A stretch of DNA of 42,183 nucleotides from an uncultured Roseburia sp. (GTDB taxonomy: Bacteria; Bacillota; Clostridia; Lachnospirales; Lachnospiraceae), in the NCBI GenBank assembly GCA_947088345.1, contig CAMUGE010000028.1, forward strand, positions 1-42,183, written 5' to 3'. This document shows positions 1 through 42,183 of this stretch, piece after piece. The notes under the pieces are model-generated. The model did not search any database, was not told the DNA's origin, and saw only the letters and a program-made list of their open reading frames with translations. The position numbers and the translations under genes are program-made. Positions within the stretch are counted from its first letter, which is position 1, and each line of letters opens with the position of its first letter.

Positions 1-76
1 GGAGCCGGGAGGCGAATCCGGAATGGATGGAGAGACGGAAACAATATCTGTATGGGATTTTGAGGGTACAATTTAT

Positions 77-147
77 AGGGGATTGGTCAAATGGTATGAT
101 AGGGGTCTCCAAAACCTTTGGTGGGAGTTCGATTCTCTCATCCCCTG
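77..147 (+). tRNA. tRNA-Trp (anticodon CCA)
   Basis: A full cloverleaf can be drawn by eye. The acceptor stem pairs 77-83 with 140-146 (7 bp, all Watson-Crick). The D stem is 86-89/97-100. The anticodon stem is 102-106/114-118, closing a 7-nt loop with CCA at 109-111 after U108. The T stem is 123-127/135-139 with loop TTCGATT. The discriminator base is G147, usual for bacterial tRNA-Trp, and the 3' CCA is not encoded. A terminator follows after about 12 nt, so this is probably the last or only gene of its transcript. Confidence 0.95.
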
Positions 148-159
148 TTTAAAATGAAA

Positions 160-203
160 CCAAAAAAGATAGAGTCGCAGTATTGCGACTCTATCTTTTT
201 TGG
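160..203. terminator. Long bidirectional terminator hairpin
   Basis: A perfect 20-bp stem (160-179 with 184-203) around a 4-nt loop. It has an A-run on the left arm and a T-run on the right, so it can work on both strands. On the plus strand it ends the tRNA-Trp transcript. On the minus strand it ends the small gene 191-337, whose stop codon lies inside the hairpin. Confidence 0.85.
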
Positions 204-337
204 TTAATCGGCTGGATACTTTCTTTTCTGGAGTTATGTGTCTGATTCTGATTTTCAGGTGCAACCTTTTGGGTTACATTATTAAATTTATCGTGATTTT
301 TTTGCTCTTGAATTTGTACCTGTTTTTTCTTATCCAT
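191..337 (-). CDS. Small polar Gln/Asn/Lys-rich protein, 48 aa
   Basis: Reading from ATG at 337 to TAG at 193-191 gives a 48-residue peptide beginning MDKKKQVQIQEQKNHDKFNN and ending near PINQKR. The start has a good ribosome binding site: GAGGTG at 348-343, 5 nt from the ATG. The product is very rich in Gln, Asn and Lys, has no hydrophobic segment and no Cys, and is probably disordered and cytosolic. Its last codons and stop lie inside the hairpin shared with tRNA-Trp. I do not recognise the family. The opposite-strand frame over the same bases is hydrophobic and lacks a ribosome binding site, so this strand is the better choice. Existence as a gene rests on the start signal and the terminator. 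Confidence 0.6.
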   Translation of the reverse strand: MDKKKQVQIQEQKNHDKFNNVTQKVAPENQNQTHNSRKESIQPINQKR

Positions 338-540
338 ATTTTCACCTCAAAGATATTATTTACAGAATTAAGCGAATTATTCGTATACTAAGAGAAACAG
401 TGTGTATGAGAGCAGCGGTATACGAGAATTTATCATAGCAAGTTATATAAAAAATAAATATTGCAAATATTGGAAAGAGGTGATAAGATAAAAAAATTAT
501 AAAAGATTTTATATACTGAAGAGTGTCTTTTGTGTTATGA

Positions 541-679
541 TACCACCCCGATGCGCAGGAAACGGTTACTTCGTATCAGAACGACGTGTTGCGGGTTCGA
601 GGCCCGTCCGCTGCTATGGCGGTAGCTCAACTGGGCAGAGCATTTATGTACCGTTTCCGACTTTTTCTCGGGGTGGGTA
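541..679 (+). ncRNA. yrlA: YrlA-type Y RNA (permuted tRNA-like module)
   Basis: The halves of a tRNA occur in reversed order. First comes a T arm (stem 591-595/603-607, loop TTCGAGG), then an acceptor-like hairpin (608-612/618-622) whose ends are joined by the loop GCTAT, then TA and a D arm (625-628/638-641) with GG in its loop. The module is closed by a 9-bp stem, 558-566/650-658, and further out by 541-550/669-679 with one bulged base. Bacterial Y RNAs of the YrlA family are known to carry such a tRNA-mimicking module and to bind Ro60 orthologues through the stem made by their ends. A Ro-type reading frame starts only 42 nt downstream, as expected for this family. The exact 5' end is uncertain; AT-rich promoter-like sequence lies at about 461-541. 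Confidence 0.85.
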
Positions 680-721
680 TGAGAAATATTTCTGTTTTGT
701 TGAAATGGGGGCGATCTTATA

Positions 722-1434
722 ATGAGCCTTATCAAAAAAACGTTGGAAGCAGAGAAGAAAAATAAAAAGATAATCAATTTTATGGGCGGAGAATCCTATC
801 AGATTAATCGTCTGGACACTTTAAAAATGGTAACAGCTTCTTCCGTATGATTCCGTCCGAGTACGGTTCGGTTCAGATTGCTGTAATTGACAATCTCTCT
901 TCCGTGATTGTTGCGGCAGCGTCAGAAGAGGGATATGTCGGAAAATTTGGCGATACTTTAAGGGTTTATCCGGTTTCGGGGAAAGGTCAGATTTTACGGC
1001 AATGTCAGGAAATCTCAGGTAACAGATATTCGGATGCAGGCGGTTCCACAGAGGGCGGTATCTGGGAATTTTTTCATAACGCCATTAAAAAGAAAGAACA
1101 CTGGGATCAGATTTTTATTTATTCCGATCAGCAGGCGGGACACGGGGGGCTGTACGGAACTGACGTACAGAGGCAGATCTATGCCAAACAGGGATATGGA
1201 TGTTATGAAAACGGAACTTATATCAACGTTTATGAACTGATCCTTGCATACAGGCGCTGTGTAAATCCGAAAGTGAACGTTTTTTCTATTCAGACAGCGG
1301 GATATCATGACGTCTGCATTCCTGAATATGCTTACCGCACCTGCATACTTTATGGTTGGACCGGGAAAGAGCTGATATTTGCGGCATGGATGATCAATCT
1401 GTGGGATGCAATGGAACAAAGACAGGATTATTGA
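722..1434 (+). pseudogene. rsr: Ro60-type (TROVE/vWA) protein gene, internally deleted and frameshifted
   Basis: Two pieces of a Ro-type ring protein lie side by side in different frames. The first (722-850, 42 codons) ends in the typical Ro start INFMGGESYQINRLDTLKMV then TASSV, and stops at TGA 848-850. The second (847-1434, 195 codons, shifted by 2) looks like the C-terminal von Willebrand A part, with SEEGYVGKFGD, GSTEGGIWEF and FIYSDQQAGHGGLYG. The roughly 300 residues of RNA-binding helical repeats expected between them are absent. The metal-site motif DxSxS is also spoiled (IDNLSS) and followed too soon by the next strand. ATG 847 has no ribosome binding site. Intact Ro proteins of this type usually exceed 450 residues. 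I infer a deletion that joined the two ends out of frame. Confidence 0.8.
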
Positions 1435-1510
1435 CAGTCAGCCACTGCGAATTTATGTATGCATAAATTTGGAACGTGAAATTGTAAACAGCAGCAGAAA
1501 ATCAGCCAGT

Positions 1511-1538
1511 TTTATAAACTCAAATTTATAAACTCAAA
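1511..1538. repeat. Perfect 14-nt tandem duplication
   Basis: TTTATAAACTCAAA occurs twice in direct succession (1511-1524 and 1525-1538), ending 12 nt upstream of the infC -35 box. It may be a chance duplication or an AT-rich upstream promoter element. A separate small hairpin (AATTTATG/CATAAATT, 1450-1469) lies just after the Ro remnant. Confidence 0.7.
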
Positions 1539-1550
1539 TTAAAAAACATC

Positions 1551-1579
1551 TTGACAGAATGCGTTGTCTGTGGTATCTT
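1551..1579 (+). promoter_or_regulatory. Sigma-A promoter of the infC operon
   Basis: TTGACA at 1551-1556, a 17-nt spacer, and TATCTT at 1574-1579. It begins a leader of about 155 nt before the infC ribosome binding site. Confidence 0.8.
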
Positions 1580-1585
1580 AAATGA

Positions 1586-1724
1586 GTTGTTAGAAAACGA
1601 AGTAGAGTATCCACTCTCACCGGAGCACAAATACGTGACTCATGGTTTATAGTTTCAAAAAGCGCATTTATCTTGTGACGCATATTTTGAATAATACGTG
1701 GATAGTCTGCCTATCCACTTTTTT
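1586..1724 (+). promoter_or_regulatory. infC leader with attenuator terminator
   Basis: The leader ends in an intrinsic terminator: GTGGATAG (1698-1705) pairs with CTATCCAC (1711-1718), followed by six T. The sequence TATCCAC also occurs upstream at 1608-1614 and could pair with the 5' arm of the terminator instead, giving an antiterminator. IF3-L35-L20 operons of Firmicutes are known to be controlled by a leader attenuator bound by L20. This arrangement fits that rule, but the L20 site itself was not modelled. The leader lies within the 308-nt gap 1435-1742, which otherwise holds only the promoter, the tandem duplication and a small hairpin. Confidence 0.7.
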
Positions 1725-1742
1725 ATTTGGAGGTGTAATACC

Positions 1743-2249
1743 ATTAGCGAGTTAATGATCAATGAACAAATCAGGGATAAGGAAATTCGCCTGATTGGAG
1801 AAAACGGAGAACAGCTTGGCATTATGTCAGCAAGGGAAGCCTTGAAGCTTGCCGAAGAAGCGGAACTTGATTTAGTCAAGATTGCGCCTACGGCAAAACC
1901 GCCAGTCTGTAAGATTATCGATTACGGCAAGTACAGATATGAGATGGCCAGAAAGGAAAAAGAGGCCAGGAAAAAACAGAAGGTGGTTGAGCTGAAAGAG
2001 ATTCGCTTGTCACCAAATATTGATTCAAATGATTTGAATACCAAAATGAATGCCGCTAAAAAATTTCTGAGTAAAGGCGATAAAGTAAAAATCACACTGC
2101 GTTTCCGTGGACGTGAGATGGCGCATATGAATGCGAGCAGACATATCCTGGACGATTTTGCCCGTAATCTCAGTGATCTGGCAGTAGTGGAGAAAGCGCC
2201 AAAAGTTGAGGGCAGAAGTATCAGCATGGTGCTGGCAGAGAAAAAGTGA
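1743..2249 (+). CDS. infC: Translation initiation factor IF-3
   Basis: A 168-residue cytosolic protein that binds the 30S subunit and checks start-codon pairing. The start is taken as ATT at 1743, 8 nt after GGAGGT (1729-1734). Non-AUG starts are a known hallmark of infC and let IF3 repress its own translation. The next ATG at 1755 has worse spacing. The N-terminal domain starts with INEQIRDKEIRLIGENGEQL, followed by the lysine-rich linker helix (KEKEARKKQK) and the C-terminal domain with FRGREMAH and VEKAPKVEGRSISMVL. The length matches the family. It is the first gene of an operon with rpmI and rplT, behind an attenuator leader. Confidence 0.97.
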   Translation: MSELMINEQIRDKEIRLIGENGEQLGIMSAREALKLAEEAELDLVKIAPTAKPPVCKIIDYGKYRYEMARKEKEARKKQKVVELKEIRLSPNIDSNDLNTKMNAAKKFLSKGDKVKITLRFRGREMAHMNASRHILDDFARNLSDLAVVEKAPKVEGRSISMVLAEKK

Positions 2250-2273
2250 CGAAGTTTAAGGAGGAATATCATT

Positions 2274-2471
2274 ATGCCAAAAATGAAAACAAGCAGGTCG
2301 GCTGCAAAACGGTTTAAATTAACAGGTACAGGAAAATTAAAAAGAAATAAGGCTTATAAGAGACATATTTTGACAAAGAAGTCTGCAAAAACAAAGAGAA
2401 ATTTAAGAAAAGCGACGATGACAGACCAGACCAATGTTAAGACGATGAAAAAGATCTTACCGTATTTATAG
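2274..2471 (+). CDS. rpmI: 50S ribosomal protein L35
   Basis: A 65-residue, very basic protein of the large ribosomal subunit. It begins [21 protein letters not shown] and contains the conserved stretch [17 protein letters not shown]. Its start follows GGAGG at good distance, 24 nt after infC. Length and order (infC-rpmI-rplT) are those of nearly all bacteria. It is co-transcribed with its neighbours and presumably under the same L20-dependent control. Confidence 0.98.
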
Positions 2472-2498
2472 AATGTTTGGAAACAGGAGGAAAGAAAA

Positions 2499-2855
2499 AT
2501 GGCAAGAATAAAAGGCGGCGTTGGCGCAAAAAAAAGACATAATAGAGTTTTAAAACTGGCAAAAGGCTACAGGGGAGCAAGAAGTAAACAGTACCGTGTG
2601 GCAAAACAGTCTGTTATGAGGGCACTTGCAACTTCTTATTCGGGAAGGAAAGAGAAAAAACGCCAGTTCCGCAGACTGTGGATTGCGCGTATCAATGCGG
2701 CGGCAAGATTAAACGGCATTTCATACAGTCAGATGATGCACGGTTTAAAGCTTGCAGGCGTCGAGATTAACCGTAAGATGTTAGCGGAGATGGCTGTAAA
2801 CGATGCGGAAGGCTTTGCAGCGCTGACAGAGCTCGCAAAATCAAAGGTAGCTTAA
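2499..2855 (+). CDS. rplT: 50S ribosomal protein L20
   Basis: A 118-residue protein needed early in assembly of the 50S subunit. It starts [20 protein letters not shown] and carries the conserved [24 protein letters not shown] and [16 protein letters not shown] segments. The basic N-terminal tail and globular C-terminal part are both complete. In Firmicutes L20 is the known repressor of its own operon, acting on the leader, and a suitable leader is present here at 1586-1724. The next gene, ilvN, begins only 18 nt downstream with no terminator between, so this operon appears to extend into amino-acid synthesis. Confidence 0.98.
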
Positions 2856-2873
2856 TAAAGGAAGGCTTACTTT

Positions 2874-4473
<1,600 letters not shown>

Positions 4474-4493
4474 TGTTTTGATTTTAAGAGAGC

Positions 4494-4525
4494 AAGGGCA
4501 GGGCATTTGATTCCTGCCCTTTTTT
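4494..4525 (+). terminator. Terminator after ilvC
   Basis: GGGCAGG (4496-4502) pairs with CCTGCCC (4513-4519), extended by A-T pairs, followed by T6. It ends the infC-rpmI-rplT-ilvN-ilvC unit. Confidence 0.9.
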
Positions 4526-4580
4526 GGGCATTTTTGTCTGTAGCCCGCCGGAATAATTTATAAAAAAACGGGTAAGTGCA

Positions 4581-4609
4581 TTGCGGGCTTATAGAGAATC
4601 TGTTATACT
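4581..4609 (+). promoter_or_regulatory. Promoter of the min operon
   Basis: TTGCGG at 4581-4586, 17-nt spacer, TATACT at 4604-4609 with an extended TG motif (4601-4602). The transcript would start about 42 nt upstream of minC. Confidence 0.75.
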
Positions 4610-4657
4610 GATTTTCATCGAATCAATGCAGGCAATGCCGCACTGTGGGGGAAGAAT

Positions 4658-5359
4658 ATGTCGCAACCAGTTATAATAAAAAGCAATAAGTATGGGCTGC
4701 ATCTGATTTTGGATCGGAATCTGCCGTTTGACGAATTATTGGATGCAGTGGCCGGAAAGTTTCGGGAATCGGACAAATTTTTCAAAGACGCAAAAGTAGC
4801 AGTTTCTTTTGAAGGGCGAAACCTGACACAGCAGGAGGAAACAATGCTCATCGACACGATCACGGGCAATACATCGCTGGAAATTTTATGTGTGATCGAC
4901 AATGATCCGAAACAGGAGGAGCACATTAGAAAACAGATCGAGCTTTATCAGATGTCCATACAGAGTCCTTATCTGGAGAGCGGCGCCCATTTTTACAGGG
5001 GGACGCTGCGTTCCGGACAGGCGATTGAAAGCGAAGCCGGCATTGTGGTAGTGGGGGATGTAAACCCCGGGGCGAGCGTATCGGCCAATGGCAGTATCGT
5101 GATACTTGGCACAGTAAAGGGAAATGTATACGCCGGGTTAGGCGGCGACGAGAGCGCTTTTGTTGTGGCGCTTGACATGGACCCGATTCAGATACGGATA
5201 GGGAGTATTCTGGCCAAAAGTCCTGATAAGCCTCTTAGAAGGCGGCGCAGACGACGCAGCGCTAAGGAGACGGCAAGTCCGGTTCCTCAGATTGCATTTG
5301 CAAAGGACGGGATGATCTGTATCGAGCCGCTATCAAAAGAACTATTAAATGACATTTAA
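4658..5359 (+). CDS. minC: Septum site-determining protein MinC
   Basis: A 233-residue inhibitor of FtsZ ring assembly that works with MinD to block division at the poles. The N-terminal FtsZ-inhibiting domain spans about residues 1-100. The C-terminal beta-helical domain (about 110-230) has FYRGTLRSGQ, GIVVVGDVNPGA and GSIVILGTVKGNVYAG, which are the family hallmarks. Odd: an insert near residues 190-200 holds seven arginines in a row (PLRRRRRRRSAKE) within the C-terminal domain. It is the first gene of minCDE, 18 nt before minD. Confidence 0.95.
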   Translation: MSQPVIIKSNKYGLHLILDRNLPFDELLDAVAGKFRESDKFFKDAKVAVSFEGRNLTQQEETMLIDTITGNTSLEILCVIDNDPKQEEHIRKQIELYQMSIQSPYLESGAHFYRGTLRSGQAIESEAGIVVVGDVNPGASVSANGSIVILGTVKGNVYAGLGGDESAFVVALDMDPIQIRIGSILAKSPDKPLRRRRRRRSAKETASPVPQIAFAKDGMICIEPLSKELLNDI

Positions 5360-5377
5360 CAGCAGGAGGAATAAGAA

Positions 5378-6169
5378 ATGAGCGAAGTTATCGTAATTAC
5401 ATCCGGTAAAGGAGGCGTTGGAAAGACAACGACGACAGCGAATGTCGGAACCGGCCTTGCACAGATGGGCAAGAAAGTCGTATTAATTGATACCGATATC
5501 GGACTGCGTAATCTGGATGTAGTTATGGGTCTGGAAAACCGTATCGTCTATACACTGGTGGACGTTGTGGAGGGAAACTGCCGTATCAAACAGGCGTTGA
5601 TTAAAGATAAAAAGTACCCGGAGCTGTATCTGCTTCCCACTGCGCAGACGCGCGATAAATCCGCTGTCAGTCCGGATCAGATGCAGGCATTGATTGACGA
5701 ATTAAGAAAAGATTTTGACTATATTTTGTTGGACTGCCCTGCAGGGATTGAGCAGGGATTTAAAAACGCAATTGCGGGCGCTGACAGGGCGCTGATTGTG
5801 ACGACGCCTGAGGTATCGGCAATTCGGGACGCGGATCGTATCATTGGACTGCTTGAAGCAAACGAGACAAAACAGCTCGATTTGATTGTAAACCGTATCC
5901 GTATGGATATGGTAAAAAAAGGCGATATGATGACGGTAGAGGATGTGCGTGAAATCCTGGCGATCAATCTGATCGGGGCCGTACCTGACGACGAGCACGT
6001 AGTCATATCGACAAATCAGGGGGAACCGCTGGTAGGGGCGGATTGTCTTGCGGGGCAGGCTTATCAGAATATCTGCAGGCGCGTTCTTGGAGAAGATGTT
6101 CCGTTTCTCAATATGGAAATAAAAGCAGGAGTATTTTCAAAATTAAAAAATCTGTTTAAAAAGAGCTAG
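5378..6169 (+). CDS. minD: Septum site-determining ATPase MinD
   Basis: A 263-residue membrane-associated ParA-type ATPase that recruits MinC and is released by MinE. The deviant Walker A motif is SGKGGVGKTTTTAN (residues 9-22, with the signature lysine K11 and K16). Other visible features are DTDIGLRNLDVVMGLE, the Walker B region YILLDCPAGIE and TTPEVSAIRDADR. The C-terminal end, VFSKLKNLFKKS, is the expected amphipathic membrane-targeting helix. The start follows AGGAGGA. The full family length is present. Confidence 0.98.
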   Translation: MSEVIVITSGKGGVGKTTTTANVGTGLAQMGKKVVLIDTDIGLRNLDVVMGLENRIVYTLVDVVEGNCRIKQALIKDKKYPELYLLPTAQTRDKSAVSPDQMQALIDELRKDFDYILLDCPAGIEQGFKNAIAGADRALIVTTPEVSAIRDADRIIGLLEANETKQLDLIVNRIRMDMVKKGDMMTVEDVREILAINLIGAVPDDEHVVISTNQGEPLVGADCLAGQAYQNICRRVLGEDVPFLNMEIKAGVFSKLKNLFKKS

Positions 6170-6183
6170 GGAGGGGGCAATTC

Positions 6184-6456
6184 ATGGGATTGATGGATCT
6201 ATTTAAAAAAAGAAATTCGGGTAACGTGGCAAAGGACAGATTAAAACTTGTGCTGGTATCCGATCGTGCAAGCTGCTCTCCGGAAATGATGGAAAAGATA
6301 AAAAATGAAATCATTGATGTGATTTCCAAATATATGGATATTGACACCGAAGGTTTGGATATTCAGATTACACAAACTGAGTCGGAGTCCGATAACGGAA
6401 TGGTGCCGGCGCTCTGCGCAAGCATTCCGATCCGTGACATCCGGCATACGATGTGA
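6184..6456 (+). CDS. minE: Cell division topological specificity factor MinE
   Basis: A 90-residue protein that stimulates MinD ATPase and restricts MinC to the poles. It has the membrane-binding N terminus (MGLMDLFKK), the MinD-contact segment VAKDRLKLVLVSDR (about residues 15-28) and a C-terminal dimerisation domain. It starts 14 nt after minD behind GGGAGGGGG. A small perfect hairpin, TGTGAGA/TCTCACA (6452-6468), covers its stop codon but has no T-run, so transcription may continue into leuS 65 nt downstream. Confidence 0.95.
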   Translation: MGLMDLFKKRNSGNVAKDRLKLVLVSDRASCSPEMMEKIKNEIIDVISKYMDIDTEGLDIQITQTESESDNGMVPALCASIPIRDIRHTM

Positions 6457-6521
6457 GAGAATCTCACAGGTGAAAAAGAATTTGCGGTTTTCACGTGTCA
6501 ACGAAGAAATGGGGGAAAAAG

Positions 6522-8939
6522 ATGTCAGAAACATATAATCATAAAGCAGTGGAACAGAAATGGCAGAAAATCTGGGATGATGAGCGGGCATTTGCGGCAG
6601 GGGACGATTATTCAAAACCGAAATATTATGCGCTGGTCGAATTTCCCTATCCCTCCGGTCAGGGTCTGCATGTAGGGCATCCAAGGCCGTATACGGCGCT
6701 GGATATCGTGGCAAGAAAGCGCAGGATGCAGGGTTATAATGTACTTTATCCAATGGGGTGGGATGCGTTTGGCCTGCCGACAGAGAACTATGCGATTAAG
6801 AATAAAATTCATCCGAAGATCGTGACTGAAAATAATGTAAAACGATTCAAGGATCAGCTGCACTCCCTTGGCTACTCTTTCGACTGGGAAAGGGAGGTTA
6901 ATACGACAGATCCCGCTTACTATAAATGGACACAATGGATCTTTCTGAAATTATTTAAAGAAGGGCTTGCATACAAAAAGGAAATGCCGATCAACTGGTG
7001 CACTTCCTGCAAAGTAGGGCTTGCAAACGAAGAAGTCGTAAACGGCGTCTGCGAGCGCTGTGGGGCTCCGGTTGTGCGCAGGGTGAAAAGCGAGTGGATG
7101 CTCAAAATCACCGATTATGCACAAAAGCTGCTCGATGGGTTAGACGATGTCGATTATATTGAGCGTGTGAAAACAGCGCAGAAAAACTGGATCGGAAAAT
7201 CGCAGGGCGCTGAGGTGGATTTTGCTATTGCGGGAAAAGAAGATAAGCTTCGCATTTATACAACGCGCTGCGACACGCTGTTTGGAGCAACTTACATGGT
7301 GCTTTCTCCGGAGCACCCGCTGATTGATAAATATAAAGACGAATTGAAAAACTGGGAAGAGATTGTTTCCTATCGCGAGGAAGCGGCAAAAAAATCGGAT
7401 TTTGAGCGGGCGGAGCTTGCAAAAGATAAGACGGGCGTCTTGCTGGACGGACTTGCCGCAGTCAATCCGGTAAACGGAAAGGAAATTCCGATCTGGATTT
7501 CCGATTATGTATTAATGACCTATGGAACAGGAGCCATTATGGCCGTGCCCGCACACGATGAGCGCGACTGGGAGTTTGCAAAAAAATTCGGACTTCCGCT
7601 GCTTCAGGTAGTCGCTAAAAACGGAGAGGAAGTTGATATTAACGAGGCGGCTTTTACGGATGTGGCGACAGGCGTATTGATCAATTCCGAATTTTTGAAC
7701 GGTTTGGAAGTAAAAGATGCAAAAGAGAAAATGATCGCTTTTCTGGAAGAAAAGGGGATTGGCGGGGCAAAGACGAATTTTAAACTGCGCGACTGGGTGT
7801 TTTCACGTCAGCGCTACTGGGGAGAGCCAATTCCGATTGTACACTGTGAAAAGTGCGGTTTTGTTCCTCTGGATGAGAGTGAGCTTCCGTTAATGCTGCC
7901 GGAGGTGGAGAGCTATATGCCGACCGATAACGGGGAATCTCCGCTTGCTGCAATGACCGAATGGGTCAATACGACATGTCCGTGCTGTGGAGGCCCTGCA
8001 AAAAGAGAAACGGATACAATGCCGCAGTGGGCGGGTTCTTCCTGGTATTTCTTAAGATATACAGACCCAAAAAACAACGAAGCGCCTGCAGGGAAAGCGG
8101 CATTGGATTACTGGATGCCGGTCGACTGGTATAACGGGGGTATGGAGCATACAACGCTGCATCTGCTTTATTCAAGATTCTGGCATAAATTTCTCTATGA
8201 CAAAGGTATTGTGCCGTGCGCAGAACCCTACAAAAAACGTACTTCACACGGTATGATCCTCGGTGAGAACGGTGAGAAAATGTCAAAGTCAAGAGGCAAT
8301 GTTGTAAATCCGGACGATATTGTCAGAGATTATGGAGCGGATACGCTGCGTACTTATGAAATGTTTATCGGAGCCTTTGATTTAAGCGCGAGCTGGTCGG
8401 AAAACGGTGTCAAAGGATGCCGTCGGTTTTTGGAACGGATCTGGAAATTACAGGATCTGATGACCGAGGAGGCCGGATACTCCAAAGATCTTGAGACAAA
8501 AATGCACCAGACAATCAAAAAAGTGGACAGTGATTACGAAAACTTAAAGTATAATACGGCGATTGCGGCGATGATGGCTCTGATCAATGAATTTTATAAG
8601 AAAAATTCTATTACAAAGGATGAATATAAAACATTGCTGTTGCTCTTAAATCCTGTTGCGCCGCATATCACGGAGGAAATCTGGGAGCTGATCGGTTGTG
8701 CGGGCAGAGTGTATCAGCAGCCATGGCCAATTTACAATGAATCAAAAACGGTTGAAAATACAATTGAGATTGCGGTTCAGATCAATGGAAAGACGAGAGG
8801 AACACTTCCGATTGTAAGAGATACAGATAAAGATTCTGTGATTGCTGCGGCTAAAGAATCTATTGCTGATAAATTAACCGGAACGATTATAAAAGAAATT
8901 TATGTTCCGGGAAGAATTGTAAATATTGTGATGAAGTAA
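6522..8939 (+). CDS. leuS: Leucyl-tRNA synthetase
   Basis: An 805-residue class I aminoacyl-tRNA synthetase that charges tRNA-Leu. The start ATG 6522 follows GGGGGA; an upstream in-frame codon at 6495 lacks a ribosome binding site. The HIGH motif is HVGH (residues 50-53) and the KMSKS motif is intact (586-590). Zinc-type Cys pairs (CTSC, CERC, CEKC, CPCC) lie in the inserted domains. The editing domain includes [19 protein letters not shown] and [16 protein letters not shown], with its conserved Thr and Asp residues. Many Firmicutes control leuS with a T-box leader. The 65 nt here leave no room for one, so it is probably transcribed with min or from a short promoter. leuCD follow 15 nt downstream. 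Confidence 0.98.
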
Positions 8940-8954
8940 AGGAGGGGATCGGAT

Positions 8955-10211
8955 ATGGGAATGACGATGACACAGAAAATCCTTGCGGCACATGCAGGGC
9001 TTGATACCGTGAGCGCCGGTCAGCTGATTGAAGCAGATTTGGATCTTGTGCTCGGAAACGATATCACGTCGCCGGTTGCAATTCATGAAATAGAGAAAAT
9101 GAAAGTAGAAGGCGTTTTTGATAGAGATAAAATTGCGCTCGTGATGGATCATTTTGTTCCAAATAAAGATATCAAATCGGCGCAGCACTGTAAATGTGTC
9201 AGGGAATTTGCATGCAGGCATGAAATTACAAATTTTTTTGATGTGGGAGAGATGGGGATTGAACATGCGCTTCTCCCGGAAAAGGGGCTTACCGTAGCAG
9301 GGGATGTGGTGATTGGAGCAGATTCGCACACCTGTACTTACGGTGCGCTGGGAGCATTTTCCACCGGTGTCGGAAGTACCGATATGGCGGCCGGGATGGC
9401 TACGGGAAAGGCATGGTTTAAAGTGCCGTCTGCGATTAAATTTCATTTAACCGGAAAACCGGCAAAATGGGTCAGCGGAAAAGATATTATTTTGCATATT
9501 ATCGGTATGATCGGAGTGGATGGGGCGCTTTACCGTTCCATGGAGTTTGTCGGAGACGGAATCGGGTATCTTACGATGGACGATCGCTTTACCATTGCAA
9601 ATATGGCGATCGAGGCAGGCGGCAAGAACGGGATATTCCCGGTGGACGATCTGGCAAAGCGGTATATGGAAGAACATTCCAAACGAAACTATACTGTATA
9701 TGAGGCAGACGCGGACGCTGAATACGAACAGGAATATACGATTGATCTTAGCGCGTTAAAGCCGACCGTGGCATTTCCGCATCTGCCGGAAAATACAAAG
9801 ACGATTGATCAGGTTGGAGATCTTAAAATCGATCAGGTAGTGATCGGTTCCTGTACGAACGGCAGAATGGACGACCTGCGCATTGCCGCATCCATACTCA
9901 AAGACAAAAAGGTTGCAAAGGGCGTTCGTGCGATTGTGATTCCGGCCACGCAGCAGATCTATCTGGATGCGATGGAGGAGGGACTGATAAAAATATTTAT
10001 TGAAGCGGGAGCGATTGTAAGCACGCCGACCTGCGGCCCGTGCCTTGGCGGATATATGGGAATATTGGCGGAGCATGAGCGCTGCGTTTCAACGACAAAC
10101 AGAAATTTTGTCGGCCGGATGGGTCATGTAGAATCCGAAATTTATCTGGCGAGTCCGGCGGTTGCGGCTTTTAGCGCGCTTACGGGAAAACTGTCCGGAC
10201 CGACAGATTAA
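8955..10211 (+). CDS. leuC: 3-isopropylmalate dehydratase, large subunit
   Basis: A 418-residue iron-sulfur subunit of isopropylmalate isomerase, the second step of leucine synthesis. The three cluster ligands are Cys300 (GSCTNGR) and Cys360 and Cys363 (TCGPCLGG). Other aconitase-family marks are the segment around [18 protein letters not shown] and the end FVGRMGH. The length suits the HacA/LeuC2 type found in Clostridia and archaea, shorter than the E. coli type. The start at 8955 follows GGAGGGG; it lies 15 nt after leuS and 64 nt before leuD. Homoaconitase or another aconitase-like activity cannot be excluded from sequence alone, but the pairing with leuD supports LeuC. Confidence 0.95.
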
Positions 10212-10227
10212 GAGTCGGGAGATAATC

Positions 10228-10259
10228 GCTGTCCGTAAACGGGAGCCGTTGCGGACGGC
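10228..10259 (+). promoter_or_regulatory. Strong hairpin between leuC and leuD
   Basis: GCTGTCCG (10228-10235) pairs with CGGACGGC (10252-10259). Inside it AACGG pairs with CCGTT around a GAG loop. There is no T-run, so this is not an obvious terminator. It may stabilise or process the mRNA or set the ratio of the two subunits. Confidence 0.6.
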
Positions 10260-10275
10260 AGAGTGGGAGGTAAAA

Positions 10276-10773
10276 ATGAAAGCGGCAAATGGACATGTAT
10301 TTAAATATGGAGACAATGTGGATACGGATGTTATTATTCCGGCAAGATATTTAAATTCTTCCGATCCGAAAGAACTTGCGACACATTGTATGGAAGATAT
10401 TGACAAAGATTTTGTGAAAAACGTTTCAGAAGGCGATATTATTGTGGCGGATAAGAATTTCGGCTGCGGTTCCTCAAGGGAACATGCGCCGATTGCAATT
10501 AAGGCAGCGGGGATCAGCTGTGTGATTGCAGAAACATTCGCTCGGATTTTTTATCGAAATGCAATCAATATCGGTCTGCCGATCGTGGAATGTAAGGAGG
10601 CAGCTGCGGATATTGAAGCGGGCGATGAAGTGGAAGTGAATTTTGATACGGGAATCATCACCGATAAGACAAAAGGAACTACCTACCAGGGGCAGGCATT
10701 TCCAGCGTTTATGCAGAAAATCATCGACTGTGAGGGGCTTGTCAATTATATTAATCAGAAAGCTCAGGTGTAG
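10276..10773 (+). CDS. leuD: 3-isopropylmalate dehydratase, small subunit
   Basis: A 165-residue swivel-domain partner of LeuC. It starts at ATG 10276 behind GGGAGG; the frame is open to 10162 but that part overlaps leuC. It has [17 protein letters not shown], the conserved substrate-binding [14 protein letters not shown] (about residues 60-73) and [18 protein letters not shown]. The length is that of the HacB/LeuD2 type and matches the LeuC type. Its last 23 nt overlap the end of the convergent AP2 gene on the minus strand. leuA and leuB are not in the window. Confidence 0.95.
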
Positions 10774-11566
10774 AAGACAGTTCATTCAGATAGCGCAGAT
10801 ATTTTTCGGAAATTTTTAGTGTGCTGTAAATTTCTGCATATTCTTTCGGCGGGATTTCAACATAATTTTCCGGAAAATTTTTGCGTAAGCCGGCGGCTTT
10901 TGCGAGGTCGGCGGCCTTATTGTATGCGATCGCAGCTTTTTCTTCACTGCGGTAGGCGCCAATGATATAATTGCCGTTGATATGGATCTGTGTTTTATAG
11001 CGCGGCATCCCGTTTTTGGTAAATGCAAGGACGCCGTGGTAGTGGTTTTTGATGATAAGGTTGGAATAACGATAGTCTGTGTTGTCTCCGTTTGCAAAAA
11101 AATAATCGCGCCCGGCTACGGCATAGGGTTTGATTCCGTAGCGGGAGAGCAGCGAACACTGCATACCGTAATCGTTGACATACAGATGTCCCTGCCGCCT
11201 TAGAATTTTATGGCTTGAGTAATAAAACAAATCGTCACGGTCGAATTTTAACTCTTCGGCTGGGCTCAGAAAGTAGATAAAATAACCTTTGCACAGGAAA
11301 ATCGGGTTTTTGATATAGATGCCATTGTCGCGGAAATTAACCAGGACTACGGCCTTTTCATGCGGGAGAACGGAGATATAAGACAGCACATTGTGAATCG
11401 TAACGGTGCGGTCATCGAGAAGACGGGAAGCTTCTAAGTAAGCGCTGTTGGCTTTTTGCTCCGAATCAAAGCTTCCGAGGCTGATATGTTTGCCACGGAA
11501 CTGGATACCGGAACGGTAATAGATCGTATTGTCCTTTCGTGTTGCCTGATAAACGCCGGTGAGCAT
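10751..11566 (-). CDS. Protein with two AP2-like domains and an HNH-like remnant, 271 aa
   Basis: The start is ATG 11566, behind AAGGA with 9 nt spacing; an upstream extension to 11692 has no ribosome binding site and covers the promoter. Residues 4-49 ([20 protein letters not shown], then AYLEA) and 178-235 ([20 protein letters not shown], then [15 protein letters not shown]) both have the pattern of AP2 DNA-binding domains. Between them, around 155-173, [19 protein letters not shown] resembles the DGDxxNNRxxNL part of HNH homing endonucleases. AP2 domains in bacteria are known mostly from HNH homing enzymes. This may be a domesticated or decayed one acting as a DNA-binding protein. It converges on leuD and overlaps its end by 23 nt. 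Confidence 0.7.
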
Positions 11567-11636
11567 AATAGGGGATCCTTTCCATGCAATGGCTGCACAG
11601 TCAGACATGTAAACTGATGTGCAGAGTGATAAAATC

Positions 11637-11665
11637 AGAATAACACAATTTAAATCGTTTGGCAA
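11637..11665 (-). promoter_or_regulatory. Promoter of the AP2-like gene
   Basis: On the minus strand TTGCCA (11665-11660), 17-nt spacer, TATTCT (11642-11637). Transcription would start about 60 nt upstream of the chosen ATG, which supports that start. Confidence 0.65.
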
Positions 11666-11699
11666 GAAAGCAGTTTTGTTAAAATGCCACAAAGCTGTA

Positions 11700-11800
11700 A
11701 CGGTTTGGCTGTACGATAGTCCGCGGGTAAAATCGCTCTGTACGCGATTCTGCAGTTATGCGAGCGCCAATGGTCGTTTCGCAAAAAAGTTGTAAGTCTC
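11700..11800. repeat. Palindrome-rich intergenic segment before thrC
   Basis: The gap between the AP2 gene and thrC (11567-11904) has no further gene. It holds several small inverted repeats: AATCGC/GCGATT (11731-11736/11744-11749) and TGCGA/TCGCA (11759-11763/11779-11783). The style resembles short mobile or structural intergenic repeats, but only one copy is in the window. No T-box elements or clear thrC promoter were seen. Confidence 0.35.
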
Positions 11801-11904
11801 ACGCCGGAGATTCTCCAAAACAGGGGATTTTCTGCACTGATTTAGATTCTGTAACGCAGAGTCAAATTGTTTTTGTGAACTTATAGAAATGAGGGATAAA
11901 TAAT

Positions 11905-13389
11905 ATGATGTATGTAAGTACAAGGGATGCAAATGAAAAGGTGTCTGCTTCGCAGGCAATTTTAAAAGGTCTTGCAAATGACGGCGGATTGTTTGTGCCG
12001 GAAGAAATACCGCAACTGGATGCGGATATTGAAACTCTGGCAGAAATGACATACCAGGAGACAGCTTATGCAGTGATGAAGCAGTATCTGACTGATTTTA
12101 CAAAGGAGGAGTTAGAGAGCTGTATCAGTGCGGCATATGACGATAAATTTGATACGAAAGAGATTGCTCCGCTGCGGGAAGCCGACGGCGCCTATTATCT
12201 TGAATTATTTCATGGTTCCACAATTGCATTTAAGGATATGGCCCTCTCCATCCTGCCGCACCTTATGACGACGTCTGCCAGGAAGAATCAGGTAAAAAAC
12301 GAGATTGTCATTTTAACTGCAACATCGGGAGATACCGGAAAAGCGGCGCTCGCCGGATTTGCAGGGGTAAAAGGGACGAAAATCATTGTATTTTATCCAA
12401 AGAACGGCGTCAGCCCGATTCAGGAAAAACAGATGGTCACTCAAAAAGGAGAAAATACATTTGTGGTTGGAATCCACGGAAATTTTGACGAAGCCCAGAC
12501 AGGGGTGAAAAAAATGTTTGCGGATGCGTCGCTGGCAAAGGAGCTTGATGCCGCAGGATATCAGTTTTCCTCTGCAAATTCCATTAATATCGGACGTCTT
12601 GTGCCGCAGATTGTCTATTATGTATATGCATATTCCAGATTGTACAAAGATGGAGTGATCAGCAGCGGGGAATCGATCAATGTCGTTGTGCCGACAGGAA
12701 ACTTTGGCAATATACTTGCTGCATTTTATGCAAAAAATATGGGGATTCCGATTGCAAAATTAATCTGCGCATCCAACGAAAATAAAGTACTGTATGACTT
12801 TTTTGCGACAGGCACATATGACAAGAACAGAGAATTTATCTTAACGAGTTCACCGTCTATGGATATCTTAATCTCCAGCAATTTGGAACGGCTGATTTAT
12901 CGGATTGCCGGGAATAATCCGGCATATAATGTGCAGCTGATGAATCGTCTGAAAACAGAAGGAAAGTATGAGATCACACCGGAAATGAAAGAGAAGCTTT
13001 CTGATTTTTATGGCAGCTATGCCGGTGAAAGTGAGACGGCGGATGTGATACGAGCGTTATATGAAAAGACGGGGTATGTGATTGACACACATACAGCAGT
13101 TGCGGCAGGCGTTTATGAGAAATATAAAAAGGAAACGGGGGATTGTGAGAAAAAGACGGTGATTGCGTCAACGGCAAGTCCTTTTAAGTTTACAAGAAGC
13201 GTGATGAAAGCAATTGATGTGAAATATGACAGTATGTCTGATTTTGAACTGGCAGACGAACTTAGTCGGATCGGAAATGTGAAAGTTCCACAGGCGATCG
13301 AGGAGATTCGTACAGCTGACATCAGACATAATACCGTGTGTGAAGTAAAAGAAATGCCGGATACGGTTAGAAAATTCCTTAAAATTTAA
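11905..13389 (+). CDS. thrC: Threonine synthase
   Basis: A 494-residue PLP enzyme that converts O-phosphohomoserine to threonine. The PLP lysine is K110 in FHGSTIAFKDMALS. The phosphate and PLP contacts are visible in TATSGDTGKAAL and VVPTGNFGNILAA. It is the long, E. coli/yeast-like class (about 430-500 residues), with the N-terminal STRD start. The start at 11905 (or ATG 11908) follows GAGGGA. It is a single-gene unit ended by the terminator at 13441-13481. Confidence 0.97.
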   Translation: MMYVSTRDANEKVSASQAILKGLANDGGLFVPEEIPQLDADIETLAEMTYQETAYAVMKQYLTDFTKEELESCISAAYDDKFDTKEIAPLREADGAYYLELFHGSTIAFKDMALSILPHLMTTSARKNQVKNEIVILTATSGDTGKAALAGFAGVKGTKIIVFYPKNGVSPIQEKQMVTQKGENTFVVGIHGNFDEAQTGVKKMFADASLAKELDAAGYQFSSANSINIGRLVPQIVYYVYAYSRLYKDGVISSGESINVVVPTGNFGNILAAFYAKNMGIPIAKLICASNENKVLYDFFATGTYDKNREFILTSSPSMDILISSNLERLIYRIAGNNPAYNVQLMNRLKTEGKYEITPEMKEKLSDFYGSYAGESETADVIRALYEKTGYVIDTHTAVAAGVYEKYKKETGDCEKKTVIASTASPFKFTRSVMKAIDVKYDSMSDFELADELSRIGNVKVPQAIEEIRTADIRHNTVCEVKEMPDTVRKFLKI

Positions 13390-13440
13390 GCGGTGAGACG
13401 AATGGTTGGGATTCAATTTAAAATTTGATAAAAATCAGTT

Positions 13441-13481
13441 TATATAAAAAACAGCCTGATAATCGGGCTGTTTTTTATATA
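13441..13481. terminator. Bidirectional terminator between thrC and the CheX-like gene
   Basis: A long stem (13441-13459/13463-13481) with the core CAGCC/GGCTG, an A-run on the left and T-run on the right. It serves thrC on plus and the convergent CheX-like gene on minus. Confidence 0.9.
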
Positions 13482-13516
13482 AGAAAGAAATATGAAATAT
13501 TATTCTGACGACAGTG

Positions 13517-14413
13517 TTATCTGGATGTAGTAACAACAAGAATAAAATGTATCGTTCCAAATGGAAATACGATCGGGAGAAGATAACCTTCATTATTAAA
13601 GGATAAAAGCTCTGTCATTTCCCGTTCCGGCGGAGTCAGGTTCAATTCTACAGAGTGTTCGTTTGAAATATTTACATTAAACAGCCCGTTATGTAAATTC
13701 AGAAAATCTTCAATAGAGGACTGGACATATTCGTCAAATTCGTCAAATGTATCGCCAACATATCTGGATGCAAATTCAATTGCAGTACTTTTTGTCATAT
13801 CTATAAATATTTTAATCGAAAACTCACCGAGAATCTGCTGAGAAACACAATAATTTGTCGGATACTCTGTGCATGGATAAGGATACACCGGTGTGAAATC
13901 GTCGCCGATAAAACGAATCAGATTATTAAACAGTAATTGTAAAAATGAAACTTCAAACGCCGAGAGCGGGCGCTCTGTTGCGACAAAAAAATTTTCAACC
14001 AGATGCTGAATGCTCTCCTGTGTCTCCTCGGAATAGTCAACAAAGTCATCCAGTTCATTTGCCGATTGATATTCAATGATCAGGGACTGCAGCTGCTCGT
14101 TGTCGATAATCCCCTCCTCGACCAAAACCTGTCCCAACAATAAATAGTCGGGACCCTGGTCTTTTAACAGTTCCGTAACCTGCGCTTTTGTAAGATAACC
14201 GTCTTTAATCGCCAGTTCGCCAAATCTTTTGTCCTGATGCGTCTGTTCGATATAGATTTCATCTACTTCCTTTGCTGTCATATAGCTGGCGTGAATAGCA
14301 AGCGTACCAAGTTTCATATGTTCCGTAGATTTTTTCTTCATGGCCTGAATTAACTGGTCGCATGTCACAATATTGCGTGATAGCAGAAAATTTCCAAAAA
14401 ATTGAGCGTACAT
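13517..14413 (-). CDS. CheX-like protein with GspE-N-type N terminus, 298 aa
   Basis: The N-terminal half (about residues 5-140) has repeated FGxxLLxxxxVTxxQLxxA-type segments (FGNFLLSRNIVTCDQLIQAM, then FGELAIKDGYLTKAQVTELL and LGQVLVEEGIIDNEQLQSLI). These resemble the MshEN/GspE N-terminal fold, which in other proteins binds cyclic-di-GMP. The C-terminal half (about 150-298) looks like the CheX/CheC phosphatase fold, with EFASRYVGDTFDEFDEYV and SSIEDFLNLHNGLF. The catalytic ExxN motif appears as DxxN there, so activity is uncertain. It starts 2 nt after the CheY-like gene, and its ribosome binding site (AGGGGAT) lies inside that gene. The two form an operon, suggesting that it acts on that receiver. 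Confidence 0.7.
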   Translation of the reverse strand: MYAQFFGNFLLSRNIVTCDQLIQAMKKKSTEHMKLGTLAIHASYMTAKEVDEIYIEQTHQDKRFGELAIKDGYLTKAQVTELLKDQGPDYLLLGQVLVEEGIIDNEQLQSLIIEYQSANELDDFVDYSEETQESIQHLVENFFVATERPLSAFEVSFLQLLFNNLIRFIGDDFTPVYPYPCTEYPTNYCVSQQILGEFSIKIFIDMTKSTAIEFASRYVGDTFDEFDEYVQSSIEDFLNLHNGLFNVNISNEHSVELNLTPPEREMTELLSFNNEGYLLPIVFPFGTIHFILVVTTSR

Positions 14414-14415
14414 AA

Positions 14416-14793
14416 TTATCCCCTTTCGAACCTTGTATGAAGTACCCGTTTTACCTGATCCGCATTCATTGGTTTTTGTATGAAGTCCTTGGCGCCGGCT
14501 TCAATTGCAGCTTTCAGCTGGGATTGGGTTCCAACCGAGGAAACAATTACGATATCTGCAGTCGGATCATATTCTCTGATTTCACGAATAGCAGCATTCC
14601 CGTCTTTTACCGGCATAACGATATCAAGAAAAACAAGATCAGGAGATTCTTTTTTGTATACATCAATCGCTTCCTGTCCGTTGGATGCCTCAAAAAACGT
14701 TGGTGAGCCCTGTGATAAAATGACATCTTTCAGTTGTTTTCGTGCCAGAATGGAATCGTCACCAATGAGAATTTTTGCATTTTCAAGTATCAT
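14416..14793 (-). CDS. CheY-like single-domain response regulator
   Basis: A 125-residue stand-alone receiver domain. The acidic pocket is in ILIGDDS. The phosphoacceptor aspartate is in DLVFLDIVMPVKDG, the conserved Ser/Thr is in IVIVSS and the lysine in DFIQKPM. There is no output domain, as in CheY and the stand-alone regulators that act by protein contact. The start ATG 14793 follows GGGGAG. It is co-transcribed with the CheX-like gene. No histidine kinase is next to it; the chemoreceptor at 30147 is the only other signalling gene in the window. Confidence 0.92.
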   Translation of the reverse strand: MILENAKILIGDDSILARKQLKDVILSQGSPTFFEASNGQEAIDVYKKESPDLVFLDIVMPVKDGNAAIREIREYDPTADIVIVSSVGTQSQLKAAIEAGAKDFIQKPMNADQVKRVLHTRFERG

Positions 14794-14827
14794 ATTTTTT
14801 CTCCCCTATCCATTTAAATATAAGTTT

Positions 14828-14856
14828 ATTTTACACTAATCAGGTAAATAGTTCAA
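14828..14856 (-). promoter_or_regulatory. Promoter of the receiver/CheX-like operon
   Basis: On the minus strand TTGAAC (14856-14851), 17-nt spacer, TAAAAT (14833-14828), about 35 nt upstream of the CheY-like start. Confidence 0.7.
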
Positions 14857-14913
14857 TGAAAAAAGCAATTTTCTTTAAATTTTTCTTATAGATCAGAAAA
14901 AGAGCTGATTTTC

Positions 14914-14942
14914 TTGCAAACAAATGTATTTCGATATATAAT
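14914..14942 (+). promoter_or_regulatory. Promoter of the small membrane protein gene
   Basis: TTGCAA (14914-14919), 17-nt spacer, TATAAT (14937-14942). It lies 25 nt upstream of ATG 14968 and shows that the longer open frame from 14914 is not coding at its 5' end. Confidence 0.8.
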
Positions 14943-14967
14943 AATGCAGAGAAAGCGAGGGAAAAAT

Positions 14968-15312
14968 ATGGAAATGATGACGCTGTTTGATGTAATTATT
15001 CTGATTTTCGGGATTTACATGATAGGATCGGGCATAAAGATGATGCGCACAAAAGAGCCGAGTTCTGTTGTAATCGCAAAAGAAGAACTTGTTAAGTGCA
15101 AAGATCCTGCCGGCATGGCAGAATTTCTGTGTCGGAAAGAAATGTTTTTCGGGGCGGTATTTGTCATGTCCGGGATTCTTGGTCTGATAAGCGATCTCTG
15201 GGCTGACCTTGGCTGGCTTAACATTGTTCAGCTTGTGGTGTTTGTGATATCGTTTATCTGGTTTCAGGGGCAGCTTAGAAAGGCGAGAGAAAAATTTTTT
15301 CGATCGTTTTAA
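14968..15312 (+). CDS. Small membrane protein of unknown function, 114 aa
   Basis: The start ATG 14968 follows GCGAGGG. Three hydrophobic segments are visible: about residues 5-23 (LFDVIILIFGIYMIGSGIKM), 60-75 (MFFGAVFVMSGILGLI) and 82-98 (LNIVQLVVFVISFIWF). A soluble loop of about 35 residues with KTEPSS-like and CKDPAGMAEFLC segments lies between the first two. The C terminus is basic. I do not recognise the family. It has its own promoter, divergent from the receiver operon, and a terminator at 15381-15406, so it is monocistronic. Confidence 0.75.
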   Translation: MEMMTLFDVIILIFGIYMIGSGIKMMRTKEPSSVVIAKEELVKCKDPAGMAEFLCRKEMFFGAVFVMSGILGLISDLWADLGWLNIVQLVVFVISFIWFQGQLRKAREKFFRSF

Positions 15313-15380
15313 TAGATTTCCGGGCAGGATTGTGCGGAAGCGGAGAGGAAATATGATCTGAAAGCAGCCGCCGCAGGCGG

Positions 15381-15406
15381 AAAATCCGGCAAAGCCGGAT
15401 TTTTTT
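15381..15406. terminator. Terminator between small membrane protein and citrate synthase
   Basis: AAAATCCGGC (15381-15390) pairs with GCCGGATTTT (15394-15403) around AAA, with a T-run to 15406. It can also serve the convergent citrate synthase gene on the minus strand. A second small hairpin, CCGCC/GGCGG, lies just before it. Confidence 0.85.
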
Positions 15407-15471
15407 GTATTTGGGAAAGACCTGATTGCTGTGAAGCGTAAAAGTTTATGACGTTCCTGTCATATAAAATA

Positions 15472-16842
15472 TTACACGCTGTTTTTCGTTGGTAAAGGTC
15501 TGCGTTCACAGATATTTTTGTAGGCCGGACGCATGATCTTATTGTTGATTGCGATTTCCTCCAGGCGGTGAGCGCTCCATCCTGCGATTCGTGCTATTGC
15601 AAATATCGGTGTGTAGAGTTCTACCGGAAGACCAAGCATATGGTAGGCAAAACCGCTGTAGAAATCGACATTTGGACTGACGCCTTTGTAAATTTTACGT
15701 TCTTTCGAAATGATCTGCGGCGCTAAGCGTTCCACGGTTGCATAGAGAGCAAATTCCTTTTCATAGCCTTTTTCTGCCGAGAGCTTTTCCACAAAGGAGC
15801 GGAAAAGGCGCGCGCGCGGATCGGAGAGCGAATAGACTGCGTGCCCCATTCCGTAAATCAGTCCTGCATGGTCAAAAGCTTCCTTGTGCAGCAGCGCGGT
15901 CAGGTAACGCGAAATTTCTTCCTCGTCGTTCCAGTCTTTTAAATTCGCTTTCATATCTTCAAACATATGAATGACCTTGATATTCGCGCCGCCATGTTTG
16001 GGGCCTTTTAAGGAACCAAGAGAAGCTGCAATGACGGAATATGTATCCGTTCCGGATGAAGACACGAGATGTGTTGTGAAAGTTGAGTTATTGCCGCCGC
16101 CGTGTTCCATATGAAGAATCAGGGCGATATCCAGAAGTTTTGCCTCAAGAGGAGAGAACCTGCTGTCGGGTCTTAAAATATGAAGAATGTTTTCAGCGGT
16201 GGAAAATTCCGGTTTCGGTGAATGGATAAACAGGCTGGCGCCGTCATGATAATGTTTGTAGGTTTGATAACCGTATACGGAAAGCAGCGGGAACAGACTG
16301 ATGAGCTGCATACATTGACGCAAAACATTTGGCATGGAAACATCGTCAGCCATGTCGTCGTACGAATACAGCGTTAGAACACTTCTGGCAAGCGCGTTCA
16401 TCATGTCTCTGCTCGGAGCTTTCATAATGATATCACGGACGAAATCGGTTGGAAGCTTTCTGTATTCACTGAGCATTCCGGCGAATGTCGTAAGCTGTTC
16501 TTTTGTCGGCAGTTCGCCAAAGATCAGCAGATATGTGCACTCCTCAAAGCCGAAATGGTTTCGTTCACCGATCTTATGCACAAGGTCGGCCACATTGTAT
16601 CCCCGGTAAAAAAGCTCCCCGTCGATTGGTATGCTCCTGCCGTCTACTTCCTTTGAGGAACAGACTTCAGAGATATTGGTCAGCCCGACAAGTACGCCCT
16701 TTCCGTTCAGATCGCGAAGTCCGCGTTTGACATCATATTTTGTGTATAGTTCAGGGTCTATTTTTGCATTTGCCTCACATATAGCAGCCATCTGCCGCAA
16801 CTCAGGGGTGATTTCACAAATACGATTTTGATTTTTAGTCAT
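15472..16842 (-). CDS. gltA: Citrate synthase family protein
   Basis: A 456-residue enzyme condensing acetyl-CoA with oxaloacetate. The three catalytic residues can be seen: His247 (MEHGGGNNSTF), His334 (GMGHAVYS) and Asp393 (SPNVDFYSGF). LKGPKHGGAN and IARIAGWSAHRLEE are also typical. It starts behind GGAGGA. An N-terminal extension of about 40 residues precedes the usual fold, as in many clostridial enzymes. No aconitase or isocitrate dehydrogenase gene is adjacent. A role in glutamate synthesis by a partial TCA path is likely; a 2-methylcitrate synthase role cannot be ruled out from sequence. Confidence 0.92.
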   Translation of the reverse strand: MTKNQNRICEITPELRQMAAICEANAKIDPELYTKYDVKRGLRDLNGKGVLVGLTNISEVCSSKEVDGRSIPIDGELFYRGYNVADLVHKIGERNHFGFEECTYLLIFGELPTKEQLTTFAGMLSEYRKLPTDFVRDIIMKAPSRDMMNALARSVLTLYSYDDMADDVSMPNVLRQCMQLISLFPLLSVYGYQTYKHYHDGASLFIHSPKPEFSTAENILHILRPDSRFSPLEAKLLDIALILHMEHGGGNNSTFTTHLVSSSGTDTYSVIAASLGSLKGPKHGGANIKVIHMFEDMKANLKDWNDEEEISRYLTALLHKEAFDHAGLIYGMGHAVYSLSDPRARLFRSFVEKLSAEKGYEKEFALYATVERLAPQIISKERKIYKGVSPNVDFYSGFAYHMLGLPVELYTPIFAIARIAGWSAHRLEEIAINNKIMRPAYKNICERRPLPTKNSV

Positions 16843-16877
16843 AAAGAAATCCTCCTTCTCTTAAAAATAGCAAAATT

Positions 16878-16907
16878 ACTATAACATAATTTGTTAGTTT
16901 TGCACAA
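16878..16907 (-). promoter_or_regulatory. Promoter of the citrate synthase gene
   Basis: On the minus strand TTGTGC (16907-16902), 18-nt spacer, TATAGT (16883-16878), about 35 nt upstream of the start codon. Confidence 0.6.
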
Positions 16908-17017
16908 GAAAAAAATAATTATTTTACAAAAAGTTCAGAATTTTGTAATTTTATTTTGGATGAAAATAAGATAAGATAAACAGGAAAATATATCAGCATG
17001 TCTGGAGGGAGGTTCCG

Positions 17018-17428
17018 ATGAATTTTGACGAACAGTTCCTGGTGAGGGAAGCGATGCTGGCGAGGGAAAACTCCTATTCTCCGTATTCCGGATTTCGTGT
17101 CGGCGCAGCGCTTCTTACGGAAAGCGGAACGGTTTATTGCGGATGCAATATTGAAAATGCAGCTTATTCACCGACAAACTGCGCGGAGCGAACCGCATTT
17201 TTTAAAGCGGTATCCGAGGGTGAGAGAAAGTTTCGGGCAATAGCGGTGGCCGGCGACACGGATGATTATCTGTATCCGTGCGGCGTCTGCAGACAGGTGA
17301 TGGCCGAATTTTGCAGTTTTCAGGATTTTGTTGTGATCTGTGTAAAAAGCGAAACTGAATACAAAAAGCTGCTCTTAAAAGATCTGCTTCCAGGCGCGTT
17401 TACGAAATCGGACCTGCAAAAGATCTGA
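17018..17428 (+). CDS. cdd: Cytidine deaminase
   Basis: A 136-residue homotetrameric-type enzyme that deaminates cytidine and deoxycytidine in pyrimidine salvage. The zinc site is Cys55-Ala-Glu57 (NCAERTAFFKA) and Cys88/Cys91 (PCGVCRQVM). The substrate-binding segment is CNIENAAYSP (residues 43-52). The length is that of the small tetrameric class. The start ATG 17018 follows GGAGGGAGG. It is flanked by its own intergenic regions and is probably monocistronic. Confidence 0.97.
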   Translation: MNFDEQFLVREAMLARENSYSPYSGFRVGAALLTESGTVYCGCNIENAAYSPTNCAERTAFFKAVSEGERKFRAIAVAGDTDDYLYPCGVCRQVMAEFCSFQDFVVICVKSETEYKKLLLKDLLPGAFTKSDLQKI

Positions 17429-17461
17429 GGGAACAAAAGTATAAATTTTATCTAAAACAGA

Positions 17462-17489
17462 TTGACAAAAAGATCACATCGTGTATTAT
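17462..17489 (+). promoter_or_regulatory. Promoter of pckA
   Basis: TTGACA (17462-17467), 16-nt spacer, TATTAT (17484-17489), about 64 nt upstream of the start codon. Confidence 0.7.
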
Positions 17490-17552
17490 TTAAAGTAGTA
17501 ATATCCAAAAAATGTTAATTCAAATATTCATTTTAAAGGGAGGAATTATCCA

Positions 17553-19268
17553 ATGTCAACAAAAGCGTATTATCCAATCAGCGAGATTGGCGCCGGAAAA
17601 ACAGGTTTTTCCAAAACGAGATCTATTATAGAGGCTGCGTTTTATGGCAACAATGTCGTAAAAGTAAACACATTAAAAGAAGCTTACCAGTTAGCGAAAA
17701 ATTCTCCGGGAACAATCGTGACAGATATGCCGGTGAAAGACGGCGAGACATTTGGTCTTGAGAAAGATGCAAAAGTGTTATTGTTTAACGATGGCGCGGT
17801 AACGGGACGTTATGCTGCAGCACGCCGGATTAAAGGCGAGCCGGGGGTTGACAATACAAAATTGGACAAAGTGGTAATGGACGCCGTTTATGAGACAAGA
17901 TGGAAAACGCTTTACCACGCAGAGTGCTTTATCGGGCTTGATCCGGAATTTATGGTAAAAGCACATCTCCTTCTTCCGGAAGGCGAGGAGAATATCCTCT
18001 ATAACTGGATGTTAAACTTCCAGTATATGTCTGATGAATATGTAAAGATGTACAAAAATTCCAAACCGATTGCAGACGGCAAGGAGCCGGATATCTATAT
18101 TTTCTCAGATCCGCAGTGGGCTCCTCATGATGCGCCGGATGTAGATTATAGCTGCTTAAGCGATCCGCTGACACTTTGCTATTTTGATACGGATCAGAAC
18201 TGTGCGGCAATTCTTGGTATGAGATATTTTGGCGAGCACAAAAAAGGAACGCTTACCATGGCATGGGCGCTTGCAAACAGAAACGGATACGCTTCCTGCC
18301 ACGGCGGACAGAAAGAGTACACGCTGGCAGACGGTTCCAAATTTGTAGCTTCCGTATACGGTCTGTCAGGTTCCGGTAAATCGACACTGACACATGCAAA
18401 ACACGGCGGCAAGTATCCTGCGATCAAAGTACTGCATGACGATGCGTTTATAATTAATACGGATTCCTGTGCATCTATCGCATTGGAGCCGACATATTTT
18501 GATAAGACGGCAGATTATCCGACCGGGTGTCCGGATAACGAATATCTGCTCACGGCGCAGAACTGCTCCGCAACAATTGATGAGAACGGGAAGATCCAGC
18601 TTGTCACAGAGGATATCAGAAACGGCAACGGACGCGCGATTAAGTCCAAATTATGGTCGCCGAACCGCGTTGATAAAATTGACGCGCCGGTTAATGCTAT
18701 CTTCTGGATTATGAAAGATCCGACGATCCCGCCGGTACTCAAATTAAAGGGTTCCGCACTTGCATCCGTAATGGGCGCTACGCTTGCAACAAAAACATCC
18801 ACTGCAGAGCGCGTGGCTGCCGGGACAGACTTAAATGCACTTCGTATTGTACCGTATGCAAATCCGTTCCGGACATATCCGCTTGTGAATGATTACGAGA
18901 AATTCAAGAAGCTGGTAGAAGAAAAAGACGTTGCATGTTATATCGTCAATACCGGTGATTTTATGGGAACGAAATGTAAACCGGCTGATACGCTTGGCAT
19001 TCTTGAGACGATTGTAGAGGGTAAGGCAAAATTTGAGCAGTGGGGACCGTTTGAAGATATTGAGATTATGAACGACTGGTCAGGAAAGACTGCTGATTTC
19101 ACACCAAATCTTGGCGACAAAGATTATGTTGCGGCGTTAAAGAACGCAATGCAGAACCGTGTAGATGCAGTCGAAGGTTTTGCAACAAAGAAAGAGGGTT
19201 ATGATAAACTTCCGGATGAAGCTCTTGCAGCATTAAAGAAACTGGTAGATGAGGCGTCTTCTCTGTAA
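17553..19268 (+). CDS. pckA: Phosphoenolpyruvate carboxykinase (ATP)
   Basis: A 571-residue enzyme linking oxaloacetate and PEP with ATP/ADP. The kinase-1a P-loop is GLSGSGKST (about residues 270-278), preceded by the MAWALANRNGYASCHGG region and followed by the metal-binding IKVLHDDAFIINTD. In gut anaerobes it often runs toward oxaloacetate formation during fermentation, which is an inference here. It is slightly longer than the E. coli enzyme (about 540). The start follows GGGAGGA. It is monocistronic with its own promoter and terminator. Confidence 0.95.
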   Translation: MSTKAYYPISEIGAGKTGFSKTRSIIEAAFYGNNVVKVNTLKEAYQLAKNSPGTIVTDMPVKDGETFGLEKDAKVLLFNDGAVTGRYAAARRIKGEPGVDNTKLDKVVMDAVYETRWKTLYHAECFIGLDPEFMVKAHLLLPEGEENILYNWMLNFQYMSDEYVKMYKNSKPIADGKEPDIYIFSDPQWAPHDAPDVDYSCLSDPLTLCYFDTDQNCAAILGMRYFGEHKKGTLTMAWALANRNGYASCHGGQKEYTLADGSKFVASVYGLSGSGKSTLTHAKHGGKYPAIKVLHDDAFIINTDSCASIALEPTYFDKTADYPTGCPDNEYLLTAQNCSATIDENGKIQLVTEDIRNGNGRAIKSKLWSPNRVDKIDAPVNAIFWIMKDPTIPPVLKLKGSALASVMGATLATKTSTAERVAAGTDLNALRIVPYANPFRTYPLVNDYEKFKKLVEEKDVACYIVNTGDFMGTKCKPADTLGILETIVEGKAKFEQWGPFEDIEIMNDWSGKTADFTPNLGDKDYVAALKNAMQNRVDAVEGFATKKEGYDKLPDEALAALKKLVDEASSL

Positions 19269-19285
19269 AAGCAAATGAGGTTAAG

Positions 19286-19328
19286 AAACCCTGCGGGTCC
19301 TCCGTATTCAGGATTTGCGGGGTTTTTT
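19286..19328 (+). terminator. Terminator after pckA
   Basis: AAACCCTGC (19286-19294) pairs with GCGGGGTTT (19317-19325), an inner weak stem extends it, and a T-run follows to 19328. Confidence 0.8.
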
Positions 19329-19376
19329 CAAAGATAATTATTTGAAAAAAGAACAGAATTTGCCACTAATTTTTTG

Positions 19377-19405
19377 TTGCGGATCTGGACATGATAAAGT
19401 ATAAT
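19377..19405 (+). promoter_or_regulatory. Promoter of the 6S-like RNA locus
   Basis: TTGCGG (19377-19382), 17-nt spacer, TATAAT (19400-19405). The transcript would begin near 19412. Confidence 0.75.
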
Positions 19406-19411
19406 GAAAGA

Positions 19412-19625
19412 CATGAAAAGCTTTCATTAAAGAAAAAGCCTGAGGTGTTCGATACCCTGCATTTTTGAACCTACATTTACTTTTATGGGATTCCTATATT
19501 CTCAAGCGGATGTCAGGCCATCAGTACCTCTGTAGTACACGAGCAGTGGAAGGCAGAAACTTGTATGCGGTTACCCACCTGGCGCAAGCTAGGAGTCAAA
19601 AACGCAGGAAACGGCATTTTGGGTT
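19412..19625 (+). ncRNA. ssrS: 6S RNA candidate
   Basis: No protein frame with a start signal fits this 214-nt stretch. It folds as one long irregular rod. CCTGCATTTTTGA (from about 19456) pairs with TCAAAAACGCAGG (from about 19596) with one mismatch. A small hairpin, CCTGGC-GCAA-GCTAGG with a GNRA loop (about 19578-19593), sits on the 3' side just inside this stem. TGGG and TTCC on the 5' side face CCCA and GGAA on the 3' side, and GTAC/GTAC closes the tip. A rod with a central bubble and a 3'-side hairpin is the known 6S design, which mimics an open promoter to bind RNA polymerase. The segment CCTGAGGTGTTCG near the 5' end also resembles known 6S starts. The 3' boundary is uncertain because no terminator lies here; the nearest is at 19813-19845. 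Confidence 0.65.
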
Positions 19626-19803
19626 TTACAGAAGAATAGAAAGCAACAAAAGACGATACCGTACAGAAGATTGATGAAGTACAGAAGAAATCTACCGTAC
19701 AGAAGATGTGGCATAAGGTTACAGAAGAATCAGGATACGGCACAAAAGCTATTTCAATACAAAAGCGATTCTGAATTACAAAAGTATTTGGAATTGACAA
19801 AAG
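19626..19803 (+). repeat. Array of ten ACARAAG motifs
   Basis: The heptamer ACARAAG (R = A or G) starts at 19628, 19646, 19663, 19681, 19699, 19721, 19742, 19759, 19778 and 19797. The spacing is 17-22 nt, most often 17-19. Six consecutive copies have the fuller form (G/T)TACAGAAGA or close to it; the last four have ACAAAAG. The intervening sequence is not conserved. No convincing reading frame crosses the array on either strand. It lies between the 6S-like RNA and a terminator, so it is probably transcribed as an RNA tail. The regular spacing suggests repeated protein or RNA binding sites. Confidence 0.8.
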
Positions 19804-19812
19804 ACAAGGAGG

Positions 19813-19845
19813 AGCTGCCTTAGAAAAGGCAGCTTCTCTCTTTTT
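19813..19845 (+). terminator. Terminator after the ACARAAG array
   Basis: AGCTGCCTT (19813-19821) pairs with AAGGCAGCT (19826-19834), followed by a T-rich tract to 19845. It ends the transcript carrying the 6S-like RNA and array, just upstream of the SpoIID-like gene. Confidence 0.85.
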
Positions 19846-19878
19846 AAACGGAAAGGCATTCCGACAAGGAGGATCGTT

Positions 19879-22113
19879 TTGAGGGCAAAAAGGAAAAAGA
19901 TTTATTTGATTATATTATTAGCGCTGCTTGCAGTTATACTTGTTTTTCTCTTCCTGATCAAAATACAGTCAAACGGGATCGCGTATGAGGAAAAGTATTC
20001 CGCGGATTGGGTGGGGCTTGCAGAAGTATCGGCAGAATTATCCTCCGGCGCTTTTTTGGAAATTGACTGGAAAGAGGTTTTGGGTGAAAAGAAAGATAAC
20101 TGTCTGACGCGTGCGGATGTCCGGCTTATTGCAGAAAATCTTGGCGTTTCCGAGTACATAGAGCTTCCTGGTTTTTGGAAACGTCATGTGGTGACCAGAG
20201 CAGAGTGGAACACAGTGTTTCGGCAGATGCTTGACTATCTGGATATGAATGAGGTCGTCTCAGAAGAGACATTTCTTGTGCTGGATCTGATGGAGGCGGA
20301 CGGCAGGAATGTGCTGGTGACAAATAAAGGGGATTACTTTACTGCGCTGTCGATTCCATTTTTTGAGAAGTGGCAGTCTTACCGGATCTATGCATCAGGC
20401 GATACATGTCTTGGCATTGTTTCCTTTTCGGAGGAAGAGGAGGAGGTAAAAGATGCTTATTTAAAACAGATGACTGCCGATTCAGTAACATTTCTGTATC
20501 AGGGCGCGCAGTATCAGATTCAGGCAGCGTCACAGAGTGTGCTGGAACCCGGCGTCTGTGATTTTGTATTTTTAAATCGGGAAATTACTACAATTCGTGA
20601 AAAGCGGGATGCAATCAATGGAGATCTGCTTTCCTATGACGAAGAGTTTATAGAGATAGAGGGTTACGGTAAAGTCAGCCATGACGGAAAGATTCCGGTC
20701 TATCGGACATACGGGGAGGTAGCCGAGAAATCCATATCGGATGTGGTGCTTGGAAATATGGAGCTTACATATATTACAGGAGGAGAGAATGTCTGTGCTA
20801 TTTTGTTAAAACAGCCGGCGAATATAGCTGATATACGTGTGCTTCTCCTGTCGGACGGCGGTAAATTCCGCGATGAGGTGTATCTGAAGTGCAGTACAGA
20901 TTCGTCTGTGCGCTTTGGGGAGTCGGTTTCGGATGCCGCTGCGATGCAGCTTTTGTCGGCATCAGCTTATTTTGGCGGGGGCGGAAGCGAAACGCTTGTT
21001 TTGGAGCCGAAAGATCCCGGTGCACAGATCTATCTCTGTGACGGCGACGGCAACTCTGTTTCTAACGGCTATGCAGGTACAATGGAAGTCAGGAAGATGC
21101 CGGATGGATATACGGTTGTCAATGAGGTGCCGTTTGAGCAATACCTTTATGCTGTTGTTCCGAGTGAGATGCCGTCAACTTTTGCGCCTGAAGCATTAAA
21201 GGCTCAGGCAGTGTGCGCGAGAAGTTATGCTTATGGGCAGCTGATGGCGGCTGACCTTGCGGCGTATGGCGCGCATATCGACGACAGCACATCCTATCAG
21301 GTTTACAATAAAGTGGCTCGCACACAGTCGACGACGGATGCTGTTGACGCGACATGCGGGCAGGTACTGACTTATCAGGGGAATGTAGTGTCCGCTTACT
21401 ACTTTTCCACGTCTATGGGTTATACGGGAACGGCGGATATATGGAATGTCGATGATCCCGCCCCTATGGCTTATTTACAGCAGGCATGTTTGAATGAGAA
21501 TCCGTTTGACGGGGATCTTTCAACAGAAGATGGCTTTGCAGCATATATTGCAACAACACAGAACGGATATGACAGTGATATCAAATTTTACCGGTGGAGC
21601 GCCACGGCTGATTTTCGCGATAAAACGGTTTCGATCAATGAAATTATAGAAGCGCGCCGTTTAGTTTCGGAAAAAAATATTCAGATTGTAAAACAGGGCA
21701 GTGAAGAGCCGCAGGAGTCTTTGGAAGGATTGGGAGCTGTGACCGGGATAAGTGTACAGCAGAGAAACAGTTCCGGGGCGGTTATTACGCTGTGCTTACA
21801 GTATGAGCACGGTTCTGTGCTGGTAAAAACCGAATATAATATACGTAAGATACTGGGTGTATGTCTGAATAAAATCACATTTGCCGACGGAACCGAAAAA
21901 GAGGGGGATACCATGCTTCCGAGCGCATACACGACGGTGGAACAACAGGCGGACGGGACGCTTATTCTGCGCGGCGGGGGATACGGACACGGCCTTGGAA
22001 TGAGCCAGAACGGAGCAAACGGCATGGGAAAGAGCGGCAAATCATATACCGATATATTGAATTATTTTTATCGGGATATTGTAATTGAGGAAATGGGAAA
22101 TATTCTTCCCTAA
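19879..22113 (+). CDS. SpoIID/LytB-domain protein, 744 aa
   Basis: The start is TTG 19879, 6 nt after AGGAGG. A basic N terminus and one membrane helix (about residues 8-28) anchor it with the rest outside. The SpoIID domain lies at about 400-740, with LYAVVPSEMPSTFAPEALKA (Glu430 is the conserved and presumed catalytic residue), AVCARSYAY and the end GYGHGLGMSQNGANGM (about 701-716). SpoIID enzymes are lytic transglycosylases that act on peptidoglycan strands lacking stem peptides, in spore engulfment. This protein is about twice the usual length because of some 370 extra N-terminal residues of unclear fold. It may therefore be a LytB-like wall enzyme rather than the sporulation SpoIID. No promoter was clear. 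Confidence 0.85.
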   Translation: MRAKRKKIYLIILLALLAVILVFLFLIKIQSNGIAYEEKYSADWVGLAEVSAELSSGAFLEIDWKEVLGEKKDNCLTRADVRLIAENLGVSEYIELPGFWKRHVVTRAEWNTVFRQMLDYLDMNEVVSEETFLVLDLMEADGRNVLVTNKGDYFTALSIPFFEKWQSYRIYASGDTCLGIVSFSEEEEEVKDAYLKQMTADSVTFLYQGAQYQIQAASQSVLEPGVCDFVFLNREITTIREKRDAINGDLLSYDEEFIEIEGYGKVSHDGKIPVYRTYGEVAEKSISDVVLGNMELTYITGGENVCAILLKQPANIADIRVLLLSDGGKFRDEVYLKCSTDSSVRFGESVSDAAAMQLLSASAYFGGGGSETLVLEPKDPGAQIYLCDGDGNSVSNGYAGTMEVRKMPDGYTVVNEVPFEQYLYAVVPSEMPSTFAPEALKAQAVCARSYAYGQLMAADLAAYGAHIDDSTSYQVYNKVARTQSTTDAVDATCGQVLTYQGNVVSAYYFSTSMGYTGTADIWNVDDPAPMAYLQQACLNENPFDGDLSTEDGFAAYIATTQNGYDSDIKFYRWSATADFRDKTVSINEIIEARRLVSEKNIQIVKQGSEEPQESLEGLGAVTGISVQQRNSSGAVITLCLQYEHGSVLVKTEYNIRKILGVCLNKITFADGTEKEGDTMLPSAYTTVEQQADGTLILRGGGYGHGLGMSQNGANGMGKSGKSYTDILNYFYRDIVIEEMGNILP

Positions 22114-22150
22114 ATCAAATCCGGGTGCAGAAACAGACAAAATAAGGTTG

Positions 22151-22275
22151 CTGTTCACACAGGACTTAGCATTTACTGCAAAGTCCGTACGAAAACGTAT
22201 CTTTTGCAGGTAAAAATCCATTTGCGAAGCAAATTTTGCATGGATTTTTACCTGTTACTGGAACGGAGTGAACAG
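22151..22275. repeat. Palindromic cloverleaf-like intergenic element
   Basis: The outer arms CTGTTCAC (22151-22158) and GTGAACAG (22268-22275) enclose three hairpins. GGACTT/AAGTCC is at 22162-22167/22181-22186. ACG-AAAA-CGT follows near 22189-22198. A long perfect stem of 15 bp pairs CAGGTAAAAATCCAT (22207-22221) with its complement ending at 22254, with TTTGC-GAA-GCAAA inside its loop. It covers most of the gap between the SpoIID-like and YihY-like genes. The layout suggests a small non-autonomous mobile element or a structured RNA. Confidence 0.65.
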
Positions 22276-22302
22276 TACCAAAATAAGAAAGGTTGTTTTT
22301 AT

Positions 22303-23154
22303 ATGTTTTGGAAAATTGCGGGAAGTGTCAAATATTTTACAGAAGAGTGCAAAAGAGATAAGATCAGCGCCTATGCGGCGCAGGCAGCCTTTTTCATTAT
22401 TCTTTCTATTATCCCGTTTTTAATGGTTTTTTCATCACTGCTGCAGTATACGAATGTAACCGAGGGGATGCTGCTTAAGACCATTACAAGGATTATGCCG
22501 GAATATATCGCTCCGTTTCTTGTTTCGTTGATTCATGAGGTTTACAGCCGTTCCATGGGAATTATTTCGGTGACTGCCGTTGCCGCCGTCTGGTCGGCTG
22601 CAAAGGGCATCCAGTATATGGCGGACGGATTAAATTCGGTGCATGATATTGAGGAGCACAGAAACTGGTTTGTGCTGCGTTTCTGGGCTGTTGTCTATAC
22701 AGTCGCATTTATGGCTGCGATTGTAGCCACGCTTTTGTTTCTGGTATTTGGGAATTTTCTGCATGATATGTTGGTAGAATACAGCCCGCTGATTAAAAGT
22801 ACAGTCGATATTTTGTCGCGGTTTCGCGGGTTGTTTATGATTGCGGTACTGATCGTTTTCTTTGATATCCTGTTTACTACACTGCCAAACCGGAAGCTGA
22901 CATTGAAAAGTCAGCTTCCGGGAGCGGCTGTCTGCGGTGTAGCCTGGTATCTGTTTTCCATCGGGCTTTCTGTGTATGTCGATTATTTTAACGGCTTCTC
23001 AATGTATGGAAGCCTTACCACGATTGCGCTGATTATGCTCTGGCTCTATTTCTGCATGTATATTATGATGGTTTCGGCGGAATTAAACGTCGTATTTTGC
23101 GACGGAATCAGGGCGAGCAAGTTTCCGACGATAAAAATTGGGCCCCGCCGTTAA
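22303..23154 (+). CDS. YihY/BrkB-family membrane protein
   Basis: A 283-residue integral membrane protein starting at ATG 22303; the open frame upstream of it runs through the palindromic element. About six membrane helices are visible, including AAFFIILSIIPFLMVFSSLL, FWAVVYTVAFMAAIVATLLF, LFMIAVLIVFFDILF and LTTIALIMLWLYFCMYIMMV. The family marks are the AAQAAFFIILSIIPFL start and the final GxxYGSLTTIALIMLWLY plus AELN segment. The family was once labelled ribonuclease BN by mistake; its real function is not settled. The ribosome binding site is only AAGAAAGG. Confidence 0.9.
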   Translation: MFWKIAGSVKYFTEECKRDKISAYAAQAAFFIILSIIPFLMVFSSLLQYTNVTEGMLLKTITRIMPEYIAPFLVSLIHEVYSRSMGIISVTAVAAVWSAAKGIQYMADGLNSVHDIEEHRNWFVLRFWAVVYTVAFMAAIVATLLFLVFGNFLHDMLVEYSPLIKSTVDILSRFRGLFMIAVLIVFFDILFTTLPNRKLTLKSQLPGAAVCGVAWYLFSIGLSVYVDYFNGFSMYGSLTTIALIMLWLYFCMYIMMVSAELNVVFCDGIRASKFPTIKIGPRR

Positions 23155-23258
23155 ACGGTATTTATTACTAAACTGACACGAATTAAGGCGGTGTCTGTCA
23201 GCGCAGTGAATCGTAAGTTTTTGATACGCTGACGGTAGGTTGGTATTAATTTGCTGTT

Positions 23259-24071
23259 CTAGTCCAGGTTTACATGTTTTCTGATAATGACAGCGCTGAT
23301 TAGGTAGTACACCACGATAAACGCTATGGTTACAAACAGGCTGCCGTTTAAAAATGTCGTAAAACTGCTAACCGGGACGACATCGATCCCGCTTTCGGCC
23401 GATGCGATATCCCGGAAAAAACCGGAGAGGACAGTCAATAAAGCGATGACCGATATCAGCTGTTCTGCAAAGTAGAATAAAACGCCTGCTACAACAGAAA
23501 AAGCGAGCTTATTATTCGAAAAAAGCTGGCCGACCGAGGCGGCGGCATATACCATCATGATAAAGTGCAGGATTGCAAGCACTGCGAATACAAACATATA
23601 AACAATAAACCATGGAAGCGGCAGAAAGTTTTCACTGTCCCAGCTGTGCATAAGCATATCCCATTCTTCCGGCGTGATGGAAAATACAGCGCCGCCGGTG
23701 GCTGCCGTTAGCATTGCAAATAAGCTGAGCGCAATCAGTATCGTCGTAACGACGATCCAAAGCAGCGCGGTAAGAAGCTTTGAATGCAGGAGTGCAAGCG
23801 GACCGACCGGAAGCGTATGGGTCAGATATCCCTGATCCGAGTATGTTGTCTTATAAAAATGCCAGCAGACGTAGACGACAGCCACAATATAGATGGCGAC
23901 AAGCGACAGAATATATAAAACCAATATGGTAGATGAAATTGCGCTGCCTGCATTCGGGCTGATGCACAGCGTGATCACGGCAAGCACTGTTATTGCGGTG
24001 ATTATGCCAAAGAGCAGGAGCATAACTTTTGAAGTTCCTTTCAATTCGTGTTTAAATAATTTTCCTAACAT
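23259..24071 (-). CDS. ABC transporter permease, 270 aa
   Basis: An integral membrane protein with about six helices: near residues 18-37, 50-72, 100-124, 150-175, 190-215 and 243-262. There is a soluble basic start (MLGKLFKHELKGTSK), typical of ABC-2 type permeases. Its start overlaps the end of the ATPase gene by 7 nt, and both follow a GntR-type regulator. This order (regulator-ATPase-permease) is like the Ytr/Bcr-type exporters that respond to peptide antibiotics or cell-envelope stress. The substrate cannot be told from sequence. A hairpin, GTCAGCG/CGCTGAC (23197-23233), lies downstream on this strand but has no clear T-run. Confidence 0.85.
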   Translation of the reverse strand: MLGKLFKHELKGTSKVMLLLFGIITAITVLAVITLCISPNAGSAISSTILVLYILSLVAIYIVAVVYVCWHFYKTTYSDQGYLTHTLPVGPLALLHSKLLTALLWIVVTTILIALSLFAMLTAATGGAVFSITPEEWDMLMHSWDSENFLPLPWFIVYMFVFAVLAILHFIMMVYAAASVGQLFSNNKLAFSVVAGVLFYFAEQLISVIALLTVLSGFFRDIASAESGIDVVPVSSFTTFLNGSLFVTIAFIVVYYLISAVIIRKHVNLD

Positions 24072-24763
24072 TTGAATACCTCCCGAAACAGTGTATCTAT
24101 GGATTTGCCCTCTTTCACACGGATGTCCTCTACCGGTGAAGCGAGCCGGATCTGTCCGTTCTGGATAAAGATGACTTCGTCCAGAATGTTTTCGATATCC
24201 GAGATCAGGTGCGTTGATAAAAGGATCGATGCTTTCGGATCGTAATTGCTTAGAATAATATTTAAAATATAATCTCTTGCCGCAGGATCTACTCCGGCAA
24301 TCGGTTCATCTAATACGTACAGATCTGCGTCGCGGCTCATCACAAGGATCAGCTGGACTTTTTCTTTTGTTCCTTTTGACATGGATTTTAAATGATCTTC
24401 CGGTCCAATTCCCAGTTTTTGCAGCATATCGTGGGCGCGTTCCGCCTGAAAATCCGAATAGAAATCGCGGAAATATGCGATGACGTCTTTTACTTTCTGG
24501 TTCATATTCAGATAGGTGTGGTCAGGCAGATAGGAGACATGTTTCTTGCTCTCTGCTCCGACAGGATTGCCGCCTATGGTCAGTGTGCCGGATGTGGGCG
24601 TTAAGAGACCGTTGATCATTTTGATGAATGTTGTCTTTCCGCTGCCGTTCGGACCTAACAGTCCGATGATATGGCCGCTCTCAATAGAGAGATTGATGTG
24701 GTCTATGGCCGTTTTTTGACCGTAGGATTTTGTTAAATCCCTGCATTCCAATAAGGTGCTCAT
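24065..24763 (-). CDS. ABC transporter ATP-binding protein, 232 aa
   Basis: A nucleotide-binding subunit with Walker A GPNGSGKT (residues 37-44), Walker B LYVLDEP and the H-loop STHLISD. The signature motif is degenerate: SMSKGTKEK instead of LSGGQ, which is common in this GntR-linked exporter class. It starts at ATG 24763 behind GGAGG, 16 nt after the regulator gene, and overlaps the permease gene. It probably drives an efflux or lantibiotic-immunity-like exporter. Confidence 0.93.
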   Translation of the reverse strand: MSTLLECRDLTKSYGQKTAIDHINLSIESGHIIGLLGPNGSGKTTFIKMINGLLTPTSGTLTIGGNPVGAESKKHVSYLPDHTYLNMNQKVKDVIAYFRDFYSDFQAERAHDMLQKLGIGPEDHLKSMSKGTKEKVQLILVMSRDADLYVLDEPIAGVDPAARDYILNIILSNYDPKASILLSTHLISDIENILDEVIFIQNGQIRLASPVEDIRVKEGKSIDTLFREVFKC

Positions 24764-24779
24764 TGAAAACCTCCTGATT

Positions 24780-25145
24780 TTAATTTTTTTTGAGTGTCTG
24801 GTTTAACAGGTCGAGAATTTCACTGCGACTATATCCGAGTTTTTGCATAATCTCCAAAAATCGGTTCATCTCCTGCTGTGCAAGCGTGGTTTTTGCGCTC
24901 TCTATCATTTTAATATCCTCCGTAATAAAACGTCCGCTGGTTCGTCTGGAATACACCAGCCCGATTCGTTCAAGTTCTGCAAATGCTTTCTGCATCGTGT
25001 TTGGATTGACGGATGCCTCCTGTGCCATCTCACGCACGCTCGGCAGTTTGCCGCCCGGTTCATATTTTCCTGCGATAATATCTGTTTGAATGCGTTCTAC
25101 GATCTGGGAAAAAATAGGACGGTCAGAATCTAAGTTCCATGCCAT
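24780..25145 (-). CDS. GntR-family (YtrA-like) transcriptional regulator, 121 aa
   Basis: The start is ATG 25145, behind GGAGGTG. The winged helix (about residues 8-75) has the GntR pattern PIFSQIVERIQTDIIAGKYE, PGGKLPSVREMAQEASVNPN and GLVYSRRTSGRF. Only a short helical tail (about 45 residues) follows, as in the YtrA subfamily, which lacks a ligand-binding domain. It heads an operon with an ABC exporter and probably represses its own promoter at 25186-25214. Confidence 0.93.
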   Translation of the reverse strand: MAWNLDSDRPIFSQIVERIQTDIIAGKYEPGGKLPSVREMAQEASVNPNTMQKAFAELERIGLVYSRRTSGRFITEDIKMIESAKTTLAQQEMNRFLEIMQKLGYSRSEILDLLNQTLKKN

Positions 25146-25185
25146 GATGTCACCTCCTTTTCTCTTGTACTTTTGTGTTAAGCAC

Positions 25186-25214
25186 ATAATACAATAATAC
25201 AATTGCTGTGTCAA
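25186..25214 (-). promoter_or_regulatory. Promoter of the GntR-ABC operon
   Basis: On the minus strand TTGACA (25214-25209), 17-nt spacer, TATTAT (25191-25186). The spacer repeats the -10-like sequence (GTATTATTGTATTATG), a possible operator for the GntR protein. Confidence 0.75.
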
Positions 25215-25225
25215 GCGGTTTTTAA

Positions 25226-26025
25226 AAAAATGTAGGCGCGGATGAACTCAAACCGTATATAGAAAAGGCGCAGTCAGATGATAAGACGACGAAACTGATT
25301 CTTGGGGACAGTGTCTGTCATCAGATGTTTCGCAGACTTCAAAAGTATAACGAAGATATTTCTATTATAGGAAGTAACGGCGCGATCACGCTGGCAGGTC
25401 AGTATATACTTGCGGAGGAGTATTTAAGGAATCATCCGGATGCGACGGATCTGTATCTTATTTTGCTTCCGGAATCACTGACCAGGACATTTGATACCAG
25501 TTACGGTTACCAATATGCAGTAATGTCGTTTGCGGAAACCGGGACGCTGCAGCTCTTGATGAAAATACAATCGCATGTATGGAGCAGGTATACGGGAAGT
25601 TGTTTCTGAAACCTGCTGTCGTCAGAGCAATTGACAAGTCGGCGGTTAACAGAAAATTATATTTAAATATACTGAGAGAATACGCGGACGGATATCAGCC
25701 TGAGATGCCATTTGAGATTGCAGAGCAGTATCTTCTGAAAATGGACAGGCTCTGTGAAAAGCATCAGGTGCGTTTACATCTGCTTTCCGGCCCTGTGTGC
25801 GAGAGCAAGACAGAATATATGAAATCGCTGGAACAGATCTGGCAGTCCGGTCCTCTTAGCGTGCGTTTTCCTGATTTTTTCAGCAGTATTGAATATTATA
25901 GTGTGGACCGGGCAGAGGATGGAACGCATTTTAGCGGCGCCTATGCCAAACAGAAAAGCATGAATAAAAAAATTAAAAAAATAGTGGCAGGTACAGATTT
26001 AAAGGATCAGCTGCGTTATCAATAA
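25226..26025 (+). pseudogene. SGNH-hydrolase-like protein, 5'-truncated and frameshifted
   Basis: Two frames together read as one protein. The first (open from 25226, no start signal) contains LILGDSVCHQMFRRL, a GDS-type motif of SGNH hydrolases. It continues to about 25557, where a single-base shift changes the frame (GTLQLL then DENTIACMEQVYGKLFL). The second runs to TAA at 26023-26025 and contains EDGTHFSGAYA, resembling the DxxH motif with the catalytic Asp and His. The expected N-terminal membrane segment is missing: an in-frame stop lies at 25223-25225 and the GntR promoter region follows. Such proteins usually act on exported polysaccharides. A sequencing error could explain the shift but not the missing start. 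Confidence 0.7.
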
Positions 26026-26057
26026 TTTTCGGGATTCGTTTTTTTACTCTCCAAGAA

Positions 26058-27053
26058 CTAATTGGAGTCATTGTCAGCGTCGCCCAGATAGCGCTGGATG
26101 GTTACGGGGTTTTGGGAGAGCAGCAGCAGCGCTCTGCCGGCCTTAAACAGCAGTATCTCGTCCGGAGTATGTTCGATCAGATCAGAGAGATCGGAGATTT
26201 TGATTTTTCCGGCAAGCACGGCGTCTCGTTCTTTTTCCGGCAGAAAACACAGCGAGCGGTTTAAAGAAAGTTTCCCGAGCAGTTCCAGAATCTGGTTATA
26301 GTGGCGCGTGACATAGCAGATGCCTTTGTCCAAAATGGTCTGCGCCTCGTCAAATCTGCCGGCGGAGACAAGGGATTTGCTGAGGTAGAAAACAGCGGAC
26401 GCATAGATGACGCCGATGGTAGAGGGATGAAGGTAGCCTTTGTCAAGATGGGAGAGCACAAAGGAACTCAGCGCAACTGGCAGATCATATCCGATTCCCG
26501 AGGGATGATCGTTCTCTTTCCAGTATGAGGCGGCCGTCATGTAGAGTATGCTCCAAAGTTCGTTGATGCTGTAGTATTCATAACTATCTCTTGTTTCCAG
26601 CGTAAAATCCGGTTTTGTCAGGCGGACCGACCGGTATGCCAGTTTGTATGCCCGGTCAAATTCCTTGTACAGGTTCGCAAGGATATGGGAGCGTTTTCCC
26701 ATCAGATACTGGTGCGGTTCGCCCGAGGCGTAAAAAGAATGGTTTTTTTCCAGAAAATGAATATAATGTTCGGCCTCAGAAAATGCGGACGCTCCGATCA
26801 GGCGCTCCAGTTCAAAACAGTGTTCGCTGTACAGTTCATTGTCTGCGCTGCTTAGACTTGTAAAAAACAGATCAGGATTGATTCCGAGCCGTGCAAAAAG
26901 TTTCGTTGTGATGGCGCGGGACGGCATTTTTTTCCCGTTTTCGATTTTTGAAATATAGGTAACGCTGCAGATTCCCTCTGCGAGCTGTTTCTGGCTGAAT
27001 TTCTTTTTGTCCCGCAGTTCGCGAAGCATGGCTCCAATATTGTAAATACTCAT
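26058..27053 (-). CDS. XRE-family regulator with TPR-like C terminus, 331 aa
   Basis: The N-terminal helix-turn-helix (about residues 6-64) reads IGAMLRELRDKKKFSQKQLA, then GICSVTYISKIENGKKMPS. The remaining 265 residues are all helical, with paired-helix spacing like the TPR domains of Rgg/PlcR-type regulators, which bind short peptides. The start ATG 27053 follows AAGAGG. It is divergent from the ABC-2 exporter operon at 27205, so that operon is its likely target. No peptide pheromone gene was found next to it. Confidence 0.88.
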   Translation of the reverse strand: MSIYNIGAMLRELRDKKKFSQKQLAEGICSVTYISKIENGKKMPSRAITTKLFARLGINPDLFFTSLSSADNELYSEHCFELERLIGASAFSEAEHYIHFLEKNHSFYASGEPHQYLMGKRSHILANLYKEFDRAYKLAYRSVRLTKPDFTLETRDSYEYYSINELWSILYMTAASYWKENDHPSGIGYDLPVALSSFVLSHLDKGYLHPSTIGVIYASAVFYLSKSLVSAGRFDEAQTILDKGICYVTRHYNQILELLGKLSLNRSLCFLPEKERDAVLAGKIKISDLSDLIEHTPDEILLFKAGRALLLLSQNPVTIQRYLGDADNDSN

Positions 27054-27124
27054 TTTTGGCCTCTTTTCTTTCCCTGTGTCTATGATAGTTAAAGATAATA
27101 TTTTTTCGCCGCCCTGTAAAGGGG

Positions 27125-27170
27125 TTGACTAAAAGTTCAATTGCGGTTTTTTCTTTTTTGGATGTAAAAT
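27125..27170 (+). promoter_or_regulatory. Promoter and possible operator of the ABC-2 exporter operon
   Basis: TTGCGG (27141-27146), 18-nt spacer, TAAAAT (27165-27170). Just upstream is TTGACTAAAAGTTCAA (27125-27140), an inverted repeat with TTGA/TCAA ends that could bind the divergent regulator. Confidence 0.45.
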
Positions 27171-27204
27171 AAAGTATGCAAAATGAAAAGGAGGAGCGGC
27201 AGGT

Positions 27205-28008
27205 ATGATTATAGTAGAACATCTGACAAAACAATTTGTGACTGTAAAGCGGAGTCATGGAGTTGCCGGTGCGGTTAAATCGCTGTTTACAAGGGAAAAG
27301 GTGGTTAAGGAAGCGGTGCATGACATTTCCTTTCGGATCGGCGACGGGGAGGTTGTTGGCTATATCGGCAGCAACGGCGCAGGCAAATCGACAACGATTA
27401 AAATGATGACGGGGATTCTTGTACCTACGTCCGGCACGGTTGAAGTGGACGGAATCGAACCATACAGAAAAAGGGAGGAAAATGCGCGCCGTATCGGCGT
27501 TGTGTTCGGGCAGCGTACACAGCTCTGGTGGGATTTGCCGCTTGCGGATACTTTTTTGGTACTGCGCGAAATTTATCAGGTTCCGCAGAAAGAGTTTCGG
27601 GAACGCATGGATTTTTTGTACGATTTACTTGGAATCGGTGATTTTGAAAACAGTTCGGTCAGGACGCTTTCTCTGGGGCAGAGGATGCGCGCCGATCTTG
27701 CAGCCGCGCTGCTCCACAATCCAAAAGTGTTGTATCTGGATGAACCCACGATCGGTCTTGACGTGCTAGTCAAAGATAAAATACGCGGGGCTATCCGCGA
27801 GATGAATAAGAGTTTCGGGACGACTGTCATATTGACGACGCACGACCTTGTCGATATTGAGGAGCTATGCGGCCATATTATCATTATTGACGAGGGGAAG
27901 AAGATTTATGACGGAGATCTGGAGCATTTAAAATGTGAATATCAGGAGGCGGATCTTACTTCAGTTGTCAAAAAAATATACAGGAAAGGGGAGGCGGCGC
28001 ATGTGTAA
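27205..28008 (+). CDS. ABC-2 type transporter ATP-binding protein, 267 aa
   Basis: Walker A is GSNGAGKST (residues 55-63), the signature LSLGQRMRADLA (from 155), Walker B LYLDEP (176-181) and the H-loop TTHDL. The N-terminal insert before Walker A (VKSLFTREKVVKEAVHDISF) and the segment VVFGQRTQLWWDLP are typical of the ATPases paired with ABC2_membrane_6-type permeases. It starts behind AGGAG. It overlaps the next gene by 8 nt and forms an exporter with the two permeases downstream. Confidence 0.95.
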   Translation: MIIVEHLTKQFVTVKRSHGVAGAVKSLFTREKVVKEAVHDISFRIGDGEVVGYIGSNGAGKSTTIKMMTGILVPTSGTVEVDGIEPYRKREENARRIGVVFGQRTQLWWDLPLADTFLVLREIYQVPQKEFRERMDFLYDLLGIGDFENSSVRTLSLGQRMRADLAAALLHNPKVLYLDEPTIGLDVLVKDKIRGAIREMNKSFGTTVILTTHDLVDIEELCGHIIIIDEGKKIYDGDLEHLKCEYQEADLTSVVKKIYRKGEAAHV

Positions 28009-28813
28009 CAAGATTAATCTCAGATGCTATCTGCCGTTTGTGGTCTCACAGGTGAAAATTGCGCTTGCCTATCGGATGGCATTTTTTGTTCGAATTTTAA
28101 GCAATCTTTTTACAGTGATGATTACATGGTATCTCTGGAATGCAATCTATCGCTCTTTTGGCAGGGCGACGATGAATGGATTTACGTTTCAAGAGATGGC
28201 GACGTATGTGATTGTCAGTTTTTTTGTGACAGTCATGCTTGCGCCGGCGCAGGCGGACGAGGTATCGTATGCAATCGCGGACGGGAGCGTTGCAGTCAGT
28301 CTGTTACGGCCGCTTGATTTTTGCGGACTTTACCTGGCGCAGAGTCTGGGGGGATTTCTGGTAAACACACTGGTATTTTCCGCGCCCTTTTTGATTCTCT
28401 TTGGGAAAATGGGCAAATTGATTTTGCCCACGCCGCAAAGGCTGCTTCTTTTTCTCGCCAGTGTGGGATTGGGATATCTGATAATGTTTTACTTTAGTTT
28501 TTGTTTTTCTATGCTTGTTTTTTATACCACCTATTTTTTTGGGATCAATATGGCAAAAGCAGTTACGATAAGGCTGTGTTCCGGAGCGCTGATTCCGCTG
28601 TCCTTTTTTCCGGATGCGATAGAAAAAATGTTTTCCTTTCTGCCGTTTTCTTCGATGGTCTATACGCCGGTTATGATATGGCTTGGGAAACTTGAGGGGA
28701 CTGCGCTTTGCACGCAGTTTGTGATCCAGCTGTTCTGGGTTCTTATTTTTTTTGTTCTCAGTAAATTCTGCTGGAGAGCGGCAGTCAGGCGAATTACGGT
28801 GCTTGGAGGTTAA
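28001..28813 (+). CDS. ABC-2 family permease, first subunit, 270 aa
   Basis: The start ATG 28001 overlaps the ATPase gene by 8 nt and follows GGGGAGG. About six membrane helices are visible. The N-terminal YLPFVVSQVKIALAYRMAFF, the loop VSYAIADGSVAVSLLRPLDF and the later IRLCSGALIPLSFFPDAI are typical of the ABC-2 family once called DUF990. The loop with ADGSVAVSLLRPLD has a counterpart in the second permease (REGAFDRYLLRPVN), showing that the two are related subunits of a heterodimer. Confidence 0.9.
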   Translation: MCNKINLRCYLPFVVSQVKIALAYRMAFFVRILSNLFTVMITWYLWNAIYRSFGRATMNGFTFQEMATYVIVSFFVTVMLAPAQADEVSYAIADGSVAVSLLRPLDFCGLYLAQSLGGFLVNTLVFSAPFLILFGKMGKLILPTPQRLLLFLASVGLGYLIMFYFSFCFSMLVFYTTYFFGINMAKAVTIRLCSGALIPLSFFPDAIEKMFSFLPFSSMVYTPVMIWLGKLEGTALCTQFVIQLFWVLIFFVLSKFCWRAAVRRITVLGG

Positions 28814-28817
28814 GAAT

Positions 28818-28946
28818 TTAATGTGAAATTAAAAATTTCACGATCCTGATTGGTATGCCCGCCAAAGCGGGCGAATGGGAGTTAGACACAAAGTCGCTTG
28901 CGCGCATAAATTTATTGCGAACTGCGTTCGCAATGCAGAAATGGGG
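28818..28946. repeat. Palindrome-rich element inside the ABC-2 operon
   Basis: The 139-nt gap between the two permease genes holds successive inverted repeats. They are GTGAAATT-AAA-AATTTCAC (about 28824-28842), GCCCGC-CAAA-GCGGGC (about 28857-28872) and TTGCGAA-CTGCG-TTCGCAA (about 28914-28932). There is no T-run. A frame is open through it into the second permease, but its composition is dictated by the palindromes and it has no start signal. Confidence 0.6.
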
Positions 28947-28952
28947 GTTAGT

Positions 28953-29744
28953 ATGTTGCGATATATTCATTTATATAAAATTTTTCTGCTGCAGTATTTG
29001 AAATCGCTGCTGCAGTCGAAGCTCGATTTTTTTATGGGTTTTTTCTCTTTTTTTCTGAATCAGATTCTTGGTATCATTTTTTTGCAGCTTGTATTTTCGC
29101 AGATTCCGGATTTAAACGGGTGGAGCTTTGAACAGCTGGTGTTTATCTATGGGTTTGCGCAGATCCCGAAAGGGATCGACCATTTTTTTACCGATTACCT
29201 GTGGGTATTTTGCAGAAAGACCGTCCGGGAGGGGGCGTTTGACCGGTATCTGCTACGGCCGGTCAATCCGTTGTTTCAGGTGCTGGTGGAGCGCTGCCAG
29301 CCGGACGGGCTGGGAGAAGTGCTTGTTGGCGTGATTCTTGTCGCCTATGCGGGCGCAAAACTGCGTCTCTCGTTTTCTGTTTTTACCTTTTTTGTATTTT
29401 TGATTGCTGTGTTTGCAGGAGCCGTCATCTATACGGCGGTAAAACTGTTTTTTGCATCCAATGCATTTTTTATGAAAGAATGTTACAACATGTTATATAC
29501 GGCCTACAATATCTCGGATTTTGCAAAGTATCCGACAGAAATCTATACGAAACCGGTGCGGCTTATCGTAAGCTTTGTTCTGCCGTTTGCATTTACGGCG
29601 TTTATTCCCGCGAATTATTTTATAAACGGAGGGACGCTGCTCTTATCGGTTGGCGCGGAATGTCTGGTTGCAGCTGCGGCATTTTTAATTGCATATCTTT
29701 ATTTTTCGTTCGGGATAAAAAAGTACGAGAGCGCCGGGAACTGA
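28953..29744 (+). CDS. ABC-2 family permease, second subunit, 263 aa
   Basis: The start ATG 28953 follows GGGGGTTAG; the longer open frame from 28875 crosses the palindromic element. About six membrane helices are present. The conserved segments are VREGAFDRYLLRPVNPLFQV and, near the end, FVLPFAFTAFIPANYF, as in the family of paired ABC-2 permeases. It is the third gene of the exporter and has no clear terminator after it. The substrate is unknown; related systems export drugs or small peptides. Confidence 0.9.
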   Translation: MLRYIHLYKIFLLQYLKSLLQSKLDFFMGFFSFFLNQILGIIFLQLVFSQIPDLNGWSFEQLVFIYGFAQIPKGIDHFFTDYLWVFCRKTVREGAFDRYLLRPVNPLFQVLVERCQPDGLGEVLVGVILVAYAGAKLRLSFSVFTFFVFLIAVFAGAVIYTAVKLFFASNAFFMKECYNMLYTAYNISDFAKYPTEIYTKPVRLIVSFVLPFAFTAFIPANYFINGGTLLLSVGAECLVAAAAFLIAYLYFSFGIKKYESAGN

Positions 29745-29786
29745 CCAGATACAGCTAATCTGCCGATTTTTAATAGACATTCGCAA

Positions 29787-29820
29787 GTGCCGGGAAAATG
29801 GAATAACGTATTTTGGGCAC
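29787..29820. other. Hairpin in the gap before the chemoreceptor gene
   Basis: GTGCC (29787-29791) pairs with GGCAC (29816-29820) and AAAAT (29795-29799) with ATTTT (29810-29814). The surrounding gap (29745-30146, 402 nt) holds no gene I can support. A frame at 29868-30062 has no ribosome binding site or family likeness. A degenerate direct repeat (ATAACG-N-ATTTTGGG, about 29803-29841) and the promoter at 30065 are the other contents. Confidence 0.35.
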
Positions 29821-30064
29821 GAGGATAACGGAATTTGGGGATAAAATAGAGCGTAATACGGTAAGATATGCGAGGGAGGCAAGGCATTTTGCAGAGCAGT
29901 ATCTGGGAGAAATTGATTCTCTTCGAAACTTTTTGGAGGTTCATAAGAAACGATAATATACAACGGCTTCATGCCTGTTTTTCTTCAAAACAGCAGGTGA
30001 TTTTTGAACGGAGGAAGCGGCGGGGTTTATTTCTCCGGATGTACTGTCGGGCAGGAAAATAGTC

Positions 30065-30093
30065 TTGACAGTTAAGAAAGGAATTGCTAAAAT
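30065..30093 (+). promoter_or_regulatory. Promoter of the chemoreceptor-galE unit
   Basis: TTGACA (30065-30070), 17-nt spacer, TAAAAT (30088-30093), about 54 nt upstream of ATG 30147. Confidence 0.75.
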
Positions 30094-30146
30094 AATGGAA
30101 GACAGTGTATCAATTCCAGAGAACGAAAGAGTTGGGGGAAACAGGC

Positions 30147-31724
30147 ATGAAGATTAAAGCGAAACTGTTGGCAATGGAAATGGTATCCTTGTTTATTTTG
30201 CTGGTCGTATTGCTCATCATGGGCATACTTGTCTCGGTGGACGGTCTTGAGTCGCGTGTGGAGGAAACACTGAAAGTAGCGTTGGCGGGCTACACAGATG
30301 ACGTCAACGTCTATCGCAACAGCGGCAGGGATGTGGATATCACGGTGTTTGCAGATGATACCAGGGTGAACAGTTCCATTTCGGGTGCGGTCGGCACAAA
30401 AGCAAGTGATGTGGTAATTGAGAAAGTGATTAAACAGAACAAAGTTTACTTTGACAACAACGTCTCCGTCAACGGCGTAGCGTACTATGGGTATTACGAG
30501 CCGATTGAGGGAGGAATGCTGTTTGCCGGCACACCAAAGGCAGTCGTAAATAAGTTTATCCGATCTACTGTTGCAGTCCTTATATTGTCCGGCCTTGTTG
30601 TCTATATACTTTGCGTTGTACTTGTTCTTGTGATTTCCGGACGTATCAGCAAACGGATTATTCAGGCCTCCGAACGTATCGGCGTTCTTGCAAAAGGCGA
30701 TTTAAGCGCAGTGATTCCGGAGCGCGACCGCAAACAGCACGATGAGATCGAGGATATGAACGAAGCGATATCCGTGCTGCACAGAGAGCTCAAGAATATC
30801 GTTTCTATTATCGCGAAAAAAGCAGATCAGCTCAACTACAGCAATGCAGAATTCAATTCCAAATTTTCCAATATCGCAGAGAGCGTAAACAATGTCAATA
30901 TCGCAGTAGAAGAAATAGCGCTTGGAAGCACATCGCAGGCGCAGGAGACGTCTTCGGCAGGAGAACAGGTTTCCGACATGGCCGATGTGATTGAACAGAA
31001 TGCAAAAAATACGAGTTATCTGGAGCAGGCCGTTCATCATATGACCGAGCTCTTTTCAGAGACAAACAAGATACTCGAAGAACTGGTGCATATCAATGAC
31101 AAGACGGCATCTAATATCGTGATCGTTTCCGAACAGACAAACGAGACAAACGTATCGGCTGAGAAGATCAAGGCAGCGGTACAGATGATTCAGAATATAG
31201 CGGAGCAGACAAGCCTGTTATCGCTGAACGCAAGTATTGAGAGTGCGCGTGCGGGCGAGGCAGGGCGTGGGTTTGCCGTTGTTGCCGAGGAGATACGATC
31301 CCTGTCAGAGGAGTCTGCAAACAGTGCGGGCGAGATTGAGCAGATTACAAAAGAACTGCTGGAAAATTCCAATATCAGCGTAAAGAAAGTAGAGGAAGTC
31401 AATCGTGATTCACAGCTTCAGAAAGAGAAGCTGACAAAGACAAAGGAAGCGTTCCGTACCTTAAAGAAAGAAGTAGATTCTGTTGCGGAAGTTTCACAGA
31501 ATATTTTTGAACAGACAAAACGTCTGGAAAGCCAGAAAAATACAATCAGCAGCGTGTTCGAACAGCTTGCGTCAATTTCGGAGGAGAATGCGGCGTCGAC
31601 ACAGCAGACAAGTGCGAGTATGCAGTCATTGTCCGGAACAATTGACGATTGCAGACGGGAGACAGACGCACTGTCTGATTTGGGCTTAAGTCTTTCCGAG
31701 CAGACCAAAAAATTTAAATTTTAA
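30147..31724 (+). CDS. Methyl-accepting chemotaxis protein, 525 aa
   Basis: The start ATG 30147 follows TTGGGGG. TM1 is at about residues 8-28, an extracellular sensor of about 115 residues follows with the single-Cache pattern ([21 protein letters not shown]), and TM2 is near 142-168. HAMP is next (about 169-225). The long coiled-coil signalling domain has its hairpin tip around 353-390 ([20 protein letters not shown], then [15 protein letters not shown]). This tip contacts CheA/CheW in the family. No CheR/CheB-binding pentapeptide is at the C terminus. The receptor lies 14 nt before galE and upstream of a secreted glycosidase, so a carbohydrate-related stimulus is possible. Confidence 0.95.
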
Positions 31725-31738
31725 AATTGGAGGCAAAT

Positions 31739-32755
31739 ATGGCAATTTTAGTGACAGGAGGCGCCGGTTTTATCGGAAGCCACACATGCGTGGAACTTCA
31801 AAATGCGGGCTATGAAGTAGTTGTGCTTGACAATCTGTGCAATTCGTCGGAAAAAGCATTGGATCGCGTGAAAGCAATTACCGGAAAAGATGTTTCATTT
31901 TACAAAGGGGATATTTTAGATCGCGATATATTAAATCAGATTTTTAAAGAGCAGAAGATAGAAAGCTGTATACACTTTGCCGGTTTAAAGGCAGTTGGAG
32001 AATCCGTACAGAAACCATGGGAATATTACTATAATAATATTTCCGGCACATTGACGCTTGTAGATGTGATGCGGGAAAATGGATGCAAGAATATTATATT
32101 TTCCTCTTCTGCGACTGTATACGGCGATCCGGCGCAGATTCCAATCACCGAGGAATGCCCCAAGGGGCAGTGTACCAATCCATATGGATGGACAAAGTCA
32201 ATGCTGGAACAGGTGCTGTCTGATATCCAGAAAGCGGACAGCGAGTGGAATGTGATTTTACTTCGTTATTTTAATCCGATCGGAGCGCATAAGAGCGGTA
32301 CGATGGGTGAGAATCCAAACGGTATACCCAACAACCTGATGCCGTATGTAACGCAGGTTGCAGTCGGAAAATTAAAAGAGCTCGGCGTGTTTGGCGACGA
32401 TTATAATACGCCGGACGGTACAGGCGTCAGGGATTATATTCATGTGGTAGATCTGGCAGTCGGCCATGTAAAAGCGTTAAAGAAGATTGAGGAGAAAGCA
32501 GGGCTTTGTATATACAATCTGGGGACAGGCCATGGCTACAGCGTGCTTGATATTGTAAAGAATTTTGAGGAGGCAAACGGCGTTAAGATTCCGTATGTCA
32601 TCAAGGGCAGGAGAGCCGGCGATATCGCTACCTGCTACTGTGATCCGACAAAAGCAGAGCGGGAACTCGGATGGAGGGCGCAGTACGGCATACGTGAAAT
32701 GTGCGAGGATTCCTGGAGATGGCAGAAGAATAATCCGAACGGATACGAAGAATAA
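31739..32755 (+). CDS. galE: UDP-glucose 4-epimerase
   Basis: A 338-residue short-chain dehydrogenase-type enzyme that interconverts UDP-galactose and UDP-glucose. The NAD site is [10 protein letters not shown] (residues 6-15). The catalytic set is Ser122-124 (FSSSATVYG) with Tyr149 and Lys153 (NPYGWTKSM). The length equals the E. coli enzyme. The start ATG 31739 lies 5 nt after GGAGG. It follows the chemoreceptor by 14 nt and is ended by the terminator at 32789. It would supply or use UDP-galactose for the cell wall or for galactose released by the neighbouring GH2 enzyme. galK and galT are not in the window. Confidence 0.97.
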
Positions 32756-32788
32756 GTGAATAGCGGTTGACGGAAAGAAACGTCTATA

Positions 32789-32832
32789 CAGGGGAAGCTG
32801 CGGCAGAATGTCGGCAGCTTCCCTTGTTTTTT
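32789..32832 (+). terminator. Terminator after galE
   Basis: A 13-bp stem (32789-32801 with 32814-32826) followed by T6. It separates galE from the GH2 gene. Confidence 0.9.
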
Positions 32833-32970
32833 CTCTCTAAAATGATATTTTTCTGCTCAATTTTTATCATATAATTTGTTACTGTTGTATTGTGTGCGGC
32901 AGAAGAAACAGGCGAAGATAAGACAATATTCACATTCTCTGGAAATAATTGTCCAAATATATATAAAATA

Positions 32971-32999
32971 TTGCACAAAAATTAATCGGGGAGTAATAT
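32971..32999 (+). promoter_or_regulatory. Promoter of the GH2-LRR gene
   Basis: TTGCAC (32971-32976), 17-nt spacer, TAATAT (32994-32999), about 37 nt upstream of ATG 33036. The gap before it is AT-rich and holds no other feature. Confidence 0.65.
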
Positions 33000-33035
33000 A
33001 TTTTATGAAGAAAATAGACAAGGAGGAGCTACGAT

Positions 33036-36000
33036 ATGATGAAAGTGAAACGAAAAGCAATGGCGCTGTTATGTGTACTTACAATGATCGTGCAGATGTT
33101 TCTGCCGTTTCAGAGTGCGCTTACACTGGCAGCAGAGGAAAATGGCGCGCAATCCGGAGAGGATAGCTCGGATGTCTTTACAAGACCCGAATCTCCGGCA
33201 GTCACATATAATATGAATGTTGACTGGAAGTACAAACGTGCGGCGGACGGGAAAGAATTTCCGCTTGCAGCCGCCAAAGACGGCGTGGCAAAAAACGGAA
33301 AGCAGTTTTACGAAGTCGGATATGATGATTCCGACTGGGAAAATGTAAGTCTTCCACATGCGGTCAACGCGGATGATTCTTTTGACGGCGTGGGTGTGGA
33401 CGCAGGAGAAGTAAGCTTGTACCGTGGATTTATGTTCTACAGAAAGAACGTTCTGGTGCCGCAGACAGATGCAGGCAAGAAATTTATCCTGGAATTTGAG
33501 GCGTTCCGGCAGTCGGTATATGTCTATGTGAACGGAACCATGGCAGGTTATTATGAGGCCGGGGTTGCAGCAGTCGGATTCGACATTACGGATTATATCA
33601 AAGCCGGTGAGGAGAATCTGATCGCGGTGGCGACAGACAACGCATCTTCGCGGGGGTCTAATTTTAATACACAGGAGACGATACCCGGACATGAACCGGG
33701 GGATCTTTCCGGGATGGGGTATCAGTGGAATACAAAAGATTTTAACGAGGTGCAGGGCGGTTTGACCGGAAATGTCAATCTGTATGCGAAAAATAAGATT
33801 TATCAGACCCTGCCGCTCTACAATAACTTAAAGACGAAAGGAAATTACATATACGGTTCGAATTTTGATTTCCGGGCAGGATCGGCGGATATTACGGTAG
33901 AAGCGGAAATCAGAAACGAGTCGGGCAGCGACGCTGATATTACGCTGGAAGTAAATGTCGTGGACGGCGACGGAAAACTGGCGGCGAGTTTTTCAAAAAC
34001 GCAGAAAGTTGCAGCGGCGACTGACGTGGGCGCTAAATTTCAGACAGTTGTGCCTGAGACGGCGTACGACAATGCCGGCAATGGCGTTGAGACGGGAAAG
34101 GTGGATTCGTCTACCGTGGATGTCAGCTATATTACAGCGACGCAGAATGTAGAGGGACTTCATTTCTGGAGTGATGTATCGCCGTATCTCTACACGGTGT
34201 ATACCGTGTTAAAGCAGGGCGATCAGATCATTGACCTCTCCGAGACGACGACAGGATTCCGCGAGGTTACTTACGATAAAGATAAAGGACTGCAGATCAA
34301 CGGAGTTTCCACTTATCTGACCGGTTACGCGCAGCGCTCCACAAATGAGTGGGCGGCGATTGGCGTCGCAAACGACTGGCTGTCCGATCTTGATATGCAG
34401 ATGGTAAAAGAATCAAATGCGAATCTGATACGATGGATGCATATCGCGCCGAATCCGGTGGATATACGTGCGGGCGATAAATACGGCGTTGTCTCTGTCT
34501 GTCCTGCGGGCGACAAAGAGGGAGACCAGACAGGGCGCGCATGGGATCAGCGTCTTGAGACAATGCGTGACGTGATTATTTATTTTCGGAACAGTCCGTC
34601 CATTTTGTTCTGGGAGGCCGGAAACAACGAAATTTCTGCGGCGCATATGAAGCAGATGACAGATATCAGAAAGGAACTGGATCCGAACGGCGACCGTTTT
34701 ATGGGCTGCCGGACGATCAATTCGGTAGAGCAGATCAGAGAGGCGGAGTGGGTTGGAACCATGATATATCGCCATGATGCCGCTGCATATGCTTCTATGG
34801 AGGCGACAGGCAATTATATTCCGATGATTGAGACGGAATATCACAGAAACGAGTCGCCAAGACGTATGTGGGACGACTATACGCCGCCTGATTATGACTA
34901 TGTCAATAAGTGGCTTGGAGACGGCGGTTCTAAGACAGACGGCTATGATATCTGGGATCAGACCCAGGAAGATTTTGCTCTGACGATGGCGGCAGACTAT
35001 TCGTATTTCTATGATAATCGTGTTGGCGGCACGGGAAAAAATTATTATTCCGGCGCAGCGCTTATGGTATGGTCGGATTCCAATATGCATGTGCGCAATT
35101 GCGGAGTAGAAAATTGCCGTACTTCGGGGCGCGTAGATCCGATCCGTGTTAAGAAAGAGTCGTTTTATGCGATTCAGACCATCCAGTCACAGACTCCTGC
35201 AGTAAAGATTCTGGGGCACTGGAATTATCCGGACTATATTAAGGGTGATAAAGAAAACGGAAATTACTGGTACGAGGATAAGACGTTTAACGGAACGTTC
35301 TGGGAAGGAAACGGGACAATGCTGCAGCGTGACCCGACGAATAAAACTGTCTATGTGATTGCTTCTCCGTCGGTTTCCAGAGTAGAACTTTATGTCAACG
35401 ATGAATTATTCGGAACCGACAAGACTGCAGACAGCAACTGTATCTATGCATTTCCGGGCGTTGATATCACAAAAGCTGCCATCACGTCCAAACAGGGAAA
35501 CATTGTCGCGAAAGCATACAATGACAGGGACGAAGTAGTGGCGGAAGATAAGATCGTGACGGTAACGCCGATGACGATCCGGCTGACGCCGGTACTTGGA
35601 CCAAACGGATTCCTTGCAGACGGTTCCGACCTGATGTATGTGGACGTTGCGATTGTAGACGGAAACGGAGAGGTATGTCCGATTGACGAGAGGAAGATCA
35701 GTTTTAGCGTAAGCGACAAGTCAAAGGCAGTATTCCTTGGCGGTTATAACAGTGGAATCGGGGAACGAATTGTCAATCATAAAGATTATGTATTTGCAGA
35801 GTGCGGAATAAACAGAGTGTTCCTGCGCTCAACACGCGAGGCAGGTTCCTTTACACTGACGGCAACGGCAGAGGGAATGCAGCCGGTCAGCATTACTGTG
35901 GAGACAAAAGCGTTCGACCTGGAAGGAGGTCTGACGACGACAAAGCAGCAGTCGTTCGCACAGGGAGAGGTTCCGGATGTTGTTCCTCCGGAGACGGCTC

Positions 36001-39000
36001 CGGCGATGAAAGCGCTTGGCGGCGCGTTTACCGCGGTGTTTGACGGGGAAAACAAAAATGTCTATACCGCAAGTGAAGACGCAAAAGATTATTATGAGGT
36101 AAAAGTAGGCGGAACGGTTGTTTCATTTACAGACAGGCCGTACAAACCGGACAACAGCACCGGTGTAGTGGCGGAGGTAAGTCCGATTTTGGATGCGTTA
36201 AAAGCGGCAGGAGTCGATTTATCCTATACTTTCGCAACAGAGGGGGCTCTTCCTGATTATTTTATCAGCGAGGGCGGCCAGCTTCCTTTACTGACAGTGA
36301 ATGCAGGGGAGACAAAGATTGAACTTGCCAATGTATCCACGGTTGTATTTACAAACGGCGAGCGAAATCTGACGAACTTTGGCGTTACCACAAATACTGC
36401 AAAGACGACGCTTCTGGCGGAACTATCCGCAGTAATCGGAAAGATCCCGGGCGTAACAGTAGAAACGGATACGCAGAATAAAGTATTTGAAGTTAAGTAT
36501 GGAACGGAAGCACAGTCCGGATTTGAGACGGAAGCGGGATTTATGACGGAAGAAGCGCCGGCAGGCGACGAAGAGCTTTCGTATATTGACGGAAATACGC
36601 AGACAGAGGTTTCATGTACTTATAAAGTGGATGGAGCAAACAAAACTGATAAAGTCACATTAAGCCCGGGTGAAGGAAAGGTTTCACCGGACGGTACGCC
36701 GTATCTGACCAATCATACGGAGTGGATCGCTGATTTTGCCGGATTGGCCGACAACGCGACGCAGGATCTGTTATGGGAGGCTGATATCCTCTTTGGCCGG
36801 GATAAATACGGCGCAAGACCCAGAAATAAATCCAGGAACGAGGGAACGCAGATGGTGCGTCATGATGTGACAAAGGACGGCGTGACGACATCCTGGTTTG
36901 CACTGCAGACGGGCAGCGACAAATTTACCGACTTATGTGAGATTGATCCGCAGAAGTGGTATCATGTGGAATTGATCGGGCATTACAATGCAAGTACGAA
37001 TATCACACTGTATTTATATGAGTATGGGGAGAATCAGGAAAAGAAGCTGATTCATAAACAGGCAAATGCCGGCTCCAGAAATAATCTTTCCGGCGGCGCG
37101 AACCACTGGTGCGCAGATCCGGGCATCAGCGTTGACAATTTAAAGATTACGCGTATAGCGCCGGATAAACTTACTGTAACTTCGCAGGATGACAAGACGG
37201 AGCTGAAAGCGGGCAACGCGCTTCAGTTTGCCTGCAGTGCATTCAGAAATGATGCGCCGCTTACCACTCCAATGTTAACCTGGTCGGTTTGTGATGAAAA
37301 CGGGGCGGTAATTTCGGATGACGAGATTACGATCAGCAGCGGCGGTCTGCTTTCAGTGGGGCTGAATGCAGCGGCACAGACAATCTATGTGAGAGCGGAG
37401 ACGGCATCCGGCGTCTATGATCAGATGCAGATTACAATTACGGCGGTAGATTTAGACAGTGTGAAATTTGACAGCCTGACGCTTTCGGCAGAAAGAAATT
37501 ATGTAAGCACAGAGGAGCCGCTTACCATTACGGCATCCGCAAAAAAAGCGGGGGCGGATGTTTCGCTTACCGCGGACGATTTAATCTGGTATGTCTGTGA
37601 TGCGGACAATATGCGCAAAATAGGAGACGAATTAAAGTGGATTTCTGTCAGGGATGGTGTTGTTACAGTAACAGAGCGTGCGATTTCACAGGATCTTACC
37701 ATTCGTGCGGCAGATCCGACAGATGCAGTGCGGGGTGCATATAAGATTCATGTAAAATCCAGCAATGCATTAGAGAATGGAGAGGACGGAGCATTAGACA
37801 GCCTTCTGTTTGCAGAAAACTGTGAGACGCCGCGCACCGGAACGGAATTTGTGCAGTCGGTTGACGGAACCTCGGCATATAAGGTGACTGGCGGCGGATA
37901 TAAGTCAGGAGAGATCAAAGAGACGGCAAGCGATGTCGTCGTTGATATGGACATTCAGTTCACTGCGGAAGGAGCGGGTTTCCAGCCGGCAAAAACAGGA
38001 AAGTTAAATACCTGTGTGATCTATCGCGACGGCAGGCTTGCGATACAGACCGGCGGCAGCAATTATACTTATTATAGTGAGAAAGGCGAGATTACAACGG
38101 ACGAATGGTACCATATCACGTTAATCCGCAGGCAAAAAAGCTATGCGCATATCATTTTTGATTTTTATGATGAAAACGGAGAGATTGACCTCTCGAAGAG
38201 AAAGATACTGCAGGATGTAAACCAGAGGAACGATGAGCCGACGGCGTTTGTGAATTTTAATGTCGGAACAGCATATGATAATCTGCGTATGCTTACGCCG
38301 GCGCCTACGGATATCAGTATTTCAACAGATGTTGCGCAGGTATTTGCCGGCAATACGGTACAGGTTTCTTCACAGCTTATGTGGAACGGTCTGGAGATGA
38401 AAAATCCGGATACGTCTGCCTTTGAATATAAGCTTTATGATTCCGCAAACCAGTATCCGTTAGAGGATGGCAAGATCACGATGAACGGCGAGGGCGTTAT
38501 TTCAATTGACGCCACAGTAGATGCACAGGATGTCTATGTGCGGGCAATCGCAAAGAAATCAGGCATCTATGCAAGCGCAAAATTCTCTGTTATATCTTCC
38601 GATATTTTTGCTGTGACGGGAATAGGTATCAGCGAGGATATGAGAAGGATTGTGAACATTACGGTCAATAAGAATTTCTTTTATGCAGACGAAGCGACTT
38701 TTGTAACGGTGATTTTTGATGAGAGCGGTGCTGTCAGTGCTGTGAAGACAAGGCAGCTGTACGGAGATTCACTGAAAACAGGTGAAAATACAGTTGTAGT
38801 CGGCATGGATATTCCGGCAGATTTTGAGAAAGACAAAGATAAGATTTGCGTCTTTCCTATCACAAAACTTGATTCGGACAAGATTACCGAGGAAAGTACG
38901 CCGGGCGCGTCGGTTGCGATCAGCGATAGTCATGCGGTTATTACGGTTCCGGCCTATGACGCGCAGTCGGATGTAACGGTTCTTGTGTTAAAGCGCAATG

Positions 39001-40100
39001 CAAACGAGAAGAAAATAAAGGACAGCGATATTGTTTACTTTAACCAGGTGAAAGCGGAGAATGTCGGAGATCCGGTATGGGTTGGAAACATTGACAGCTG
39101 TATAGCAAAAACAGGCGGAAAGTCAGGCGGCGCGCTGACGCTGTATACAGCGCTGCTCGGTGAGAGAACAGAAACGCCGGAGGAGCCGGATGATACGTCG
39201 ACCGAGAAACCGACGGATCCGACGAATCCATCGGAGAAACCGACGGATCCGGCAAATCCATCGGAAAATCCGAATCCATCGGAAAATCCGAATCCATCGG
39301 AAAATCCTCCGGCAGCTTCGGAACCTGTCGGAAGCAAAATTCCGTCCGGAAAAGACAAATTTGTTGTTAAGACAGCAGGCAATAATCCGACTGTAGAATT
39401 TTCGGGTACTACGAATAAATCACAGACAGTAAAGGTGCCGGATACCGTGCCATATAAAGGTGTGGATTATAAAGTGACATCTGTCGGGAAAAATGCATTT
39501 AAAAATAACAGTACAGTGAAAACGGTAGAGCTTGGTAAGAATGTGACGGTAATCGGAGATAATGCGTTTATTAACTGTAAGAGTTTAAAGACAGTCAAAA
39601 TAAACGGTCCGGTGACAAAAATCGGGGTAAGCGCATTTGCAAATTGTAAGAAGATTACAACATTTAAGACCGGCAATCAGGCTCAGACAATCGGAAAAGG
39701 TGCGTTTGAGAACTGCTCGGCACTGAAAACCCTGACGCTTGGCAAGAATGTGAAGACGATTGGCGACAATGCATTTAAGGGATGTACGTCATTGACAAAG
39801 GTTACGATTCCGGATAAAGTGACTTCTATAGGGGCGAAAGCATTTTACGGAGATAAGAAACTTGGTTCGGTTACAATCGGCACAGGTCTGACGAAGATCG
39901 GTAAAAGTGCATTTGAAAAATGTTCCAAACTTAAGAAAATTACAATCAGTTCCACGAAGATAAAAACGGTAGGAAAGAAAGCGTTTAAAGGAATTGAGAA
40001 AAAGGCGCAGGTGAAAGTGCCGAAAAAGAAAGTGACAGATTATAAAAAGAAATTCCGCAGCGCGGGCCTTGACAAGAAAGCAGCGGTAAAGAAAAAGTAA
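33036..40100 (+). CDS. Giant secreted GH2 glycosidase with BspA-type leucine-rich repeats, 2354 aa
   Basis: A signal peptide spans residues 1-33, with basic start and hydrophobic core ending near LTLAA. The glycoside hydrolase family 2 part comprises a sugar-binding jelly roll (about 63-245), an Ig-like domain (about 275-405) and a TIM barrel (about 410-730). The likely acid/base is Glu532 (FWEAGNNE) and the likely nucleophile Glu601 (MIETEYH). Ig-like domains follow (about 850-960). Two laminin-G-like jelly rolls (about 1229-1370 and 1589-1750) sit between further bacterial Ig-type modules. A Pro/Ser/Asn linker (about 2046-2099) leads to about eight 22-24-residue repeats of the IGxxAFxxCxxLKxVxI type (about 2113-2329) and a Lys-rich tail. 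There is no LPXTG or S-layer motif. Beta-galactosidase is a guess from the family and galE nearby; other GH2 activities are possible. The start follows AGGAGG. Confidence 0.93.
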   Translation: MMKVKRKAMALLCVLTMIVQMFLPFQSALTLAAEENGAQSGEDSSDVFTRPESPAVTYNMNVDWKYKRAADGKEFPLAAAKDGVAKNGKQFYEVGYDDSDWENVSLPHAVNADDSFDGVGVDAGEVSLYRGFMFYRKNVLVPQTDAGKKFILEFEAFRQSVYVYVNGTMAGYYEAGVAAVGFDITDYIKAGEENLIAVATDNASSRGSNFNTQETIPGHEPGDLSGMGYQWNTKDFNEVQGGLTGNVNLYAKNKIYQTLPLYNNLKTKGNYIYGSNFDFRAGSADITVEAEIRNESGSDADITLEVNVVDGDGKLAASFSKTQKVAAATDVGAKFQTVVPETAYDNAGNGVETGKVDSSTVDVSYITATQNVEGLHFWSDVSPYLYTVYTVLKQGDQIIDLSETTTGFREVTYDKDKGLQINGVSTYLTGYAQRSTNEWAAIGVANDWLSDLDMQMVKESNANLIRWMHIAPNPVDIRAGDKYGVVSVCPAGDKEGDQTGRAWDQRLETMRDVIIYFRNSPSILFWEAGNNEISAAHMKQMTDIRKELDPNGDRFMGCRTINSVEQIREAEWVGTMIYRHDAAAYASMEATGNYIPMIETEYHRNESPRRMWDDYTPPDYDYVNKWLGDGGSKTDGYDIWDQTQEDFALTMAADYSYFYDNRVGGTGKNYYSGAALMVWSDSNMHVRNCGVENCRTSGRVDPIRVKKESFYAIQTIQSQTPAVKILGHWNYPDYIKGDKENGNYWYEDKTFNGTFWEGNGTMLQRDPTNKTVYVIASPSVSRVELYVNDELFGTDKTADSNCIYAFPGVDITKAAITSKQGNIVAKAYNDRDEVVAEDKIVTVTPMTIRLTPVLGPNGFLADGSDLMYVDVAIVDGNGEVCPIDERKISFSVSDKSKAVFLGGYNSGIGERIVNHKDYVFAECGINRVFLRSTREAGSFTLTATAEGMQPVSITVETKAFDLEGGLTTTKQQSFAQGEVPDVVPPETAPAMKALGGAFTAVFDGENKNVYTASEDAKDYYEVKVGGTVVSFTDRPYKPDNSTGVVAEVSPILDALKAAGVDLSYTFATEGALPDYFISEGGQLPLLTVNAGETKIELANVSTVVFTNGERNLTNFGVTTNTAKTTLLAELSAVIGKIPGVTVETDTQNKVFEVKYGTEAQSGFETEAGFMTEEAPAGDEELSYIDGNTQTEVSCTYKVDGANKTDKVTLSPGEGKVSPDGTPYLTNHTEWIADFAGLADNATQDLLWEADILFGRDKYGARPRNKSRNEGTQMVRHDVTKDGVTTSWFALQTGSDKFTDLCEIDPQKWYHVELIGHYNASTNITLYLYEYGENQEKKLIHKQANAGSRNNLSGGANHWCADPGISVDNLKITRIAPDKLTVTSQDDKTELKAGNALQFACSAFRNDAPLTTPMLTWSVCDENGAVISDDEITISSGGLLSVGLNAAAQTIYVRAETASGVYDQMQITITAVDLDSVKFDSLTLSAERNYVSTEEPLTITASAKKAGADVSLTADDLIWYVCDADNMRKIGDELKWISVRDGVVTVTERAISQDLTIRAADPTDAVRGAYKIHVKSSNALENGEDGALDSLLFAENCETPRTGTEFVQSVDGTSAYKVTGGGYKSGEIKETASDVVVDMDIQFTAEGAGFQPAKTGKLNTCVIYRDGRLAIQTGGSNYTYYSEKGEITTDEWYHITLIRRQKSYAHIIFDFYDENGEIDLSKRKILQDVNQRNDEPTAFVNFNVGTAYDNLRMLTPAPTDISISTDVAQVFAGNTVQVSSQLMWNGLEMKNPDTSAFEYKLYDSANQYPLEDGKITMNGEGVISIDATVDAQDVYVRAIAKKSGIYASAKFSVISSDIFAVTGIGISEDMRRIVNITVNKNFFYADEATFVTVIFDESGAVSAVKTRQLYGDSLKTGENTVVVGMDIPADFEKDKDKICVFPITKLDSDKITEESTPGASVAISDSHAVITVPAYDAQSDVTVLVLKRNANEKKIKDSDIVYFNQVKAENVGDPVWVGNIDSCIAKTGGKSGGALTLYTALLGERTETPEEPDDTSTEKPTDPTNPSEKPTDPANPSENPNPSENPNPSENPPAASEPVGSKIPSGKDKFVVKTAGNNPTVEFSGTTNKSQTVKVPDTVPYKGVDYKVTSVGKNAFKNNSTVKTVELGKNVTVIGDNAFINCKSLKTVKINGPVTKIGVSAFANCKKITTFKTGNQAQTIGKGAFENCSALKTLTLGKNVKTIGDNAFKGCTSLTKVTIPDKVTSIGAKAFYGDKKLGSVTIGTGLTKIGKSAFEKCSKLKKITISSTKIKTVGKKAFKGIEKKAQVKVPKKKVTDYKKKFRSAGLDKKAAVKKK
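39210..39308 (+). repeat. Coding tandem repeats in the proline-rich linker
   Basis: An approximately 30-nt unit coding for KPTDPxNPSE occurs twice. It is followed by three copies of the 18-mer AATCCATCGGAAAATCCG (39255-39272, 39273-39290 and 39291-39308, the last with one change) coding for NPSENP. Such repeats can change in number by slippage without breaking the frame. Confidence 0.9.
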
Positions 40101-40133
40101 ACAGCGGGCTGCTGCCGTAAAGCGGCCAGTGCC

Positions 40134-40179
40134 AGGCAGGGGGATCGGATGCAAATCGCGATCCCCCTGCCTTATTATT
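40134..40179 (+). terminator. Terminator after the GH2-LRR gene
   Basis: A perfect 14-bp GC-rich stem (40134-40147 with 40159-40172), an 11-nt loop and a weak T-rich tail. Confidence 0.85.
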
Positions 40180-40181
40180 CA

Positions 40182-40210
40182 TTGATTCCTCCTGGAGCCT
40201 GTGCTATAAT
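40182..40210 (+). promoter_or_regulatory. Promoter of the lrgAB pair
   Basis: TTGATT (40182-40187), 17-nt spacer, TATAAT (40205-40210) with an extended TG (40202-40203). Confidence 0.8.
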
Positions 40211-40248
40211 GCAACAGGAAAAATAACAGTATGTCAGGAGGTAAGATT

Positions 40249-40614
40249 ATGAAATGGGTCAGGCAGTTTTTGGTGATCGCTGCCGTTACTTTTTTGGGTG
40301 AAATGCTGCGCTATTGGATTCCGCTTTCCGTTCCGGCAGGGATTTATGGGTTGCTTTTGTTATTTTTATGTTTATGCACCGGTATCCTGAAACTGCCGCA
40401 GGTTGAGGGCGCGGCGGATTTTCTGATTGAGACGATGCCGTTTTATTTTATTCCGGCCGGCGTCGGGCTGATGACAAAATGGGGCGAGATAACATCTCTT
40501 TTTGCGCCGATCGCTGTCGCCGTATTTTTCATTACTGCGATTGTGATGGCTGTCACAGGTACAGTAAGTCAGCGGCTGCTCAGGAAAGGAAAGCGGGGTG
40601 AAAAAGATGACTGA
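40249..40614 (+). CDS. lrgA: CidA/LrgA family holin-like protein, 121 aa
   Basis: A small integral membrane protein with four helices (about residues 5-22, 27-46, 60-80 and 86-108). The family pattern is WIPLSVPAGIYGLLLLFLCL, then FLIETMPFYFIPAGVGLM. The start ATG 40249 lies 6 nt after AGGAGGT. It overlaps lrgB by 8 nt. LrgA/CidA proteins resemble phage holins and affect autolysis or export of overflow metabolites such as pyruvate. Which of the two (Cid or Lrg) it corresponds to cannot be decided; no LytSR or CidR regulator is next to it. Confidence 0.93.
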   Translation: MKWVRQFLVIAAVTFLGEMLRYWIPLSVPAGIYGLLLLFLCLCTGILKLPQVEGAADFLIETMPFYFIPAGVGLMTKWGEITSLFAPIAVAVFFITAIVMAVTGTVSQRLLRKGKRGEKDD

Positions 40615-41299
40615 TTTTTTTTGTGAATCCGCCTTTTTCGCACTTGTGATAAGCCTGTTTGGGTATGAACTGGGAAATTTTTTGAAAAAAAAGACAAAAC
40701 TGCCGCTCTTTCATCCTCTTTTGATTTCTATTCTGGTTGTGATTGCGATACTTGTTCTATTTGGTATTGATTATCGTGTATATGAGGATGGAGCGAAGAT
40801 TCTGAATTATCTGCTAACCCCGTCCATGGTTGCGCTTGCTGTTCCTCTTTACCGTCAGTTGGAAATTCTGAAAAAAAACAGCCTTGCAATTTCAGTCGGT
40901 ATTTTGTCCGGGGTGGCGGCAAGTCTGATCCTTACCGTTTTTATGGCGGCTGTATTTGGATTGACGCACAGTGAATACGTGACGTTTCTGCCGAAATCAA
41001 TTACGACGGCGATCGGTATGGCAATGAGTGAGGAGCTTGGAGGGAGTGCGACAATTACGGTTGCAATCATTATCATCACCGGAATAGCCGGCAATATGAC
41101 AGGAGATTTGATCTGTAAGATTTTTAAGATTGAAGACAGGATTGCAGTTGGGCTTGCTCTTGGGACAAGCGCGCATGCGATCGGCACGGCGCGCGCGATG
41201 GAACTTGGAGAGATTGAGGGCGCAATGAGCAGTCTGGCGGTTGTAGTGGCGGGGCTGCTTACGGTGGCGGGGGCAAATATATTTGCCTTGTTCTACTAA
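40607..41299 (+). CDS. lrgB: CidB/LrgB family membrane protein, 230 aa
   Basis: The start ATG 40607 lies 6 nt after GGGGTG; a GTG at 40598 is part of that ribosome binding site. A multi-helix membrane protein with the family segments FHPLLISILVVIAIL, LLTPSMVALAVPLYRQ, LPKSITTAIGMAMSEELGG and GLALGTSAHAIGTARAMELG. It is translationally coupled to lrgA and acts with it. The full family length of about 230 residues is present. Confidence 0.96.
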   Translation: MTDFFCESAFFALVISLFGYELGNFLKKKTKLPLFHPLLISILVVIAILVLFGIDYRVYEDGAKILNYLLTPSMVALAVPLYRQLEILKKNSLAISVGILSGVAASLILTVFMAAVFGLTHSEYVTFLPKSITTAIGMAMSEELGGSATITVAIIIITGIAGNMTGDLICKIFKIEDRIAVGLALGTSAHAIGTARAMELGEIEGAMSSLAVVVAGLLTVAGANIFALFY

Positions 41300-41329
41300 G
41301 ATTATGCTCTGTAGGATAATCGAAAAACA

Positions 41330-41383
41330 CCGGCTGCAGAACTTTGTTGAAAAATATGATTTACATGTTCTGAGCCGGTTTGT
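41330..41383 (+). terminator. Terminator-like hairpin after lrgB
   Basis: CCGGCT (41330-41335) and CAGAAC (41337-41342) pair with GTTCTG (41367-41372) and AGCCGG (41373-41378), with one bulged G, followed by TTTGT. The loop is 24 nt. The T-run is short, so its efficiency is uncertain. Confidence 0.5.
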
Positions 41384-41396
41384 CTGCAGAATCCGG

Positions 41397-41726
41397 TCAG
41401 CCGATATTTAATATCACATTGACTGGATGCTGAAGGTTAGGCAGGTTTCTGTATGCAAGTACAAGTTCTTTTTCATGGTCGGTTAAGATCAGGTCGCCTG
41501 TTTCATTATAACCAAATTCGCCCAGAATATCTGTAATGCCGTATAATTTACACAGGCTCAGAAAAATATCAATTCTTGGATAGGACTGCCCGTTTTCCCA
41601 GCCGTAAATTGTTTTAATCGCAACGTCGATGGATTGTCTGTGTAATTCCGCCGCCACTTCTTTCATTTCTAATTTTTGTTTTTTTCTGGCTTTTTTTAAA
41701 ATGTTACCGATTAGTTCCGCGTTCAT
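41397..41726 (-). CDS. Small XRE-family DNA-binding protein, 109 aa
   Basis: The helix-turn-helix covers about residues 6-65, with IGNILKKARKKQKLEMKEVA and AIKTIYGWENGQSYPRID. The remaining 40 residues (EKELVLAYRNLPNLQHPVN) match the short tail common in phage and mobile-element regulators. The start ATG 41726 follows AAGGAGGA. It is convergent with lrgB and divergent from the possible small gene at 41943. Its target is unknown. Confidence 0.9.
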   Translation of the reverse strand: MNAELIGNILKKARKKQKLEMKEVAAELHRQSIDVAIKTIYGWENGQSYPRIDIFLSLCKLYGITDILGEFGYNETGDLILTDHEKELVLAYRNLPNLQHPVNVILNIG

Positions 41727-41839
41727 CTCTCTGTCCTCCTTTTATAAGCGTGTAAGGTAATTTTATGTAAAAACGAAAACACCCAAAAACCGGATGGCGG
41801 ACAGGGTGGTTCGGTTACAACCAGTTATTTTATGGAAAT

Positions 41840-41863
41840 CAGACTGGGAGATCAGTCTGTTTT
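41840..41863 (+). terminator. Small terminator upstream of the possible short gene
   Basis: CAGACTG (41840-41846) pairs with CAGTCTG (41853-41859), then TTTT. It lies 80 nt upstream of ATG 41943 and could be an attenuator for it. The region 41727-42183 (457 nt) is AT-rich and holds only this hairpin, the possible short gene and the promoter at its end. Confidence 0.5.
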
Positions 41864-41942
41864 ATCGAATAGATATTGCAGTATTTTTAAGCAGATTCTT
41901 TCTCTTACTTTTTATGGATTCATAATTCGAAAGGAGAGAATT

Positions 41943-42005
41943 ATGAAAAGTGCACAAATTACAAAAAGTTTTGTCTTTGCAGCAACGACATTTTACCGGA
42001 TATGA
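41943..42005 (+). CDS. Possible 20-residue peptide gene
   Basis: ATG 41943 follows AAAGGAGAG at good distance and gives a peptide starting MKSAQITKSFVF and ending in TTFYRI before TGA. It has a basic N terminus and a hydrophobic middle. No family was recognised. Its size and place opposite an XRE regulator recall the short peptides of Rgg-type circuits, but a decayed N terminus of a longer gene is equally possible. Confidence 0.35.
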   Translation: MKSAQITKSFVFAATTFYRI

Positions 42006-42145
42006 TACATATTGTCCGTGAAGCACGTAATATATTGTGCAATTTTTAATCAATGTAAATTTATCATTATAAAAAATTCAAATTAAGTATATCATATTAC
42101 GGATAAAATAGCAATATTTTATAACCATAAACTTCAATAAGTCTT

Positions 42146-42175
42146 TTGGCCAAGTCCTGAAAAATCTGCTATAAT
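42146..42175 (+). promoter_or_regulatory. Promoter at the right edge
   Basis: TTGGCC (42146-42151), 18-nt spacer, TATAAT (42170-42175) with an extended TG (42167-42168). Its gene lies beyond the window. Confidence 0.6.
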
Positions 42176-42183
42176 AAATGGGG

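Follow-up and report, generated by a model that had tools for sequence, protein, structure and literature searches.

The gene for 6S RNA in an uncultured Roseburia sp. is followed by ten short, evenly spaced copies of one motif, and the question raised by this locus is whether such an array is an accident of a single genome or an element in its own right, and in the latter case what might read it. The stretch of DNA analyzed (the window) comprises 42,183 nt of contig CAMUGE010000028.1 in assembly GCA_947088345.1; the features surrounding the array are collected in Table 1. A first-pass annotation, made from the sequence alone, had described ten ACARAAG copies at 17–22 nt steps on the sense strand, a 6S-like RNA in front of them and a terminator directly behind, and all three descriptions were borne out by motif search, covariance model and consensus scan, respectively. 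The 6S assignment is secure in that the match to RF00013 scores 67.7 bits against a gathering score of 46.4 and spans model positions 1–187 of 187. It is the only 6S match in the window's genome, and the first ACARAAG overlaps its 3′ edge by two bases. An Rfam 15 scan of positions 19380–19900, with E values of up to 1 accepted, detected no family except 6S.

Table 1. Features of the 6S RNA locus and its surroundings, in window coordinates.
Feature	Position	Strand	Basis
PEPCK gene	17553-19268	+	PF01293
TTGCGG, 17-nt spacer to TATAAT	19377-19382	+	by eye
TATAAT, likely -10 box of the 6S unit	19400-19405	+	by eye, below scan threshold; presumptive
6S RNA (SsrS)	19434-19629	+	RF00013, 67.7 bits
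Ten-copy ACARAAG array	19628-19803	+	motif search
Intrinsic terminator: 14-pair hairpin (19808-19839) and T-rich tail (CTTTTT)	19808-19845	+	consensus scan
SpoIID-domain protein gene, 744 aa, neighbor	19879-22113	+	PF08486, 99.7 bits
BrkB-family membrane protein gene, two genes after 6S	22204-23154		PF03631

The ten copies begin at positions 19628, 19646, 19663, 19681, 19699, 19721, 19742, 19759, 19778, and 19797, giving steps of 18, 17, 18, 18, 22, 21, 17, 19, and 19 nt, five of which are not multiples of three. When the whole genome was searched with the triple pattern ACARAAG-N8-16-ACARAAG-N8-16-ACARAAG, eight forward matches were obtained and none in reverse or with a backward control; since eight is the number expected from ten such copies, all of them derive from the window array. 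Pairs of ACARAAG matched 15 times, nine times in the array and six times elsewhere, and the backward control matched seven times. The spacers had been described as unrelated to one another; this is not entirely so, in that two have TACCGT in common.

Relatives were used to define the motif. Altogether 140 6S loci were fetched, 50 from the same genus (window included) and 90 from the family, the latter being 30 plus 60 loci picked among the matches listed (380 genomes match) and therefore biased toward high 6S scores. Of these loci 130 could be parsed, 110 received a terminator call, 55 had gaps of 35–260 nt between 6S RNA and terminator, and 51 were left after removal of near-copies, 48 of which hold sites called by expectation maximization (EM). 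Word counts and the EM motif over these relatives converged on (R)UACNNARGA, of which ACARAAG is one version; the ten copies first noticed are thus present, but the motif proper is broader, and its form ACNRARGA is fitted by seven of the ten window copies. In the called sites, whose selection by score accounts for part of the effect, the C and G are nearly invariant; any of the four bases occurs at the third position, and purines prevail at the fourth (A, G or T) and at the sixth. The 51 nonredundant gaps contain 164 sense sites and no antisense site, against a dinucleotide-shuffle mean of 8.8 and maximum of 17 in 200 shuffles.

At least two ACNRARGA motifs were found within 220 nt behind 6S RNA in 39 of the 50 genus loci and in 12 of the 90 family loci, the remaining 78 of which have fewer than two, so that many members of the family are without an array. 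Three genus loci (L235, L237 and L238, with 6, 2, and 6 copies) are counted among the 39 and stand outside the motif statistics. A control region further downstream of 6S RNA contained at least two motifs in none of 46 genus and none of 89 family loci, while antisense clusters of at least two were seen behind 6S RNA in one of 50 genus loci, which is one of the three just mentioned, read there on the wrong strand, and in one of 90 family loci.

The association with 6S RNA extends to loci with short gaps. Of 53 such loci, 20 have a single site squeezed between the end of 6S RNA and the terminator, where shuffles give 1.2 on average and at most 7 and the antisense strand gives none, and a site is found at 39 of 84 terminators behind 6S RNA versus 5 of 123 other terminators, four of these five belonging to three 6S loci that had been missed in parsing. 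The latter comparison rules out a generic terminator flank. The arrays thus seem to have arisen by multiplication of a site linked to 6S RNA, and the simplest history is that one such site grew into arrays in part of the family. Behind 6S RNA the gap length grows with copy number (r = 0.69), and copy number varies widely. A different tandem repeat of about 18 nt (the AAGTACATTAAATATCCC type), without UACNNARGA, lies behind the 6S RNA of another genome of the same genus (locus L034, genome G036).

Attachment to 6S RNA, as proposed in the first-pass annotation, is consequently real but not exclusive, since the same motif recurs in arrays within the division operon (dcw), in 3′ UTRs and apparently on its own. 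In other Clostridia the dcw arrays comprise 7–15 copies in three different gaps, always in the sense orientation and with spacing similar to that of the 6S arrays. From 50 dcw gaps cut out by fixed flanking words, 27 were left once near-copies were removed, and these contain 233 sense and 0 antisense sites (shuffle mean 9.7, maximum 18). EM derived the same motif separately from the two unrelated contexts, although the dcw loci were first fetched with TACAAAAGA, so that only variants and extra copies constitute independent evidence there. The commonest site, ACAAAAGA, makes up 64 of 223 sites behind 6S RNA and 192 of 301 in dcw; steps of 15–24 nt account for 146 of 175 and 223 of 274, respectively, and steps below 15 nt for 12 and 6. 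Sites of about nine nucleotides with few steps shorter than 15 nt would fit a protein footprint. The single orientation, the lack of antisense copies and the lack of a reading frame argue that the element acts as RNA. A coding repeat was rejected as an explanation: many family-wide ACARAAG triples look coding, with steps in multiples of three (by eye), but neither the arrays behind 6S RNA nor those in dcw have this appearance.

When the genome collection was scanned for three perfect copies, the 117 stretches listed comprised 67 between mraZ and rsmH, 5 between rsmH and an ftsL-like gene and 4 behind 6S RNA, with 24 others overlapping a frame of at least 90 codons and 17 others without one; these counts are not frequencies, and many of the other stretches are coding or unrelated repeats, although one of the 24 (L135) is a record of the standalone array L046, counted here as real. 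No mraZ or rsmH match lay opposite to the array strand among the 117. In an even sample of 392 genomes of the class, 15 had a match and the backward control had none; seven of these arrays lie behind rsmH (families f50, f27, and f62), five between mraZ and rsmH (f36 and f54), one before mraZ (f49) and two elsewhere. Pfam verified MraZ and RsmH in L314 and L309, the two loci tested, while the name ftsL-like rests on position behind rsmH and on FtsL/DivIC matches below the cut-off in the two proteins tested (18.3 of 22.9 and 21.4 of 28.9 bits). The array has therefore come to occupy three places in dcw in different families. Where the array precedes rsmH (L103–L219), many Clostridia MAGs share a CAGCTGGTA...TACCAGCTG-type hairpin between it and the start of that gene, in some cases followed by a U tract and in others not.

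The 6S and dcw placements look like alternatives to each other. No array was detected in the mraZ-rsmH gap or the following gap of 20 Lachnospiraceae, mostly chosen as carriers, nor within 260 nt behind 6S RNA in the class sample, where 13 of the 15 genomes gave a 6S match (one of them scoring below the cut-off). A strict-pair scan of 11 carriers outside the Lachnospiraceae revealed no second array, other pairs being in frames or isolated. In genome G367 an array precedes a terminator upstream of mraZ, with promoter-like sequence in between, and a second array lies behind its 6S RNA (L097); the Lachnospiraceae genome G337, an exception to the rule of one array per genome, has three separate intergenic arrays (L061, L429, and L452). 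Some Lachnospiraceae arrays are apparently standalone, among them L046 and L061, which are immediately preceded by promoter-like sequence, judged by eye, and followed by a terminator-like one; L158 has a promoter-like start at the array, and L047 occurs in a genome without an array behind its 6S RNA (L283). The array of G742, a genome belonging to the genus of several dcw carriers, lies at the end of a gene, and behind it come a terminator-like hairpin and then a convergent frame. When 12 array loci away from 6S RNA were compared with Rfam 15, only two tRNAs reached the gathering score.

Repeats of other kinds were also encountered. A phage origin was rejected, as 39 of 42 viral-contig stretches fall in stop-free frames of at least 156 codons. 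Three viral-contig loci (L348, L355, and L382; 97, 67, and 96 codons) contain intergenic tandem repeats with ACAAAAGA every 15–16 nt and near-identical spacers, unlike the arrays with their diverged spacers; judged by eye, the repeats of L355 and L348 are followed by a terminator-like hairpin. These three cases call for caution, in that they may point to an unrelated or mobile source of such repeats. Repeats with TGTACAAAAGA or CTACAAAAGA occur at several sites per genome in Bacteroides luti (L128, L136, L162, and L171) and Prevotella RGIG5135 (L110, L130, L141, L167, and L176); they are intergenic where read and probably represent unrelated repeat families.

Comparison between relatives indicates that it is the motifs which are maintained. 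In the gapless alignment of the window array with L036, the nearest relative found, 0 of 56 motif positions and 13 of 131 spacer positions differ. Across pairs of 6S arrays the changes amount to 38/356 in motifs versus 206/866 in spacers (p = 7e-8), and across dcw pairs to 65/1090 versus 477/2872 (p = 2e-20), so that spacers vary two to three times more than motifs. Pairs had been formed by a greedy choice on identity, and alignments at 70–80% may have been anchored by the motifs. In nine dcw pairs with at least 88% identity the figures are 19/556 and 175/1540. The contrast is weak or absent in two 6S pairs, L042/L224 (4/24 versus 14/77) and L017/L040 (3/14 versus 11/47). Behind 6S RNA the most constant positions are the C (1/44 changed), the fifth-position A (1/45), the G (2/45) and the last A (0/43), and changes fall mainly on the N and R positions, above all the free third position (14/44); in dcw motifs the third position also changes most (22/138), the remaining changes being thinly spread. 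The notion of a tail of repeated binding sites, raised in the first-pass annotation, gains support from this pattern, a comparison of motifs with spacers having been the check proposed there, and the array is neither a product of chance nor peculiar to the window's genome. Its role as a sponge or scaffold is putative.

Predicted structure was considered for 6S and dcw arrays. In either set pairing is lowest over the core NNAR, part of which may be explained by A-richness alone. Relative to within-spacer shuffles, spacer folding has a mean z of -1.27 in 30 arrays behind 6S RNA and -1.03 in 27 arrays in dcw, and motif openness one of -1.19 and -1.04; real spacers thus fold slightly better and motifs are slightly less open than in shuffles, whole gaps likewise folding slightly better, and for this reason a fully open strand is not claimed. 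Perhaps the additional spacer pairing arises because neighboring GUAC stretches can pair. Local pairing is inconsistent in the register of the motif, the best mean pair probability being 0.03 and 0.04 in the two sets.

Candidate readers were sought in 18 carriers. Hfq was not found in 14 of them, the window's own genome included, and is present in 4; CsrA is present in 12 and was not found in 6 (families f36, f54, and f49). Neither is therefore the common reader, and both an Hfq platform or Hfq-dependent sRNA and a CsrA decoy were rejected. The KhpA/KhpB family (PF13083) is present in 18 of 18, with a longer KhpB-like frame in 17 and a single KH protein found in G367, which constitutes weak support because the family is widespread in Firmicutes. 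No motif cluster was detected in 20 khpA/khpB neighborhoods inspected with autoregulation in mind. In the portions consulted of a study of Streptococcus pneumoniae, EloR and KhpA affect cell elongation and division and the level of FtsA, although a reported FtsA suppression effect was not reproduced by its authors; KH domains are stated there to hold about four bases and EloR and KhpA to dimerize, and their RNA targets were named in 2019 as a future goal (PMC6403258). Enterococcal KhpB has been predicted from RIP-seq, according to excerpts of a further paper, to interact with sRNAs, tRNAs and UTRs (PMC10117718). Excerpts of the literature searched contained no RNA sequence motif for KhpA/KhpB. 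The motif would suit two KH domains acting together, one reading UACN and the other NARGA, and KhpA/KhpB are tentatively put forward as the likeliest candidate.

The explanation preferred here, about evenly balanced between being right and wrong, is that the array serves as a docking strip with many sites for a protein that binds single-stranded RNA, a decoy that perhaps also acts in cis. Each UACNNARGA copy would bind one unit of a sequence-specific protein, for which the KhpA/KhpB (EloR/Jag) KH-domain pair is the leading, if doubtful, candidate. The window array would form the 3′ tail of the 6S RNA, presumably transcribed over its whole length and ended by its own terminator, and the host transcript differs between lineages, being 6S RNA, dcw mRNA, a 3′ UTR or an apparently lone small RNA. 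Action would be chiefly in trans, the array being a decoy supplied in proportion to a transcript that is linked to growth; this is considered likely because host transcripts vary and each of the 11 carriers scanned has one array, and the 3′ UTR array of G742, facing a convergent frame, also speaks for it. Recurrence at three gaps of dcw, which a pure decoy does not predict, suggests possible additional cis control within the division operon.

Cis action could also be the whole of the matter, if proteins bound to the nascent array set the passage of polymerase through the hairpin and hence expression of the downstream gene (SpoIID behind 6S RNA; rsmH, ftsL and dcw elsewhere). The arrays that were read often precede a hairpin or terminator-like sequence and then a gene; a full stop within dcw would silence essential genes, so that read-through there would be partial or regulated; and a SpoIID match follows 6S RNA in 20 of the 30 genus loci with up to 1.5 kb downstream, a count that misses the window's own copy, whose domain lies beyond that range. 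However, the genes behind 6S arrays differ between family loci, SpoIID follows in 8 of 30 family loci, several of them without an array, the array and terminator of G742 face a convergent frame, that of G367 has promoter-like sequence between its terminator and mraZ, and several dcw hairpins have no good U tract by eye. Such an attenuator is accordingly regarded as possible but improbable.

Three further explanations compete with the preferred docking strip. A trailer or processing element, or a neutral tandem-repeat expansion behind 6S RNA, would account for the single site lying exactly between 6S RNA and terminator, for the highly variable copy number and for the plain repeats of the same word on three phage contigs, but it is unlikely given diverged spacers beside retained, slower-evolving motifs and the recurrence of the motif in dcw and apparently alone. 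Were the array a multi-seed antisense RNA, its motifs would pair with sites resembling UCYUNNGUA, whether in mRNAs or in a single partner RNA; the repeated seeds have an open core, and A-to-G changes at R positions would preserve G-U pairs, yet the variable third and fourth positions break pairing inside the nine-base site, which makes this reading decidedly unlikely. Protein sites at the level of DNA are very improbable. The steps do show some helical phasing (resultants of 0.29 behind 6S RNA and 0.21 in dcw at 10.5 bp, and of 0.35 and 0.21 at 11 bp), although steps that vary so little produce resultants of this size by themselves, and the sites keep one orientation relative to transcription, with no antisense site in 78 gaps and no gene opposite among the 117 listed stretches.

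The occurrence of one conserved sequence code in up to about 15 copies, and on two carriers so unlike each other, points to an RNA-binding protein with sequence specificity, in bacteria where Hfq was not found in 14 of the 18 carriers tested. In its fullest form the proposal, which is speculative and rather doubtful, regards UACNNARGA arrays as a class of clostridial RNA regulator not described so far, borne by 6S RNA or dcw and usually present once per genome, that titrates KhpA/KhpB or another single-strand RNA reader and thereby ties growth state to cell-wall growth and division. If true, the role of 6S RNA would extend beyond polymerase binding, a handle would be gained on regulation within the dcw operon, and KhpA/KhpB would acquire an RNA target of the kind that passages of the 2019 study describe as unknown (PMC6403258). 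What KhpA/KhpB bind would then become directly testable with one short RNA.

Several known systems invite comparison. In the window the array extends a genuine 6S gene (RF00013) at its 3′ end, but the Rfam match ends at 19629, and the array lies outside the model and also occurs without 6S RNA. With KhpA/KhpB regulation of division genes it shares the link to division, described for S. pneumoniae in the sections consulted (PMC6403258), and the presence of the family in array carriers. Repeated sites before a terminator in an operon recall TRAP and other multi-site mRNA leaders, although the array nonamers are mostly 15–24 nt apart whereas TRAP triplets are separated by 2–3 nt. The CsrA decoys of the CsrB/RsmZ type are non-coding RNAs with many copies of a short motif at steps of about 20 nt, each with an ANGGA core shown in hairpin loops, and the CsrA SELEX consensus is RUACARGGAUGU. 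The arrays resemble them in the repeated short motif, the steps of about 20 nt and the idea of titration, and share RUACA with the SELEX consensus; however, sites ending in GGA number only 24 of 223 behind 6S RNA and 5 of 301 in dcw, there is no consistent hairpin loop, and 6 of the 18 carriers yielded no CsrA. The first-pass annotation knew of no described RNA with this design, and none was found in the open-access papers searched, which likewise held no description of the motif octamer, its matches being chance ones by title, or of mraZ/dcw intergenic elements. The element matched none of the families tested, and because neither motif nor reader nor placement turned up in the material searched, it is regarded here as new. 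By possible function it is nearest to CsrB-type decoys, yet fails their defining tests; if the decoy reading is right, the principle would be a known one.
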